Below the pieces are notes generated by a model. That model worked only from the letters and a program-made list of their open reading frames with translations, made no database searches and was not told where the DNA came from. This document shows, piece by piece, positions 1 through 64,000 of a stretch of DNA of 64,000 bases. Numbering within the stretch: position 1 is the stretch's first letter; every line of letters starts with the position of its first letter. The stretch comes from an uncultured Prevotella sp. (lineage in GTDB: Bacteria; Bacteroidota; Bacteroidia; Bacteroidales; Bacteroidaceae). The stretch spans positions 98,199-162,198 of the forward strand of contig CAMJDL010000001.1 of assembly GCA_946404405.1 (NCBI GenBank), read 5' to 3'. The position numbers and the translations under genes were made by a program.

Positions 1-900
1 AGCAGTATGGTGTTGGGTACGGCTAACGGAACGCTCACACTGAGGAGCGGCCAGATGCTAAAAAGCACATTTCAGCCACCAATCGTATTCGACTGTGAAA
101 AAGAAGTTCACCTGTCATCTGACGAACGCGACTTTACAATCCGCTTTGCTGCACTCGACTATAACAAAAACGAGGAAATCATCTATGCCTATCGCATGGA
201 GGGTATCGATAGTGAGTGGCGCTATACACGTCAGAACGAGTTGAACTATGCCAGTCTGGCACCTGGTACATATATCCTTCACATCAAGTCGACCAATGGC
301 GACGGTGTGTGGACAGATAATGAGACGACCATCACCCTGCACCGTGCCGCCAGTTTCCATGAGACGCCATGGGCATGGATGCTGTATGGCGGACTTGCAG
401 CCCTGCTACTAATAATAGTAGTATCTACTGTCCGCTATATTCGAATGCTGAAACGCGAGTTGAAAGATGTCCAGCTGACCAGCAAGGAACAAATTGAGGT
501 ATTGGGAGCACGACTGAAAGAGCTGTTGCCTATCACCGAAAATGTTAAGGAGATTCATGAGGAAGCAGCCGAACAACTTACTGCCGACGACCGCCAGTTT
601 GCCGAACGACTCAAGAAGTTTGTAGAGGGCAATCTTAATAATGCCGATCTCTCGGTTCAAGACATGGCCAGTGAGATGAATGTGAGCCGCACGGTGCTTT
701 TCGTCCGTATGAAGCGTATCTTCGACAGCTCCCCCCATAACTATCTGCTGAATACCCGCATCACATTCGCCAAGAAGCTTCTTCTGGAACCAAGCGCACG
801 TGTTTCAGATGTCGCTTATCGCTGCGGATTCTCCGACCCGAAGTATTTCAGCCGTTGCTTCAAAAAACTAACAGGTAGTCTGCCCAAGGACTATGCATAA
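1..900 (+). CDS. Membrane-bound AraC-type regulator, 3' part (5' end outside window)
   Basis: The frame is open from base 1, so the ATG at 7 is probably internal and the gene starts upstream of the window. The visible part has a Y_Y_Y-type beta-sandwich (about residues 35-110), one transmembrane helix (about 122-145), a coiled linker, and a C-terminal AraC-type helix-turn-helix (about 205-297, with the motif YRCGFSDPKYFSRCFKK). No histidine kinase or receiver domain lies between membrane and DNA-binding domain, unlike classical hybrid two-component regulators. The 802-aa protein at 23010-25418 has the same layout and suggests an N-terminal periplasmic sensor propeller is missing here. It converges on the GH95/CE8 pair and is the natural candidate to control it, but that is inference. 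Confidence 0.88.
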   Translation, partial: SSMVLGTANGTLTLRSGQMLKSTFQPPIVFDCEKEVHLSSDERDFTIRFAALDYNKNEEIIYAYRMEGIDSEWRYTRQNELNYASLAPGTYILHIKSTNGDGVWTDNETTITLHRAASFHETPWAWMLYGGLAALLLIIVVSTVRYIRMLKRELKDVQLTSKEQIEVLGARLKELLPITENVKEIHEEAAEQLTADDRQFAERLKKFVEGNLNNADLSVQDMASEMNVSRTVLFVRMKRIFDSSPHNYLLNTRITFAKKLLLEPSARVSDVAYRCGFSDPKYFSRCFKKLTGSLPKDYA

Positions 901-918
901 AGATGTCGTCTAAATAGC

Positions 919-946
919 AAAAAAGAGGGTTGTCACCCTCTTTTTT
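919..946. terminator. Bidirectional intrinsic terminator
   Basis: A perfect 12-bp stem (AAAAAAGAGGGT/ACCCTCTTTTTT) with a 4-nt loop lies between two convergent genes. It gives a T tract on either strand, so it should end both the regulator (plus) and the CE8 gene (minus). Confidence 0.9.
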
Positions 947-984
947 GTTGTTATCCAAATTTTATCAATCTATTTTACTACTAA

Positions 985-3900
985 CTAATTATTTACGATT
1001 TTCTTGGAAATAACTCGGCCATCTACAGTTTGCATACTTACAATATTCAGCCCTTTTGTCGGTGTTTGGAGCCTGATGCCCTGCATATTATAGATGGCAG
1101 TTGCCGATTCTTTACTCTTTACTCTGTATTCTTCATTTATCCCCGTCGTTGTGCTGACAGTTGAGGGCTGGCTCAGGCTGCCATATTCGTTGACAGCCTT
1201 GACGGTGTACTGAGCACTCTTACCATCAGTAGTGAACGAGTTCTCCTTTGTGAAGCCTACGACCTGATTATTCTCATCGATGATGATGTAGCAGATGGCA
1301 TAGTCGGAAGCGGTCCATGAGAGCGTGCGGTCGACCTCACTGTATTTCAAGTTGGCAGGAGCATCAACAGGCTCGAAGAACTTGCGGGGATTCCAGTCGT
1401 CATTACCAGAGGTGACGGCCTCGTAAGTGTAGCGGGCAGCCTCTTCGGCACTGAGCACGGCCTGACGGGTTACGGGACTCGTCTCACCGGCAGCCAGTTT
1501 GTCTTCATCAACCTTATAGGTGGTGCGGCGATTGTTCAGGTCAACGGGATTGCCGTCGGCATCCATTGTATTGTATTCGGCAAAGAGTTTTGGTGCGATA
1601 TGCCACTCGCTCCATCCCTCGGCAGCCAGCGTGGTCTTTAGCGTGGTATTGATCCACACGGCCTGCGGCTGGTTCTGCCAGGCACGCCCCAGTTTGTTGC
1701 TACCACCCTTGCCCTCAATGGTATTGTTGACCATGACATAGCCCCACGGTGTGCCTGCAGGATGGCTGGGCGCCACGATGACGCTACCCTCGCGGGCCAG
1801 ACGGAAGGTTGAGTTCTCGATGTAGTTGTTGCCGGCGCCGTAGTAGAAGTCGACAGCACCCTCGATGAGACAGTTGTTGACATACTGGCGGACGGTTGTA
1901 CTGCGTACATCGGTGTACCAAGTATCCTGATAGGAGCGGAATTGGCAGTTATAGAAAGCCTGGCGGTCGTTGCGGCTGCTCATGGCCAGTCCCATCGGGC
2001 CTGCCTGACGCTCCACGCCATAGCTATCGATATAGGAAATGTTCTCGGTATAGAAGTCGGCACTATTCACCTGGACCACGCCCTGCTTGCCGTAGGTTTT
2101 CGACTGGGGGTTGTTGGTAGAGTATTCCCAGCCGATGTCCGACGAACTGCCGTTGTTGATCCAATAGCTGATGATCGTCTTCTCTTTGTCCTGACCGATG
2201 AGGTGGATAAAAGGTTTGTTTTCAGGGATGGTTACCAGTTCCTCGTACTGACCATTCTTGACGAAGATGAGCCAAGGAACGATACGGTTCGTGGGAGCCT
2301 TGTCGATAGCCTCTTGTACGGTCTTATAGTCGCCACTGCCGTCCTGGGCCACCACAGCGTCAAACAGCTTGGCGGCAGGTGTGGGGCGTTCCATGACGGT
2401 AAAGGTAATGTTGTGGGCAGGGAAGGCGTTGCCGCTGAGGTCGGTGATGGCATTATCGCCGATGCTGAGTGTATATTGCTGACCGTACTGTAGTCCGTGG
2501 TAGGCGTAGGTGACGCTCTTGCTACCAAAGGATCCAGTGAGTGTCTCGCCGTTGAGAACGACGCTGCCTGTACCGGCCTTTACACGCTCATTGAAGCTGA
2601 GCACGATGTTGCCGTGTGCCGAGGCACCTATGCTGCCATCAGCGGGTGAACTGCTGACAAGCTGCGGAGCGTCCTTATCGTCTACAGCATTCTGGTCGGC
2701 CAGAACGATGACGTCGGCCAAATAGAAACCTTCCGTACCCGAGTGGTTGCCACCATCGAAGAAGTCACTGGTCTCGTCCTCTATCCAGCGGATATACACC
2801 ATGCCGTCGATGTCCTTCGTATTGAGTTCATAGTCGAAGTCAACCCAGTCGCTGTTGGGATTCTCCGTCAAGGTCAACGTCTTAATGGTCTCGAAACCCT
2901 CGGTAGCACTGGTGGTCGAGAGTTGCATCAACTGACGTTGGCGCACGCAGCTATTATTAGCAGCCACCAGACTATGAATCCTAATCTTGTCGTAGTCTTT
3001 CACGCTGAACGAGGCCACAAAGGCACGGGGTATCTGTTCCGACTTGCTCCAGTCGGTGTAGCGGCGGGCAGCCCATAGCTCCCTGCTGCCAAACGAGGCC
3101 TTGCCACCGCCCCAGTTGGTACTGGCGCAGTTGGGACCCTGATAGAACTGCATCACACCCGTATTGTCGGTGGCGAAGGCATAGTCGGCCTGTCGGTTGC
3201 CACGTGCCGAGTTCTTGTCGTTATTGAAGTCCCAAGCCACGATGAAGGGAATCACGTCAAATGAAGCCGTCACCTCCATGTTATCGTTGACGGTGACGAC
3301 ACGGCTCAGCTCAGCGCTGTTGTCCTCCCAAGTTAGGAAGTTGGTCACCATATTAGGTACCACGGTCAGCGTCACCTCCGTACCAGCATCGTACTTGCCG
3401 TTGATAGGTTCGGGCGACAATGTGATCTCACCCCACTTACTACCGTCGCCAGCCTTGTTGACTGTCAGTGTATAAGTTTCTACGGTGCTGAAGACAGCGG
3501 TAACTGTTGTGTTGGCGGTGATGGTAGCGGTATAAGTGGGTGTGGTGGCCAATGTCTTACCGCCAGCATCCTGCCATTCCTTGACCTTATAGCCCGACAT
3601 GCCCTGGGTGCTGAAGTTCACCTCTGTGCCACTAACGACAGCATCGCCTACGGGCGACATCATTATGTAGCCGGCATCCGATGGTGTGGCTGTGGTGGTG
3701 AGCGTATAGACAGCATCGCTGCCCAGTGTCTCGCCAGTCACCTTGAAACTATTCAGGTACATGTCGCCCGTAGCGCCTGCATCATAGCCGATGACGGCAC
3801 GTACTCGGACAGACGGCTGATTGTCGACAGCCAGAGCAGCCTTCGTCTCGTTGAAGTTGCTCCAACTGCTGCCCGTACTGTTCAGTGTGCTGGAGGGCAT

Positions 3901-4407
3901 CCATGTGGTGCCCCCATCGGTAGACACCAACACATAGACCGGAAGTGTCCGGCTGTTATTGCCCGACATGCGGCATGAGAACTGTAGATTCTTGTAACCC
4001 GCAGCCGACAGCTCCACCTCAGCATAGTTGTAGTGCTGGGCGGCATAGGTCAGGTTACTGATAACCTGTGGCGAAGCGGTGTACATGCGCAGCGCACCAT
4101 TGTTATAGTTAGAGATGTACCACTTTTTATTGCCGTCAGAAGAGAAAATGGTCAGCGTACCTGTCGTGACCGTTCCTGACGTGGGATAGAAGAAGGGCTG
4201 CTGAGCCGAGAAGCTGTATTCCATGTTTTGCTTGGCTTCTGCCGATGCCGTGTAGTACGTCTTGTTGCCGTCAGCCGATGTCTGGGTGTACTTCATATCG
4301 TTTGTAAAGTCCCAGGCGGCCAGCGTTATGGGTTCGGCCTGTGCCGTCTGAAGGCTGCCTGCCACAGCGAGGGCAGCCATGATGGTTTTGAATAATCCTT
4401 GTTTCAT
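985..4407 (-). CDS. Secreted multidomain pectin methylesterase (CE8)
   Basis: Predicted pectin methylesterase that removes methyl esters from homogalacturonan outside the cell. I place the start at the internal Met at 4407, which begins a clear signal peptide (MKQGLFKTIMAALAVAG...). The track's start at 4497 forms an ATGA overlap with the upstream stop but would put about 30 non-signal residues first. From the chosen start (1,140 aa) the order is: WDF-type jelly roll, two InlB-like bacterial repeats, a second jelly roll, a Big_5-like domain, CE8 beta-helix, an Fn3-like domain and a degenerate secretion tail. CE8 active-site motifs are present: QAGPMGLA, YQDTW, VDFYYG and LGRAW. It lies 86 bp downstream of GH95 and is probably co-transcribed, with a hairpin element between them. 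Confidence 0.9.
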   Translation of the reverse strand: MKQGLFKTIMAALAVAGSLQTAQAEPITLAAWDFTNDMKYTQTSADGNKTYYTASAEAKQNMEYSFSAQQPFFYPTSGTVTTGTLTIFSSDGNKKWYISNYNNGALRMYTASPQVISNLTYAAQHYNYAEVELSAAGYKNLQFSCRMSGNNSRTLPVYVLVSTDGGTTWMPSSTLNSTGSSWSNFNETKAALAVDNQPSVRVRAVIGYDAGATGDMYLNSFKVTGETLGSDAVYTLTTTATPSDAGYIMMSPVGDAVVSGTEVNFSTQGMSGYKVKEWQDAGGKTLATTPTYTATITANTTVTAVFSTVETYTLTVNKAGDGSKWGEITLSPEPINGKYDAGTEVTLTVVPNMVTNFLTWEDNSAELSRVVTVNDNMEVTASFDVIPFIVAWDFNNDKNSARGNRQADYAFATDNTGVMQFYQGPNCASTNWGGGKASFGSRELWAARRYTDWSKSEQIPRAFVASFSVKDYDKIRIHSLVAANNSCVRQRQLMQLSTTSATEGFETIKTLTLTENPNSDWVDFDYELNTKDIDGMVYIRWIEDETSDFFDGGNHSGTEGFYLADVIVLADQNAVDDKDAPQLVSSSPADGSIGASAHGNIVLSFNERVKAGTGSVVLNGETLTGSFGSKSVTYAYHGLQYGQQYTLSIGDNAITDLSGNAFPAHNITFTVMERPTPAAKLFDAVVAQDGSGDYKTVQEAIDKAPTNRIVPWLIFVKNGQYEELVTIPENKPFIHLIGQDKEKTIISYWINNGSSSDIGWEYSTNNPQSKTYGKQGVVQVNSADFYTENISYIDSYGVERQAGPMGLAMSSRNDRQAFYNCQFRSYQDTWYTDVRSTTVRQYVNNCLIEGAVDFYYGAGNNYIENSTFRLAREGSVIVAPSHPAGTPWGYVMVNNTIEGKGGSNKLGRAWQNQPQAVWINTTLKTTLAAEGWSEWHIAPKLFAEYNTMDADGNPVDLNNRRTTYKVDEDKLAAGETSPVTRQAVLSAEEAARYTYEAVTSGNDDWNPRKFFEPVDAPANLKYSEVDRTLSWTASDYAICYIIIDENNQVVGFTKENSFTTDGKSAQYTVKAVNEYGSLSQPSTVSTTTGINEEYRVKSKESATAIYNMQGIRLQTPTKGLNIVSMQTVDGRVISKKIVNN

Positions 4408-4436
4408 CGTTTCTAAGTTTATTTTCTGATAAATTT

Positions 4437-4483
4437 GAGCTTTGCTCGAGCTCGTTCCCGTTCGGAAGAACTCGAGCAAGCTC
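4437..4483. repeat. Long imperfect inverted repeat between GH95 and CE8 genes
   Basis: GAGCTTTGCTCGAG (4437-4450) pairs with CTCGAGCAAGCTC (4471-4483), and the stem continues imperfectly inward around a small loop. There is no following T run, so it looks more like an RNA-stability or processing element, or an inserted palindromic repeat, than a terminator. Confidence 0.75.
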
Positions 4484-4493
4484 AGTTCTTCTC

Positions 4494-7400
4494 TCATTTA
4501 ATCACGACCTTCTGTCTGTTGACGATGACCAGTCCACGGTAGTTGTCGCTGACTTGTCGGCCATCCAAGGTATATGCTATCTGTGAACTGGTAAACTGCT
4601 GGTCGGGCTGTTGGATGGTGATGATGGCAGAAGTCTCATCGCGGTCTATGAGTTCTATCTCTTGACCTGCCGTAGTGGGAATATCATAAAGATAGGTAGT
4701 GGATAAAGTGGTGGCAGGAATCTTCGAGGGATTGGCCACAATAGGATCGGGCATCACGTAGGGCTGCATCAGTGCGTTGCTGTTGTTGCCAGTGGCATCG
4801 GTAAGGGCTGCACCGTCGGCATGTTTTAGCGGGGTATTGCTACGCAGGCGCAGATTGCCACCGATGGTCGACTTTACTTTCAGCGATACCACTTTGCCGT
4901 TTTTCCAGACAAGGTCGGTCACCTCGAAGCCTCCACGGGCACGAAGACCTTTCACCTTGCCATCAGCCCAGATGCCGGGTAGGGCGGGTAGGACGTGCAC
5001 GAAACCGGCATGACTCTGCAACAGCATCTCGGCGATTCCGGCACAGCAGCCGAAGTTACCGTCAATCTGGAACGGAGCATGGGCATCGAACATATTGGCG
5101 TAGGTGCCGCCGTCGGCATCGTTCATGGTGGCATTTGGGTCCATCAGACGCAGTTGGTTCTTGATGATCGTAAGCGCATGGTCGCCATCAAGCATACGAG
5201 CCCACTGACATACCTTCCAACCCATTGACCAGCCACGGGCAGCATCGCCACGGCCTACGAGCGATTTGTGTACGGCCTGATAGACGGTGGGGTTGACGTA
5301 TGGCGATACCTGGTTGCCTGGATAGGCTCCCCAGAGGTGTGACAGGTGACGATGTGAGTTGTTCTCCTTGTCCCAGTCTTCCTGCCACTCCTGTATCTGG
5401 CCGTACTTGCCAATCTTGTAGGGAGTGAGCTGAGCCTTCAAGGCATCCAAATCATTGGCAAAGTCTGCATCAGTTTCGAGAATACGTGCAGCTTCAGCCG
5501 TATTCTTCAGCACGTCATAGACCATCTGGTTATCCATAGCTACACCACCGAAGAGGGCACAGTTCTGGTTCTTGCCGTTATCATCGGTATAGGAGCCGAT
5601 ACCAGGATGGTTCTCAGGAGAGTTGGAAGGACACACTACCATGTAGCCCGTATTCGGGTCCTTCACCAGGAAATCTTGGAAAAACTGGGCGCAGCCTTTC
5701 AGTACGGGGTAGATATCGGCCAGATACTGGCGGTTGCCGCTGAACAGGTATTTCTCCCAAAGGTGTGAGCAGAACCATGCATTACACGTAGGCCATACAC
5801 CTACGGAACCGTTATCTACGGCACCAGTAGTACGCCAAAGGTCGGTGTTGTGGTGCAGTGTCCAGCCACGGGCACCATACATCTTCTCAGCTGTCTCAGC
5901 ACCTGTTACACTGACATCCTTTACCATCTGGACAAACGGGTCGTGACATTCTTCGAGGTTCGTTACTTCTGCAGGCCAATAGTTCATCTCAACATTGATG
6001 TTCGACGTGTACTTGGAGTCCCACGCCGGATACTGGCGAGCATTGGGGTTCCAGATACCCTGCAAATTGGCAGGCTGTGTTCCTGGTTGGCTCGACGAGA
6101 TGAGCAGGTAGCGACCAAACTGGAAATAGTTGGCAATGAGACCAGGGTCGTTGCCGCCGACGGAACGGAACTCTTTTATACGCGTCTCCGTGTCCTTTTG
6201 CTCCCGTTCGCTGTTCGTACCAAGTTCGAGGCTGACACGATTGAACTGCTCCTGGTATTTCGCAGTGTGTTCGGCGAGCGTAGTGGCATAATCCTTCTGC
6301 TTGTCAAGATAGGTGGTCATATATCCCAATGCCTTGGCCTCGGCATTGGCACTGATGTCGTCGTAGTTGACAAAGTTGGTGGCCGACGAGATAATGATGG
6401 TGGCCACCGTGGCATCGCTGACCTCAATAGTGGGAGTCTGCATGTTTCCTGCCACGATGCCCCATGTCTGTACATTCTGCTTTGTGGTATTAGTCTGCGT
6501 ACCACCCTCGTTCATCACCTTGATGAATGTATAGCACTGCAGCTTGTTGGCGACGTTCTCCGACTGGTCGCGGGCAGGGATGAGTGAGGCTTCAATCATG
6601 CCGTCAGCCGTTATCTTGTTGATGCCCAGTTTCTCCATATTCGTCTTCGCAGGAGCGGCAAAGCAGACGTTGAAGTTCAGCTTACCTGGCTCTGAGGCCT
6701 CAATGCGCATTACGGTGACATTGTCCTCGAAGGATGTAAAGACGGTGCGGGTATAGGTAACACCATCCACAACATAGGTGGTCATGGCGGTGGCATTGTT
6801 CATATCGAGTGAGCGGACGTAACCCTGAGCATCGTTGGCACCAGTGGTTTGGCCTGCTTCCTCATCGTCATAGCGGTGGCCGGGGAAGCCCACCAGCACA
6901 CAACCAGCAGCCTGATACTGGGCTCCGTGAGAAGTTTGCGACATCCAGTTAGGAATGGCCAGTTTCTGTGCTGCGGCATAGTCCTTGTTAAAGATATACT
7001 GCTGCACCTGCTGGAGCACCGACTTTGCGTTGGCGTTATAGTTGCGGTTGGGCGACTGTCCCCAAAAAGTATCCTCATTCAATTGTAGCGTGTCCTTGGC
7101 TACACCTCCGCTGACCATAACACCTAAGCGTCCGTTACCTAATGGTAGTGCCTCTTCCCAGTAGGTGGCAGGGCGGTGGTACCATAGGCGGTTATGACTG
7201 TCGAGAACAGGCGGTGGAACAGGACGTGTATCGCCAGTGGTAAATGTGATGCTAATAGTTTCTGTATATACGTTACCTGCCAAATCGGTCAATACATTGG
7301 CGGGCAATGTTAGGGTGTACGAGGTGGTGAGGTCAAGGTCAGCGTATGTAAACGACACCTTATTTATATTAATGACGGGTGCAATAGTCTGACCAGTACC

Positions 7401-8231
7401 CGTGGCGTTATTCGTTAGTGTGGCCGTTGTACCATCTTTAACCTTGACGCCTTCATTAAACAACATGATGATCTTACCCGACGGCAGCACGCCCATAGCA
7501 CCATTTTGAGGCGTGATACTCTCAAGCTTCGGCGCCTGCGTGTCTTCGGCCAGGATATTCAGGTATTTTAGGTTGTAGTTGCTGGTCTTTGTGGCACTTT
7601 GTATGAGCATGCGCACAATGAGCAGATCCTTATCGTCAGCCTGCAGGTCGTAGTTGGCATCGACCCAAGTGTTCCAGTGAGCACCAGCAGTGTAGTCGTT
7701 GAGCACCGTCCATGTCTGGCCACCATCAACAGAATATACCACACCGAATTTTGTTGCCGAACTGGAGCCATCGCCAATGGCGAAGTTCAGCTTCAGGTTG
7801 CTCAGCGATGTCGTTGGCATCGATACTTCAAAATACTGGTCGTGCTTCGAACCGTCAGTATAGTCGGCCTTGGCTGTAAACTTGTCGATGGAGGCAGTGT
7901 TTAGGCGCAGGTGATAGTTAGGAGCCGAACCACTGGTACATACCTGCCACTTGCCGTCGCTGGTGTGGACTGTCACCTTGCATTGTTCAGGTACCAATGC
8001 ACACTCGTTGGGCAGGAAATAGGGTTGCGTGGTCTTCCATGCCGTATTGGCTATGGCCGACCATCCAAGGTTGTTTGGTGTGTACGTCACCGTTGTGCCT
8101 TGTTTCTCGGCATCATAGCCGGTAGTAAATTCCCACTTGGCTACTGCCGTCTGACTGGCCATAGCCGTTTGCGAAAAAAGGAGTAGCATCAGTAGCATGC
8201 TCCATCCAAAAGTCTTTTTACTTGTTTTCAT
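4494..8231 (-). CDS. Secreted GH95 glycosidase (alpha-L-fucosidase / alpha-L-galactosidase)
   Basis: Retaining of all known GH95 catalytic positions supports an active inverting enzyme on alpha-L-fucosyl or alpha-L-galactosyl residues. It has a signal peptide (1-26), a WDF-type jelly roll (about 30-230), a Big_5-like domain (about 232-333), then the GH95 module from about 347 ([21 protein letters not shown]). The catalytic motifs are [11 protein letters not shown] (about 742-752; the Asn-x-Asn pair), NSPENHPG (general acid Glu about 873) and FQIDGNFG (Asp about 1057). The C-terminus (YTLDGRQV...[14 protein letters not shown]) is a type IX secretion-like tail. It shares its N-terminal module with the downstream CE8 protein despite an unrelated catalytic domain. 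Which sugar it removes cannot be read from sequence; a pectin side chain is likely from context. Confidence 0.93.
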
Positions 8232-8261
8232 CTATCGTTTGTTAGTTCGTTATTTTTGCCG

Positions 8262-8357
8262 CAAAAGTATAAAGAACTAAAATTTATAAGGTGGACATTT
8301 GCACCAGAAAGGATAAAAAAGTCTGTCTATAGGCAGTTTAGTACGAAAATCCACCTT
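8262..8357 (-). promoter_or_regulatory. Promoter of GH95/CE8 operon with 21-bp phased elements
   Basis: On the minus strand TACTTTTG (8269-8262) matches the Bacteroidetes -7 box TAnnTTTG, 31 bp before the ATG. Upstream, plus-strand GG dinucleotides start elements at 8290, 8311 and 8332, exactly 21 bp apart. AAGGTGGA (8288-8295) and TCCACCTT (8350-8357) form an 8-bp inverted repeat. No good -33 box is seen, which would fit activator dependence. Confidence 0.55.
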
Positions 8358-8466
8358 GTCAGGATGATTTTCATACCCCAAGAACTTTATATGATGACAT
8401 AGTACCTAAATTATTATTTACCTAATAACTACACACAAAAAAAGAAAAAAAGTATCTTAATATTTT

Positions 8467-8494
8467 TTTGTTCCATAAAAAAGTATTACCTTTG
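8467..8494 (+). promoter_or_regulatory. Promoter of the DUF3791-like gene
   Basis: TACCTTTG (8487-8494) matches TAnnTTTG, with TTTG at 8467-8470 as a possible -33 element (16-bp gap, shorter than the 19-20 bp seen elsewhere in the window). The leader to the ATG is about 55 nt. Confidence 0.55.
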
Positions 8495-8557
8495 TATCGC
8501 AAGAAGCTACTTGAAATTCGAAAAATCAAGCATCATCAACACTAAGGAGGAATAGAC

Positions 8558-8758
8558 ATGCGGGATAATGTACTTTGGCGCAAACAAAGCCACATCATCA
8601 TGATGTTGGCTGATACGCTCAACATTGATGCAGAGCGGGCGTTGGACTTGTACTATTCTACCCAGACAGCACACCGACTGTCAGATGCCCGCTATGGTCT
8701 TCAGTTGATGAGCGACCAATATCTTTTAGATGACATCTTAAAAGAAATACGAAGGTAA
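8558..8758 (+). CDS. Small DUF3791-like protein, orphan
   Basis: A 66-aa protein with no signal peptide or membrane segment. The C-terminal half (YGLQLMSDQYLLDDILKEI) resembles DUF3791 proteins as I remember them; those are often paired with a DUF3990 (ADP-ribosyltransferase-like) gene in Bacteroidetes. No such partner follows: the next 640 bases hold only repeats and a small RNA candidate. The start is well supported by an unusually good Shine-Dalgarno sequence (AAGGAGG, 8544-8550), 7 nt before the ATG, which is uncommon in this phylum, and by an upstream promoter. The function is unknown; it could be a remnant of a toxin-antitoxin-like unit. Confidence 0.7.
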   Translation: MRDNVLWRKQSHIIMMLADTLNIDAERALDLYYSTQTAHRLSDARYGLQLMSDQYLLDDILKEIRR

Positions 8759-8858
8759 GCCTCTCCTATTTTCTCCCATTCTGCTGAATTCTGTACCTTG
8801 TAGAACGGATGGTCTTTTCCAAGAAATTGGTTCCGGTTCCGATTATCTATTTATTTTT

Positions 8859-8927
8859 TACACAGTAGGGTCGGTTCCGCTGTGTAATTCGCTTAGTACA
8901 CAGTAGGGTCGGTTCCGCTGTGTAATT
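8859..8927. repeat. Two tandem 31-bp stem-loop repeats
   Basis: The unit TACACAGTAGGGTCGGTTCC... is present twice without a mismatch over 31 bp (8859-8889, 8897-8927; period 38). Each copy can fold with a TACACAG/CTGTGTA stem. Related GGTTCCGGTTCC text occurs nearby at about 8829 and 9127. Confidence 0.85.
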
Positions 8928-8950
8928 TTTCAAGAAAGCATATGAACGAT

Positions 8951-9078
8951 AAAAAACCACCCCTTATGGGATGGCTTTTAAAATGGAGTAGTGTCGGTGA
9001 TGTCTTGCTCCGAAGCGGTGTCAATTAAGTCCTGCCTCTCGCGGGATTCTGCCCGGATAGCCAAAACAGATGTTCTGA
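8951..9078 (-). ncRNA. Candidate small RNA (about 130 nt)
   Basis: On the minus strand a near-consensus promoter (feature 9084-9115) is followed by about 130 nt without a credible ORF, ending in a hairpin plus T tract (AAAAGCCATCCC ... GGGTGGTTTTTT, 8979-8951, two mismatches in the stem). Inside it CGGG/CCCG and GC-TTCG-GAGC hairpins are possible. A promoter-to-terminator unit without a gene is how conserved Bacteroidales small RNAs were described. I could not match it to a named family. The terminator hairpin may also serve the plus-strand gene at 8558-8758. Confidence 0.5.
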
Positions 9079-9083
9079 CGGTG

Positions 9084-9115
9084 CAAAGATAGGAATAAAT
9101 TCCGAAAGTTCCAAA
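9084..9115 (-). promoter_or_regulatory. Promoter of the minus-strand small RNA candidate
   Basis: TTTG (9115-9112), a 20-bp gap, then TATCTTTG (9091-9084) match TTTG-N19/20-TAnnTTTG on the minus strand. The nearest minus-strand protein gene downstream starts at 8231, beyond a terminator. Confidence 0.6.
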
Positions 9116-9360
9116 TATTTAACCAACTTTTTTAGAAAATGGTTCCGGTTCCTATTTTCTATAGTAACTTCGAAAATTATTTATTTCAATTTTAAGTATA
9201 ATCATAGGATGTAGTTCTCATTGATATAGTTAAACACTGTCATATAGACTTTTTTCTGGTCGCTCTCATCGATAGATGTATTTGTATCATATTCTTCGAA
9301 ATAACGGGTACATGGTATAATTTGGGCCAAATCGAACATCGATTCTTTTCGAAAAGTCAC

Positions 9361-9368
9361 TACCTTTG
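9361..9368 (+). promoter_or_regulatory. -7 box of the fimbrial operon
   Basis: TACCTTTG matches TAnnTTTG and lies 29 bp upstream of the AraC-family ATG at 9398. No clear -33 box is seen. Confidence 0.6.
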
Positions 9369-9397
9369 CACGCAAAAAGTAAAATAACGGAGAGAAA

Positions 9398-10309
9398 ATG
9401 AACATTTTATCACTCATACCACGTCACGGAAAGGACACATTACGTATCGGCGACAGCGACGAGCTGGTGGTCATGGAAAACTTCGGTGCACTGCCGAAGG
9501 GGCCACTCACAATGGACAGGCATGCCCTCGTCATCATCTGCACCGAAGGCATGGCACAGTTCGACTACAACGGGACCACCTACCAACTTCGTAAGAATGA
9601 CATGTTCATGCATATCATGCTACATAGCGTGGCAGATAACTTCATGGCCTCTGCTGACTTCAACTGCCGCCAGATCTGGTTCACGCGAAGCGAGACATGG
9701 AACGTAGATATGCAGGGCAAGAAGAGCCTCACCGACCTGGTCTATCTCAAGAATCACCCCAAGTTTACACTCACCGAGGCAGACGTTGATCTGCTTGACC
9801 GATATTTCCAGTTGCTATGTATGCGCATGCGCGACACATCGCCCATACTTTACCACGACCTGGTGCGCTCCCTGGTAGGCACTATGCTGCTTGAAATCCT
9901 CAGCATCGTGCGACGCAACGAACGCGAGGACAAAGAGGGTGAAGAAGGAAAATACGACACTCAAAACGCTCTCCACGGTAAACAGTTGGCTCATCTTTTT
10001 TTGCAGATAGTGGAGCAGAGCGACGGGCGCATCCGCCGTGTCGAGCAGTTTGCACGCCAACTCAACGTCACCCCCAAATATCTATCACGTCTGCTACGCG
10101 AGACCCTCGACCGCAAGCCCAGCGACATCATCAGCCTCTATACCGAGAAGGCTATTGAGTATCGTCTGCGCTTTACCGACATGACCATGCAGCAGATTGC
10201 CAATGACCTGAAATTTGCCAACCCCTCCTTCTTCGGCAAGTATGTGAAGGAGCACCTCGGCATGACACCCTTAGAATATCGCAATAAATACCTGAAAGTC
10301 GACAAATGA
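9398..10309 (+). CDS. AraC-family transcriptional regulator of fimbrial operon
   Basis: A 303-aa soluble regulator. The N-terminal half (about 25-165) has the pattern of a cupin-like AraC sensing domain (MAQFDYNGTTYQLRKNDMFMH). The C-terminal 100 residues are an AraC helix-turn-helix pair (FARQLNVTPKYLSRLLRET, then FANPSFFGKYVKEHLGMTPLEYR). It starts 29 bp after a -7 box and its stop overlaps the next start as ATGA, so it is the first gene of the fimbrial operon and probably regulates it. The effector is unknown. There is no signal peptide or membrane helix, unlike the two membrane-bound AraC-type regulators elsewhere in the window. Confidence 0.92.
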   Translation: MNILSLIPRHGKDTLRIGDSDELVVMENFGALPKGPLTMDRHALVIICTEGMAQFDYNGTTYQLRKNDMFMHIMLHSVADNFMASADFNCRQIWFTRSETWNVDMQGKKSLTDLVYLKNHPKFTLTEADVDLLDRYFQLLCMRMRDTSPILYHDLVRSLVGTMLLEILSIVRRNEREDKEGEEGKYDTQNALHGKQLAHLFLQIVEQSDGRIRRVEQFARQLNVTPKYLSRLLRETLDRKPSDIISLYTEKAIEYRLRFTDMTMQQIANDLKFANPSFFGKYVKEHLGMTPLEYRNKYLKVDK

Positions 10310-11436
10310 ACCGGCTCTCGACGATACTCATAGCCCTTTTGTGGGGTGTTGGTCTGACAACAGTCACGGCTCAGAGTGTCGCGAGCGATACCATTGTGAG
10401 TGTCTTCTTTGCCCACGACCGCTACGGACTGGGGCGCGAGGCGGCCAAGGTGGACTCAGTGGCACGGATGCTGCGCGAGAACACGGGTGCAGTGGCGCTG
10501 CAGGGCTATGCCTCCAACACTGGCACAGCAAAGTATAACCGCCGCCTTGTGGCCAAGCGTCTGCGCACGGTGAAGAACGCGCTGATACGGCGTGGCATAG
10601 CCGGTAAACGCATCTATCCCATCATCAACAATGGCATTGACAAGGCCAGCGGACATCGTCTGGCACGCCGCGTAGACATGACGTTTACGCTGCCGACGCC
10701 TAAATATAAGACCAGCACATCTGAGGAAATCATCATATCAAAGACGGCCCTGACTGACAGCATCAGGACGGCTGCCGTCAGCGTGAAGACCGACAGCACA
10801 CCAACGGTTGACAGCACGCCAATGGTTGACAGCTTGGCTACGACTTGCGACACAATGGAGACCGATACCTTGGTCTGCTGCCGCGTCTTCTGCCCAAAGC
10901 TCGCCCTGCGCACCAACCTGCTCTACGACCTCGCGCTAGTGCCGAACATCGGCGTGGAGTGGTTCGTGGACCAGCACTGGTCGGTGGCAGCCAACGTGAT
11001 GTACATCTGGGCAAGAAACGACATGCGTCACCGCTATTGGCGCATCTTCTCTACTGATGTGGAGGGGCGCTACTGGCTCCGTCCGCAAACGTGCGACGTG
11101 CGTACGGGTCACCACTTCGGCCTCTATGCCGGCTTCTACCGCTACGACTTCGAGTTTGGCGGGCGCGGCTGGATGGGCAATGCCAACTACGGTGGCGGCA
11201 TCAGCTACGGCTATGCGCTGCGCCTGTTCCCGAAGTGGCGTGAGCGTTTCACGCTCGACATGAGCATCGGACTGGGCTATCTGGGCGGCACTCACAAGGA
11301 GTACATCCCCGATCAGGGCTGCTATGTGTGGCAGCGAACCGTACGCCACAACCTCTTCATTCCCACCAAGGCCGAGGTAACCCTCGTCTGGTATCCGCGC
11401 TGGTTGTTCTTCAACAAGAAAGGAGGTGACAGATGA
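10306..11436 (+). CDS. OmpA-like / DUF3575 outer-membrane protein
   Basis: A 376-aa protein with a signal peptide (MNRLSTILIALLWGVGLTTVTAQ). An OmpA-type region follows at about 30-125 (GYASNTGTAKYNRRLVAKRLRTVKNAL), then a Thr/Ser-rich linker with a short repeat (DSTPTVDSTPMVDS), and a DUF3575 beta-barrel-like domain from about 200 to the end (LALRTNLLYDLALVPNIGVEW). DUF3575 proteins commonly precede fimbrillin genes in Bacteroidales and are thought to sit in the outer membrane. It overlaps both neighbours by ATGA, so the three genes are translationally coupled. Confidence 0.85.
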   Translation: MNRLSTILIALLWGVGLTTVTAQSVASDTIVSVFFAHDRYGLGREAAKVDSVARMLRENTGAVALQGYASNTGTAKYNRRLVAKRLRTVKNALIRRGIAGKRIYPIINNGIDKASGHRLARRVDMTFTLPTPKYKTSTSEEIIISKTALTDSIRTAAVSVKTDSTPTVDSTPMVDSLATTCDTMETDTLVCCRVFCPKLALRTNLLYDLALVPNIGVEWFVDQHWSVAANVMYIWARNDMRHRYWRIFSTDVEGRYWLRPQTCDVRTGHHFGLYAGFYRYDFEFGGRGWMGNANYGGGISYGYALRLFPKWRERFTLDMSIGLGYLGGTHKEYIPDQGCYVWQRTVRHNLFIPTKAEVTLVWYPRWLFFNKKGGDR

Positions 11437-12431
11437 AGCTGATTACGAACCTGTTGCGCTCACTTCGTCTATCTACTCCCCTCGCCTTTTGGAGAGGGGT
11501 CGGGGGTGAGGCTCTTCTTTTATTGCTCTTCACGGCCTGCCAAAAGGATCTCTGCTACCATCATCCGCACAACGGAACCGACGAGAACCACGGTCGTCTG
11601 CACGTCGTGTTCGACTGGAGCGAGACGCAGAACCCGATGGCTTCGGAGATGCACCTCGTGACATTCCAGGGAGGCCGCACCCCAGTGACGTACCCGCTGA
11701 CGGGCATGGATGGCGGCGACGTGTCGCTCTGGGGCGGCAACTATTGGTTCGTGGCCTACAACAGCGATACCGAGACTACGCAGACCCGTGGCACCTGCTA
11801 CGACGACTTTGAAATCTGCGGTGTAACACGTACCGTCAGGAGCATCGCCGACCTGCACTTCATCTGGGAGCCCGAGCGCGTGTGGGTGAGCACGGCGCAG
11901 GACTACCCCGTCGTTGCCAACACCGAACAGACGCTGCCCATGAAGATGTGGGCCGCTACGTACCAATATACTTTTCTCATCCGCAATGTGGCCAATCTGG
12001 ACCGCGTGGCCAGCATCACTGCCACCCTCGACGGACTGGCCGAGTGCTACCGCCCGTCGGCACGTGGTCCGCTTAACTACACGGTGGCTGAGATCTTCTC
12101 ATTCCACAAGGTCGATGCCTCCAGCATCCGTGGCACGTTGCGTGTCTTCGGCCACTCGCCAGAAGAGAATACTGACGCGCCCGAAGACCTTGCCAATCAG
12201 CTGGTGATCTACGTCACCATGGACAACGGCGCGGACTACAGCTTTACGTACGATGTCACCGAGGACATGCAGAACCCCAGCTCCAGCAGCATCGACGAGC
12301 AGACAGGCGAAGTCATCATCGACATTCAGATTGAAGACATCCCCATTCCAGACCAACCCACTACCACCGGTCTCTTCGATATCGACATCGGCGATTTCGA
12401 TACTGAGGAATGGGACATATTTCCTAATTGA
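11433..12431 (+). CDS. DUF5119-type lipoprotein of fimbrial operon
   Basis: A 332-aa lipoprotein (lipobox LLLFTAC, Cys about 36). The body (YHHPHNGTDENHGRLHVVFDW..., SLWGGNYWFVAYNSDTE) matches the DUF5119 type usually found between DUF3575 and fimbrillin genes; it probably helps anchor or assemble fimbriae. The signal sequence is abnormal: the hydrophobic stretch is preceded by LRLSTPLAFWRGVGGEA, encoded by a GC-rich palindromic repeat (see 11476-11513) inserted in frame. The signal peptide is therefore longer than usual and might be impaired. The start forms ATGA with the preceding stop. The end overlaps the first unit of a 7-nt tandem tract. Confidence 0.8.
   Translation: MKLITNLLRSLRLSTPLAFWRGVGGEALLLLLFTACQKDLCYHHPHNGTDENHGRLHVVFDWSETQNPMASEMHLVTFQGGRTPVTYPLTGMDGGDVSLWGGNYWFVAYNSDTETTQTRGTCYDDFEICGVTRTVRSIADLHFIWEPERVWVSTAQDYPVVANTEQTLPMKMWAATYQYTFLIRNVANLDRVASITATLDGLAECYRPSARGPLNYTVAEIFSFHKVDASSIRGTLRVFGHSPEENTDAPEDLANQLVIYVTMDNGADYSFTYDVTEDMQNPSSSSIDEQTGEVIIDIQIEDIPIPDQPTTTGLFDIDIGDFDTEEWDIFPN
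11476..11513. repeat. GC-rich palindromic repeat inserted in signal-peptide coding region
   Basis: CTCCCCTCGCCTTTTGGAGAGGGG followed by TCGGGGGTGAGGCT can fold as CCCCTC/GAGGGG. It looks like a dispersed Bacteroidetes palindromic repeat and encodes residues STPLAFWRGVGGEA in frame. Confidence 0.6.
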
Positions 12432-12490
12432 CAATTGACAATTGATAATTCATCATTAACTATATTAACATCACTTAAATTTACAAGCGT

Positions 12491-14494
12491 ATGAAAGTAT
12501 TTAAGTATCTGGCAATGGCAGCGGCGGCGCTCATGATGGCCGCCTGCTCCAACGACGAGATTGCATCCGTCGCACAGAAGGGCCGCACGCCCTTGGAGAT
12601 TGTACCCGTAGTGAAGACGCAGACCCGTGCTGCACAGATCACGACCGACAATCTGACCACACTCACTGTGGATGTCACCGGTACCTTTGTGACGGCTGGT
12701 GGCGAGAACGTTGTGAACCCTGTGCTCACGCTCACCAAGAGCGGCAGCACCTGGAGCTACACCTACAACGGCGACAACGCCGGTCCGCTCTACTGGCCCA
12801 CTGCGGCTCAGACTGCTTACTTCTCGGCCCACACGTTGGCTGGCGGTGCTACCGTTAATGAAGCCACCACACAGCAGGATGCCATAGGCGCCTACGCCAC
12901 TAAGGAGTTCGACGGCTCGACCAACCCAGGTACCGTGTCGCTTACCTTCAAGCATGCCGTGGCTAAAATGGAGTTCAAGGCCCGCGTGAACGCTGCTACA
13001 AGCGGCACCGTACAGGCAACGATCGACATCAAGCAGGTGGCCGTGCGTAACATGAAGTACACGGGCACCTACGCCATACCCACTGCCACCGCTAATCAGG
13101 ACATGGGTGTGATTACGCCGACGACTGCCGTAACCAGCCTCCTCACTGATGAGCGCACCAGCACCACCTTCCTGACCAAGGACGATGCTGCCGCCACCTC
13201 CCTCGGCTCGCTCTTCATGGTGCCGCAGACTGTCACTGCCGAAGACCTGAGCAACAATACATGGGACGACGCCTACATTGCCGTGCTGGCACAGATTCGC
13301 ATCAAGAACGGCGATGCCGACGCGACGATGCTCTTCCCCTCGGCAGGTGCCGTGGACAACTCCAGCTACGCCTGGGTGGCCGTGCCCATGCCCGCCGACT
13401 TCACGCAGATGCAGGCCCACAAGAAGTACATCTTCACCATCAACTTCAGCGCCGACGCACTGGGTAAGGTTGACCGCAACCAGACACCCGTCATCCCTGG
13501 CGGTGGTCAGGACATTGAGATAGAGGGCCGCAGCAGCAGCCCCGTCACCGTCAGTGTAGAGCATGTCTATGACTTCGATGCTGAGGACAACGATGTGGAT
13601 GTGAATCTGCCAACGGCTTCTGCTTCTGTACCCACTGGCATCATCAACGGTCTGTTCAGTGTCAGCGCCACAAAACAGGTGTACTTCTCGCAGGGCAACT
13701 TGCAGTATCAGGCCTCCACAGGAACTTGGCGTTTTGCGGAACATCAGTACGACTTTGTAGGTGGTGGCAACTTCCTGTCGGAGTCAAATACAGATTGGAT
13801 TGACCTCTACCGATGGGGTACCAGTGGCATAGACTATACAGGACACGCCACATTATATCGGCCGTGGGAGTGGGCGTATGATAGTCAATATTTTAATCCA
13901 TACGGTTCACTTACAACGAACCTGTATGACGGTGCTGGTGAAAATGCAGGCAAGGCCGACTGGGGCTATAACGCCATCAGCAACGGCGGCAATACCCAGA
14001 ATTCGGGCTGGCGCACGCTGAAGAATAACACTACCGCCAATGAGTGGCAGTACATTTTTAACACCCGTACCACCGCAAACGAAATCAACTCCACTTCCAA
14101 TGCTCGCTACACCCAAGCCCGCATCAACATCGACGATTTGGCTGTTAAAGGTATCATTCTGTTCCCTGACGGAAGTATCGGTGATACACCTTCTGGTGTG
14201 ACATGGGGTACCATCAACGCCGCCGCCAGCAGTTGGACGACGGGGACCACCCAGTGCACCACTGCCGGCTGGGCAGCGCTTGAAGCCGCAGGCTGCGTGT
14301 TCCTTCCAGCCTCAGGAAAATATGATGATTCTGGGGTCGGTGGGGCAGAAATCGATGGGTATTATTGGTCGAGTTCCTATGCCAATGATGATAATGCTTA
14401 TGGCATGTATTTTTATTCCAACGAGGTGAACCCTCAGTACTCTGATGCTCGCCACTACGGTCTTTCCGTCCGCTTGGTATACGACGCCAACTAA
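12491..14494 (+). CDS. Fimbrillin-like lipoprotein with FISUMP-like C-terminal domain
   Basis: A 667-aa lipoprotein (lipobox MMAACSND). Residues about 25-370 look like a fimbrillin/Mfa-type subunit (YWPTAAQTAYFSAHT, FKHAVAKMEFKARV, HKKYIFTINFSADALGKVDR). From about 385 it switches to a different module (GLFSVSATKQVYFSQGNLQ ... YWSSSYANDDNAY ... HYGLSVRLVY), resembling the Fibrobacter-type FISUMP/paralogous domain common in Bacteroidetes surface proteins. The C-terminal part is visibly more AT-rich than the fimbrillin part, consistent with domain shuffling. It could be a tip or accessory subunit. It lies 59 bp downstream of the DUF5119 gene, across a 7-nt repeat tract and without an obvious promoter. 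Confidence 0.82.
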   Translation: MKVFKYLAMAAAALMMAACSNDEIASVAQKGRTPLEIVPVVKTQTRAAQITTDNLTTLTVDVTGTFVTAGGENVVNPVLTLTKSGSTWSYTYNGDNAGPLYWPTAAQTAYFSAHTLAGGATVNEATTQQDAIGAYATKEFDGSTNPGTVSLTFKHAVAKMEFKARVNAATSGTVQATIDIKQVAVRNMKYTGTYAIPTATANQDMGVITPTTAVTSLLTDERTSTTFLTKDDAAATSLGSLFMVPQTVTAEDLSNNTWDDAYIAVLAQIRIKNGDADATMLFPSAGAVDNSSYAWVAVPMPADFTQMQAHKKYIFTINFSADALGKVDRNQTPVIPGGGQDIEIEGRSSSPVTVSVEHVYDFDAEDNDVDVNLPTASASVPTGIINGLFSVSATKQVYFSQGNLQYQASTGTWRFAEHQYDFVGGGNFLSESNTDWIDLYRWGTSGIDYTGHATLYRPWEWAYDSQYFNPYGSLTTNLYDGAGENAGKADWGYNAISNGGNTQNSGWRTLKNNTTANEWQYIFNTRTTANEINSTSNARYTQARINIDDLAVKGIILFPDGSIGDTPSGVTWGTINAAASSWTTGTTQCTTAGWAALEAAGCVFLPASGKYDDSGVGGAEIDGYYWSSSYANDDNAYGMYFYSNEVNPQYSDARHYGLSVRLVYDAN

Positions 14495-14521
14495 TGTTTT
14501 AAACTCAAATCATATACGATT

Positions 14522-16111
14522 ATGAAAGCAACAAAATATCTCGCAATGGCAGTCATGGCACTGGCCTTTGCCGCCTGCTCGAACGACGAGCTGGCATCCG
14601 TGACGCAGAAAAACGCCAACGGACTTAAACCTGTGGAGTTCACAACAGTCGTCAAGAACCAGACGCGCGGCACTGCTTATGGCGACGACCCGCAAATTAC
14701 CAGTGACAACCTTGCATTATTTTACATGGAATCCACCGGTACGTTCTATGCTGCAGACGGCACCCCCGTCACCAATCCAAAATTTGTGATACAGAAAGAC
14801 AACTCATCGTGGATCTACAAGGTGAACGATGCTGAGACAGCCTCCACCCTCTACTGGCCGCTCGAAGGCACTGACGCCACCTTCAGCGCTTGGAGTTACA
14901 CGGGCGCTTCCTATGACAAAGAGGGGCTGGATAACAGCTATGCCAACCGAGACGCCGTGGGCGCCTACACAGCCCTCAGCTACACCGGCAGCGGCGATGG
15001 TCCTGTGGTCAATCTTGACTTCAAGCACGCCGTATCGAAGGTGGAGTTCAAAGCCAAGGTTCTGGACAAGAGCGACGCTTCGCCCCTGAACGTGAAGGTC
15101 TTCGTACGCGCTATATGCATTAAAAATGTGGCTTATGCCGCCAGCAGCTATACCGCCTCCACCAGCACCACGACCATGGGTGCCTTCAACAACACGGCTG
15201 ACAAGCGCGACATCATCAAAGTGATTAATTTGACAGATCCCGATGATGACGATTGGCTGACGGCCACCACCGATGGCGATCCCAGCACAGACGGTCGCCA
15301 AGCCAAAGCACTCGGCAGCCAGACCAAAGTGTTCGTGATGCCGCAGACGATAGCCGCCGTTGAGGACTTCAGCACCTCGACATGGAGCAAGCCCTACATC
15401 AGCGTCCTCGCCCGCATCTGCATCGATGGCGGTGACGCCGACGGCACCATCATCTTCCCCAAGGGCACGGGTGCAAACCATCATGGATGGATTGCCCTGC
15501 CTCTGCCTGACGACTTCACCGGCTTCCAGGCCCATAAGAAGTACATCTTCACCCTCAACTTCCGCAACGATGCCCTCGGCCTTGTGGACCGCGACCAGAA
15601 CCCGAATGATGACGAAGACCCCTGCGGCCCAGATGCCACAGACGAGATTGGCGGCGAGACTCCTGGCGGCCCCGTCCATGTTCCCGACCACTCTGGCTTC
15701 CCACTCAATGTAACCGTCACCGAGGTGCTGGACTTCGACGCAGAGGGCAACTATGACATGCCCACCTACACGGAAGTCTTCACCACGAACCAGGGATTAG
15801 ATTCTTACAATGGCACCCACTTCACAATCACCTGCGAGCATTCTGGAGACGGTGATGGATTAAATATAGGACAGAACTGCCACGTTACCATCACTGCTAA
15901 GAATAGTAAAACAATCACGAAGGTCGAATTCCATTGTACCTGGGGGCCAGAAGAAAATAGCCAAACGACTGTGACGGCAGGTACCCTTAATTGGGCGGCG
16001 AGCAATAATTCAAATGGTTCTATCGAAAATGTGAATGCTAATACCGTGACGATGAGTAACAATTCAGAGTCTATGGTTATGATAAACCAAATCACGGTAT
16101 ATTACAAGTAA
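14522..16111 (+). CDS. Fimbrillin-like lipoprotein
   Basis: A 529-aa lipoprotein (lipobox AFAACSND), paralogous to its upstream neighbour over about 420 residues (YWPLEGTDATFSAWS, LDFKHAVSKVEFKAK, HKKYIFTLNFRNDALGLVDR). The last ~110 residues (from EVFTTNQGLDSYNG) are a different beta-rich, more AT-rich module instead of the FISUMP-like domain. The pair thus shares a scaffold with exchangeable C-termini, as might be expected for tip adhesins. It lies 27 bp after the previous gene and is the last gene of the operon; a terminator follows at 16263. Confidence 0.8.
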   Translation: MKATKYLAMAVMALAFAACSNDELASVTQKNANGLKPVEFTTVVKNQTRGTAYGDDPQITSDNLALFYMESTGTFYAADGTPVTNPKFVIQKDNSSWIYKVNDAETASTLYWPLEGTDATFSAWSYTGASYDKEGLDNSYANRDAVGAYTALSYTGSGDGPVVNLDFKHAVSKVEFKAKVLDKSDASPLNVKVFVRAICIKNVAYAASSYTASTSTTTMGAFNNTADKRDIIKVINLTDPDDDDWLTATTDGDPSTDGRQAKALGSQTKVFVMPQTIAAVEDFSTSTWSKPYISVLARICIDGGDADGTIIFPKGTGANHHGWIALPLPDDFTGFQAHKKYIFTLNFRNDALGLVDRDQNPNDDEDPCGPDATDEIGGETPGGPVHVPDHSGFPLNVTVTEVLDFDAEGNYDMPTYTEVFTTNQGLDSYNGTHFTITCEHSGDGDGLNIGQNCHVTITAKNSKTITKVEFHCTWGPEENSQTTVTAGTLNWAASNNSNGSIENVNANTVTMSNNSESMVMINQITVYYK

Positions 16112-16121
16112 GCACTAGGTG

Positions 16122-16194
16122 CTCACAGTGGAACAGCCCCCTGTGAGGTTTCCATCCATTTAACACGCTCACAGGGGGACAGTCCCCTTGTGAG
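16122..16194. repeat. Two palindromic CTCACAG...CTGTGAGG repeats
   Basis: Unit 1 (16122-16147) has CTCACAG/CTGTGAG arms. Unit 2 (16168-16194) folds as CTCACA-GGGGG/CCCCT-TGTGAG. Both are followed by GTTTCC. They sit directly after the last fimbrillin gene. Confidence 0.7.
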
Positions 16195-16262
16195 GTTTCC
16201 CTGTCAGAATATACAATGAACGTTGTGTGCCGTTCAGTAATCAGTTAGTTGGTTATTTAAGG

Positions 16263-16295
16263 AGAAATAGAGGCCGTGGGGTCTCTATTTCTTTT
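16263..16295 (+). terminator. Terminator of the fimbrial operon
   Basis: A perfect 10-bp stem AGAAATAGAG/CTCTATTTCT around GCCGTGGGGT, followed by TTT. It lies 150 bp after the last fimbrillin gene. Confidence 0.8.
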
Positions 16296-16316
16296 GCTGT
16301 CAAAAACAGCGGGGAG

Positions 16317-16350
16317 AAATAACAGGGGGACAAAATAACAGGGGGACAGG
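16317..16350. repeat. Tandem 16-nt repeat AAATAACAGGGGGACA
   Basis: Two adjacent copies of the 16-nt unit follow the terminator. A further GGGGACGGTTCT motif lies at about 16517 and is shared with the element inside the regulator at 23356-23427. Apart from the repeats listed, I see no gene in 16112-16799. Confidence 0.65.
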
Positions 16351-16568
16351 CACGGTGTGATGTTCTTACCACACATCGTCATGTTGCAGATTGAGGGGAT
16401 GTCAAGGTAAGAGGCGAGTGAGTTTTTGAGAGAAGATGGCTAGAGGCAACTCAGCCAAGTGACGATATGCTACGAAAGCTTTCATTATCTTACGATTAGC
16501 CTGAATGGGAAAAATGGGGACGGTTCTGATTTTCTACTTGGCACGATCCTCACCACGCTGTTTGTAAA

Positions 16569-16758
16569 CTTACCCAGTTACCCACTTACCCAGTTATGAC
16601 ATTTAGGTTTTTGGAAACTACATGATGGGAAAAGTAGAGAGAATTCAAATTTAATATTAAATTTATATTTATTATAATATATATAAATTATATAATATAG
16701 TTTCTCTAGATTTTAAAAATGCAGATGTCAAAAGTGGGTAACTGGGTAAGTGGGTAAC
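16569..16758. repeat. Inverted arrays of 8-nt TTACCCA(G/C) repeats flanking AT-rich DNA
   Basis: Three 8-nt units lie on the left (16569-16596) and three in opposite orientation on the right (16734-16758), around about 137 bp of very AT-rich DNA. They lie upstream of the HU-like gene. Confidence 0.75.
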
Positions 16759-16799
16759 CTCTGATTCTGCATTTTTTTGAAAAATAATCGCTAAAAAGC

Positions 16800-16830
16800 T
16801 TGCATATATCACGAAAATTTCGTACCTTTG
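16800..16830 (+). promoter_or_regulatory. Promoter of the HU-like gene
   Basis: TTG (16800-16802), a 20-bp gap and TACCTTTG (16823-16830) fit the phylum consensus. The leader of about 160 nt could fold (GATGC/GCATC near 16840; TTAAGG/CCTTAA near 16950-16987). Confidence 0.65.
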
Positions 16831-16997
16831 CATCATAGATGCAAGACCGGTAAAGCATCTAAAAATTGCGGCATAACTATAGAGAAAAATTTTCTTGGCT
16901 AACGAGTAAAATTTCCATAGTGTAGCAGCAAAATGCACGATTAAGGAAGAGGTTTTAAGGACGCGGAAAATTTTTAACACCCTTAAAATTTAATTTT

Positions 16998-17582
16998 ATG
17001 GCACTTAAAGTAAAGGCAGTAGAGAGACTGCTGAAGTTTGACAAGGAATCGGCGGGCAAGTACCGCTATGTGATGAAACCCGAGATGTACTCCAGCCTGA
17101 ACCAGACCAAGGTCATCAAGGAGGCTGCCCTTCGCAGCGGCGTAAGCCAGGGCGTGATGAAGGCCTGCTGGGATGCAGCTGGCGAGGTGATCAAGGCATG
17201 GGCTACGGAAGGCCACTCGGTGGCACTGCCCGGACTGGGCACCATGCGTTTCGGACTTCGTTCGAAGGCTGTCGAGAACGTGAACGACGTAAAGGCAGGT
17301 CTGATTACCAGCCGCCGCATCATCTTCACCCCATCAGTGGACCTGAAGGACGAACTGGCCGACACCGCCGTGCAGATTACCTGCTATGACCGAGACGGCA
17401 AGGAGGTGAAGCGCGTGACGACAACCGCCGGCGAAGTGGAGGATCCCGAGAATGGTGAGAACGGAACCACGGGTAACGGGACTACGGGTAACGGAGGTTC
17501 GAACACCGGAGGTAACACGGGCGGCAACACCGGAGGTAACAACGGCGGTGGCGGCGGCGACGACGAGCCGGACGAGAACTAG
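16998..17582 (+). CDS. HU-like DNA-binding protein with Gly/Asn-rich tail
   Basis: A 194-aa protein. Residues 1-150 match the enlarged HU/IHF-like family of Bacteroidetes (MALKVKAVERLLKF..., GLGTMRFGLRSKA, GLITSRRIIFTPS). The C-terminus is a low-complexity tail of Gly, Asn and Thr repeats ending in acidic residues. It presumably binds DNA in the cytoplasm; a specific role is unknown. Such genes are usually found with a VirE/DUF3987-type primase gene upstream and a smalltalk peptide plus an N-acetylmuramoyl-L-alanine amidase downstream. Only the smalltalk gene is present here (17775). It has its own promoter at 16800-16830 and a hairpin right after the stop. Confidence 0.85.
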   Translation: MALKVKAVERLLKFDKESAGKYRYVMKPEMYSSLNQTKVIKEAALRSGVSQGVMKACWDAAGEVIKAWATEGHSVALPGLGTMRFGLRSKAVENVNDVKAGLITSRRIIFTPSVDLKDELADTAVQITCYDRDGKEVKRVTTTAGEVEDPENGENGTTGNGTTGNGGSNTGGNTGGNTGGNNGGGGGDDEPDEN

Positions 17583-17583
17583 C

Positions 17584-17612
17584 AAAGAGTGTGCCCGAAA
17601 GGGCAACTCTTT
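17584..17612 (+). terminator. Hairpin after the HU-like gene
   Basis: AAAGAGT-GT-GCCC-GAAA-GGGC-A-ACTCTTT forms a strong stem with a GNRA-like loop. The T run is short, so it may be a partial terminator or a 3'-end stabilizer. Confidence 0.6.
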
Positions 17613-17650
17613 GAATGAGGAATGAGGAATGTTGAATGAGGAATGAGGAA
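17613..17650. repeat. 7-nt tandem repeat (GAATGAG)
   Basis: Five units, GAATGAG GAATGAG GAATGTT GAATGAG GAATGAG, fill the spacer after the HU hairpin. Confidence 0.85.
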
Positions 17651-17774
17651 ACAGGGTCGGCCTACGGCCTCAAAATTACAAGAAAATTTAAAAGAAAATT
17701 ATAATAAAATTTTTTGGATAATTTTTCTATAATTTTGAGCGAAGCGACCAAGAACAATTAAAAGTAAGTAAATT

Positions 17775-17870
17775 ATGAAGAAGGAAACATGGAAGACGGT
17801 GATTCAGGTGGTGATATCCATTCTGACGGCGGCACTGACCGCACTGGGAACGGCTTCATGCATTGCATGA
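17775..17870 (+). CDS. Smalltalk-type peptide (31 aa)
   Basis: This gene is too short for the ORF track. It encodes MKKETWKTVIQVVISILTAA... ending GTASCIA: a charged start, then one hydrophobic segment with a Cys near the end. It matches the 'smalltalk protein' family found after HU-like genes in Bacteroidales. Position and sequence type both support it. The peptide is probably membrane-associated; the function is unknown. The amidase gene that normally follows is absent. Confidence 0.8.
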   Translation: MKKETWKTVIQVVISILTAALTALGTASCIA

Positions 17871-17888
17871 AGAGTGATAAGTGATAGT

Positions 17889-17927
17889 AAAAAACGATGA
17901 GAGCGAACCAATGCGGTCCGCTCTCAT
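17889..17927 (-). terminator. Terminator of the CE12-CE8 gene
   Basis: The stem ATGAGAGCG.ACC/GGT.CGCTCTCAT (one mismatch) is followed on the minus strand by CGTTTTTTAC. It lies 24 bp beyond the stop at 17952 and may also stop transcripts from the smalltalk gene. Confidence 0.82.
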
Positions 17928-17951
17928 GTTATAAATAGAGTAGGGAAGTAA

Positions 17952-20900
17952 TTACTTTTGGATCATCTTGACACCGTTCTTGATAACGAGGCCCTTGTAG
18001 TCTGCACCGACTCTTTGACCAGCGAGGTTGAAAATGGGCGATGTCTGATGTCTGATGGATGATGTCTGAAGACTGATAGCGGTTGTGGCGTTGGCGGTTG
18101 CCTTCTGACTCAGACCACCGTATTCGTTGACGGCCTGTACCTGCCAGGTGTCGGCAACGGTATAGCCATCGAACGATGTGTCCTTAGTGAAGCCTACCAC
18201 CTCGCCATTCTTGGTGACTACGTAGCAGATGGCGTATGGTACGGCCTGCCATGAGAGTTTCGTACCTTCACCCTTGACGACAGGAGCATCGCAGGCCTCA
18301 CACATCAGGTCGGGCTGCCAGTTGTCGTCGCCACCACAGACGTTCTTGATGGTATACTGGGCAGCCTCTTCGTCGGTCAGGTAATTCTTGGCCTTGCCAT
18401 AGATCTTCTCACCATTTTCTGTGCGATAGTAGGTGTCGCGACGCTGCGACAGGTCAACGGGATTACCGTTGGCATCGACGGTGTTATAGTCGGCCCAGAG
18501 TGCGGGCAGTCCGCCCATCGTCTCATACCAGCCTGCTGCGGGGATGTTGATGTAAGTCTGCAGATTGATGAACACCGTCTTGGGCTGGTTGTGCCAGGGG
18601 CGTCCCAACCATACGTCGGTGACATTCATGCCAGGATAGGGGCGCAGCACGTTGTTCTGGAATACATAGCCCCACTTGACGTCGGCACCATGTGAAGGAG
18701 CGACAATGAAACCACCGCTGGGACGGTTAATCTCCAGTGTGTCGCCATCGAGATATACGTTACCTGAGTTGTAGATGAAGTCGACAGCACCCTCAATGAG
18801 CGAGTTCTTGATATAGTGGCGGTTGTTCGAGGTTGATGTGGTAATCCATGTGTCCTGATAAGACAGCAGACGTACATTGTTCATAGCGATGCGGTCGCCA
18901 CCAGTGTTCAGGGCGAGGGCTTGCGGACCAGCCTGCTTCTCATGTCCCCAGATATTCTCCATCGTAAGACCTTCGATGAAGGTGTTGTTGGCATTCACGA
19001 CGACAGTAGCACCCACGCTGACGTGTACGGCATTGTCGCCACCACTGAGACGGTCGTCTTTGATAACCACATTGTTGCGGTCCTGACCAATGATGTGCAG
19101 GTAAGGCTTCTTGGCAGGAATATCGACATGCTCCTTGTACTGTCCGTTCTTCACGAAGATGAGCCAGGGCTTAGCACGTCCTGCTGGTGCAGCATCGATA
19201 GCAGCCTGTACGGTGGTGTAGTCGCCACTGCCGTCCTGTGCTACCACAGCATCGTAGAGGCGTGACTCTGGCTGCTGGCGTTCCATGGTGGTAAAGGCGA
19301 TGGTGGCTGCTGCTACGGCATTGCCGCTACGGCTGACGAGCACGCCTTCGGGCATCTGGAAGGTGTAGGCTGTGTTATAAGCCAGACCGCTATACTTGAA
19401 GATAGCCGACTTGCCGCTGATGATGGGTTCCAACGCTTCGCCATTCAGCTGGGCTTTACCTGTGCCAGCCTTGATTTTCTTGTCGAAGTTGAGGATGATG
19501 CTGCCGTTACGCGATACGCCTGTAGCACCGTTCACTGGGTTAGAGGCTGTCAGCATGGCCTTCTCGTCGGCCAATGATCCGGCATCGGCAGTGACGAAGA
19601 TGTCAGCAATGCAGAGTCCGTCGTAGTCCGTCTCGTGACCTACCAGACCTGAGGCTTCCACACCCTTCCAGCGAATCCATACACGGTCCTGTTCGTTGGC
19701 CTCGGCAGGCAGTGCAAACTCGCCGTCAACCCAGCCCGACTTCAGCTCCGTCTCGCCGGCAAACTCGCCAAACTTGGTGAAGTTGGTGCCGTCGATAGAG
19801 TATTCAACGTCGAAGTTCTTATAGGTGTTGTAGCTGACACCCATACCGTTAGACAGTTTCAGGTTGGTGTAACCCTTTGACGAGAAAGAGATTTCGAAGT
19901 ACCAACCCTCGGAACGAAGCTTCCATACGCGAGCTCCGGCACGTCCGTTTTCGAATCCGTTGCCGATGCCACGTGTCAGCCAGCCCTGTGTGGTGCCATC
20001 CGCTTTACGCAACGACAGCTGTCCGCCATTCTCTGAGTCTGACTTGTAGTCGGCAGCACGGTCCTTGGCAGGCTGGTCGTAGTAGAGGTCCCAGCCTACG
20101 ATATAGTCAACAGCCGAGAAGTTGGCCGTCAGGTTCTGTTCCTTATCCATCTTGATGATGCGCTCGGCATCAGTGCTGTTGTCTTCCCAGCCTGTGAAGG
20201 TCAGAATTTTGTTGTTCACGGCAGTCAGCTTCACCTCGGTGCCCTCTTCGTACATGCGTTTGTTGTTAATCATCGTACCCTCTGGCACAATCTGTACGAG
20301 GTTAGTCTGTGCACCCTCGGTCAGTACGACGTTTAGTGCGTAGGTGTTGGCTTTGGTGAAGGTAGCCTTCAGTACGGTGTCGTCGGCCATATTGAACTTA
20401 TAGGGATTCTCGGTCGATACGGTTTTGCCGTTAGCATCTACCCATCCGGCAAAGTGGTAGCCGAAGTTCTCAGTGACAAAGAGGGTGACCTCGTCGCCCT
20501 CGTCGAATATGTCGGCATTAGGCGTGATAGTTAATGACCCAGCCTTATCGTCGTCCATCGATACGCTGAGCTTGCACTGCTTGGTGTCCTGAGGCGATCC
20601 CAACAAGGTTCCCTCGATGACGATGTCGCCAAAACCCACCTGCTTGGTGTTGCCGAGGCTATAGAGATTCAGACGCAGTCCGCATAGTCCGTCGCTACCA
20701 TTGGCACCACTGACCGTCTCGCTGACTTCTGTTACGTTTGGTGTCTTGTTGTTGCGGTTGGGTATCAGTCCTGAAGCAATCGATGTTACGGTGCCGTCAG
20801 AGGCTACCCATGAGGCATCAACCTTACCGCCGTCGGTGCCATAGCGGGTCATGTTGAAAGCAATCTTGGTAGGCGTGAATATCATGCCCTTCTTGGGGAT

Positions 20901-22871
20901 GAAGTAGAAGTTGACTGCATTAGCTTCGTTGGCAGCACCATCCTGCTGGGCAGGCTGTACCAGGGTTTGCTGACCTACGGAGCCAGTACCCTTATAGGCC
21001 AGCGATGAGCCAAGCTCGACGTAGCTGGTCTTGAAGAATGCACCCATCTTCTCGTCAGGACCGAAAGTGGCGGTTTGGCCTTCCTTACCCTCATGGAAAG
21101 GGAAACTAATGGTGACAGGCTCGTTCTCTAAAGCTGTACCACTCTCGGTCAAACCACTGATGCAGACATCGGCCAGACAAATGGTCTTGCCAGAGGCATC
21201 GCTGTTATACCAAGGATATATACGTACTTCAAGCTTTTGTCCGCTTTCAAGGGTGATGACAGGCTGTGCCTTCACCTCATACATCGTATTGCCAGCCATT
21301 GCTGTTGGCGCGAAAATGGTGCTTCTGGTTTGGAAACCATCAGTGCTATAGTAGATATGGCACATCATGCCGCTACCGCCTGCACCTCCGACAAACATCG
21401 AAATGTTGTTAACTTTCAGCGTCTGACCCTCTGGGGCTTGTACGCCAAAGCTGATATAACGGCCAGGATCATCGTCTTCTGCCTTTGTCCATTGCTCACC
21501 GATAATCACGTTACGCTGTGTATTGCGATTGGCATCATTGGTAGCTCCTTCAGGCCACGTCGTGCCGTCTGCTTTCGGGCTGGCATAGTTTTTGACTACC
21601 ATACCACTCCACTGCTCATCCAGGATGGTTACCGAACCTTCAGCCGTACACTGCTCGTCGTTCAGTAGCGGCCAAAACGCCTTGAACGGAGCACCGCCGC
21701 CTAACTCTATGGCTTGGGCCTGAACGGGAACTTCAATGCGTTTGTTACCACATGCAACGGTAATCATGCCGTTGAATGCACCAGCAGCAGTCAAGACAAT
21801 GCGAGCATATATGTTCTGTACCAGCGTACCATTTTTATAGTCAATCTGAGCCGTTGATGCCCACTTGCTCTTATCGACAGAGACTTCGATGCCTTCTGTG
21901 GCCGAAATGTTGATAGTACCTTCAGCCGGAGAAAGTCCGAAACCATTGATGGTCAGTTCCTTAGTCAGAGTCTGTCCCTTATAAGCCTCGCCCATATCGG
22001 CCGTCAGAGGAGATACGGAGAGGTCAACAGGTACGACGATGTTGTCGCTCATAATGCCCTGTTCCTTCATCAGCTGTGCGCAGAGACGGGCCACCAGCAG
22101 TGCTCCAGTAGTGTTAAAGTGGGTGGAACCTTGTCCGTCGAACAATTGTTCGTGGCATTTGGCGTCACCATAGCTTTCATAGAGTTCGGCTGTAGCCGCT
22201 GTCAGATTGACGAAGGGCACATTTTTCTCCTTGGCCAACTGTTCCATGTGGTAAGTATAGTCCATCAGGTGGTTGTCAGCCGGAACACTTTGTTTTTCTA
22301 AGATGCCGTTCTCTGTGAGTTTCGAGAACGAGTCGCCCAAGTCGTGACGGCCATTACGCTTGATCTTGCCGTCTGAGAAATAACTGCGACAGGCTGCACC
22401 TACCAGAACGGGATGTGCACCCTTGGCCACCACCTCATCGACAATCTTGCCTAACCATGTCTTATAGGTCGTAGATGGTGTCGTACCTCTGGTGTCCAGG
22501 GCAGCAGCTTCGGTGGTCATACCTTTACTGATGTAGTAGTTATAGACTTCTTCACGGTCCATGCCACTGATCTTTTCATCGTTATGGGCAAACTGGATGA
22601 TGACGTAGTCGCCAGCTTCCACATTCTTTTTGGCGTTCTGCCACAACTCGTTGTAGCCGCCACGCGAGTCACGACCGCCCTTGGCATAGTTGATGCTGGT
22701 CCAGCCGTTGGTAAGGAAATTACCAAAATACATACCCCAGCCGCGGGTTACGGTGGCCTTCTCGTCGTAAGGTGCCATCGTCGAGTCACCCAGCGTATGA
22801 ACTTTCTTTGCACTGCCTGCTGATGCCAACAGCATCACGAGGCTCATCAGAAATAGTAGTTTTCTTTTCAT
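17952..22871 (-). CDS. Secreted CE12 acetylesterase - CE8 pectin methylesterase fusion
   Basis: A predicted two-enzyme pectin de-esterifier. The track starts at a TTG (22913) that lies at the -7 box; the ATG at 22871 starts a proper signal peptide (MKRKLLFLMSLVMLLASAG). From there (1,639 aa) the N-terminal SGNH/CE12 domain has GDST, GGRDSR, QFAHND and a His in STHFN; the Asp expected three residues before that His is Gly. Ig-like and jelly-roll regions follow, then a recurring RYGTDGG...VGFGDIVIEG domain, two InlB-like repeats, another jelly roll, a Big_5-like domain and a CE8 beta-helix (QAGPQALAL, YQDTW, VDFIYNSG, LGRPW). An Fn3-like domain and a secretion tail (FNLAGQRV...KGLVIKNGVKMIQK) end it. 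It is preceded by its likely regulator at 23010-25418. Confidence 0.92.
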   Translation of the reverse strand: MKRKLLFLMSLVMLLASAGSAKKVHTLGDSTMAPYDEKATVTRGWGMYFGNFLTNGWTSINYAKGGRDSRGGYNELWQNAKKNVEAGDYVIIQFAHNDEKISGMDREEVYNYYISKGMTTEAAALDTRGTTPSTTYKTWLGKIVDEVVAKGAHPVLVGAACRSYFSDGKIKRNGRHDLGDSFSKLTENGILEKQSVPADNHLMDYTYHMEQLAKEKNVPFVNLTAATAELYESYGDAKCHEQLFDGQGSTHFNTTGALLVARLCAQLMKEQGIMSDNIVVPVDLSVSPLTADMGEAYKGQTLTKELTINGFGLSPAEGTINISATEGIEVSVDKSKWASTAQIDYKNGTLVQNIYARIVLTAAGAFNGMITVACGNKRIEVPVQAQAIELGGGAPFKAFWPLLNDEQCTAEGSVTILDEQWSGMVVKNYASPKADGTTWPEGATNDANRNTQRNVIIGEQWTKAEDDDPGRYISFGVQAPEGQTLKVNNISMFVGGAGGSGMMCHIYYSTDGFQTRSTIFAPTAMAGNTMYEVKAQPVITLESGQKLEVRIYPWYNSDASGKTICLADVCISGLTESGTALENEPVTISFPFHEGKEGQTATFGPDEKMGAFFKTSYVELGSSLAYKGTGSVGQQTLVQPAQQDGAANEANAVNFYFIPKKGMIFTPTKIAFNMTRYGTDGGKVDASWVASDGTVTSIASGLIPNRNNKTPNVTEVSETVSGANGSDGLCGLRLNLYSLGNTKQVGFGDIVIEGTLLGSPQDTKQCKLSVSMDDDKAGSLTITPNADIFDEGDEVTLFVTENFGYHFAGWVDANGKTVSTENPYKFNMADDTVLKATFTKANTYALNVVLTEGAQTNLVQIVPEGTMINNKRMYEEGTEVKLTAVNNKILTFTGWEDNSTDAERIIKMDKEQNLTANFSAVDYIVGWDLYYDQPAKDRAADYKSDSENGGQLSLRKADGTTQGWLTRGIGNGFENGRAGARVWKLRSEGWYFEISFSSKGYTNLKLSNGMGVSYNTYKNFDVEYSIDGTNFTKFGEFAGETELKSGWVDGEFALPAEANEQDRVWIRWKGVEASGLVGHETDYDGLCIADIFVTADAGSLADEKAMLTASNPVNGATGVSRNGSIILNFDKKIKAGTGKAQLNGEALEPIISGKSAIFKYSGLAYNTAYTFQMPEGVLVSRSGNAVAAATIAFTTMERQQPESRLYDAVVAQDGSGDYTTVQAAIDAAPAGRAKPWLIFVKNGQYKEHVDIPAKKPYLHIIGQDRNNVVIKDDRLSGGDNAVHVSVGATVVVNANNTFIEGLTMENIWGHEKQAGPQALALNTGGDRIAMNNVRLLSYQDTWITTSTSNNRHYIKNSLIEGAVDFIYNSGNVYLDGDTLEINRPSGGFIVAPSHGADVKWGYVFQNNVLRPYPGMNVTDVWLGRPWHNQPKTVFINLQTYINIPAAGWYETMGGLPALWADYNTVDANGNPVDLSQRRDTYYRTENGEKIYGKAKNYLTDEEAAQYTIKNVCGGDDNWQPDLMCEACDAPVVKGEGTKLSWQAVPYAICYVVTKNGEVVGFTKDTSFDGYTVADTWQVQAVNEYGGLSQKATANATTAISLQTSSIRHQTSPIFNLAGQRVGADYKGLVIKNGVKMIQK
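18040..18077. repeat. 7-nt tandem tract before the secretion tail (CE12-CE8 gene)
   Basis: On the plus strand: GATGTCT GATGTCT GATGGAT GATGTCT GAAGACT GAT, in frame within the linker encoding LQTSSIRHQTSPI. Confidence 0.85.
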
Positions 22872-22910
22872 GTTGCAGTTTGTTGTTTTAATCGGTTTTA
22901 AATTCTGCTG

Positions 22911-23001
22911 CAAAAGTACTACTTATTCTCGTTGAAATGGGGTGAAAAATGCGTCAAAGAAGGATGAAAAACGCATCAAACGGGTGGAATAATGCGTTTT
23001 T
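22911..23001 (-). promoter_or_regulatory. Promoter with three 21-bp phased elements upstream of CE12-CE8
   Basis: Minus-strand TACTTTTG (22918-22911) is a -7 box and puts the transcript start near 22905, 34 nt before the ATG at 22871. Upstream, on the plus strand, three similar elements start at 22941 (GGTGAAAAATGCG), 22962 (GGATGAAAAACGC) and 22983 (GGTGGAATAATGCG), exactly 21 bp apart. Two-turn spacing of direct repeats fits a dimeric AraC-type regulator, and the gene just upstream encodes one. Confidence 0.7.
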
Positions 23002-23009
23002 TATACCTG

Positions 23010-25418
23010 CTATGGTGTGTTTTTAAACTCTGAGGGTGACTTGCCAGTACTCTGTTTAAAGCAGCGGCTGAAATATTTGGGATCGTTGAATCCGCAGGCA
23101 TAGGCTATCTCAGCCACAGGCTTGTCTGTTTGTTGCAATAGTTGGCATGCACGCTTGATGCGCGCCTCGCTCAACAGTTCCTGCGGGGTGACGCCCATGG
23201 TCTGTTTCAGCTTGCGCTGTAAGCCTGAGCGACTGACGGCAGCGGCGGCAGCTAAGTCACCCACGCCGATATCTGCATCTGCAATGTTCTCTTCGATAAA
23301 CTTCATGACGCGTTTCAGCATGGCGTCGTCCTCGGCCTTTATCGTCGGTACCACAGGATCATGGGGACGGTTCTCATGATCCGTCGTCGCGAGGCGACTG
23401 TGATCAGGAGAACCGTCCCCGTGATCCGTGTTAAGTAGCGTCAGATAAGCCTCTAAAGTCTGCTGGTGCTGTCGCTTAATGCGCTTGATATATAAATAGG
23501 TATATAGGATGGCAGCCAATAGTGCCACACAGAGCAGTACGATGAGCAGTTGTCCGTACCAGGCCTCCCAGAACGTAGGCGTGACGACGAGGGTCAGTGT
23601 GCGGATGTTGTCCTGCCACTCGCCATCAGCATTTGTCGAACGAATCTCCAACACGTAGGTGGCAGGCTTCAGGTCGAGTAGGGTAGCCGAACGGTCGTGG
23701 CCTATATAGTGCCATGGCTCGTCTGCGGACAGACGGAAGGCATAGCTGATACGCTCGGGCGCACTATAGTCAAGGGCTGCAAAATGAATGCTGACGTTAC
23801 GTTCATGAGGTTGCAGAATAATGCTATCGGAATTTTCTATCGCCCAGTCACCTCTCACCTCATCTCTCTCACCTCTCACCTCTATATAGGTCAATACCAA
23901 TGGCGGACTGTAGGCTTTCTGCTCCATCTGCGTGGAAGAGGTGGTAAAGGCACCGTCTTTCAGTCCAAATAGCCACTGGTCTTTGCCAAACGATAGTGGA
24001 CGTGCGTCACCAAAACGGTAGTCGGCATTAAAGAAACGGGCATCAAGCACGCGGCTGTGTCCTGTCGTGTCAACCAATGTCAGCAGATGACTGCTAACTA
24101 CCATCGTCTGCTTGCCATTCATCGGTGCCAGTGAGAGGACGACGTCGTTGGGCAACTGATGGGTGGCACTGTTCATGTGACGGAATACGGGTTGTGGCTT
24201 CAGCAAGTCACGTTCGCTAATCATATTGACGCCACCACTTTCTGTACTGATCCATACTTGTCCGTTGCCGTCTTCTATCACATCCATCGCAGCACTACAG
24301 CTCAGACTCTCAGCACGGTCACTTTCCCGCAGGTGTCTGTAGAACGTCATCTTATTGACATCATTCTCCAGTTGTGCCGTCAGTAATCCGTCTGTGGTAG
24401 CGGCTATCAGAATACCGTTACGTGTCATGTGCAGATGTCGCACACGCTGACCATGATCCTTTGGATACTGTCCCGGTTTTAGAAACTGAGGGCTGGCGGT
24501 CGTGTAGTCGTTCGTATAGAACAACCCTTCGCGCATGGTCGCTATCCACAAACGGTGCCACCGGTCCTCTCTGATGTAGTAAACATCCTGTTGCGTCATG
24601 CCAGTTGGCTGGCTAATCTGGAAACGCCCACCTTTTTCTTGCATGCGGAACAAGCCTTGAGGCTTCGATCCCAGCCATAGTGAACCATCTGTAGTTTCAT
24701 ACATACAGTATATAGGCGCACCGAAAGAGGTGTAACTGGTATGTATGCTGCCATCGCGCCCCAAATAGCCTATCGTTCGCATGTCACTGTCGTATATTCT
24801 AACGGCAGCATCTTCCCGTGTGGTCAGCCAATAACGGTTTTTGCTGTCTTTGAACAAGCACTTGACCTCCGCTGCCGGTTCTATGGAGAGACGTTTGGTA
24901 TGCTCTGCCACCGGTATGCTGAGAGAAATCTGTCCATTGACTATTTCCCAATGGTTGCCTTGGCGGTCATCATATTCAAATGACACCTGCGACTCAGGCC
25001 TCTTCACCGCTTTACACTGACGGTATTTCTGGATGTCGTCAGCGGCCTGTTGCTGGTCCTGAGGTGCAACGTCATGAAAACGGCAGGTGCGGGTGTCGAA
25101 AAGGTAATATTCATTTTCCTCAACCTTACAAACTATCTGTCCGTCGGGACGAATAGCAATATCGCGTATGCGGTCGTTGGGCATGTGACAGCCATCACCG
25201 GCCTGAGTTTTGAATGTCTGGAATTCGTAGCCATCGAAACGGCACAATCCGTTCCATGTCGAGAACCACATAAAACCATGACTGTCTTGCAGCTGTTGAG
25301 TGACGTGGTTAGACGGCACACCATCCTCCTCGTCGTATTTCACCACGTTACATAACGGTTGCGACCACACGTTGTGCAGTCCCCAACACATCATCAGTAG
25401 TGTCACAATCAGTCTCAT
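23010..25418 (-). CDS. Membrane-bound sensor / AraC-type regulator
   Basis: An 802-aa regulator. It has a signal peptide (MRLIVTLLMMCWGLHNVWS), a periplasmic propeller of two-component-regulator-type repeats (about 25-500; e.g. DSHGFMWFSTWNGLCRFDGYEF), a Y_Y_Y domain (about 535-600), one transmembrane helix (about 610-635), a short cytoplasmic linker and an AraC helix-turn-helix (about 700-800; YACGFNDPKYFSRCFKQSTG). There is no kinase or receiver domain, so ligand binding would be passed straight through the membrane to the DNA-binding part. The linker is interrupted by a 72-bp palindromic element kept in frame. The promoter (25426-25456) puts the transcript start at or within a few bases of the ATG. 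It probably senses a pectin oligosaccharide and controls the adjacent CE12-CE8 gene. Confidence 0.9.
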   Translation of the reverse strand: MRLIVTLLMMCWGLHNVWSQPLCNVVKYDEEDGVPSNHVTQQLQDSHGFMWFSTWNGLCRFDGYEFQTFKTQAGDGCHMPNDRIRDIAIRPDGQIVCKVEENEYYLFDTRTCRFHDVAPQDQQQAADDIQKYRQCKAVKRPESQVSFEYDDRQGNHWEIVNGQISLSIPVAEHTKRLSIEPAAEVKCLFKDSKNRYWLTTREDAAVRIYDSDMRTIGYLGRDGSIHTSYTSFGAPIYCMYETTDGSLWLGSKPQGLFRMQEKGGRFQISQPTGMTQQDVYYIREDRWHRLWIATMREGLFYTNDYTTASPQFLKPGQYPKDHGQRVRHLHMTRNGILIAATTDGLLTAQLENDVNKMTFYRHLRESDRAESLSCSAAMDVIEDGNGQVWISTESGGVNMISERDLLKPQPVFRHMNSATHQLPNDVVLSLAPMNGKQTMVVSSHLLTLVDTTGHSRVLDARFFNADYRFGDARPLSFGKDQWLFGLKDGAFTTSSTQMEQKAYSPPLVLTYIEVRGERDEVRGDWAIENSDSIILQPHERNVSIHFAALDYSAPERISYAFRLSADEPWHYIGHDRSATLLDLKPATYVLEIRSTNADGEWQDNIRTLTLVVTPTFWEAWYGQLLIVLLCVALLAAILYTYLYIKRIKRQHQQTLEAYLTLLNTDHGDGSPDHSRLATTDHENRPHDPVVPTIKAEDDAMLKRVMKFIEENIADADIGVGDLAAAAAVSRSGLQRKLKQTMGVTPQELLSEARIKRACQLLQQTDKPVAEIAYACGFNDPKYFSRCFKQSTGKSPSEFKNTP
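23356..23427. repeat. 72-bp palindromic element inside regulator gene
   Basis: The arms are 23356-23381 and 23402-23427 (26 bp, 24 paired), around a loop that itself holds GTCGC/GCGAC. It contains GGGGACGGTTCT on both strands, also found at about 16517. The length is 24 codons, in frame, encoding DHGDGSPDHSRLATTDHENR and neighbouring residues. Confidence 0.85.
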
Positions 25419-25425
25419 TGTTTTG

Positions 25426-25456
25426 CAAAGTTACGACTTTATTTTGATTTTGCAAA
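25426..25456 (-). promoter_or_regulatory. Promoter of the membrane-bound regulator, apparently leaderless
   Basis: TTTG (25456-25453), a 19-bp gap and TAACTTTG (25433-25426) fit the consensus on the minus strand. Only seven bases separate the box from the ATG at 25418. Confidence 0.7.
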
Positions 25457-25465
25457 GGAAAGGGT

Positions 25466-25500
25466 AAAAAAAATGGTGCAGCCATGTTGACTGCACCATT
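25466..25500 (-). terminator. Terminator of the secreted 638-aa protein gene
   Basis: The 10-bp stem AATGGTGCAG/CTGCACCATT is followed on the minus strand by a T run of about eight. It lies between the stop at 25525 and the promoter of the next gene. Confidence 0.9.
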
Positions 25501-25524
25501 GTTATAAATAGAGTAGGGAAGTGA

Positions 25525-27441
25525 TTACTTCTGGATCATCTTCTTACCGTTCTTGATTACGAGACCCTTGAAGCTCTCAGCAACCTTCTGTCCAGCGAGG
25601 TTGTAGATAGCACCGTTAGAAACCTTCTCGGTTGCGTTAATAGTGCTGATGCCAGAAGCGTTAACTGGAGTAAACTCGATAGAAGAAATCATGATGTTAC
25701 CAGTACCAGAGTACTTCTGGAAGGTGTAGATAGTGTTCTCAGGTGTGAAGACATCCTCCTGGATAGCCTTGCCGTCTTCGCCCACTACATCGTTACCTTC
25801 GGCATCCTTTACGTTCTGCTTGGTAGTCTTACCACCCTTCAGGCTGAACTCGATGATGTTAGCAACGCCAGGATAGAGCTTCTGGTCGCAAACAGCCTTG
25901 CCCTCTGCATCTTTAGCACAGTAGTTAGTACCGCTAACATTTACATAGCAGCTACGATCAGGTGTGCAGCCATCAACCAGCTTGTCTTCAGCAGCGTCAT
26001 CAGCATCAATGTTCTTACAAGCATTCTTCGAGCAGATAACCTTTACGTTAACCTCGTCACCAGCAGCCACCAGGAAGGTAATGTTGGTGTTGCTCATCTG
26101 GATGTAAGCCTCCTTGCCGTCAATCTGATAGTCAGCATTCTTTACAACGGCAAAAGTCAGGTTCTTTACGAAGAAGTCGGCCTTGTCAGCACTGATTTCA
26201 CCATTCTCAACCTTATAAACTTCACCAGTAGTAGAAGCTGCAGTAGCCTCCTCGTCGAGAACAACATCAGCCTTGGTTACGGCAATAGTCTTCTTCTCCT
26301 TGATAGGATTCAGCACGTAAACGTCCTTTGTGGTAGCCTTTGTGGTGAAGGTCGTGTATGAACCATTAGCAATCTTTGTGTATGCAGTAACTGTTGCAGA
26401 CTCAGTCAAAGTTGCACCATTTCCAGCAACTTCCTCGCCATCGCCTAACTTATAGTAGTTTGAACCATTCTGTTCAGCATAAGGAGAGGTAATTGTGAAG
26501 GTAGCACCATCGGCATCAATAGAAGGAGCATCGAATACGAAGTTTACATTACCATCGTTATCAGCACCGTCGCACTTGAAAGCTTCGTCAGCGCCCATAC
26601 CCCAATCCTGATAAGCCTGGAACTTAACAGTCATGTCCTTATAGCACTTGATAGGCTCCTTATAGACAGGACTTGTTGCATTAGGCTCAGAACCATCAGT
26701 GGTGTAGGTAACAATAGTGGGAATGCCTTCGTCAGAACCTTCCATCTTATACTCGTTTGCCTTACAGCTAACCTCACGGAACCAGAGACCGTTCTCGAAG
26801 GTCTGGTCGCCAACCTTTACAGTAGGAGTACCAGGAGCCTCGTTAGCCTCGACGATGATGTAGCTGACAAACATGTCACCATTGTAAGAACCTACGTAGA
26901 AGAGACCATCATCGTCGACGGTGTATTCCCAGCGGAAACCAGCATCAGTTGTTGGATGATCTGCAGTTGGGGCAGCGTTCAGACCTGTCTTGTTTTTGAT
27001 ATCATCAACAGTCTTAGCAATACATGGAATACGAGCATCCTTACCAGTCTTGTTGTTACCCTGGATGAACATGATAACCTTTGACTTTGCAGTCAGTTTC
27101 ATAGCAATCACGTCCTGATTGTTCTTCAGACGAAGGAAATTGTAATGAAGACCAGGATAGTCTGCTCCATACTTGTCAACAATGTACTGATTAACGTGGT
27201 TGTCATCAGCCTCATTTAATACAGAGAGGTCAACCTGCCCTTTGTTAGTAGCAGTTGAACCACCAGTAACATCTAAGAAATGATCGTTACCGAAGAGTAC
27301 ACCCTTGCCAGGACGGGCACCAAGTTGATCGCAAACCAACACATAGCTGTGCTTGCAGACAGCGATATCATCCACTGTAGCAGCATTAGCAACACCTGCG
27401 AAGCCCACAAGGGCACAGATTAGAGTAAAAAATTTCTTCAT
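25525..27441 (-). CDS. Secreted protein of unknown function with chitobiase-like C-terminal repeat and secretion tail
   Basis: A 638-aa protein with a signal peptide (MKKFFTLICALVGFAGVANA). I do not recognise the first ~200 residues. Around 235-290 there is a pattern typical of the CHB/HEX C-terminal Ig-like domain (YTTDGSEPNATSPVYKEPI), and a beta-rich region follows. The end is a secretion tail (YNLAGQKV...KGLVIKNGKKMIQK). No catalytic signature is seen, so a carbohydrate-binding or surface role is possible. It has its own promoter with an upstream palindromic operator (27505-27580). Its 3' coding end and 3' UTR nearly match those of the CE12-CE8 gene. Confidence 0.75.
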   Translation of the reverse strand: MKKFFTLICALVGFAGVANAATVDDIAVCKHSYVLVCDQLGARPGKGVLFGNDHFLDVTGGSTATNKGQVDLSVLNEADDNHVNQYIVDKYGADYPGLHYNFLRLKNNQDVIAMKLTAKSKVIMFIQGNNKTGKDARIPCIAKTVDDIKNKTGLNAAPTADHPTTDAGFRWEYTVDDDGLFYVGSYNGDMFVSYIIVEANEAPGTPTVKVGDQTFENGLWFREVSCKANEYKMEGSDEGIPTIVTYTTDGSEPNATSPVYKEPIKCYKDMTVKFQAYQDWGMGADEAFKCDGADNDGNVNFVFDAPSIDADGATFTITSPYAEQNGSNYYKLGDGEEVAGNGATLTESATVTAYTKIANGSYTTFTTKATTKDVYVLNPIKEKKTIAVTKADVVLDEEATAASTTGEVYKVENGEISADKADFFVKNLTFAVVKNADYQIDGKEAYIQMSNTNITFLVAAGDEVNVKVICSKNACKNIDADDAAEDKLVDGCTPDRSCYVNVSGTNYCAKDAEGKAVCDQKLYPGVANIIEFSLKGGKTTKQNVKDAEGNDVVGEDGKAIQEDVFTPENTIYTFQKYSGTGNIMISSIEFTPVNASGISTINATEKVSNGAIYNLAGQKVAESFKGLVIKNGKKMIQK

Positions 27442-27504
27442 AATTTAAACTTATTAGTTAATAAATAAAAGATTTGTCTGTAGCTTATTTTGCATTATAC
27501 GGTG

Positions 27505-27580
27505 CAAAAATAGGACTTTTTTCTGAGATTACCAAATGTTTTCTGTTTTTTCTTTAGAAATAGTTACGTAAAGGTTTTCG
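27505..27580 (-). promoter_or_regulatory. Promoter with CGTAAA..TTTTCG palindromic operator
   Basis: The -7 box is TATTTTTG (27512-27505) and the -33 TTTG is at 27536-27533 (20-bp gap). The palindrome TTACGTAAAGGTTTTCGTAA (core 27567-27580) is centred 61.5 bp upstream of the first T of the -7 box. Confidence 0.7.
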
Positions 27581-27590
27581 TAATAATGAA

Positions 27591-27621
27591 AAGAGACCGC
27601 TTGTTTTTTAAGCGGTCTCTT
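27591..27621 (-). terminator. Terminator after the small lipoprotein gene
   Basis: A perfect 12-bp stem AAGAGACCGCTT/AAGCGGTCTCTT with a 7-nt loop lies 21 bp beyond the stop at 27643. Confidence 0.8.
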
Positions 27622-27642
27622 AACATTATGATGTAAGTTTGC

Positions 27643-28167
27643 TTACTGTTTCACGAGATAGGTCTGTGCAGGTGTGTCGCCATAGTGTACAATGGTGATG
27701 GTTTCCTGCTGGCCACTAACAGCTACACCAACGAAGATGGCATTTTTAGTGACCTTACCTTTATTTTCCGTGCGCTGCAGAATCTGTATTCTGCCTGTCG
27801 ATTCACTGTACGAATACTCGTAAAGTGGCAATTTTTCCGTATTGGAGTCGTCAACCCACGTACCTTCTGTGGTTCCTTTGCTCATCTTTACAGCCACAGA
27901 GTCGGCTGATACGAAGTCAAGGCTCTCCACAAACCCCTGCACTTCCTGACCATAGGCATTTTGCTTGATGCCTGTGCCGCGTACCCACTTGGTGCTGGCC
28001 AGTGTCTCAGGATGGGGTACAGCCATAGAGTCGTTGTAATTGATGACCCACGACTTGTTATTGGTGTTGGTATCCTCAAACTCGTTGGCATCGCTGCATG
28101 CAGTGGTCAGGCTGATGCCTGCCACCACTGCAAATGCAGCAAATATTGATTTTTTGAATTTATTCAT
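27643..28167 (-). CDS. Small lipoprotein of the pectin locus, unknown function
   Basis: The chosen start is the ATG at 28167 (174 aa), which begins a lipoprotein signal (MNKFKKSIFAAFAVVAGISLTTAC, Cys about 24). The longer track ORF starts at a TTG and overlaps the upstream gene. The mature protein is polar and beta-rich (WVRGTGIKQNAYGQEVQGFVESLDF), with no family I can name; the sequence reads like a lipocalin-type or DUF lipoprotein. It lies 35 bp downstream of the beta-helix lipoprotein gene and is the last gene of the SusCD operon before the terminator at 27591. A surface accessory role is inferred from position only. Confidence 0.75.
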   Translation of the reverse strand: MNKFKKSIFAAFAVVAGISLTTACSDANEFEDTNTNNKSWVINYNDSMAVPHPETLASTKWVRGTGIKQNAYGQEVQGFVESLDFVSADSVAVKMSKGTTEGTWVDDSNTEKLPLYEYSYSESTGRIQILQRTENKGKVTKNAIFVGVAVSGQQETITIVHYGDTPAQTYLVKQ

Positions 28168-28202
28168 AATCTTCAATTCTTCAATTATACAATTCTTCAA
28201 TT

Positions 28203-30584
28203 TTACTTGGTTCTCCATCGGGCGGCACCGACATTGTTGTTCCAAATGTCGTTGTTCTTATCCTTGAAATAGAGGTTCACGTTATACTGAGTCGTAGCAG
28301 TACCGTCAAGTGCATCAGCACGGTGCATGTTCTGGTCCTCAGCCGTAGCGGCGATATGAGGAGGACATGGCTGAATGAGCAGGTCGGTAGCCGAAAGGTC
28401 GGCAACAGCAACCTTCAGCGAGCCGTTGAGTGTTGCTTTCTGGTTAGCCACCAATGCTCCGAAACCGTCCTTCTCGTTGTCAAAGGCACGTGAACTGAAG
28501 ACTGAACCATTGGTCAGGTCGTTGTTGGTTGACCAGTTGTTGTGGAAATTCAGCGTGCATTGTCCTGCAGATCCGTCTGGCATCGTCTCCGTATCAGGTA
28601 CGTATGCGCCGTACTGCTGAAGCAGACGCTGGTCACCACTCTGCTTACAGAGCATAATCAGGTTGTTTTCAACATTGAATACAGATCCGTTTGGTATGCG
28701 GGTGAGCTTGAAAATAGCTCCATCGCCGCGGGTGTTATAGTTTACAAGGGTGTTGTTCGAGAAGGTAATGTTCCATTTCGAGTTGCCCTCATATTTGTAA
28801 GCATCGCTGAGCTGTTGTTTGATGAAGGCTGGGAACGGACAGTCGTAGAATGTATTCTCGATAGCCTTGAAGTCGGCCAGCATATTGGTCTTGCCATTGT
28901 TGCCGGCACCATCAATCCAGCAGTAGCCACCGGCACCGTTGCTATAGTAGCCACAGTCATAGAACAGATTGTTCTTGATGAGCACGTGATTCCACAGCTT
29001 GTAGTTGGGACCCTGTTCGCGGACAAAGCCACGGACAATGCGCTTGAACGTACAGTTTTCGATAACCAGCGAGTCAAGCGTCACAGCCATACCGTCAGAG
29101 AACATGTTGAAGAAGTAGTTACCCGTTGCTGAGCCGATGCCTGCCTTCTGGTCGCCATAGTTGAAGCACATGGGGTTGTCGAAATCGATGTCATAGAAAG
29201 CGAGTTTCTTCATGTAGATTTCACCACCCTCACCAGCTTCCGGTGAGCGTCCGAAGGTAAACATGGAGTACGGGCAGCCGTCCCATTGGCGACCTTCCTT
29301 ACCCTGTGTGAAGATAGCTGTGCTCTCACCAATACCGCAGATAACCTTGGCGCGGAGGCCTTTGGCTACATCCTCAGGACGTGTGCGCAGGACAAATCCC
29401 TTACAGGTGATGTCATTGCCGTCGAGATAGTAGGTTTTTCCACCCTCCAGTTCGAAGGTCTGTCCTTCAGCATATTGGGTATTCGAGATGAAGTCATAGA
29501 GTACATGGCTGATGGGCGCTGCATCGTAGTCGGCAGCATGAGCATACACTTCTGCATGACTTACAGTCTCGTGGTCCTTGATGGTGATGCTGCCAGCCTG
29601 TGCCAACATGTCAGCATGCGACAGCAGGATGGGCTCTCCGGGCTGTCCGTCTGAGCGTGCAGTACAGGTGTTGTACTTGGCATCGATGTCTACAGGCACG
29701 GTGGGGTCAATGACATCGATAACATATACGGAGTTGGGTGTCAGGCCATCGACAACCACATAACCGCGAGCACGGTCCTCATCAGTAATCTCATACTTCT
29801 TCCATTTTTCACCTACGGTTGAGTTGGGGTTGTTGGGGGAGGGTACTACCGTGAGGTACTTGTATCCGAAGTTACCATTCTCGTCGATGTTGAAGTTCTC
29901 GTGGTAGGCATCCCACTTGTCTTTGTCATCCTCGTCAGACAGGTTGAGTCCTAACTGATTGATGTTGGTGTTGAAATAGACATGCATGTCACTCTCTGTC
30001 GTTTCAGCCTGATTGACATAGATGGCCATAGGAGTAGGATAGCGGTCGTTAGTCGTAATGCCCAGGTACTCCTGCCACTGACGGCCGTTGCCATGACCAT
30101 ACCAATTTGAGGCGTGGGCAAACGTTGACTCATCACCCTTGATGTTCTTGTCGAGCTTTGACAGAGCACGGATAGCGAAACGGTAGTTGGTAGAGTATTG
30201 CAAGTCCTTCAGCAGCATATCAAGCTGCTTGGGTCCGACGATGGTATCGAGCAGCAGGTCGCTGGTACCCTGGACATTTGCCCAGGCCTCCGCGCCGCCG
30301 CTAACCTTGATTTGCAGACCCATCTGAATCTGGTAGCCTGCACAGTCGTTGACGCCATACCAGTAGAGGTGGATGGTGTTGCCGTGAGGATAGGCACCGT
30401 CAAGTCCACTATTGTAGGGATAGTCGGTACCCTTGCCGCGGGTGTTGTCGCAAATGAACATGGTCATAAACTCTCTGTTGGTATTGGTTGACGAACCTTT
30501 GCTGTCGTCTTCCTTACACGACACCATCAGTGCTGAAGTGCCTGCCAACAGAAGAAGCATGATGCTATTCAGTATCTTTTTCAT
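28203..30584 (-). CDS. Surface lipoprotein with DUF4957/DUF5123-like pectate-lyase-type beta-helix
   Basis: A 793-aa lipoprotein (lipobox ALMVSC, Cys about 23). An Fn3-like N-terminal region (about 45-300) has LYWYGVNDCAGYQIQMGLQI and LKDLQYSTNYRFAIRALSK. From about 350 comes a parallel beta-helix (GGKTYYLDGNDITCKGFVLRT, LDSLVIENCTFKRIVRGFV, FSNNTLVNYN). The C-terminal part resembles DUF5123 (NFHNNWSTNNDLTNGSVFSS). Such proteins sit beside SusC/SusD in Bacteroidales pectin loci and likely bind pectin at the surface. I see no convincing lyase active site. It lies 21 bp downstream of SusD, so it is in the same operon. Confidence 0.82.
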   Translation of the reverse strand: MKKILNSIMLLLLAGTSALMVSCKEDDSKGSSTNTNREFMTMFICDNTRGKGTDYPYNSGLDGAYPHGNTIHLYWYGVNDCAGYQIQMGLQIKVSGGAEAWANVQGTSDLLLDTIVGPKQLDMLLKDLQYSTNYRFAIRALSKLDKNIKGDESTFAHASNWYGHGNGRQWQEYLGITTNDRYPTPMAIYVNQAETTESDMHVYFNTNINQLGLNLSDEDDKDKWDAYHENFNIDENGNFGYKYLTVVPSPNNPNSTVGEKWKKYEITDEDRARGYVVVDGLTPNSVYVIDVIDPTVPVDIDAKYNTCTARSDGQPGEPILLSHADMLAQAGSITIKDHETVSHAEVYAHAADYDAAPISHVLYDFISNTQYAEGQTFELEGGKTYYLDGNDITCKGFVLRTRPEDVAKGLRAKVICGIGESTAIFTQGKEGRQWDGCPYSMFTFGRSPEAGEGGEIYMKKLAFYDIDFDNPMCFNYGDQKAGIGSATGNYFFNMFSDGMAVTLDSLVIENCTFKRIVRGFVREQGPNYKLWNHVLIKNNLFYDCGYYSNGAGGYCWIDGAGNNGKTNMLADFKAIENTFYDCPFPAFIKQQLSDAYKYEGNSKWNITFSNNTLVNYNTRGDGAIFKLTRIPNGSVFNVENNLIMLCKQSGDQRLLQQYGAYVPDTETMPDGSAGQCTLNFHNNWSTNNDLTNGSVFSSRAFDNEKDGFGALVANQKATLNGSLKVAVADLSATDLLIQPCPPHIAATAEDQNMHRADALDGTATTQYNVNLYFKDKNNDIWNNNVGAARWRTK

Positions 30585-30605
30585 ATCTGTGATTTCTTAG
30601 TGTTA

Positions 30606-32717
30606 TTAATATCCATAATAATTCTTATAGACTCCTTCAGAACGCTGGATAACCTGATTAGGATAGGGGAGAATGTAGCGTACGGCAGGCAGTGTCTCGG
30701 CAGCAGGAATGTCGTTGAACTGCTCCTGCACGCCATCGCGGATAATCCAGATGTTGTTATTGTCATCGGTACGGATGTAGCCGAAGAAACTGTACTTACA
30801 CTGGTTGTTGGGTTGTGCTGTGGCATCGTTGAACCAGTTATAGAACTTGGCATTGCTCCAACCCTCAGCAGAGAATCCGAAAGTCTTAATCTGACTGGTC
30901 GTGGGCTGGCTGATGCCTTTATAGGCATTGTAGAGACGCAGGCTGGGCAGCGACTGATTGGGATACATCAGGTCGAAGCTGTATGCGGCATTGACAACAT
31001 AGCCGTACAACTGGTTCTTAAGCATACGGTGAGCCATCAGTTTCTGCTGGTCAGTACCTTCAGTGGCATAGTACTTGTGATAGTAGATGGTCAGCGGACG
31101 GTAGTTGAAGTTGGTGCCATCGTGCAGGTTAATGTCTTCCTCAAAGCCTGAATCACCAGCCATACCAGCAGCATAATAGCGCAGGAAGCTGTACATCAGC
31201 TCTTCTGAAATGGTATTGGTGCGCACCAGGTCGCGCCAGCGGATGTTCTCGCCGGCAAACTCCCATTTGCGTTCGTCCATGACAGCCTTCTGGAATGCAT
31301 CCTTATTGGCTACTGCAGCCGTAATGAAGTCTGCATCGCCATCAGTGAATGCACGGGTATGCACTTTAGTCAGACATGCGACAGCCTTAGGGTCAGAGGG
31401 ACCGCCATCCAGCTCGTTTGCAGTCTCTGCATACATCAGCAGTACATCGGCATAGCGCATGTACGGGAAGTTGATGCCAGTAGAACCAGTAGAGGCATTG
31501 CCAAGGGCTGAACCTTCAGAAGTCCACAGTTTCGACCATTTATTGTTGTGTACAGAGTAGTCGTTGCGGATAATAATCGAGTCTACCTGTGTGTTAGTCG
31601 CGTCAATGCGATAAGTATAGTACCACATGCCGTTGACAAACTCACGACGTTTGTCGTTGTCGCGGAACAGGAAACGGTAGAAGGCATGCAGACGGCCATT
31701 GCCCTTTGTCTCACCCCATACTCCAGTCGTCTTGTTCTCGTATGAAGAATAAGTCGGACCCTGAATGTAACCGGTATTACCTGTTGACTCCTTGGCAAAC
31801 GGAATTTCGAAGATGGGGTCGTCGTTATTAATAACCTGGTAGTTGCACTCGTTGACAAATACGTTCTGGTATTCTGCCTTGAGGTCGTGTGTGCCAGCCG
31901 TGATAACTGAATCAGCATAGTCGCGAGCCGTCTTGTAGTACTCCTTGTAGTTGTCAGGACGCTGCATGTTGCCGTAGCTGCGGCTATCGTTCTTATTAGG
32001 ACGCAGCGAATAACCACCGGCAGTCAGTGCGATACGTGCTATCATAGCTTGTGCAAACTCCTTCGAGCAGCGCTCAACAGTGACGTTTTTGGCCGTTGAC
32101 ATATTTAAGGATGCTTCCTTCAGGTCTGCAATCAGTGCATTCTGAATGACTTGACGGTCGGTAACAGGAATGACATATTCCTCGCGCTTAGAAGCTGGTG
32201 TGAAGGTGAATGGCACGTCACCGAACATCACCACCAAGTCGTGATAAATCATGGCACGCAGACATTTGGCCTCACCAATCCATTGCAGCACCTGACCGTC
32301 CTGGCTCCATTCCGGGTCGTTATCGTTATTGACATAGAACTTGCTGTTCTCTGCAGAAGCAATGAATTTGTTGCAATATTCTATCAAGCTATAGGCTGCT
32401 GCCCAGAATTTCAGGATGTCGCTGCCTTCGTCGTCACAGTCGTAACGAGCGTATGTATTGTGCTTGTGGATACCGTCGGAACTAATCTGAATATCAACAT
32501 CACTGTTATAGTTGAAGGTCAGCTGATAGGCATTGCCGTACAGGTCGCCGACGAGGGCTTGAGCATAGACGCCATTGAGGGCGCGCTCAATCTCTGTCTT
32601 CTGGCCGAAGACAAATTCCTCAGAGTATGCAGACGGTGCATCAACATCCAGATAGTCGTTACAGGAAGCTAAAGCCAACGCTGCTACTCCGGTCAGTAAA
32701 ATATTCTTGATTTTCAT
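30606..32717 (-). CDS. SusD/RagB-family glycan-binding lipoprotein (second pair)
   Basis: The start is the ATG at 32717 (703 aa); the track used an upstream TTG. It has a lipobox (LALASC, then NDYLDVDAPS) and the SusD-type fold with TPR helices (LIEYCNKFIAS, WIGEAKCLRAMIYHDLVVMFGDVPF, YMRYADVLLMYAETANELDGG, DERKWEFAGENIRWRDLVR). SusD proteins lie on the outer-membrane surface and hand oligosaccharides to their SusC partner. The 31-bp gap to SusC is made almost entirely of 7-nt CAATTAT-type repeats. Confidence 0.95.
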   Translation of the reverse strand: MKIKNILLTGVAALALASCNDYLDVDAPSAYSEEFVFGQKTEIERALNGVYAQALVGDLYGNAYQLTFNYNSDVDIQISSDGIHKHNTYARYDCDDEGSDILKFWAAAYSLIEYCNKFIASAENSKFYVNNDNDPEWSQDGQVLQWIGEAKCLRAMIYHDLVVMFGDVPFTFTPASKREEYVIPVTDRQVIQNALIADLKEASLNMSTAKNVTVERCSKEFAQAMIARIALTAGGYSLRPNKNDSRSYGNMQRPDNYKEYYKTARDYADSVITAGTHDLKAEYQNVFVNECNYQVINNDDPIFEIPFAKESTGNTGYIQGPTYSSYENKTTGVWGETKGNGRLHAFYRFLFRDNDKRREFVNGMWYYTYRIDATNTQVDSIIIRNDYSVHNNKWSKLWTSEGSALGNASTGSTGINFPYMRYADVLLMYAETANELDGGPSDPKAVACLTKVHTRAFTDGDADFITAAVANKDAFQKAVMDERKWEFAGENIRWRDLVRTNTISEELMYSFLRYYAAGMAGDSGFEEDINLHDGTNFNYRPLTIYYHKYYATEGTDQQKLMAHRMLKNQLYGYVVNAAYSFDLMYPNQSLPSLRLYNAYKGISQPTTSQIKTFGFSAEGWSNAKFYNWFNDATAQPNNQCKYSFFGYIRTDDNNNIWIIRDGVQEQFNDIPAAETLPAVRYILPYPNQVIQRSEGVYKNYYGY

Positions 32718-32744
32718 AATTATCAATTTTCAATTATCAATTAT
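32717..32744. repeat. 7-nt tandem repeat in SusC-SusD spacer
   Basis: TAATTAT CAATTTT CAATTAT CAATTAT fills the space between SusC stop and SusD start; a similar tract flanks the other SusC-SusD gap (38401-38414, 38455-38475). Confidence 0.8.
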
Positions 32745-32748
32745 CCAT

Positions 32749-35700
32749 TTAGAATGTGATGTTAGTACCGAATGTGAAGGTACGGCTACGCGGATAGCGG
32801 TTGTAGTCCATGCCAGGTACCAAACCTGTCTGAATGTCCACCTCAGGGTCATAGCCCGTGTACTTGGTGATGATGAACAGGTTGCTGGCCGACACATAGA
32901 AGCGTGCCTTATTGATACCGATTTTCTGCGTGAGCTTCTTAGGCAGTGTGTAGCCTAAGGTCACGTCAGAGCAACGCAGGAACGAGCCATCTTCGATAAA
33001 GTACGAGTGGCAGATGTTTGTGGTGACGTCAGTGGGATTCCACAGACTGCGGTTCTGGTTGCCCAGTTTGTAGATGTTTACTGGATCCGCCAGATAATAA
33101 GCCTTGTAGAGGATGTCACCCTTCGTGCCAGTGATACTTCCGTCAATATCATTATATTGCCAACCGTTGGCAAAGTCGGCCAGCACATTGTAGAACTTTT
33201 TATCCTTGTCCTTGCCATTTCCGTTCGACGATGACAGGGCATAAGCTGTAGCATTGTTGATGTCGAAATCAAGCATATAGGTGAAGTTGGCCGTGAAGTC
33301 GAAGTCCTTGTATGAACCGCTCAGGCCGAAACCGCCCTGGAACTTCGGGTTGGTGTTACCGATGACGGTACGGTCGTTCTCAGTGATGCGACCGTCGCCA
33401 TCCAAATCCTTGAACTTAATCTTACCAGGCAGTGTGGCAATACCCGAGTTAGATGAACCGGAGATGTCGTTGATGACGGTGACATAGCCGTCCTCACGCG
33501 GTGCACAGTTGTTGCTGGTACCGTTGTCGGCAGCACTGCTGCCCCAGGGCACAGCCTGATAGTTGTTCTGTGGGTCGAAGTAGAATTCGTCGAAGGTGTA
33601 GAGACCGTCGTAAACGAAACCGTAAATAAGACCCACTTCGTCGCCTACACGCAGCATATAGTCCTTATAGCTGGACTTCCAGCGCTTACCTTCCTCGAAA
33701 CGAACATCTTCCGTACCGTTCAGCTTGTCAATCTTCATCTTGTTGTGACCGAAGGTGAAGTTGGCCGACAGTACGTAGTCCTTACCCTGCAGGATATCGC
33801 CGCTGATCGAGAGCTCGACACCCTTGTTGGTCACCTGTCCGATGTTCTGCATCTGGCTGTCATAGCCCACCTGCAGCAGGTTCGACTTGTAAAGCAGGTC
33901 ACGTGTGGTGTTCCAATAGAATTCCGGTGTGATGGTCAGTCGTCCGTTGAACAGTGAGATGTCGGCTGCCAGGTTACGGGTGATGGTAGTCTCCCACTTA
34001 ATTTCCTTATTATAGAACTGGCTGCCACTGTTGTTAGCATAGTATTGTTCGCCATTTTCCGTCACCTCACCGAAGCCGGGACCACCCGTTGACTGGATGG
34101 CGTAAAGCTCACGATACAGGTCGGCGGCAATACGATTGTTACCGGCCAGACCGATGGCAGCGCGAAGCTTCAATTGGCTAATCCATGATACACTCTTCAT
34201 GAATGGTTCCTCCGAGATAACCCATGCACCACTGATAGAGGGGAAGTAGCCCCACTGGTAGCCGGGAGCGAAACGTGTTGATGCGTCAGCACGCATCGTT
34301 CCGGAAATCAGGTACTTGTGCTTGTAGTTATAGCTGGCCTGACCGAAGAACGATGCCGTACGGTCGGGTGTCGAGAGCGACGATGTCGAAGAGTACGGCG
34401 TACCGAAGTTCATGTTGTCCCATGCCTCGCCTGCCGTAAAGGCTGCGGGGAACAGGTGGTTGGTCACACTGTTATTGCGAGTCTGTGACTCATAGATTTC
34501 CTGACCCAGCAGGAACGACAGGTTGTGGTCGTCCTTGAGGCTAAACGAGTAGTTGGCCGTATTGGTCCATACGTAGTTCAGTCGCTTGGTGTTGGTCAGT
34601 GTAGCCAATGGCTGGTTCTTGTGAATAGTCTTTGAACCCTCGCTCGTATAGCCTCCGTAGAAGCGGCTTTGGTCTGTCCACTGCAGACCGATGGTACCTT
34701 CTGAGCGTAGTAGCAGGCCCTTGATGGGCTTCCATTCCAGGGCTACGGCATTGGTATAGGTGTATGCGTGCTTGATCTGCTGGTTGATGGAAATGTCACT
34801 CTTCGGGTTGGTGTATGTGAATATTTCCTCCTCTGCGGGGTCGGCATATGCGGGGTCGATGTAGCCGAATTCGCGCAGACCGTTAGTCGGGCGGTATTTC
34901 AGCACATCGATGATACCACCTGTACCAACGTTCTCACCACCAGCACCTTCGTCACGACGGAACGTGAACTTGGGATTGAACTGTATCGAGAAGTTCTTCG
35001 TTACCTGTACATTGGTCTTGAAGTTGATATTGGTACGACGAACGCCAGAACCCATGATAATACCTTTATCCTCGCTCTGTGTCAGCGAGAGGTTGAACTT
35101 CACCTTGTCAGAACCACCACCAATGGTCACATTGGCAGAGTAGTTGACTGGTGTTTCACCCATTACCTCGTCCTGCCAGTCGTGAGAGGGCAGGGTAGAG
35201 TACATATCCAAGTCGTAGGGGTTACCAAAGTTGGAACGGAAGAACTTACCATTAGTAGAACGCGTACCGTTACAAGAGTGCCACTGATACTGGTAGTTGG
35301 CAAACTGCTGGGCGTTCATCAGGTCGAGCGTCTTCGAAATGTGGCTGACGTTCAGGTTGCCATTGAACGTTACCTGAACCTTTCCTTCCTTGGCACTCTT
35401 GGTGGTCACCACGACAACACCATTACCACCCTTCGCGCCATAGATGGCGGTCAGAGAGGCATCCTTCAGTACGTCGATAGAAGCGATGTCCGAGGGAGGA
35501 ATATCGTTGATGTTATCCACTTGGAAACCATCGACGATGAACAACGGGTGATTTTCCTGCGTTACTGACGTGCCGCCACGTACACGAATGTTAACATCGG
35601 CACCAGGCTGACCGTCGACGGTCGTAACCTGTACACCGGAAATCTTACCTTGAAGGGCAACGGCAGCCGATGTTACTGGTACTACAGCCAGTTTGGCTCC

Positions 35701-36084
35701 ACTGATGGAACCCACCGAACCCGTCAGGTCCTTACGTGCCTTACTGGTGTAACCAACAACAACCACTTCTTCAAGGGCGGCATTGTCGTCCTGTAGTGTG
35801 ACTTTCATGTTCGGGCCAGCGTTGACTTCTTGCGATACCATACCAATGTAGGATATCACTACAACTTTACCCTTATGAAGCTTCAGTGTGAAATTACCGT
35901 CAAAGTCGGTCACTGTAGCATTCTTGGGGTCGCCCTTCTCAACAACGGTCGCACCAATGACGGCTTCGCCAGTGGCATCAATGACCGTACCCTTAGCTGT
36001 GGTCTGAGCCGAAACTTGACCGCAGACTAAGAGTAGACACAAAAAAAGTGTCGTGCGAAAGATACTCTTGATTTGTACAGACAT
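32749..36084 (-). CDS. SusC/RagA-family TonB-dependent transporter (second pair)
   Basis: A 1,111-aa protein from the ATG at 36084; the TTG-started track ORF adds 20 residues upstream of the signal peptide (MSVQIKSIFRTTLFLCLLLVCGQVSA). It has a CarboxypepD_reg-like domain (AKGTVIDATGEAVIGATVVEK), a TonB plug (VALQGKISGVQVTTVDG, IRVRGGTS, FIVDGF, IDVLKDASLTAIYGAKGGNG) and an outer-membrane barrel ending in TFGTNITF. It imports oligosaccharides bound by the SusD encoded downstream. Its own promoter carries the palindromic operator (36134-36198), so this SusCD pair is an independent unit behind the terminator at 36231. Confidence 0.96.
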   Translation of the reverse strand: MSVQIKSIFRTTLFLCLLLVCGQVSAQTTAKGTVIDATGEAVIGATVVEKGDPKNATVTDFDGNFTLKLHKGKVVVISYIGMVSQEVNAGPNMKVTLQDDNAALEEVVVVGYTSKARKDLTGSVGSISGAKLAVVPVTSAAVALQGKISGVQVTTVDGQPGADVNIRVRGGTSVTQENHPLFIVDGFQVDNINDIPPSDIASIDVLKDASLTAIYGAKGGNGVVVVTTKSAKEGKVQVTFNGNLNVSHISKTLDLMNAQQFANYQYQWHSCNGTRSTNGKFFRSNFGNPYDLDMYSTLPSHDWQDEVMGETPVNYSANVTIGGGSDKVKFNLSLTQSEDKGIIMGSGVRRTNINFKTNVQVTKNFSIQFNPKFTFRRDEGAGGENVGTGGIIDVLKYRPTNGLREFGYIDPAYADPAEEEIFTYTNPKSDISINQQIKHAYTYTNAVALEWKPIKGLLLRSEGTIGLQWTDQSRFYGGYTSEGSKTIHKNQPLATLTNTKRLNYVWTNTANYSFSLKDDHNLSFLLGQEIYESQTRNNSVTNHLFPAAFTAGEAWDNMNFGTPYSSTSSLSTPDRTASFFGQASYNYKHKYLISGTMRADASTRFAPGYQWGYFPSISGAWVISEEPFMKSVSWISQLKLRAAIGLAGNNRIAADLYRELYAIQSTGGPGFGEVTENGEQYYANNSGSQFYNKEIKWETTITRNLAADISLFNGRLTITPEFYWNTTRDLLYKSNLLQVGYDSQMQNIGQVTNKGVELSISGDILQGKDYVLSANFTFGHNKMKIDKLNGTEDVRFEEGKRWKSSYKDYMLRVGDEVGLIYGFVYDGLYTFDEFYFDPQNNYQAVPWGSSAADNGTSNNCAPREDGYVTVINDISGSSNSGIATLPGKIKFKDLDGDGRITENDRTVIGNTNPKFQGGFGLSGSYKDFDFTANFTYMLDFDINNATAYALSSSNGNGKDKDKKFYNVLADFANGWQYNDIDGSITGTKGDILYKAYYLADPVNIYKLGNQNRSLWNPTDVTTNICHSYFIEDGSFLRCSDVTLGYTLPKKLTQKIGINKARFYVSASNLFIITKYTGYDPEVDIQTGLVPGMDYNRYPRSRTFTFGTNITF

Positions 36085-36133
36085 AAAATTAGTAGTTTTT
36101 AAAAAATTAATTAATAATAGAATATTCTGCCTG

Positions 36134-36198
36134 CAAAGATACAAAGAAATCTTAATACTGCCAAGGCTTTAGATAGCTTTTTTTCGTAAACGATTACG
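36134..36198 (-). promoter_or_regulatory. Promoter with CGTAAACGATTACG operator (second SusC)
   Basis: The -7 box is TATCTTTG (36141-36134), with TTG at 36164-36162 as -33 (20-bp gap). The palindrome CGTAAACGATTACG (36185-36198) is centred 50.5 bp upstream of the -7 box. Confidence 0.8.
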
Positions 36199-36230
36199 GA
36201 TTTTAACAATTCGTGTATATAGTACACAAA

Positions 36231-36260
36231 CATAAAAAAAGGAGCGGAAACCGCTCCTTT
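36231..36260 (-). terminator. Terminator of the first SusCD operon
   Basis: The stem AAAGGAGCGG/CCGCTCCTTT with an AAA loop is followed on the minus strand by a T run. It lies 20 bp beyond the SusD stop. Confidence 0.92.
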
Positions 36261-36280
36261 ATAAAAATAAGGTGTAAATC

Positions 36281-38401
36281 TTAATAGCCGGGATTCTGCC
36301 AGAAACCGTCAGTTGTTGCAGTGTACTGTAATACACCATTAGCATCCTGTGCGGCAGGAGCAGTGACTACGTTGGTGCACGATATCATCTGTGCCTCAGG
36401 AATTGGACGGTAGTAGTGGATGGCATTCACATTGTCTTTAGCTTGTCCATTATACTTCTTGACACGCTCGATAAGTGTGTGGGTACGCTTCAGGTCAAAC
36501 CAACGCTGCTGTTCACCGCAGAGCTCAAGGGCACGCTCGTCGAGGATGGTGTTGATGTCAACGGTACCTGTGAGTGAATTGTCCTGACCACTGATGGCAC
36601 GAGCTGCACGAAGCTGGTTCAGTGTTGCTAGGGCGTCGCCACCATTCTGCAACTGACACTCAGCCTTGATGAGGTACATTTCAGCCAAACGGAACACGAT
36701 AGCATCACGAGAAGAAATATCGTGTGTCGGGTACTTGGAATTGTACTGGTCGTCGAGGAACTTCTTCAGACCTGGGTATGACTTCCAACCACCGATGTTG
36801 ACATTGTTGTAGCGATTATCATTATAGACGTCAGAGGTGGCCTTGGCTGTTTGTGTGGGTACGGCCGTCATGTCAGATGAATTATATACGGGGATGTCGC
36901 CACCCGACAGGAACTGGATACGGTAGCGGTTCTTAGCCCAAGCCTGTTTTGCCTGACCCTCTGGAGAGTCACCATCCAGCGGACAGTAGTAGATGGCTGT
37001 GTCACCAGCATTGAAGTAGTTGCCGTCAGCTGCATAGGCCACATCAGGATCTGTCATGAACTGACCCATGTTGGGATAGTGGTTGGGACGGTTACCCTGC
37101 AGTCCATTAGGAATGTTATAGTGGGTCATCATTGTCGCATCACAACGCTGGTCAGTAGTGCGGATGGCTTCAAGTGACTTCCAAAGCCATGGCGTGGTGG
37201 TATATCGTGTAAAACCACGACCATAAGGAGAGTAGAACTTCGCAACTTCGACCTGCTGACCAGTCAGTTTACTCTTGATGCTGGCTGTGCTGGTACCAAG
37301 TACACGGACGAACAGACGGTCATCACCGGTTCCGTTACCGCCGACGTCACCAGAGTTACCATTATTCCACATCGGAACGAACATCAGCAGCATGGCTGAG
37401 CCGCCACGGCTGTAACCGGTACGGGTAATGAGTGAGTTAAATGACAGGTGGCTACCGCTTGAATTCGTCTTATAACGGTAGGGAATACAGTTTTCTGTGG
37501 TCAGGTCATTGTTGTAGGCAACACCCCAAATGGCTTCTTTGTTGTTTTGAATCGCCTCATTATTCATGTTCCAAGTATCGCTATAGCGAGTGTAGAACGA
37601 TGCTCCGCTGTTGTTGATAACTTCTTCTGCAGCAGTTTGGGCTATCTGATACAAGTTGCTATAGCCTTCCACTGCATTGTTGCCTAACCATGAAGCTGCG
37701 TAGAGGGCAACACGAGCCTTCAGAGCGTATGCTGCATAGAGCGTAGCACGTCCCAAATCTCCACCGTCTTTCTTTTTGTCGACGAAATTGGCTGCCTTAA
37801 AGTGATCAATAGCCTCGTCAATATCTGTCAAGATATTCTTGTAGACTGTAGCCTCAGGCACGCGTACTGGTGAAGTCGACTGAGTAGAAACGGGCTCTGT
37901 GTTATAGGGAATAGGTCCCCATGTTGCTACCATCTGAGAGTAGTAAAGTGCGCGTAAGAATTTTACCTCGCCATTGTACTGCTCTTTTTTGAGGTCGGTG
38001 ATATTGCTGTTCAGAGGAATGTACTTTAAGGCGTTATTACAAACGTCAATGGCATCGTAGAACATCTCCCAGTAGTGATCGAGTACGGCATCGTCAGCTG
38101 TGTTGCCGTCTAGCGAACGAGCTGAGAGGTTGTAACTGGTCAGTGACTTTTGCTTGTTGTCGAAGCCTGCCAGGAATAGGTCGCTACCACATTCTGTCAG
38201 ACCAAGACCGGCCTCCTTGCCCCACCAGCCACGTGTGTAGGCATAGCATGATTTTACCAAACCCTCGATACCGCTGACGGTGTTATAGGTCAGGTCAGCC
38301 GTCATTCCCGTCTTATTGTCTTCCTCCAGGAAACTGGAGCAGGATGTGAAGCCTGTAGTCAGTGAGGCGGCTGTTATGATGATTGCAAATATCTTTTTCA
38401 T
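36281..38401 (-). CDS. SusD/RagB-family glycan-binding lipoprotein (first pair)
   Basis: A 706-aa lipoprotein from the ATG at 38401 (the track uses a TTG). Lipobox TTGFTSC, then SSFLEEDNKTGMT. SusD features include YWEMFYDAIDVCNNALKYIP, EVKFLRALYYSQMVATWGPIPY, VFRLAEMYLIKAECQLQNGG and ILDERALELCGEQQRWFDLKRTHTL. It is distinct from the other SusD and has its own SusC 69 bp upstream. It probably binds a different pectic oligosaccharide. The operon ends at a strong terminator 20 bp downstream. Confidence 0.95.
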   Translation of the reverse strand: MKKIFAIIITAASLTTGFTSCSSFLEEDNKTGMTADLTYNTVSGIEGLVKSCYAYTRGWWGKEAGLGLTECGSDLFLAGFDNKQKSLTSYNLSARSLDGNTADDAVLDHYWEMFYDAIDVCNNALKYIPLNSNITDLKKEQYNGEVKFLRALYYSQMVATWGPIPYNTEPVSTQSTSPVRVPEATVYKNILTDIDEAIDHFKAANFVDKKKDGGDLGRATLYAAYALKARVALYAASWLGNNAVEGYSNLYQIAQTAAEEVINNSGASFYTRYSDTWNMNNEAIQNNKEAIWGVAYNNDLTTENCIPYRYKTNSSGSHLSFNSLITRTGYSRGGSAMLLMFVPMWNNGNSGDVGGNGTGDDRLFVRVLGTSTASIKSKLTGQQVEVAKFYSPYGRGFTRYTTTPWLWKSLEAIRTTDQRCDATMMTHYNIPNGLQGNRPNHYPNMGQFMTDPDVAYAADGNYFNAGDTAIYYCPLDGDSPEGQAKQAWAKNRYRIQFLSGGDIPVYNSSDMTAVPTQTAKATSDVYNDNRYNNVNIGGWKSYPGLKKFLDDQYNSKYPTHDISSRDAIVFRLAEMYLIKAECQLQNGGDALATLNQLRAARAISGQDNSLTGTVDINTILDERALELCGEQQRWFDLKRTHTLIERVKKYNGQAKDNVNAIHYYRPIPEAQMISCTNVVTAPAAQDANGVLQYTATTDGFWQNPGY

Positions 38402-38470
38402 AATTATCAATTATCTTATCGTTTTTCAAAACGCTTTGTACCTTTAGGTCAAAGAATTATCAATTTTCAA

Positions 38471-41400
38471 TTAAAATGACACGTTCAAGCCAACAATAAC
38501 CTGCTTGGCAAGAGGCCAGTTGATGCTGCCGCCACGCTCTGGGTCGTAGTCGTCGACACTGGCGAAAGTGAAGTAGTTCTTCAGTGAGCAGTAAATCTTA
38601 GCACTTGACATGTGGATGGGCTTCAGCAGCTTCTTGTCGAAGTTATAGCTGAGGGTAATGTCCTTAATCTTGAAGAAGTTGTTCTTCTCATAGAGCAGGG
38701 TAGATGCATACTGAGTGTACAGTTTTGAAAGGTCGGTGTCGTTAGTACCCGGTGAGGGGAACTTGGCACCCGTATTTGTCGGTGTCCAATAGTCGACGTC
38801 TGCCCAGTTGGCATCACCGTCGTTCAGACCCAGGGCATTGTTCTTGTCGAAAGCAAAGTAACCGCCCATACGTGCCATGCACTGGATGCTCAGAGCAAAG
38901 TTCTTATACGTAAAGGTGTTGGTTAAACCGATGATATGGTTAGGTGTACGCTGATAGACACGCTTGTCATCTTCGTTAATCTTACCATCGCCATTGCGGT
39001 CAACAATCTTCAGTGTACCCGGTGTACCATATTTTGTCAGGGGAGCTGTAAAGGTAATGCCTCTATCTGCATACTCCTGAACATATTTCTCATACTCGCC
39101 AACATTCCAGATGCCATTGGTTTCGTAGTCGTAGTAAGCAGACAGTGCCTCGCCTACGATGAGAGCGGTTGTGCCGTCAATGTTGCGCTCCAAGCCATCA
39201 GCTAGTTTTACAATCTCATCCGTTGAGTGAGTGTAGCTGGCATTAATGTCCCATGAGAAGTCCTTTGTCTTGACAGCCAATGCATTAATACCGATTTCGA
39301 TACCGCTGCCCTTCGACTCACCGATGTTTGACAAAACGGAGGTGAATACTGATGAGGCAGGAGCACTCTTGTAGTAGAGCAAATCCTTGGTCTTGGTGCT
39401 GTAGTAGTCGATTGTTCCATTGATGCGACCGCCGATAATGCCAAAGTCCAAACCAATATTAATAGAACTGGTGGTTTCCCACGACAGGTCGGTATTGCTC
39501 ATTGACATGGGGATGAACGAGTCACTGGAACCTGGTGTTGTGGCACTTACGGTAGCTAGTGTCTGATAAGGGTTTACGGCAGCATTACCAGAGATACCCC
39601 AAGCCAGGCGCAGTTTCAGATTGTCGAGCCAAGACTTTGTGCCTTCCATAAACTTCTCCTCGGAAATACGCCAACCTGCACTCAAAGAGGGGAAGTATCC
39701 CCACTTCTTGCCTTCTGCCAAAACAGACGAACCGTCAGCACGCAGCGAAGCAGAGAAGAGGTACTTGTCCATCAGTGTGTAGTTGACACGACCGAAGAAC
39801 GACAACATAGCCTGTTTTGTGTAAGATGATGTGGCTGTCTGGTCAGATGAGATCTTTGTTACATCATAGAATTCCTGATTGTAGTAGTGCTCTTTACCTG
39901 CGGTACCGCTGTAGCCCAGACCCTCACGGACATCCTGACGCAATTCGTGACCAAGAAGGAAGTTCAGGTCATGGATGTTGTTGAGTTTCAGATTGTAGTT
40001 GGCGGTGTTCTGCCAAGTAAGAATAGTCCAGGCATCCCATGCGTTAGATATATAAGTAGTAGAAGGAGCCTGATAGCGTCCAGCAGACTGGTAGTCATTA
40101 TACTGTCCAACACGACGGTTGCGGCGGTCGACAGCTACCTGAGACTTGAGTGTCAGGCCAGTAATCGGTGTAATCTGTAAATAGGCACTGCCAATAAAGC
40201 GGGTGCTCTCAATATGGTTTGTGAAATTGTCGCCTTCGTCCATCAAGGGGTTGACGTGAGCTGGATACCATACGTTTGGCGTCTCGTTGATGCTACCGTC
40301 TTCCTTGTATGCCTTTGTGATGCTGGTCATCTTTCGTGCGGCATTGAATACCGATGCGTTGCGGGCGTTGTGACTACGGTATGTAAAAGCAGTAGAACCA
40401 CCCACCTTAAAATATTTGTTGATGACGTGATCAATGTTTAGACGACCATTATAGCGGTCCATGGCATCGTGCTTCAAGAGACCTTTGTCGTACATGGCTG
40501 CCAATGACACAGAGAAGTTGGTCTTCTCATTACCACCGCTGACGCTTGCCTCATAGTTCTGTGAGGTAGTGTTCTCCAGGATGGTATCATACCAATCGGT
40601 ATAGTCACCATTGGCTATCAAGTCAACCACCTTATAATTATCATTGCCGGCAATAGTCGTAGCACCGAAGACTTCGTCCAGAGATACGTTTGATGTACCC
40701 CAGTTGCCAGAAGCCAGATCAGCCTTGTAGTTGGCGCGGTCGATCCAGCGCTGCACCTCTGTTTGACCAGACATACTCTTGACAGCAGACGTAGGTGACT
40801 TGAATGACAGATATGCTGAGAAGTTAACACGTGTCTTGCCTGCCGAGCCACGCTTAGTTGTAATAATGATGACACCATTAGCACCCTTTGTACCGTAGAT
40901 AGCAGTAGATGAGGCATCTTTCAAAATATCCATAGACTCGATATCGCCGGCAGGAATGTCAAGTGCACCGCTGTACTCCACACCGTCTACGATTATCAGT
41001 GGTGAGTTGCTTGCTGTGATGGAACGGTTACCACGTAATTTGATGCTGACGTCCGATCCAGCCTGACCGTCTCCTGACAGCAGGTCAAGACCAGGCACCT
41101 TAGCCTGCATGGCTTGCATGGCATTAGGCGCAGCCACCTGTGCAATGTCGTCCTGCTTGATGCTGGCTACAGCACCTGTCAGGTCTTTTTTCTTCATCGT
41201 TCCGTAACCAACGACAACGAGTTCGTCAAGACCCATGGCATCTTCTTCCATGGTGATGTTGAAACTGTTCTTCCCGGCAATACTGATTTTCTGGTCTTTG
41301 TAGCCGATATAAGAGATCTTTAGAGTGCCCTTTTCTGGCACACTAGTGATTTTGAAGTTACCGTCAATGTCGGTGATGCCACCAATAGTGGTACCGTCTA

Positions 41401-41530
41401 CGATAACACTCACGCCAATCATTGGTTCACCAGTCTTATCCTTGACCGTACCAGTGACTGACTTTTGGGCGAAGCCCGTTAGCCATAGCATGCAAAGCAG
41501 CAAGGCTAAAAGAAATCTTCTTTTTTGCAT
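38471..41530 (-). CDS. SusC/RagA-family TonB-dependent transporter (first pair)
   Basis: A 1,019-aa protein from the ATG at 41530, which begins a signal peptide (MQKRRFLLALLLCMLWLTGFA); the TTG start of the track is too early. It has a CarboxypepD_reg-like domain (VTGTVKDKTGEPMIGVSV), a TonB plug (MQAMQAKVPGLDLLSGDG, IKLRGNRS, LIIVDGVEYS, MDILKDASSTAIYGTKGANG) and a barrel ending in VIVGLNVSF. It has no STN or anti-sigma domain, so control is not through an ECF sigma factor. The promoter has a consensus -33/-7 pair and a perfectly symmetrical upstream operator. Confidence 0.96.
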   Translation of the reverse strand: MQKRRFLLALLLCMLWLTGFAQKSVTGTVKDKTGEPMIGVSVIVDGTTIGGITDIDGNFKITSVPEKGTLKISYIGYKDQKISIAGKNSFNITMEEDAMGLDELVVVGYGTMKKKDLTGAVASIKQDDIAQVAAPNAMQAMQAKVPGLDLLSGDGQAGSDVSIKLRGNRSITASNSPLIIVDGVEYSGALDIPAGDIESMDILKDASSTAIYGTKGANGVIIITTKRGSAGKTRVNFSAYLSFKSPTSAVKSMSGQTEVQRWIDRANYKADLASGNWGTSNVSLDEVFGATTIAGNDNYKVVDLIANGDYTDWYDTILENTTSQNYEASVSGGNEKTNFSVSLAAMYDKGLLKHDAMDRYNGRLNIDHVINKYFKVGGSTAFTYRSHNARNASVFNAARKMTSITKAYKEDGSINETPNVWYPAHVNPLMDEGDNFTNHIESTRFIGSAYLQITPITGLTLKSQVAVDRRNRRVGQYNDYQSAGRYQAPSTTYISNAWDAWTILTWQNTANYNLKLNNIHDLNFLLGHELRQDVREGLGYSGTAGKEHYYNQEFYDVTKISSDQTATSSYTKQAMLSFFGRVNYTLMDKYLFSASLRADGSSVLAEGKKWGYFPSLSAGWRISEEKFMEGTKSWLDNLKLRLAWGISGNAAVNPYQTLATVSATTPGSSDSFIPMSMSNTDLSWETTSSINIGLDFGIIGGRINGTIDYYSTKTKDLLYYKSAPASSVFTSVLSNIGESKGSGIEIGINALAVKTKDFSWDINASYTHSTDEIVKLADGLERNIDGTTALIVGEALSAYYDYETNGIWNVGEYEKYVQEYADRGITFTAPLTKYGTPGTLKIVDRNGDGKINEDDKRVYQRTPNHIIGLTNTFTYKNFALSIQCMARMGGYFAFDKNNALGLNDGDANWADVDYWTPTNTGAKFPSPGTNDTDLSKLYTQYASTLLYEKNNFFKIKDITLSYNFDKKLLKPIHMSSAKIYCSLKNYFTFASVDDYDPERGGSINWPLAKQVIVGLNVSF

Positions 41531-41579
41531 TTTAAATGAATTTAGGTTTGTTTTTTGTAGTGTAGTTATAAAACTGATG

Positions 41580-41647
41580 CAAAGGTAAGGCTTTTTAACC
41601 AATTGAACAAAATATAACAGATTTTATTCTTCGTAAACGATTACGAA
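41580..41647 (-). promoter_or_regulatory. Promoter with TTCGTAAACGATTACGAA operator (first SusC)
   Basis: The -7 box is TACCTTTG (41587-41580) and the -33 TTTG is at 41611-41608 (20-bp gap). The 18-bp palindrome (41630-41647; core 41632-41645) is centred 51.5 bp upstream of the -7 box. A second palindrome, TTTTTACGTAAAAA, adjoins it. Confidence 0.85.
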
Positions 41648-41654
41648 TTTTTAC

Positions 41655-41690
41655 GTAAAAAAAAGAGTGAGAAGCAAAACTCCTCACTCT
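41655..41690 (-). terminator. Terminator of the CE8/small lipoprotein transcript
   Basis: The stem AGAGTGAG/CTCACTCT is followed on the minus strand by about eight T. It lies 22 bp after the small lipoprotein stop. Confidence 0.85.
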
Positions 41691-41711
41691 CTTTCATTGT
41701 ATAATAGTGTG

Positions 41712-41885
41712 TTACAGACCTGGTGCGTATGCAGGTTGGTCGGTCACAGTCTCAAAAGGATTATCGACATTCGTTGAGTCCTGGGCTTCGACGGATGGTT
41801 CGGGATTGGGATTATCCTCAATACTGCATGCTGTCACTGCCATGGCGGCAAAGACGGCGCAAATTAATATCTTAGCTTTATTCAT
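41712..41885 (-). CDS. Small lipoprotein (57 aa)
   Basis: This gene is absent from the ORF track (short). Reading the minus strand from the ATG at 41885 gives MNKAKILICAVFAAMAVTAC, a clear lipoprotein signal with Cys at 20, then an acidic Asn/Pro-rich tail (SIEDNPNPEPSVEAQDSTNV...) ending PAYAPGL. The mature part is only about 38 residues. It starts 9 bp after the stop of the CE8 gene and is followed by a terminator, so it is the last gene of that transcript. No family is recognised; it could be a surface tether or an envelope peptide. Confidence 0.75.
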   Translation of the reverse strand: MNKAKILICAVFAAMAVTACSIEDNPNPEPSVEAQDSTNVDNPFETVTDQPAYAPGL

Positions 41886-41894
41886 AACGTACGC

Positions 41895-44800
41895 TTATTT
41901 AATAACTATTTTGCCATTTACGATATACAGACCCTTTGTAGGCTGCGCTACACGCTGACCGTTAAGGTTGTAGTACTGCTGAACGTTGAACGTTGAACGT
42001 TGAACGTCGTTGATGCCTGTTGCCTCACCACTTAAGAGATAGTTGAATGCGGGAGCACTCTGACCAACCTTAGGAACGGCGAGCCATGCACGATGAGCCT
42101 CAATCTGGAAGGCGGCACCGTCGGCAGCACCCCAGAACCAACCAAACGTGTTGGACAGTTCGGTATTGCTTGGACCGTAGCTGAGCTTGTAGAACCAACT
42201 GCTCTCGTCGGCTGTCGTGGTAGTAGCCTCGTCGCTACCCTTCAACAGGTTGACGGGAATGTAGTAAGCAGAAGCGTTATTCGTTGACTTGAGCGTGATG
42301 TCGCCACCCGTGTTGTTGTCAGACTTCAGCATAACGGCTGTACCAGAAGTGATAGCACTGTTCAGTTCCTGATAAGTCAGGGCATCGGCAGTAGCAGCTG
42401 TCACGATGTAGGCCTTAACGCCCTCTGGCAATGTATAGCTGCGCTTCGAATCGTAGAAGGTAGCATAGCCCTTCTTAGACAGGGTAACGGTAGTCAATAC
42501 AGGTATTTCGGTCACTTCACTCATACCACCCATGGCATTGACGGCGCGAACCGCATAGCTGGCAGAAGCATCGTCAACGGTATATGTAGCAGAAGTGGTA
42601 AATGCAACCAGTTTGCCATCCTTGAACACAGCCCACTGCTGAGCACCGTTGGCCTCCCATGTCAGAGTTGTACCGTTGAGCTTTGCGTTGGTAGGAGCAG
42701 CAGCCTGCTTGGCAAGTGCGGCGGGATCCCACTTCTTGTCAGCATTCTCAGAGAACATCTTTTCGTAGCTGTAGTTGGCAGCTTCGTCAGCAGAGATGAT
42801 GGTCTCGAAAGTGCCGCCATGTGAATTGATCTTGTTGCTGGCAGGTGTGATGTTGTTGGCAGCTTCGTCCATGGTGTTGAACTCACCGAACAGTTTCGGA
42901 TCCTTGTTGTTCATACCCTTCTCAATCCAACGAGTGCTGATGATGGTCTTGGCAGCGTTGGCGTCGAGTGTGGTGTTCAGATAAACAGTGATAGGTTCGT
43001 TCTGCCAGGTACGTCCGAGGTTCCAGTTGCCCTTACCATTGGCAAGGTCAACAATCTTACAACCATCGAAGACATAACCGAACTTAGTGTTGGTGGTAGG
43101 AGCCACAACGGTACGGCTACCTGTTCCGTTCAGGGCACGAGGCTCCAGTGAGATAGTGGTGTTCTGGAAACGGATGTCGCCACCACCGCAGATGAAGTCA
43201 ACTGTACCGTGGATGTCGCAGTTTTCCCAGTAAGCCTGCTGGCTGCTGTTTGAGCTGTAGTAGGTGTCCTGATAAGAAAGCATGCGAACGTTCTTACCGA
43301 TGGTGCGGTTACCAGCATCCTGGATGACGGCAGCACGACCGGCTGAACCAGCGCTGTAGTAGTCGAGTGCATTCTTCAGTGTCAAATCCTGCATATAGAG
43401 GTTGGTACCACTGATGTCGAACATGTCGGCCTTGCCCAGACCCTCGATGGACTTGTCGGGTGTGGTTACGATGATAGTGCCGTCCATGGACTCGCCAATC
43501 AGTGAGATGTTGTGGCCGCTGATAGTCGTCTTGACGGTAGCGTCAAGGTCGTAGGTGCCATTGGGCACGAAGATGAATGCACGGGCTGCATCCTTGCTGG
43601 CATTCTTGCCATTTACCACGTCGAGGACGTCGAGCAGACTGCCTGCATCGCCAGCCTTGACAAAGTACCAGTCGCCATCGCTGTCGAAGTTAACCTCGGC
43701 GGTGTTCACAATCTTCACGCCGTGGATGTACATCTCGCCACCGCACTGCATCTCCAGTGTCAGTGTGCCAGCCTCGCCCTCATAATTATAGACAGCAGTA
43801 CCACCGTCGCCGTCGGCCTTACCATCAAGCGTTGCCAGTGTCTGGTCGCCCTTCTTTACAAGGATACCTGTGCCAGAACCATACTGGCAGAGTGTGACTG
43901 TAATGGTAGCCTTCGGACCTACAAGCAGGTCAACGGTGTTGCCGTTCTTGAAGGCCCAACCGTGCTGTGCATCGTGCCAGTAGAAGCCGTCGCCTGCGGG
44001 GTTGAAGGCCTCATGGTCCTCAGCATAGAAGAACTTGTCGGCCAAGTCGAAGATGTACTTCTTATGGGTGCTGGGCACCTCCATCTCAGTCTGTATAGCG
44101 TAGAGCTTGGTATCGGCCGTGATGACGTCCTCTGTAGTGAACTTCTCACCTAGGATGTTGGCCTTAAACCAACCACGAGCCTTGTAGCCGTCCTTGGTGG
44201 CAGCTGCTTCATTGATGTTATAGGCAAATGCACCGATGGTGGCATCTTCCTCGACAGCCTGTGTAGCCAGTACGCTGCCGTCAACACCGATATACTCCAG
44301 CTTATAGTCTGGTTTGAAAATGACGTTCAGCACATAGTCCATCTTTGTATCGCCAGCAGTCATTGGGATGGTAACGGTGCAAGCCTTGTCCTTCTCCTCG
44401 TAGGTAATAGTGCCTACTTCACCAGTGGTAGCAGTGACATCGGTCAGTGGGTTGCTTGCGCTAACCATAGCCTCCTTCTTCGACAGTTTTAGTGTTGCTT
44501 CATACAGTTCGCCAAATACGTCCTCGACAGCATATTCGTTGCCATTGACCTTGAACGATGCCAATACAGGAACATCCTTTTCCGTGCCATTGAGGATACC
44601 CTCGATGACGATATCTGCCAGACCAATCTGCTTGCCAGCTTGCAGTTTGTAGAGGTAGAGCTTCAGTCCGCAAAGACCTTCACCAGCTGTGGCACCAGTG
44701 ATGTCATAGCTCTTGACCGTATTCTTACCAGAGTTGTTACGCTCGGGCTGGATACTCTTTTCTAATTCAACAGTTGTTCCGTCAGGATTCTGCCAATAGA

Positions 44801-46016
44801 CATCGATCAGACCATTGTCGGTACCGAAGCGGTTTGCCTTGAAGCCAACCTTGGTCGGTGTAAAGGTGAAACCAGGTTTCGGATTGATGATGAAACTGAC
44901 AACATCGGCATCGGTCAGATTGTCGTTATGCTGTTCAGCAGGTGTCAGACGTGTCTCTGTTGCATCGACATAGGTCGTCTTATCCTGAACACTCCAGTTG
45001 CTTCCTATCGTTACCTTGCTCGACAGGAAGTAGTCGGCATTCGAGAAAGTCGCTTTCTGTCCCTCGGTACCCTCACCGAATGGGAATGTAGCTGTAGCGG
45101 GCTCGTTGTTGAGCGTAATCTTCTCCTTCGGTGCATACTGCACTACGGAGAGTGACTTGAAGTAGTTGTTGTCGTTGGTGGACTTCACAGCTACATAGCC
45201 AGCTTCAACGTCGCTGAGCTTAGCCTTGTAGGTGTTCTCGTTGTTCAGTTCAGCACCGCCAGCGATGGTATAATACGAATAGCCGGGATAGCCAACAACC
45301 GTGATAAGGTCGCCGGCATTCTTGACGGGAATCTTGAAAACAGCACCCGTACGTACCTGAATGTTGTCGCCATTGTTACGGAACGAAGCACCGTTGGCTT
45401 CAACCTTCATCTTCAGACCATTCTTCTCGATAGCCTCTACTTCGCCAGCCTCACTGCTGCCAGAGAGTGCCACCGTAGCATCCATGACATCTTTGTTGGC
45501 ATAGCTCCATGTACCGGTTACGTCCTGAGCCACAGGTTCGCCTTTAGGACCATTGGGATCCTGTGTCACTTCAATGGCAATGAGATACTGCCCCTTGTTG
45601 ACGATCTCGACAAAGCCTTGAGCCACTTCGTTGGCCGTAGCAGTATGAGAGGTAATGGCATCTGTAGCATCCGTTCCGCCAATGGAATAGGCGAAATAGG
45701 GAGATGCGTAGCCCGTTACCTTTACCACGTCATTGATGCTCAGTACAGGAACTTGGAAAACGACCCCATTACCTGTCTGAATGCTGTTCCCATTGTCACG
45801 GATAGTCTGTCCGTTGGCGTTTACAGTTAGTAGCACGCCATTCTTCTCAACAGCTGCAATTGTTCCAGCCTCACTTTTGCCAGAGAGTGCTGTCACGGCA
45901 GCCACCACTTCAGCATTAGTGAAGTCCCATTTGGCAGTAACCGTCTCTGCCTTACCCACTAACGTCAGTATTAGCAGGAGGCACAGAGTGCCAATTCTAA
46001 GTAAGTAATTCTTCAT
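41895..46016 (-). CDS. Secreted multidomain pectin methylesterase (CE8), 1,373 aa
   Basis: Predicted pectin methylesterase. It has a signal peptide (MKNYLLRIGTLCLLLILTLVGKA), then two tandem copies of a ~140-residue domain (SGKSEAG...VEKNG and SGSSEAG...IEKNG). The recurring RFGTDNG...KQIGLADIVIEG domain follows (about 315-480), then InlB-like repeats and a jelly roll (about 670-800). The CE8 beta-helix runs from about 805 to 1130 (YQDTYY, TVDFICGGG, LGRTW), then an Fn3-like domain, a further beta domain and a secretion tail (YNLNGQRV...KGLYIVNGKIVIK). The first active-site Gln of the usual QA.AL motif is replaced (GRAAVI). A 7-nt repeat (GTTCAAC, four units) codes for the linker before the tail. 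It has its own operator-bearing promoter. Confidence 0.9.
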   Translation of the reverse strand: MKNYLLRIGTLCLLLILTLVGKAETVTAKWDFTNAEVVAAVTALSGKSEAGTIAAVEKNGVLLTVNANGQTIRDNGNSIQTGNGVVFQVPVLSINDVVKVTGYASPYFAYSIGGTDATDAITSHTATANEVAQGFVEIVNKGQYLIAIEVTQDPNGPKGEPVAQDVTGTWSYANKDVMDATVALSGSSEAGEVEAIEKNGLKMKVEANGASFRNNGDNIQVRTGAVFKIPVKNAGDLITVVGYPGYSYYTIAGGAELNNENTYKAKLSDVEAGYVAVKSTNDNNYFKSLSVVQYAPKEKITLNNEPATATFPFGEGTEGQKATFSNADYFLSSKVTIGSNWSVQDKTTYVDATETRLTPAEQHNDNLTDADVVSFIINPKPGFTFTPTKVGFKANRFGTDNGLIDVYWQNPDGTTVELEKSIQPERNNSGKNTVKSYDITGATAGEGLCGLKLYLYKLQAGKQIGLADIVIEGILNGTEKDVPVLASFKVNGNEYAVEDVFGELYEATLKLSKKEAMVSASNPLTDVTATTGEVGTITYEEKDKACTVTIPMTAGDTKMDYVLNVIFKPDYKLEYIGVDGSVLATQAVEEDATIGAFAYNINEAAATKDGYKARGWFKANILGEKFTTEDVITADTKLYAIQTEMEVPSTHKKYIFDLADKFFYAEDHEAFNPAGDGFYWHDAQHGWAFKNGNTVDLLVGPKATITVTLCQYGSGTGILVKKGDQTLATLDGKADGDGGTAVYNYEGEAGTLTLEMQCGGEMYIHGVKIVNTAEVNFDSDGDWYFVKAGDAGSLLDVLDVVNGKNASKDAARAFIFVPNGTYDLDATVKTTISGHNISLIGESMDGTIIVTTPDKSIEGLGKADMFDISGTNLYMQDLTLKNALDYYSAGSAGRAAVIQDAGNRTIGKNVRMLSYQDTYYSSNSSQQAYWENCDIHGTVDFICGGGDIRFQNTTISLEPRALNGTGSRTVVAPTTNTKFGYVFDGCKIVDLANGKGNWNLGRTWQNEPITVYLNTTLDANAAKTIISTRWIEKGMNNKDPKLFGEFNTMDEAANNITPASNKINSHGGTFETIISADEAANYSYEKMFSENADKKWDPAALAKQAAAPTNAKLNGTTLTWEANGAQQWAVFKDGKLVAFTTSATYTVDDASASYAVRAVNAMGGMSEVTEIPVLTTVTLSKKGYATFYDSKRSYTLPEGVKAYIVTAATADALTYQELNSAITSGTAVMLKSDNNTGGDITLKSTNNASAYYIPVNLLKGSDEATTTTADESSWFYKLSYGPSNTELSNTFGWFWGAADGAAFQIEAHRAWLAVPKVGQSAPAFNYLLSGEATGINDVQRSTFNVQQYYNLNGQRVAQPTKGLYIVNGKIVIK
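41981..42008. repeat. 7-nt tandem tract before the secretion tail (GAACGTT x4)
   Basis: GAACGTT is repeated three times exactly plus GAACGTC, inside the coding region just before the secretion tail. Confidence 0.9.
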
Positions 46017-46076
46017 AAATGTTTTGCTTTAAGTTAACTATTGTAAAGATTAATGTTCGCGTAATGGTTTATGCTG

Positions 46077-46152
46077 CAAAGATACGTTTTTTTTGTGAAA
46101 GAATATCTCCTTTAATTAATTTTTAATGTCAAAACAGTCGTAAACGTTTACG
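46077..46152 (-). promoter_or_regulatory. Promoter with CGTAAACGTTTACG operator (CE8)
   Basis: The -7 box is TATCTTTG (46084-46077), with no clear -33. The perfect 14-bp palindrome (46139-46152) is centred 61.5 bp upstream of the -7 box and lies just after the stop of the upstream hydrolase gene. Confidence 0.85.
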
Positions 46153-46159
46153 TAATAAT

Positions 46160-47305
46160 CTATAGGTGTTTTTTAAAGAATTCCAACACACGTCTTTGTG
46201 CCCTCTTACCACAGCTGTGTGGCATGTCCCACAGTTCGGTTTCAAGTTTTTCGTCGGCACCCTGACTCTTCCATGTGTCGTGCATGGTCTTAAACGCTTT
46301 CTGCACACCAGGTACGGGGAAGAGCTTGTCCTGCGAGCCGTTGATGAAGAGCATAGGTTTCGGACAGGCAATACTGGCGATATGTGGATAATCCAGCCAT
46401 CGGCGTAAGCCAGGATAGCAGTTGGCAAAGCCGCCATTCTCCGTTCTACTGTACTTGAATCCCATCTGCTCGTCAGTGGTGACCATCCAGCAAACTGCAG
46501 TGCCGACCTTAATTCTATCGCTTAAGGCTGACAGCATCCAGGCGCGGTAAGCCCCCATCGACCATCCTGTACAGCCTATTCGCCCGGCATCCACTTCGGG
46601 CATCTGTGCCAAATACTCTGTACCAGCGATGTCGTCGTAGGTCATATAGGCTGAGAGGTCGATGCCATACATCATCATATTGCCGGCAATCATATCATAG
46701 CGATCGCGACGAGCCCCTTCCTTCTGTCCGCGCTCGCCCCACATGGGGGCGTCGGCAGAAAAAACTACATAGCCGTTCTGAGCCAGATAGTCGCCGAAGA
46801 ATTGCCCTTCGTAGCCTGCCGACCATGCTTCGGCATCCTTAATGACTGTAGAATCTTCACAAGCCAGTGGCCGTATCATCTTCTCCTTGCCAATAAAGAG
46901 GTGTGCACCATGATCGTGCAGGGCGTTGATGGCAGGGAACGGGCCTTTGCCGTCGGGAATCAGCACGTAGGCAGGCACGGTATAGTAACGCGAAAGGCGG
47001 ATTTCTATCTTTCGTGCTTTGTAGCCGTTGCGCTGTTCCTCAAAGAGCACCTTTGCCTCATAGCCGTCGGCAGGTGCAGGTGGTGGTGCCAGCATACAGT
47101 CGAACACCTTCTGACGGGCAGCACGCCGCCAATCGCCGAAGTCCTTGATGTCATTATGGCCCCATGCGAGAGGATAAGTCAGGTCGGCAATCAGCGAGTC
47201 GGCATAGACTGGCAGGTTGCGCATGAACTCATACTTTTCGCGCTTCTGTGCCATGCCGTTCATGTTTATGCATATGGCACAGATAAAGACCAACAGCTGT
47301 TTCAT
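46160..47305 (-). CDS. Secreted alpha/beta-hydrolase, probable carbohydrate esterase
   Basis: A 381-aa protein with a short signal peptide (MKQLLVFICAICINMNGMA). The a/b-hydrolase triad is visible: nucleophile Ser in GCTGWSMGAYRAW (about 250), Asp in FINGSQDKLFP (about 332) and His in MPHSCGKRAQR (about 364). DHGAH near 130 fits the oxyanion region. The pattern resembles Abhydrolase_7/acetyl-xylan-esterase-like enzymes of polysaccharide loci. With pectinases on both sides it may remove acetyl or methyl groups from pectic fragments, but the ester is not predictable. It starts 21 bp after the CE8 gene upstream, in the same operon. Confidence 0.85.
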   Translation of the reverse strand: MKQLLVFICAICINMNGMAQKREKYEFMRNLPVYADSLIADLTYPLAWGHNDIKDFGDWRRAARQKVFDCMLAPPPAPADGYEAKVLFEEQRNGYKARKIEIRLSRYYTVPAYVLIPDGKGPFPAINALHDHGAHLFIGKEKMIRPLACEDSTVIKDAEAWSAGYEGQFFGDYLAQNGYVVFSADAPMWGERGQKEGARRDRYDMIAGNMMMYGIDLSAYMTYDDIAGTEYLAQMPEVDAGRIGCTGWSMGAYRAWMLSALSDRIKVGTAVCWMVTTDEQMGFKYSRTENGGFANCYPGLRRWLDYPHIASIACPKPMLFINGSQDKLFPVPGVQKAFKTMHDTWKSQGADEKLETELWDMPHSCGKRAQRRVLEFFKKHL

Positions 47306-47326
47306 ATAATCAAATACAATTATTCC

Positions 47327-50300
47327 TTATAACTGTTTCTTTATAATCTTCTTGCCTCGTAGAATGACTATTCCCTTGTATGAGTCATTGACCGGCTGAC
47401 CGTTCAGGTTGTAAAGCCGGTTGTTAGCTTTTGTCTCTTGACTTTTAACTGTTTCGCTGATACCTGTTTCATTATTAGCGGCAGTGGCTTCACTCAGTCC
47501 GCCCATTTCGTTAGCAGCACGTATAGCGTATGAGGCCGTTGTGTCATCGACGGTATAAGTGGGCTCGGTAGTGAAGGCGACGACGTTGCCGTTCTTTACG
47601 ATGGCCCATAGCAGGGCATAGTTGCTGTTGTCCCATAATAGGGTGGTGCCATTCAGACGGACATTAGTAGGCTTGGGAGCCTGTTCGGTAGCGAGTGTCG
47701 GATCCCAATCACCAAACATATTGTGCATGTTACCGTATTCTGCAGCCTCTTCGACAGTCAGTATCGGGTTGTTGGCATGCCCCTCGCCAAAGGTCTTCTT
47801 ACGGCCACTGAGGTCTATCTGTGAACCAGTCTTAGTCATCGAGTTGTACTCGGCAAAACGCTTGGGCCAGCCGTTCGACATCTCGTTCCATCCGATGGCT
47901 GACGGTACGACGTTCATCTTTGTGTCAATGAAGAGGGCAACAGGTGTACCACTGCCCCAAGGACGTCCGAGGGTGTAATTGCCGTCCACGTTGCTGCCTT
48001 CACCATTGATGGTGCAATCCTTATACACCCATCCAATCTTAGCAGGCTTGGAAGGCACTGCAGCATAGCCGCCTGCAATCTGGCGCAATTCCACACCATT
48101 GAAGAAGGCGTCGCCCTTACCGCACATATAGTCGGTGCGTCCGCGAACGTAACCGCCTTCGAAGTAATAGAGACCACGGTCGTTGTTCGATGTCCAAGTG
48201 TCCTGATAGCCACGCAAAGCAGTATTCTTATAGATGGTACGCGTAGCCTTGTCATGAACAGCCAGGTCGCGACCCGTAGCGTCTTCCATACCGGTTTCGA
48301 TGGTCAGGTCCTGGAAGTAGTAGTCGCTACCGCTGATCTGGAATACGTCGCTGTTGCCAATGCCGTCATACTTGCTGGTCTGGCCGTATTGGCTGGTAAA
48401 GGTCTCTTTCTTATCGATGCCGTTAGTGATGATGACACCGTCACGGCTCTCACCGATGAGTGAGAGGTTCTGTGTATTGATGAACGTGATGCACTCGGGC
48501 ACCTCGTAGCCGTTCACGGTCTTCTTGGTCGATTTCAAAGGAATGGTATATGTGCCGTTCTTGATGAAGATACGGTATCGTACGTTCTTATCGCTGCGCT
48601 TCTGTGCAGCATTGATGGCTGCCACCAGTTGGTCGGCATTTTCTACCACCTGGTCGTACATTTTTTTGTCGATGCTGGGACGTTCCATGGTGGTGAAGCT
48701 GATGTTGATCGCCTCTGTCAGCATGTTATCCGTCAGGTCGCCCACGCTTTTAGCAGGCAGAATGAAGCGATACTCGGTGGCATATTCCAGACCTTTATAC
48801 TCGAAGGTAATGGTCTTCCCACTCACCGTGCCCCTTGTGGGATTTTGCGTTACGCTCTTGATGAGTGTGTTGTTGATGTATGCCACAGCATCGTCCGCTA
48901 ATTTCACTCTCTCATCGAAGGTTAGTACTATCTTACCTGTTGCAGAAGCACCAGTAGCCTTGTCGACAGGAACAGTTGAAATCAATACGGGTGCCTTGCC
49001 GTCGTTGACAAGTTTCGGTGTGCCAGTGATGAACAGCATGGCCAGCGTATTGCCGTCGTTAGCAGATGCTGTGCCGTCAATCTTTGAAGTTTTGTCTGCC
49101 AGTAAGCGAATGTAGAGCTCTTTCTGGTTGTTGGCGGCTTCGGGCATCTTTTCGCTGAATGTAGCGACAACTTTCGCACCAGCCATCGTTATGCTACCAA
49201 AATTGCTCCAGTCCGTACCATTCAGTGACCACTCTGCGTCGTACTTCTGGTAAGCGTTGTAGTTGTACATCATCTGGAACTGTACGTTGATATCGGTAAA
49301 GGCTTCGGCATTAATCTTCGTCTGCCAGTGCCAGTTTCCCACGTCGCCGTTACTGCCACCTGTACGCCAATTGACGGCAGCGCCCTTGAAGCTCTCGTAG
49401 CCTCCACCGCCTAATGTTGACTTGTCTAACCAACCGCTTGTCTCGCCCGTTTCGGTATTCACCAGATTAAGTGCGTCACCATCGTTATCTTGTGCAGCGA
49501 AGTCGGCTTTGCGGCCATTGCCGCCAGTCTTGTAGAAATCCCATCCAGCAATGATATCGGCCTGCGCGTAGTTGGCAGTCAACTGTGTGTTAGCATTCAT
49601 CTTCACCATCTTGTTCGAATTAGTTTCTCCATCGCTCCAGTTGGTGAAGGTTACCAGCCCTTCATATTGGTTGGCATTCAGCTCAACGGAAGTACCTTCT
49701 TCGTACATCCACTTACCATCCACCATCGTTGGGGTGGGGCTGACGGTTACCATATAGTCGTTGGTACCATCTACCGTCACCTTTAACTCGTAGGTGTTCA
49801 CTTTTTTGAAGTTAGCTGTTAGAGTGCTGTTGGCTGTCAGAATGTACTTGAATTTGGTTTCCTCAGAAACGACCTTGCCGTCAGCATCTGTCCAGTTCTG
49901 GAAGTTGTAGCCGAAGTTCTTGGTAGCTGTCAGGGTAATCTCGGTGCCAGCCTCGTAGCTGTCAGACTTCGGATAGACGCTCACGCTACCAGCCTCCACA
50001 GGAGAGGCAACAGCATTAAGCGTGTACATATCGACAGCGGCCTTGGTGCCGTCCACTGTTCCTTCGATGGTGACATCGCTGAAACCACCTTCCTTCGTGC
50101 TGCCGACACCAACGGTTGCAGCCAGTGTCAGCTGCTCGCCTGACGTGAGGGCGGTTTGTTGTGCAGCGCTGAGTTCAATCACAACCTGATTGGTATAATT
50201 GCCGTTACCTGCATACTTGTCCTTATCCACGCCTTGATTAGCACGTGGTGCGGTGTAGTTGCCCAAGGTTACAGCTTCGCCATTGCCCACCTTGGCCGTG

Positions 50301-50695
50301 ATGGTGACGCCGTTCTCGGCATCGGTGCCGAAACGCTGAATCCACATGCTCACTTTCTTGGGTGTAAAAGTAAGTCCCTTAGCGGGCTTCACTACCCATT
50401 CGACGGCCTTTGTGGTTCCTGAGGGCTTGAACTTGACAAACGAGATGCCATCGGCATTCTTGTCGGCAGTGCGTGTACCTACACCGGTAACCTCCAAGTC
50501 GCCCGTATTGATGGCTACCGTTGTGAAGGCATTTGATGGTTCTGCGACGTAGGTCGTGATGCTCTGAGCATCGTTCAGTGGCCACTGTACCTTGGCAGCG
50601 GTGTTGCTAAAAGTCTCCTGCGCCTGCATATCGGTTGCCATTCCCATGACAGCCATAAGAATGCAGGCAAGTTGTTTTACGTAATTCTTAATCAT
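47327..50695 (-). CDS. Secreted multidomain pectin methylesterase (CE8), 1,122 aa
   Basis: Predicted pectin methylesterase with a signal peptide (MIKNYVKQLACILMAVMGMATDMQA). The order is: recurring RFGTDAENG...FSDVTIEG domain (about 30-220), two InlB-like repeats (about 225-380), jelly roll (about 385-560), Big_5-like domain (about 570-665), CE8 beta-helix (about 675-1000), Fn3-like domain and secretion tail (YNLNGQPV...KGIVILRGKKI). CE8 motifs are YQDTW, TDYMCGKG and LGRPW. The usual QA.AL motif reads GRDLAV, the same first-Gln loss as in the 41895-46016 protein. No promoter is seen in front of it; it follows the frameshifted pectate lyase by about 60 bp and is likely in that operon. Confidence 0.9.
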   Translation of the reverse strand: MIKNYVKQLACILMAVMGMATDMQAQETFSNTAAKVQWPLNDAQSITTYVAEPSNAFTTVAINTGDLEVTGVGTRTADKNADGISFVKFKPSGTTKAVEWVVKPAKGLTFTPKKVSMWIQRFGTDAENGVTITAKVGNGEAVTLGNYTAPRANQGVDKDKYAGNGNYTNQVVIELSAAQQTALTSGEQLTLAATVGVGSTKEGGFSDVTIEGTVDGTKAAVDMYTLNAVASPVEAGSVSVYPKSDSYEAGTEITLTATKNFGYNFQNWTDADGKVVSEETKFKYILTANSTLTANFKKVNTYELKVTVDGTNDYMVTVSPTPTMVDGKWMYEEGTSVELNANQYEGLVTFTNWSDGETNSNKMVKMNANTQLTANYAQADIIAGWDFYKTGGNGRKADFAAQDNDGDALNLVNTETGETSGWLDKSTLGGGGYESFKGAAVNWRTGGSNGDVGNWHWQTKINAEAFTDINVQFQMMYNYNAYQKYDAEWSLNGTDWSNFGSITMAGAKVVATFSEKMPEAANNQKELYIRLLADKTSKIDGTASANDGNTLAMLFITGTPKLVNDGKAPVLISTVPVDKATGASATGKIVLTFDERVKLADDAVAYINNTLIKSVTQNPTRGTVSGKTITFEYKGLEYATEYRFILPAKSVGDLTDNMLTEAINISFTTMERPSIDKKMYDQVVENADQLVAAINAAQKRSDKNVRYRIFIKNGTYTIPLKSTKKTVNGYEVPECITFINTQNLSLIGESRDGVIITNGIDKKETFTSQYGQTSKYDGIGNSDVFQISGSDYYFQDLTIETGMEDATGRDLAVHDKATRTIYKNTALRGYQDTWTSNNDRGLYYFEGGYVRGRTDYMCGKGDAFFNGVELRQIAGGYAAVPSKPAKIGWVYKDCTINGEGSNVDGNYTLGRPWGSGTPVALFIDTKMNVVPSAIGWNEMSNGWPKRFAEYNSMTKTGSQIDLSGRKKTFGEGHANNPILTVEEAAEYGNMHNMFGDWDPTLATEQAPKPTNVRLNGTTLLWDNSNYALLWAIVKNGNVVAFTTEPTYTVDDTTASYAIRAANEMGGLSEATAANNETGISETVKSQETKANNRLYNLNGQPVNDSYKGIVILRGKKIIKKQL

Positions 50696-50757
50696 AAGTA
50701 GTTTATTTGGTTTGCTTTGTTTGTTATTGTAATTGTAAGGTAACGCTTTATATTGTA

Positions 50758-50842
50758 TTACTTCTGCATCATCTTGTGACCGTTGCTGATAACCAGTCCC
50801 TTGTAGGCCGCATTAACCCTCCGGCCTACGAGGTCGAAAAAG
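50758..50842 (-). pseudogene. Frameshifted secretion tail of the 50826-52103 pectate lyase
   Basis: In the next frame the minus strand reads FFDLVGRRVNAAYKGLVISNGHKMMQK followed by TAA at 50760-50758, an intact secretion tail. The main frame stops at 50826 because the T run (five T; plus-strand A run 50837-50841) is one base short of the in-frame length. Confidence 0.88.
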
Positions 50843-52103
50843 GGAGGCTGTCAGTCCCTCCTGATACTTTATTAATGACTTGTATGTCTGTAGGCTTACC
50901 GGCAAAGAGTGTGGCGCCAGCATTTTCTTTTACAATTGTCGGTACATCGCCGGAAGGAGCAACGCTGTATTCGTATGGTAGCGTAACAGTAGAACCAAGG
51001 GAACTATGTTTCTTGGTTTCAGCAACAAAATTATCGTTAGTCCATGTGACGGCTGTGGCATCGTTTTGACCATAATAGTTCTTGACGCCTTTTTCGAAGT
51101 AGTTGCCCTCAATCAGAAATTCTGAGTTCTTGCGGGGATTGATACAGTTGCTGGCAGTAATGCAGCTAAAGTAATTGTTCAGCATATGAACCTTGCCGAC
51201 ACGAGCCATTGGCATACGTTGTTTACAGCCCGTTCCCCACCAACAGAAAGCATAGGTAGTATTCAGAAAACCGGTTGTCTCGTTGTCACTGCTTCCGATA
51301 AGGTTGGTGTTTTGGTGCATATACGAGCGGTCGGTATAGCTGAAGGTACACCAACTGACGGTGATAAAGTCAGACTTCTGTGTGATGTCAAAGTTGCCGT
51401 CCATACCGTCCATGAAAGCACAATGGTCTATCCAACAGTTCTTAGCACCATTGGTAGCGGATATAAGGTCACTGCCACCCACATCGACAGAGCCAGGACC
51501 AGCAAAGGTGATGTTTCTGATGATTATGTTCTGACAACCTTTGAGGCTAAGAATTCCCGAATTGCGGTAGCTCTCGTTTTTGTCGGCAGTCATTTCGATA
51601 ATAATCCGGCGTGTGTTATATTCAGCCTCTTCTTTTACTGATGATCCATTAGACAATGTCCCGCCACCATTGCTGGTACTCATGCGGGGTACACCTGCAG
51701 CATCAAGTGCAGCCTTTATTTCGTCCGTCATGTGCCACTTGGTGCACAAACGTGCGTTATTGATGCCCAACAGTGTTTTGTTCGATGCTGTTATGGAAAT
51801 GTTGCTTGAAACGATAAAGTCGCCTGCCGAACCGTCGAAGATGATGACTTTGTTAGAGCCGTTCTTGATGGTATTCTCAATAGTAACCTTCATATCCAGA
51901 CCATTAGACTTCAAGACGACGACACCTGCCGTGCTCTCTGGTACGGGATAGGTATAACAGCCACCGCCAGTAATATCGTAAGGTCTGGTCTCTGTTCGCG
52001 ATGCCTGTGTACAGAAACCAAAGGGCTTGTTCAGATCGTAGTCTGTAGACCTCGCTGCCAGTGACAACACCAAGGCGACGAGTGTCAGAAGCTGTTTCTT
52101 CAT
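50826..52103 (-). CDS. Pectate lyase, PL1-like, with frameshifted C-terminus
   Basis: A 425-aa protein with a signal peptide (MKKQLLTLVALVLSLAARS). It is a PL1-type right-handed beta-helix: LKSNGLDMKVTIENT, GCQNIIIRNITF, the conserved SDLISATNGAKNCWIDHCAF and FDITQKSDFITVSWCTF (Ca2+-binding Asp region), and Arg residues in KQRMPMARVGKVHMLNNYF. It would cleave de-methylated homogalacturonan by beta-elimination. The frame ends early with SLPFSTS; the secretion tail continues one frame over (50758-50842), so the encoded enzyme should lack its tail and may stay periplasmic. It overlaps the upstream PL1 gene by ATGA, so both are translated from one message. Confidence 0.9.
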   Translation of the reverse strand: MKKQLLTLVALVLSLAARSTDYDLNKPFGFCTQASRTETRPYDITGGGCYTYPVPESTAGVVVLKSNGLDMKVTIENTIKNGSNKVIIFDGSAGDFIVSSNISITASNKTLLGINNARLCTKWHMTDEIKAALDAAGVPRMSTSNGGGTLSNGSSVKEEAEYNTRRIIIEMTADKNESYRNSGILSLKGCQNIIIRNITFAGPGSVDVGGSDLISATNGAKNCWIDHCAFMDGMDGNFDITQKSDFITVSWCTFSYTDRSYMHQNTNLIGSSDNETTGFLNTTYAFCWWGTGCKQRMPMARVGKVHMLNNYFSCITASNCINPRKNSEFLIEGNYFEKGVKNYYGQNDATAVTWTNDNFVAETKKHSSLGSTVTLPYEYSVAPSGDVPTIVKENAGATLFAGKPTDIQVINKVSGGTDSLPFSTS

Positions 52104-53815
52104 TTTTGCAATATTTTGCGACCGTTGCAGACAACAAGTCCTTTAAAGGCCGCATCAACCTTCTGGCCTGCGAGGTTGTAATATACGTTGGACTTGCTGG
52201 CATTGTTGCGAAGCACTTGGATAGCCGTAGGCGACTTCCATGCAGGATAATACTCCGTATAGTTGCTTTCGCCGTCGGTATTGCCAGCCTTCATGATGTC
52301 TTCGACCAATGAATTAGCATAGACTTCGAGGTTCGTATACCACTTCTTCTCGGTGTCGATGGTGTACTTGTTGCCGTCACTTTTATCGTTTGGATTCAGA
52401 CCGTTGGCTACTTCCCAAGCATCGGGAATACCATCGCTATCAGAGTCGAAGCCTGCCTCGCGCTGACCTGTCGGGAAGTTCGCCTCGGTATAACCATTGC
52501 AGTCAGCCACGACATCGATAAGGCCCTTCTTCTTTGTAACCGAGCCTGTATACGTAGCTGTGCCATTTTGTGCCTCGGTCATGTAACGTTCATCTACCTC
52601 GTCGCGATAGAGTGAGGCACCAGCATAGCCAAGAACCTTTTCGAAAGCTTTGTCGGCGGTATGAGTGGTTACTTCGCCCGTTGGTGCAGCTTTGTCGAGT
52701 ACCATGCAGACGTAGTCGGTGCCGCTGACGGTGATATATTCTGCATCGTTGCCATGCATGTGGTTTGGGTCTTGGGCATAATGCTTACCATTTTGAGTGA
52801 CAGTACCATTGTCATAGGTGAACTTGTTCCATCCAGCCTCTGTGCCATCAATAATATTGCCGTTGACATAGTATCGACTGGCCATGCCATAAATGTTAGG
52901 ATGTCCTGAAGAGTTGCCGCTTGCAGCAACGGTGCATTGAGTCAGTTTTGAGACGATAGCTGCAGGACCACTCTTCATGTAGTTGCCTACCATATTAATT
53001 TGTCCACCACCAGGACCACCATAGCAGCCATTGGTGTTATAGGTAATGCAATTGCGGAAGTCTACATTCTCAGCCTGAACATAGTTCTCCCATTTATACT
53101 GACTGTAGAGCTTGTTGGATGTGTAGCCGCTCCACTCGTAGCGAGCACCATTGAAGCGGGGCGAGCGATTGGCAACGTGACATATCATGTTGTGGTGAAA
53201 CGAGGCTAGTTTACCGCCCCAGATGCCACCATAGCCATGGGCACCCTTGTCATGTCCGGCATTCACCAGACTTTCGCCGATGGTACACCATTGCATAGTG
53301 AAGTTGTTGTTGTCGTAAAACGAAGCTATCTCGTCGATGCTCCATGAGAAAGAACAATGGTCTAAAATGATACCCGTTTTGTTGCGTTGCCCAATAGCAT
53401 CGGCTCCATCGTTGATGTCTTTCTCTTGCCCACGACGGAAACGGATAAAGCGTATAATGTTGTCGCCACCAGGTTGGACAGTATAGTATCGAACGGTGAT
53501 GCCTGGGTAAGGAGCTGTCTGACCAAGAACTGTAATATGGTCCTTGAATTTGAGATCACTCTTCAGCGCAATAACTCCTGCGACATCAAAGACAATGGTG
53601 CGGTATGTGCCACCAGTGACAGCTGCACGAAACGAGCCAGTGCCGGAGTCGTTAAGATTAGTGACATGAACGACGGTGGTGGAGCCGTCTGTCTTACGCC
53701 CGCCAGTGGTATAACGTCCGTGACCCTCTGCACCAGGGAATGCAGGTGCTTGCTCTTGTGCTATGGCCATAACTGACATCATGGCTGCAATAATCGTAAA
53801 TAGATACTTCTTCAT
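52100..53815 (-). CDS. Secreted pectate lyase, PL1-like, with calcium-loop repeat
   Basis: A 571-aa protein with a signal peptide (MKKYLFTIIAAMMSVMAIA). It has the layout of PL1-family pectate lyases from Bacteroidetes (AFPGAEGHGRYTTGGR, VVHVTNLNDSGTGSFRAAV, IILDHCSFSWSIDE, HHNMICHVANRSPRFNG). Near the C-terminus a thrombospondin-3/EF-like calcium loop (DSDSDGIPDAWEVANGLNP) is followed by a secretion tail (YNLAGQKV...KGLVVCNGRKILQK). It should cleave pectate outside the cell. It is the first gene of an operon continuing through the second lyase, CE8 and the hydrolase. The promoter at 53850 carries a variant of the shared operator. Confidence 0.9.
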   Translation of the reverse strand: MKKYLFTIIAAMMSVMAIAQEQAPAFPGAEGHGRYTTGGRKTDGSTTVVHVTNLNDSGTGSFRAAVTGGTYRTIVFDVAGVIALKSDLKFKDHITVLGQTAPYPGITVRYYTVQPGGDNIIRFIRFRRGQEKDINDGADAIGQRNKTGIILDHCSFSWSIDEIASFYDNNNFTMQWCTIGESLVNAGHDKGAHGYGGIWGGKLASFHHNMICHVANRSPRFNGARYEWSGYTSNKLYSQYKWENYVQAENVDFRNCITYNTNGCYGGPGGGQINMVGNYMKSGPAAIVSKLTQCTVAASGNSSGHPNIYGMASRYYVNGNIIDGTEAGWNKFTYDNGTVTQNGKHYAQDPNHMHGNDAEYITVSGTDYVCMVLDKAAPTGEVTTHTADKAFEKVLGYAGASLYRDEVDERYMTEAQNGTATYTGSVTKKKGLIDVVADCNGYTEANFPTGQREAGFDSDSDGIPDAWEVANGLNPNDKSDGNKYTIDTEKKWYTNLEVYANSLVEDIMKAGNTDGESNYTEYYPAWKSPTAIQVLRNNASKSNVYYNLAGQKVDAAFKGLVVCNGRKILQK

Positions 53816-53849
53816 TGATGATATATAAATATTAGTAGTTTTCCGGTTG

Positions 53850-53914
53850 CAAAGATAGGGAAAAAAAATGAAACAGGGGAATTCCTAGTGTTAATTCCCC
53901 TGAAAACGTTTACG
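53850..53914 (-). promoter_or_regulatory. Promoter with variant AAAACGTTTACG operator (PL1 operon)
   Basis: The -7 box is TATCTTTG (53857-53850). TGAAAACGTTTACG (53901-53914) matches CGTAAACGTTTACG at 11 of 14 positions and is centred 50.5 bp upstream of the -7 box. Confidence 0.65.
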
Positions 53915-53934
53915 ATAGAGCTTACTTCTTAGTC

Positions 53935-56900
53935 CTATTGCATCCGTCGCAGTCCTTCCCAATGTACATTCCATGTGCCGTCTTGTGGAAAACCGGGATT
54001 GTAGGCCTGCCGGCAACCATCCCATCCCGCACACATCATAGCAACAGCAGTTAACAGGGCACCATTGCCAGGCAGATACAGACGTAGACGGTCTGCAGTC
54101 TGAAAGTTATGTCCGTTCTTCAGATATGTATTCTTTTGCGTGTCGATGAGTAGGGCATCGAGGGCTGTCTTGGTATCACCGATACGGGCAGCAGCCATAG
54201 CCATCATGCCGTAGTCCCAGCCCCATGTGGTCTGGAAGTTCCAGTTCTTCATGACCCAGTCCATGGTTTTGTGAGTTACGACTGAGTCGCTGTTTACGGG
54301 ACTGGAGGGCAAGAGTCCGAAGGCACCCAGACAGGCAGGATGGTCGTTGCGACATTTATCCGTAAAGGTCTCGGTAGCCAGTACGGGAACAGCTCCGGCA
54401 GCAACGGCATCGAAGGGATCGAAACTCTTCAGACCCGTCGTCTTGCCTTTGGGGAGACCAGCCGTGATGATACCGTCCTTGGTCAGTGGCAGCGGAGCCA
54501 TATTACTGGCAATCTTATCCCATTCTGCATGACGGGACTTGCCCATGCGTTCGCGCCACTGGTTAGCGATGTTGAGGCCGTACTGCCAATAGGCCAGTTC
54601 GAAGGGATGGTTATATGAAAAGTCCTTTGACATGGATTCCTGCATGGCAGTGGCACCTTGCAGATAGTATTTTTTCGATTTAGCATCGTAGCTGACAAAA
54701 TCGGCCATGAACGCTGCGGTAGCTTCCACATTGTCGGCATATTTCTTCAAGGTTTCCGAAGTGGGATTGGAACGATACACCTCCTCTGCCAAGTAGATAT
54801 AGTGTGGCTGCTGCCAGATAAGGAAACTTCCCGTATTGGAAGGTGCTTCGCCAGCCCAAGGGTCAGTCATCTTCATCCAACGCAGACCTTTGAACCCCTG
54901 TCGCTTGGCAATATCCTTGGCTACGGGTGCAGCCGTCTTGTTATACCATTCCAGCATCTGTTCTACTACCTTTGGCTGGTTCCATAAAGCGAAGTCGACA
55001 GCATGCCACCATGTCATCTCCAAGTGGGGACGACCGAACCATGAATTATACGTCAGACCAGTCTCCTGTGGCGGCATATTGTTGGCACAGTTGATGCGGG
55101 TGAGGTATTGCGACAATACCACGCGACGTTCCAATTCCTTGGCGCGAGGGTCAGTACATTGACTAAAGTCGGCAAAGGCACTCTCTGTCCAGAACTGATG
55201 CCAGAACTTCTGGGTAGTTTTTTGAGCATCGGAGAAGTGAAAGGTGCCCGATGGTTGTCCGTCGGGAACGGTGGCTTGGTATTCCGCTTCGAAGGCAAGA
55301 ACGTCGGCATCAGTGGTGAGCAGAAATTGATGGGGAGCTGTCTCAGTGAGGCTGGCGTTGCCCTCCCATCTTATATTAATATAATAGGTAGTGGTATCAA
55401 GTTTGTGCTCAATGACGGCTGCGTTAGTTTGTTGCGATACGATGCGCGAGGTGTGACGCTCGGGTTTCGACCAGTCTGCGGCATCGTCGGCATGCTTACC
55501 AGTAGGATAGGGCAGACGGATGGTGACAGCAGCCTGCTGATTGACGAGCAGCGGTGTGGTGATGCGATAGACTATAGCATCACGGTTGGGGAGGCCAATG
55601 GTTGTGACATCGACGGGAGAACCGTTGACAGTAAAATGCGACTCAATTTGTCCATGGTAGAGCTGTAGCTGTTGGCGAATATCACTAAGACCTTTCAAAG
55701 GGATGGATTTGCCGTTGTCGTCTTGCAATCGCAGACCGATGGCACCGAGGTTCAGCCGGTGGGGATTCACGCGCAGGTATTCAGTGGCAGCCACGTTGCG
55801 GGCAGGGTCGTTCTTCGATGCTTTGTATTCTATGGCATACACTTCGTCGTGCCCGTGTCCCAAATTGAAGGCCTTCTCAGTATCTGCAGGCTTCAGTCCC
55901 TGTGTGTTGGGAAAGGCGTGCCAACCCCAGTCGCTCATCGCACAGAGGGGAATGCCCTGCTTGTAATCATTGACGTAAGTCTGCATGCCCGTGACGTCAA
56001 CTGTTGTGCAGAAGTGGCCATTGCCGACAGAAAGCGATGCCAGTGGGTCGGCCTCAGTAATGATGGGGTTGTTGCGAAAAAGAACAGCCTCGCGATCAAT
56101 CGAGGCTGTTAAGTTATCTATCGTGTATCCAAGCATCTCCATCTCCAGCGAAGCCCAGATAAACGGTCCTACGCCCTTGGCGTCGTTGTCGCGTATCTCT
56201 TCGCTTAGATAGTACTTGAAACTGCCGTCACGTCGTTTGTTCTCTTTGACGGTACCCTTTGGATTAACCATCTTTAGTGCTGCTTCCACTTCTGGCGTGG
56301 CTGCCGGACCAAGGCCGGCTACCGAGCAACAGTTGGTCAGCGAGATGGTCTTATCGGCATTTACCTTGATGAAGTTGTTAATCATACCCTTGTACGCTTT
56401 GATACCTGCATCACGATACTTGTCGCCGACATAGCCCTTGCGATAGGCTTTCAACAGAACGTAGGTAAACATGGCCGAGCATGTAGATTCCAGATAGTTA
56501 CCCTCGCGGTTGGGAGAGTCCATGACCTGATACCATACGCCGGTCTTCTTGTCCTGCCACTTAATGACGGCGTCAAGGTCCTTTTTCAAGAGTTCTACGA
56601 CCTCCTGTTTGCGGGCATAATCGTCGGGCAGGGCATCGAGCACTTCAATCAGTGCCATCGAGTACCAGCCCTGAGCGCGTCCCCAGCAATGCTGTGACAG
56701 ACCAGTCTCCTTATCGGCCCAGAAAGTCTTGCGTGTCTCGTCGTAAGCATGACGGTTCAATCCGGTCTTTGGGTCGAGGGTTCGCTCGTAGGTAATCTTC
56801 AACTGGTTCACTGCGTCGTCATAGATGGCGATGATGGGGTCAACCTTGGCCTTTTTTACCTTTTTACCTTTTGAATCTTTTACCTTTTCCGTGATGGGCG

Positions 56901-58785
56901 CTGTCAAACAACGGTAGGGCAGCCCCATAAATATGCCGTCGAGCCATACCTGATAAGCGTAGATAGCCTTGTGCCAGAAAACTTTGTCGGCAATGGTACG
57001 AGGCTGGTCCTGTAACTGTTTCATCATGGTCTTCATGGCCAACAGATTCTTGGGCTCTGGCCATTTCTGATACATGCGTGTTACGAAATGGCCTGTGCGG
57101 ATGTTGTCCAGATTGTAGTCCAAAATGTTGTAACCCGTGATGTTGCCTTTGTCGTCAATCATCTTGTCGGTGTACATCTGGCAGTACTTGCGGATATCCT
57201 CACCACCATAGCGCAAGTAAGTGTCGAGCATTCCTTCCAGTTCGATGCCCATGACATAGCTCCATTTGGGCTTCTTGGCAAAGTCGAGCATGTAGCTTTC
57301 GGACACACGTTTCATCTCTGAATAGGTGAGCCACTCGGAATAGTGCTTATAGGGAGGATTCTGCAACACCAGCGAACCATTGATGAAGAGGTTGTCGTAG
57401 GTGATGTCTTGAGCCAGACCAATCTGGTGAATAGGCTTGTTATAGACACCATTGAACTGACAGTTCTTGACGGTGATGTTGTTGATGGTATTGGCCAGCT
57501 TCGGGTCTTGGTAGCCCACAATCATGACGCCGTATTTAGATCTCTGACAGGTGACATTCTCCATCGTCACGTTGCGGATGGTGGGGTAGAATCCACGACA
57601 GCATACCTCGCGCGGCTCGTAGTCGGTATTAAGCTTCAGCACGGCTTCGCCACACTGTCCTACGGTGATGTTGCGCATGTTGATGTTCTCGATAATACCG
57701 CCACGGCACGAGTTGGTCTTGATACGCAACACACGGTCCAATGAGGGCGAATCCATCACGCAGTTCTGGGCATAGACATTCTGGCAACCGCCGGAAATCT
57801 CAGAGCCGATGACGACGCCACCGTGACCATTATTGAACTTACAGTCGCGGATGATGATATTCTTTGAAGGACGTCCGGCAAACTTGCCCTGACCACCCTC
57901 GCGACCGTCGTTATTACGTCCGCTCTTGATGGCGATACAGTCATCACCCGTATTGAAGTAGCAGTTTTCAATCAGCACGCGGTCGCACGACTCGGGGTCG
58001 CATCCGTCACCGTTAGGCCCGTCGTTATTTATATGTACGCCACGTACGGTGATATCGGTAGATAGCAAGGGATGAATGACCCAGAATGGCGAACGCAACA
58101 GTGTGACATCTTCTATCAATATACCCTCACACTGGTTGAAATTAATCATTTGGGGACGCAGACCATCGGTTGGACCGAACTTACGCTCGTCCATGGGAAC
58201 ACCATCCTCAGCATATTTCAGCAGACGGGCACGGGCTCCCATGTTCTGGGCAATGCCGCCTTCCTTCATGCCAAACTTCTTGCTGCCACACCAGGGCCAC
58301 CATGTTTCGTTAGAACCACCCCCGTCAATGGTACCCTTACCTGTTATGGCAATATCCTTGGCTTGATAAGCGTAGATCAGTGGTGACACGTTCCAGCAGT
58401 CCAATCCCTCCCAACGTGTAGGAACGATAGGGTAGAGCTCTGGCTCGAAAGCGAATTCAAGAACGGCCCCTTCGCCAATGACGAGGTTAACGCCCGACTT
58501 CAGCTGGATGGCTGCCGTCAGGAAACGCTGTCCTGAAGGAATGATGACACGACCGCCACCCTTTTGTGAACACTTGTCAATGGCTTTCTGGATAGCCTTC
58601 TGATTCTTGACAGCCGTGTTGGTCGTCTTCGCGCCAAACTTAGTAATCACGTAATCTTTGTCCGCAAACTGTGGCATGCGGATGCTCTGCTCAATCTGCT
58701 TATACTGCTGCTGATTCCAGCCTTTAGCTTGGATACCAACAACCACCAGCATGATGAACATCATGGTCTGAATTAGTCTTTTCAT
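53935..58785 (-). CDS. GH28 polygalacturonase - GH105 unsaturated uronyl hydrolase - (a/a)6 glycosidase-like fusion
   Basis: The start is the ATG at 58785 (1,616 aa), after the promoter at 58812; it begins a signal peptide (MKRLIQTMMFIMLVVVGIQA). There are three modules. GH28 (about 25-470) has all its active-site motifs: NGDGCDP, TGDDCIA, GHGG and RIKTN. GH105 (about 480-900) has FWADKETGLSQHCWGRAQGWY and PNREGNYLESTCSAMF. A third, (a/a)6-barrel-like region (about 905-1616; LASLSVGNGHFCTTVDVTGMQTY, WFGRPHLEMTWWHAVDF, TWGWDYGMMAMAAARIG) resembles GH65/GH95-type barrels, but I cannot place it in a family. The combination could release galacturonate and trim unsaturated ends of pectic oligomers. 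A Lys-rich insert (VKDSKGKKVKKAKVD) in GH105 comes from a simple DNA repeat. There is no secretion tail, so a periplasmic enzyme is likely. Confidence 0.88.
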   Translation of the reverse strand: MKRLIQTMMFIMLVVVGIQAKGWNQQQYKQIEQSIRMPQFADKDYVITKFGAKTTNTAVKNQKAIQKAIDKCSQKGGGRVIIPSGQRFLTAAIQLKSGVNLVIGEGAVLEFAFEPELYPIVPTRWEGLDCWNVSPLIYAYQAKDIAITGKGTIDGGGSNETWWPWCGSKKFGMKEGGIAQNMGARARLLKYAEDGVPMDERKFGPTDGLRPQMINFNQCEGILIEDVTLLRSPFWVIHPLLSTDITVRGVHINNDGPNGDGCDPESCDRVLIENCYFNTGDDCIAIKSGRNNDGREGGQGKFAGRPSKNIIIRDCKFNNGHGGVVIGSEISGGCQNVYAQNCVMDSPSLDRVLRIKTNSCRGGIIENINMRNITVGQCGEAVLKLNTDYEPREVCCRGFYPTIRNVTMENVTCQRSKYGVMIVGYQDPKLANTINNITVKNCQFNGVYNKPIHQIGLAQDITYDNLFINGSLVLQNPPYKHYSEWLTYSEMKRVSESYMLDFAKKPKWSYVMGIELEGMLDTYLRYGGEDIRKYCQMYTDKMIDDKGNITGYNILDYNLDNIRTGHFVTRMYQKWPEPKNLLAMKTMMKQLQDQPRTIADKVFWHKAIYAYQVWLDGIFMGLPYRCLTAPITEKVKDSKGKKVKKAKVDPIIAIYDDAVNQLKITYERTLDPKTGLNRHAYDETRKTFWADKETGLSQHCWGRAQGWYSMALIEVLDALPDDYARKQEVVELLKKDLDAVIKWQDKKTGVWYQVMDSPNREGNYLESTCSAMFTYVLLKAYRKGYVGDKYRDAGIKAYKGMINNFIKVNADKTISLTNCCSVAGLGPAATPEVEAALKMVNPKGTVKENKRRDGSFKYYLSEEIRDNDAKGVGPFIWASLEMEMLGYTIDNLTASIDREAVLFRNNPIITEADPLASLSVGNGHFCTTVDVTGMQTYVNDYKQGIPLCAMSDWGWHAFPNTQGLKPADTEKAFNLGHGHDEVYAIEYKASKNDPARNVAATEYLRVNPHRLNLGAIGLRLQDDNGKSIPLKGLSDIRQQLQLYHGQIESHFTVNGSPVDVTTIGLPNRDAIVYRITTPLLVNQQAAVTIRLPYPTGKHADDAADWSKPERHTSRIVSQQTNAAVIEHKLDTTTYYINIRWEGNASLTETAPHQFLLTTDADVLAFEAEYQATVPDGQPSGTFHFSDAQKTTQKFWHQFWTESAFADFSQCTDPRAKELERRVVLSQYLTRINCANNMPPQETGLTYNSWFGRPHLEMTWWHAVDFALWNQPKVVEQMLEWYNKTAAPVAKDIAKRQGFKGLRWMKMTDPWAGEAPSNTGSFLIWQQPHYIYLAEEVYRSNPTSETLKKYADNVEATAAFMADFVSYDAKSKKYYLQGATAMQESMSKDFSYNHPFELAYWQYGLNIANQWRERMGKSRHAEWDKIASNMAPLPLTKDGIITAGLPKGKTTGLKSFDPFDAVAAGAVPVLATETFTDKCRNDHPACLGAFGLLPSSPVNSDSVVTHKTMDWVMKNWNFQTTWGWDYGMMAMAAARIGDTKTALDALLIDTQKNTYLKNGHNFQTADRLRLYLPGNGALLTAVAMMCAGWDGCRQAYNPGFPQDGTWNVHWEGLRRMQ

Positions 58786-58811
58786 TTCGTCTGTTTTAGT
58801 AAATTTGGGGA

Positions 58812-58819
58812 CAAAGGTA
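58812..58819 (-). promoter_or_regulatory. -7 box of the GH28-GH105 gene
   Basis: Minus-strand TACCTTTG (58819-58812), 27 bp before the ATG at 58785. The shared CGTAAACG operator is not present here. Confidence 0.7.
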
Positions 58820-58859
58820 CACATTTTATGCGCTAAAAACGAAAAAAGTTGTCGGAAAA

Positions 58860-58891
58860 TTTGCATTTTATGTAAATAATCTCTAAATTTG
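58860..58891 (+). promoter_or_regulatory. Promoter of the plus-strand small RNA candidate
   Basis: TTTG (58860-58863), a 20-bp gap and TAAATTTG (58884-58891) fit the consensus on the plus strand, where no protein gene follows. Confidence 0.65.
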
Positions 58892-58896
58892 CCCCC

Positions 58897-58980
58897 GATA
58901 AGTTTGACGTAGCCATTGCCACGTGCCTTATCATATTTTTAAAAGTGAGGTTGGTAGCGTCCTGCACCAACCTCTTTTTC
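58897..58980 (+). ncRNA. Candidate small RNA (about 80 nt)
   Basis: It lies between a consensus plus-strand promoter and a strong terminator. The first hairpin is GATAAG...CTTATC enclosing ACGT/ACGT. The second is GAGGTTGGT/ACCAACCTC (58947-58974) followed by five T. There is no ORF of note. The terminator hairpin sits 14 bp from the ROK gene's stop and may also end that minus-strand transcript, so an alternative reading is a simple convergent terminator with a fortuitous promoter. Confidence 0.5.
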
Positions 58981-58988
58981 TTACATCT

Positions 58989-59972
58989 TTATATTTCCCA
59001 GCCAATGGCGGAAGCACCCAGAACAGCTGCTGAGGCACCGTCGAGTCCACTGACCAAGAACTGGGCTTTGCCACGAAATATCTTCATGACATGCTGGTCG
59101 TAAGCCTGCTTGATAGGATCCATAATCAGGTCGCCGGCCTTCACCATACCACCGAAGAATATGAATGCTTCAGGACTGGAGAATGCAGCAAAATCAGCAC
59201 ATGCCTCACCCAGCATCTTTCCTGTGAAAGCATAAATCTCCTTAGCCAGTTCGTCGCCCTTGCCGGCTGCAATGGATACGTCGAGCGATGTTATGTCGTC
59301 AGGATTCATCTCGCGAAGAAGAGAAGGACGGTTGGTCTTGCTGAGCAACTCGCGGGCTGTGCGTGCAACGCCAGTTGCCGAGCAGTAGGTTTCGAGACAA
59401 CCCGTACGCCCGCAACCGCAAAGACGTCCTTCTTCGCCACGAACCATTGTGACGTGACCAAGTTCTCCGGCAAAACCATCGTGACCATAGAGCAGTTGTC
59501 CGTTAACGACGATGCCTGAGCCGACACCTGTTCCCAATGTAATCACAATGAAGTTCTTCATACCGCGTGCCACACCATAGACCATCTCACCAAGTGCAGC
59601 GGCATTGGCATCGTTGGTCATGGCTACTGGAATGCCACCAAGTTTGTCACTGAACATCTTGGCAAGGGGTACGACACCGTCGTGAGCCCATGGTAGGTTA
59701 GGCGCAAATTCAATGGTGCCGTTGTAGTAGTTTGCGTTAGGAGCACCAATGCCCATCGCTTTAATCTTCTCAATACCGCCAACCTGTTCAATGATAGGTT
59801 GCAGGGCCTCGACGGCTGCATTGACGTAGTCGTCTGCCTGAGTGAACCCGCCAGTTTTGATGGCTGTAGTGGCCTTGATGTCGCCGCGTGCATCGACGAT
59901 TCCGAATACAGAGTTTGTTCCTCCTAAGTCTAAGCCGATAACATACGGCTTAATTCCTTGTTGCTCGTTCAT
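58989..59972 (-). CDS. ROK-family sugar kinase (glucokinase-like)
   Basis: A 327-aa cytoplasmic kinase. It has the ATP-binding motif GLDLGGTNSVFG near the N-terminus, the sugar-binding region NDANAAALGEMVYG and EGRLCGCGRTGCLE with the ROK zinc-ligand cysteines, GELGH upstream of them, and a C-terminal FFGGMVKAGDLI motif. The length is normal for the family. It would phosphorylate glucose or a related hexose with ATP; the exact substrate is not readable. The promoter is TACCTTTG at 60009-60016 on the minus strand. It lies upstream of the pectin genes on the same strand but has its own promoter and is separated by a hairpin, so it may be a housekeeping neighbour. Confidence 0.92.
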   Translation of the reverse strand: MNEQQGIKPYVIGLDLGGTNSVFGIVDARGDIKATTAIKTGGFTQADDYVNAAVEALQPIIEQVGGIEKIKAMGIGAPNANYYNGTIEFAPNLPWAHDGVVPLAKMFSDKLGGIPVAMTNDANAAALGEMVYGVARGMKNFIVITLGTGVGSGIVVNGQLLYGHDGFAGELGHVTMVRGEEGRLCGCGRTGCLETYCSATGVARTARELLSKTNRPSLLREMNPDDITSLDVSIAAGKGDELAKEIYAFTGKMLGEACADFAAFSSPEAFIFFGGMVKAGDLIMDPIKQAYDQHVMKIFRGKAQFLVSGLDGASAAVLGASAIGWEI

Positions 59973-60008
59973 GCTGTTTTAAAGTCTTTAATTTGATATT
60001 TCTGCGTA

Positions 60009-60067
60009 CAAAGGTACAAAAAAAGTTGAAATCTTGTTTCATCTTTCAAGATTTTTTTGTAATTTTG
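60009..60067. promoter_or_regulatory. Divergent promoters (ROK kinase minus, LysE-type plus)
   Basis: Minus-strand TACCTTTG (60016-60009) serves the ROK gene. Plus-strand TAATTTTG (60060-60067) serves the transporter; only eight bases separate it from the ATG at 60076, implying a leaderless or near-leaderless transcript. Confidence 0.65.
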
Positions 60068-60075
60068 CACTCGAT

Positions 60076-60741
60076 ATGGTATTTCCAATACATATTAATA
60101 TTGTAGATCTGGTGTTTAAGGGCATGCTGATAGGCATGGTAGCATCAGCGCCGATGGGACCTGTGGGCATCCTCTGTGTGCAGCGTACGCTGAACAAAGG
60201 GCGTAGTTTCGGGTTTGCTACCGGACTTGGTGCTGCTGCGAGTGACATTATCTATGCAGGCATCACGGGTTTCGGTATGGCCTTTGTGATGGACTTTATT
60301 AACAACGACCAGAACAAGTTCTATCTCCAGATTATCGGTTCCATCCTGTTGCTGGCATTCGGTGTCTATACGTGGCGTAGTGACCCTACGAAGAATATGC
60401 ACCAGTCTGGTCAGCAGAAAGGTACGCTATGGTATAACGCATGGACGGCATTTCTGGTGACATTCTCGAATCCACTTATTATCTTCCTGTTTATGGCTTT
60501 GTTTGCGCAGTTTGCCTTCGTCATCCCCGACCATCCGTTCGAAATGCTAGTGGGCTTTGCCAGTATTGTGGGTGGTGCACTGCTTTGGTGGTATGGACTT
60601 TCGTGGCTGATAGACAAGCTACGTACCATATTCGACAATCGCGGCATTCGCATCATTAATCAGGTCATTGGGGCCGTGGTGACGCTGTTTGCGAGTATTT
60701 CGCTGTTCGGTACAGTGACCAACCTTTTCAGATTCTTTTAA
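60076..60741 (+). CDS. LysE/RhtB-type transporter
   Basis: A 221-aa inner-membrane protein with about six hydrophobic segments. The family's N-terminal pattern is clear (FKGMLIGMVASAPMGPVGILCVQRTLNKG, then GFATGLGAAASDIIYAGITGFG), and the mid-region NAWTAFLVTFSNPLIIFLFMA is also typical. The ORF track begins at a TTG (60034) upstream of the -7 box; the first ATG is at 60076 and is the better start. LysE-type proteins export amino acids or similar metabolites; the substrate is unknown. It is the first of three closely spaced genes (3 bp to DUF4924). Confidence 0.88.
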   Translation: MVFPIHINIVDLVFKGMLIGMVASAPMGPVGILCVQRTLNKGRSFGFATGLGAAASDIIYAGITGFGMAFVMDFINNDQNKFYLQIIGSILLLAFGVYTWRSDPTKNMHQSGQQKGTLWYNAWTAFLVTFSNPLIIFLFMALFAQFAFVIPDHPFEMLVGFASIVGGALLWWYGLSWLIDKLRTIFDNRGIRIINQVIGAVVTLFASISLFGTVTNLFRFF

Positions 60742-60744
60742 ATC

Positions 60745-61290
60745 ATGTTTATCGCACAAGAGTTACGCAAAAGCAATATAGCAGAGTACTTACTGTACAT
60801 GTGGCAGGTTGAGAATATCATCCGTGCCTATGACTGTTCGTTGTCGAGAATTCGCAAAGAGTATATTGAGCGTTTCGAGTACGACGATGAGCAGAAGGAG
60901 GAACTGACCGACTGGTATGGTAACCTGATTCGCATGATGAACCAAGAGGGTTGTCGTGAACAGGGACATCTGCAAATCAATAAGGTGGTGATGCAGCAGT
61001 TGCAGGAATTACATGCCCAACTGTTGTCGTCGCCGAAATTCCCGTTCTACAATGCAGAGTACTACAAGGTGCTGCCGTATATTGTCGAGTTACGTAACCG
61101 GGGTGCCGATAAGGATGAGAACGAAGTGGAGACATGCTTCAACTCACTCTATGGCGTAATGATGCTGCGCTTGCAGAAGAAGGAGATAACCGCCAATACC
61201 GATCATGCCATCAAGGAGATTACGACATTCATTGGTATGCTGTCTGACTATTATAAGAAGGATAAGGAAGAAGGTTTAAAGTTCGAATAA
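60745..61290 (+). CDS. DUF4924-like protein
   Basis: A 181-aa soluble protein, mostly alpha-helical by eye (MFIAQELRKSNIAEYLLYMWQVENIIRAY, HAIKEITTFIGMLSDYYKKDKEEG), with no signal peptide. It matches the DUF4924 type found next to LysE-type and rfbD genes in Bacteroidales. The function is unknown. It lies 3 bp after the transporter and 1 bp before rfbD, so it is in the same operon. Confidence 0.8.
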   Translation: MFIAQELRKSNIAEYLLYMWQVENIIRAYDCSLSRIRKEYIERFEYDDEQKEELTDWYGNLIRMMNQEGCREQGHLQINKVVMQQLQELHAQLLSSPKFPFYNAEYYKVLPYIVELRNRGADKDENEVETCFNSLYGVMMLRLQKKEITANTDHAIKEITTFIGMLSDYYKKDKEEGLKFE

Positions 61291-61291
61291 G

Positions 61292-62140
61292 ATGAATATA
61301 CTGATTACGGGCTGCAATGGCCAACTGGGCAACGAGATGCAATTGCTGGAGAAAGAAAATCCCCAGCATACCTATTATAATACAGATGTTGCCGAGTTGG
61401 ATATCACCGATCAACAGGCTATTGAGCGCTTTGTTGACGATCATGTCATTAATGGCATCGTAAACTGTGCTGCTTATACGGCAGTAGATAAAGCCGAGTC
61501 GAACGAGACCCTCTGCCAATTGCTGAATGCTGAAGCACCAGCCTATCTGGCACATGCCGTTGGGCGTCGCGGAGGCTGGATGGTACAGATATCTACTGAC
61601 TACGTATTCGATGGTACCAAGCATACTCCGTACGTGGAGGACGACGACACATGTCCGAATTCCGTATATGGTCGTACGAAACTCGTAGGCGAGATTAACG
61701 TCCAGAATCTTTGCGAGCGTTCGATGATTATCCGAACCGCCTGGTTATATTCCACGTTTGGCAATAATTTCGTAAAGACCATGATACGCTTGGGTCATGA
61801 GAAACCGGAGTTAGGCGTTATCTTCGACCAGATTGGTACACCGACCTATGCCCGCGATTTGGCTCGCGTCATCATGACGGCCATCGAACAGGGCATCCGT
61901 CCTGGCATCTATCATTTCTCGAACGAGGGTGTCACGTCGTGGTATGACTTTACGAAAGCCATTCACCGGTTGGCAGGCATCACCACGTGCCGTGTACGTC
62001 CGCTGCATACCGCTGAATATCCTACGCCAGCTGCTCGTCCGCACTACTCGGTGCTCGACAAAACCAAGATAAAACAGACCTACGGCATTGACATCCCACA
62101 TTGGGAGGAATCGCTTGCCGATTGTATAGAACACATATAA
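61292..62140 (+). CDS. rfbD: dTDP-4-dehydrorhamnose reductase
   Basis: A 282-aa short-chain-dehydrogenase-type enzyme that makes the last step to dTDP-L-rhamnose with NADPH. It has the Rossmann motif ITGCNGQLGNEM at the N-terminus, VNCAAYTAVDKAE, STDYVFDG, the catalytic Tyr-Lys in YGRTKLVGE, and the family's C-terminal RPHYSVLDKTKIKQTYGI. The length is normal. The other dTDP-rhamnose genes are not in the window. It is the third gene of the LysE-DUF4924-rfbD operon. Confidence 0.95.
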   Translation: MNILITGCNGQLGNEMQLLEKENPQHTYYNTDVAELDITDQQAIERFVDDHVINGIVNCAAYTAVDKAESNETLCQLLNAEAPAYLAHAVGRRGGWMVQISTDYVFDGTKHTPYVEDDDTCPNSVYGRTKLVGEINVQNLCERSMIIRTAWLYSTFGNNFVKTMIRLGHEKPELGVIFDQIGTPTYARDLARVIMTAIEQGIRPGIYHFSNEGVTSWYDFTKAIHRLAGITTCRVRPLHTAEYPTPAARPHYSVLDKTKIKQTYGIDIPHWEESLADCIEHI

Positions 62141-62175
62141 TATAATCTTTATTAACTTAATCAACTTTATCAATT

Positions 62176-64000
62176 ATGAAAACTAAAAGACTATTCATCC
62201 TTCTGATGCTTGGCATCGTTACCTACGGCTGGGCTCAAAAAACGCAGACGCCGTCGTCGATTACCTGTCATCCTGATGGCAAGGTGACGTTCACCTACAA
62301 GAACGCGACAGCCAAGCAGGTGAAGGTCGATGTGCAGTTTGCCGGCCAGAAGGACATGACGCGCCAGGCTGATGGCACATGGACGGTGACACTTGGTCCC
62401 GTTGCAAAAGACATGTATCCTTACTGCTTCATCGTTGACGGTGTGAGTGTGATGGATCCTGAAAATCCGCAGTATTTCCCCAACGAGGGCTTCAAGAACA
62501 GCCTGCTTGAAATCCCTGGCGACGGCACACTGCCTCATGACATCCGCGATGTGCCTCACGGACGCCTGGAGTATGTGCATTATTATTCCAAGAGTTTGGG
62601 CGCTACCAATCAGGCAGTAGTCTATCTGCCCCCTACCTATATGCAGGATTACCAGAAGCGTTATCCGGTGTTCTACCTCATCAGTGGTACGACGGATACG
62701 GAAGAGGTATACTACAAGGTTGGACGCGTAAACTACATCATGGACAATCTGTTGGCTGACAAGGCTGCCAAGGAGATGATTATTGTATTACCCTACGGTA
62801 ACCCGTCTAAACTGAAGCCTGTGAAAGCCGATGGCGCTTCCGGACAACCTCAGACACGCTTCGGTGGCGATGTGTTCAGCAAGGATTTAATTGAAGACCT
62901 GATGCCATATATTGAGAAAAACTATCGTACTCGCAACGATCGCGACAGCCGTGCTATTGGCGGTTTCTCGCGTGGTGGTAATCAGGCGCTCTTCAACGGT
63001 CTCTCGAATCTTGACAAGTTTTCGTACCTCTGCTCGTACAGTTCTTTCACTTCGACAGATATCCCCAACGTCTACGACAATGCCGCTGATACGAATAAGA
63101 AGATCCACCTGTTCTGGCTTGGCGTAGGTACAGACGATTTCCTCTATGGTAACGCTCGCGACTATATGGAGTTCCTCGATCAGAAAGGTATCCGTAATGT
63201 CAAGGAGTTCACTAACGACAAGTTCGGCCATACATGGATGAATGCCAAATATTTCCTTTCCAAGTCCCTGCCTCTGCTGTTCAACAAGAAGGCTGCTGAG
63301 GCTGCTATGAAGGACGGAAAGCCCACTCCTGCCAAGACCGGTCAGGAACAGCAGTTTACACCAGGCGTGATGGCTCGTCTCTTCCCCAGACCTATTCTTT
63401 CGCCTGAGTATTCTCAGGACAGCATCATTTTCCGTATGAAGGCACCTGATGCCCAGAAGGTTGAACTGGAGTGTGAAATTCTGCCTGAGAATCTGGCAAT
63501 GACTAAGGATGCTGATGGTATTTGGTCTGTAACGATGACCGACTTTGTCACGGAGACCTTCAAGTACTGCTTCATCGTTGATGGTACTCGCGTGGCTGAC
63601 CCACAGAATATGTTGCTTTCGCCCGATCGTGGCTTCAAATACAGTATTGCCGACAATCCTTACGGTCCCTTCAATTTCGCCCAGATGGGTGATATACCTC
63701 ATGGTCGTACAGGCTATGACGTAGACCGTCAGGAAGCATGGTATATGTCTGCCACAATAGGACAAGGTCAGCCTGGCATGCCTGTCATGATACAACTGGT
63801 ACCTGGTGAGAACGATACGATGGAGAGCTGGTTTAAGCTGGGCGGTGCCGATGCTATTGCCGACCGTTTGCTGGCTGACGGACATACCAAGCCATGTATT
63901 CTTACTACGAGCAACCTTGAATTCATGGGACAACAGGGTGGCGGAATGCGTATGCCTGGTTTCCAGACAAGAGTATTGCGCGCTGACGACTATCCCACAT
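62176..64000 (+). CDS. Secreted CE1-type esterase with two E-set/esterase units (3' end outside window)
   Basis: This gene is missing from the ORF track because it has no stop before the window ends. The plus strand reads on from ATG 62176 for 608 codons, beginning with a signal peptide (MKTKRLFILLMLGIVTYGWA). Unit 1 is a CBM48-like E-set domain (KVTFTYKNATAKQVKVDVQF, about 30-120) plus a CE1/esterase-D-like domain (HGRLEYVHYYSKSLG, nucleophile Ser in GGFSRGGNQ, GVGTDDF, His in FGHTWM). Unit 2 starts at about 400 with another E-set (IFRMKAPDAQKVELECEI, FIVDGTRVADP) and a second esterase-like start (HGRTGYDVDRQEAWYM). CE1 enzymes cleave feruloyl or acetyl esters on plant polysaccharides. It follows rfbD by 35 bp of 7-nt-repeat-like DNA. 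Confidence 0.85.
   Translation, partial: MKTKRLFILLMLGIVTYGWAQKTQTPSSITCHPDGKVTFTYKNATAKQVKVDVQFAGQKDMTRQADGTWTVTLGPVAKDMYPYCFIVDGVSVMDPENPQYFPNEGFKNSLLEIPGDGTLPHDIRDVPHGRLEYVHYYSKSLGATNQAVVYLPPTYMQDYQKRYPVFYLISGTTDTEEVYYKVGRVNYIMDNLLADKAAKEMIIVLPYGNPSKLKPVKADGASGQPQTRFGGDVFSKDLIEDLMPYIEKNYRTRNDRDSRAIGGFSRGGNQALFNGLSNLDKFSYLCSYSSFTSTDIPNVYDNAADTNKKIHLFWLGVGTDDFLYGNARDYMEFLDQKGIRNVKEFTNDKFGHTWMNAKYFLSKSLPLLFNKKAAEAAMKDGKPTPAKTGQEQQFTPGVMARLFPRPILSPEYSQDSIIFRMKAPDAQKVELECEILPENLAMTKDADGIWSVTMTDFVTETFKYCFIVDGTRVADPQNMLLSPDRGFKYSIADNPYGPFNFAQMGDIPHGRTGYDVDRQEAWYMSATIGQGQPGMPVMIQLVPGENDTMESWFKLGGADAIADRLLADGHTKPCILTTSNLEFMGQQGGGMRMPGFQTRVLRADDYPT

Follow-up and report, generated by a model that had tools for sequence, protein, structure and literature searches.

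Genomic context of the PL1 gene

The window, that is, the whole 64-kb stretch of DNA that was analysed, consists of bases 98199-162198 of contig C1 in a draft genome of 3.68 Mb that is 84% complete and split into 132 contigs. Sequence relatives of this host genome are Prevotella MAGs from the rumen and gut. A run of pectin genes lies on the minus strand of the window and includes a gene for a PL1 pectate lyase (50826..52103). A PelZ-like pectate lyase is encoded just upstream of it (52100-53815), and the remainder of the run consists of genes for a GH28-GH88 protein (53935-58866), a tailed multi-domain protein (47327-50695), a protein resembling esterases (46160-47305), and a pectinesterase (41895-46016). 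The GH28-GH88 gene encodes a 1643-residue fusion of GH28, GH88, and an extra C-terminal region; its counterparts in relatives (for example, L143 and L144) stop after the GH88 part.

The open reading frame of the PL1 gene in frame 0 encodes 425 residues and begins with a Sec signal peptide, as judged by eye. The product matched the Pfam family Pectate_lyase_4 (PF00544) at 73.1 bits against a curated cut-off of 24 (E 3e-20), and pectate lyases in the PDB aligned with it to residue 399 of 425 (E 7e-21). The gene product is thus predicted to be a pectate lyase with a complete catalytic domain, in agreement with the enzyme class given in a preliminary description of this DNA. In other words, its catalytic domain is like that of other PL1 (PF00544) members and the gene differs only in the C-terminal tail.

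Two reading frames at the 3' end of the PL1 gene

Frame 0 terminates as ...SGGTDSLPFSTS-stop with a TAG at 50828-50826, where the preliminary description had placed the end of the gene, and carries no secretion tail. A complete tail with its own stop (50758-50760) is present in the -1 frame, as had been claimed. Its open stretch runs on the minus strand from 50850 to 50758 and translates as QPPFFDLVGRRVNAAYKGLVISNGHKMMQK-stop. The two frames are jointly open over 22 nt only, from a TGA of the tail frame (50853-50851) to the TAG of frame 0, and a T5 run (50837..50841) lies inside this doubly open stretch. The protein read across the site aligns without a gap with the closest homologue, G362 (GKPTDIQVINKVSGGTDSLPF/FDLVGRRV versus GEPTGIQEIHDVTDCRNSHHVYNLSGQRV), which upholds the earlier view that the frames are separated by a one-base shift at the T5 run.

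The KPT/D codons of a PorU-type cleavage motif (PT/GI-like) are located at 50886..50897 in frame 0. Because this motif, KPT/DI, remains in frame 0, the shift splits one short C-terminal domain (CTD). Motifs B, D, and E of this domain fall in the -1 frame and are not joined to the protein encoded by frame 0.

The out-of-frame tail and type IX secretion

Other genes of the window and homologues of PL1 end in the same type of tail. A tail profile made of 23 tails, the PL1 out-of-frame stretch itself being one of the 23 rows, found this stretch in its own genome at an E value of 3.4e-14 (54.9 bits), where the open frame has just 30 residues. The stretch retains every invariant column of the other tails in the alignment, and the match is not due to chance. 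The host genome contains 60 tail matches at E <= 1e-3, and 58 of them reside in open frames of at least 158 residues. The two matches in short frames are the PL1 tail and a partial orphan fragment of 21 residues, L122 (G000:C35:27315-27359), which lies behind an unrelated gene. Another orphan fragment, L123 (G000:C14:49506-49592), directly follows a gene that itself ends in a tail-like stretch, and a tail fragment in a relative, L153 (G161:C27:10675-10755), is situated within an apparently decayed gene.

The tail consensus, YNLxGQRV...YKGIVIxNGKK...K, matches by eye motifs B, D, and E in the short CTDs that cargo of the type IX secretion system (T9SS) carries in P. intermedia; these CTDs span 40-55 residues and are cleaved at PT/GI (PMC11969387). 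PL1 displays the PT/xI motif together with motifs B (Y/F-x-L-x-G-R), D (KGLVI), and E (NG-basic), and its CTD would be 43 residues long if read across the site. It differs from the P. intermedia CTDs in that the cleavage motif is in another frame than B, D, and E. The host genome encodes SprA (735.8 bits) and the PorU sortase (1007.6 bits, with its neighbours in the frame). NCBIfam models gave no match to the 31-residue PL1 tail, and the Por secretion tail model PF18962 gave none at this tail in a search of the host genome; tails as short as this one score below the curated models, as do most in-frame tails of the same genome. The secretion-type tail of the preliminary description can thus be specified as T9SS-type, and likeness to the short CTDs suggests that the PL1 tail would target its protein to the T9SS.

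The PL1 tail (50758-50835) and the tail of the upstream gene (52103-52177) are identical at 58 of 75 nt, and the PL1 tail is nearer to this neighbour than to any orthologue tail found. This similarity points to a possible exchange of tails, or to concerted evolution, within the pectin cluster. An imprecise capture of the tail from gene 52100-53815, which carries the closest tail found, was also considered as the origin of the arrangement, but a one-base change fits better because the linker and the tail together fit the G362 homologue gap-free.

A candidate frameshift signal at the overlap

Frame 0 at the site reads CTC CCT TTT TCG; therefore, C_CCU_UUU (50838..50844, minus strand) is a canonical zero-frame X_XXZ_ZZN heptamer. 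A -1 slip on it leads exactly into the tail frame. The heptamer falls in the efficient -1 class H_HH.U_UU.Y, the classes having been measured in E. coli (PMC4066793). The rules for stimulators call for a Shine-Dalgarno (SD)-like element 6-17 nt upstream and a hairpin of at least 7.6 kcal/mol 4-10 nt downstream (PMC4066793). An SD-like AGGAGG (50857..50862) is found 13 nt upstream of the PL1 heptamer, and an 8-bp hairpin formed by GUAGGCCG and CGGCCUAC (50803..50829) starts 8 nt past it. The energy of the hairpin is -14.6 kcal/mol and that of the 45-50 nt segment around it is -20.4 kcal/mol. Heptamer, SD-like element, and hairpin all agree with the rules. The in-frame heptamer and the downstream hairpin were absent from the preliminary description, as was the commonness of natural tail-less homologues. 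Part of the hairpin is a consequence of conserved coding sequence; the tail of the neighbouring gene also has AGGCC/GGCCT. A reading of the site as an internal terminator (GGAGG..CCUCC followed by U5) was rejected, as a terminator scan of the same strand found none.

Can an SD-like element act in such a host? Ribosomes of Bacteroidia mostly disregard the SD at initiation (PMC8710568). However, prfB frameshifting relies on an SD inside the gene, and in its form with a perfect SD it is widespread in Bacteroidia; it occurs in 72% of the Bacteroidia genomes surveyed (PMC8710568). An SD within a gene can thus act in Bacteroidia, which weakens the objection.

Contig C1 (46,932 codons) contains 83 zero-frame heptamers, 21 of them efficient, and the PL1 site alone among these 21 has both an SD and a hairpin; its hairpin is also the strongest. 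When single-base deletions were simulated at random, 1.1% of them left a doubly open stretch that contained an efficient heptamer; for runs of at least 6 bases the figure was 3 of 46. The hairpin segment ranks first among 62 tail-coding segments (-20.4 versus a mean of -9.6, sd 3.4). Synonymous recodings attained the PL1 hairpin in 3.7% and the 50-nt energy in 1.5% of cases, while 29% formed some hairpin of at least 7.6 kcal/mol, and an SD-like motif at the same spacing has a background of 14.5% of positions. Multiplied together, with independence assumed and the features assembled post hoc, these probabilities come to about 3.5e-4 if the deletion was in a homopolymer and 6e-5 if it was random. 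The joint chance of the signal features is thus roughly 1 in 3,000 or less, and such figures serve as guides only because the protein sequence favours some hairpin and the features were chosen after the fact.

The arrangement resembles bacterial -1 frameshifting of the dnaX and IS3 type in having an SD-like element, an X_XXZ_ZZN heptamer, and a hairpin that match in order, frame, and spacing (PMC4066793). It differs in that the PL1 signal is a putative one and is not conserved in the relatives examined. It also differs in its host gene, a secreted enzyme to which the new frame adds a secretion signal.

Tail states among PL1 homologues

The preliminary description had called for a comparison of the same site in other strains. 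The closest PL1 homologues found are 72-75% identical; their tails are in frame and none has the shift. Neither the signal nor the frame arrangement is conserved among the homologues examined, which belong to other species and have the tail either in frame or absent. Genome searches and a contig scan found no second genome of the same species, and no related loci were found in viral contigs.

A script sorted the 47 homologues of a partly resolved PL1 tree into 16 with a short tail, 16 with a long extension, 13 without a tail, and 2 whose tail is out of frame. One member labelled tail-less (L007) has an atypical tail at its end, so 12 is the better tail-less count. Parsimony placed 13 tail-state changes on this tree, which includes one clade of tail-less enzymes. 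Natural tail-less homologues stop near residue 402-407. Tailed and tail-less paralogues are adjacent in three relatives (G349, G388, and G180; L132, L133, and L138), which suggests that both forms are useful. Since tail-less homologues are common and adjacent pairs occur, a tail-less PL1 is a normal form of the enzyme, and it is presumably periplasmic.

The two out-of-frame members of the tree are the host PL1 and a homologue in G233 (L038/L019, G233:C83:1331-1417), whose intact tail is out of frame in the +1 direction. The G233 shift is a separate, non-homopolymer indel (GGCCGGCTCTATC) without a slippery heptamer, and the tail at G161:C27:10675 shows a similar break, also with no heptamer. 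A survey of out-of-frame tails covered the host genome and 8 relatives, the latter contributing 234 tails at E <= 1e-6. It found no recurrent class of frameshifts, as each out-of-frame tail was an orphan fragment, lay at a contig end, or was shifted by +1 with no efficient heptamer.

Origin and possible use of the frameshift

The gap-free alignment with the closest homologue suggests that the out-of-frame state was derived from an in-frame ancestor through the loss of one base. As the likeliest single reading, although at a confidence somewhat below even, we tentatively propose that a one-base change put the tail out of frame and that some ribosomes slip by -1, yielding a periplasmic enzyme and a minor T9SS-secreted form. 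Under this proposal, most ribosomes would terminate at 50826 and the Sec-exported PL1 would be kept in the periplasm. A minority would slip back one base on C_CCU_UUU, with help from the hairpin that starts 8 nt downstream and possibly from the upstream AGGAGG, and the slipped product would gain the 26-residue end of the T9SS signal. This tailed share could cross SprA and then be cleaved or attached by PorU. Slippage at a useful rate and secretion driven by the PL1 tail are both inferred from the sequence here. A one-base loss in the past and slippage in the present are compatible, and the rescue of indels by compensatory frameshifting is a known class of event (PMC5009743). Support for the proposal comes from the presence of the required -1 heptamer inside an overlap of just 22 nt; the lack of a shared arrangement in homologues and the breakage of tails elsewhere without a heptamer (G233 and G161:C27) count against it. 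We judge the prior probability of a functional frameshift in a gene of this kind to be low, perhaps about 1%; the signal lifts it a few hundred fold at most, and the missing conservation lowers it again.

A quite possible alternative, though one to which we give clearly less than an even chance, is a real one-base deletion private to this genome that left an enzyme that is periplasmic only, the tail being a young relic and the heptamer and hairpin coincidental. Homologues with the tail in frame exist, the tail state has often changed in the PL1 family, as the parsimony count and the tail-less clade indicate, and the broken tails in G233 and G161:C27, which lack a heptamer, imply that tails break at roughly 1-2% per tail. 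However, a private deletion does not account for the joint occurrence of an efficient heptamer, an SD-like element, and a hairpin stronger than that of any other among the 62 tails, and the supposed relic preserves all the invariant positions of the alignment. The same coincidence of heptamer and hairpin would remain if the shift were a sequencing or assembly error and the tail were truly in frame in the genome. Such an error is rather unlikely in our estimate. It would accord with a fragmented draft that is probably a MAG, with a homopolymer at the site, and with the gap-free alignment of the read-through protein, but a T5/T6 run is short for a short-read error, frame disruption is rare in the other tails of the genome, and the ORF map of the window has no other obviously split gene.

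The preliminary description had also offered a slippage switch or phase variation. The slippage switch, in its ribosomal form, gains support from the heptamer, hairpin, and SD-like element; phase variation, in which the homopolymer would change length during growth and toggle the tail on and off, is very improbable. A homopolymer does sit at the frame junction, but the aligned homologues do not keep the tract. Hypermutable tracts of phase-variable genes are much longer than 5-6 bases, about 7 bases or more together with length variants being expected, and the PL1 tract of 5 is too short for hypermutability.

What would ribosomal slippage at this site mean for the enzyme? It is quite possible, though clearly less likely than not, that -1 frameshifting sets the share of enzyme with a type IX signal, so that one gene would give rise to both a periplasmic and a cell-surface pectate lyase. 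Among the papers searched, none mentions both type IX secretion and a ribosomal frameshift. A comparable case is stop-codon readthrough that exposes a cryptic peroxisomal targeting signal (PMC4207609), in which a recoded minority product likewise gains a C-terminal address; it differs in being eukaryotic readthrough directed to the peroxisome, whereas the PL1 case would involve a -1 frameshift and the outer membrane. Since tailed and tail-less PL1 are encoded by separate, neighbouring genes in related genomes, a single gene with slippage could stand in for two. If the site is inactive, the case still documents the loss of a secretion tail in a pectinase family. If it works, it would represent translational dose control of protein secretion in Bacteroidota, and some apparently 'broken' T9SS tails, a few per several hundred here, may be alternative products.
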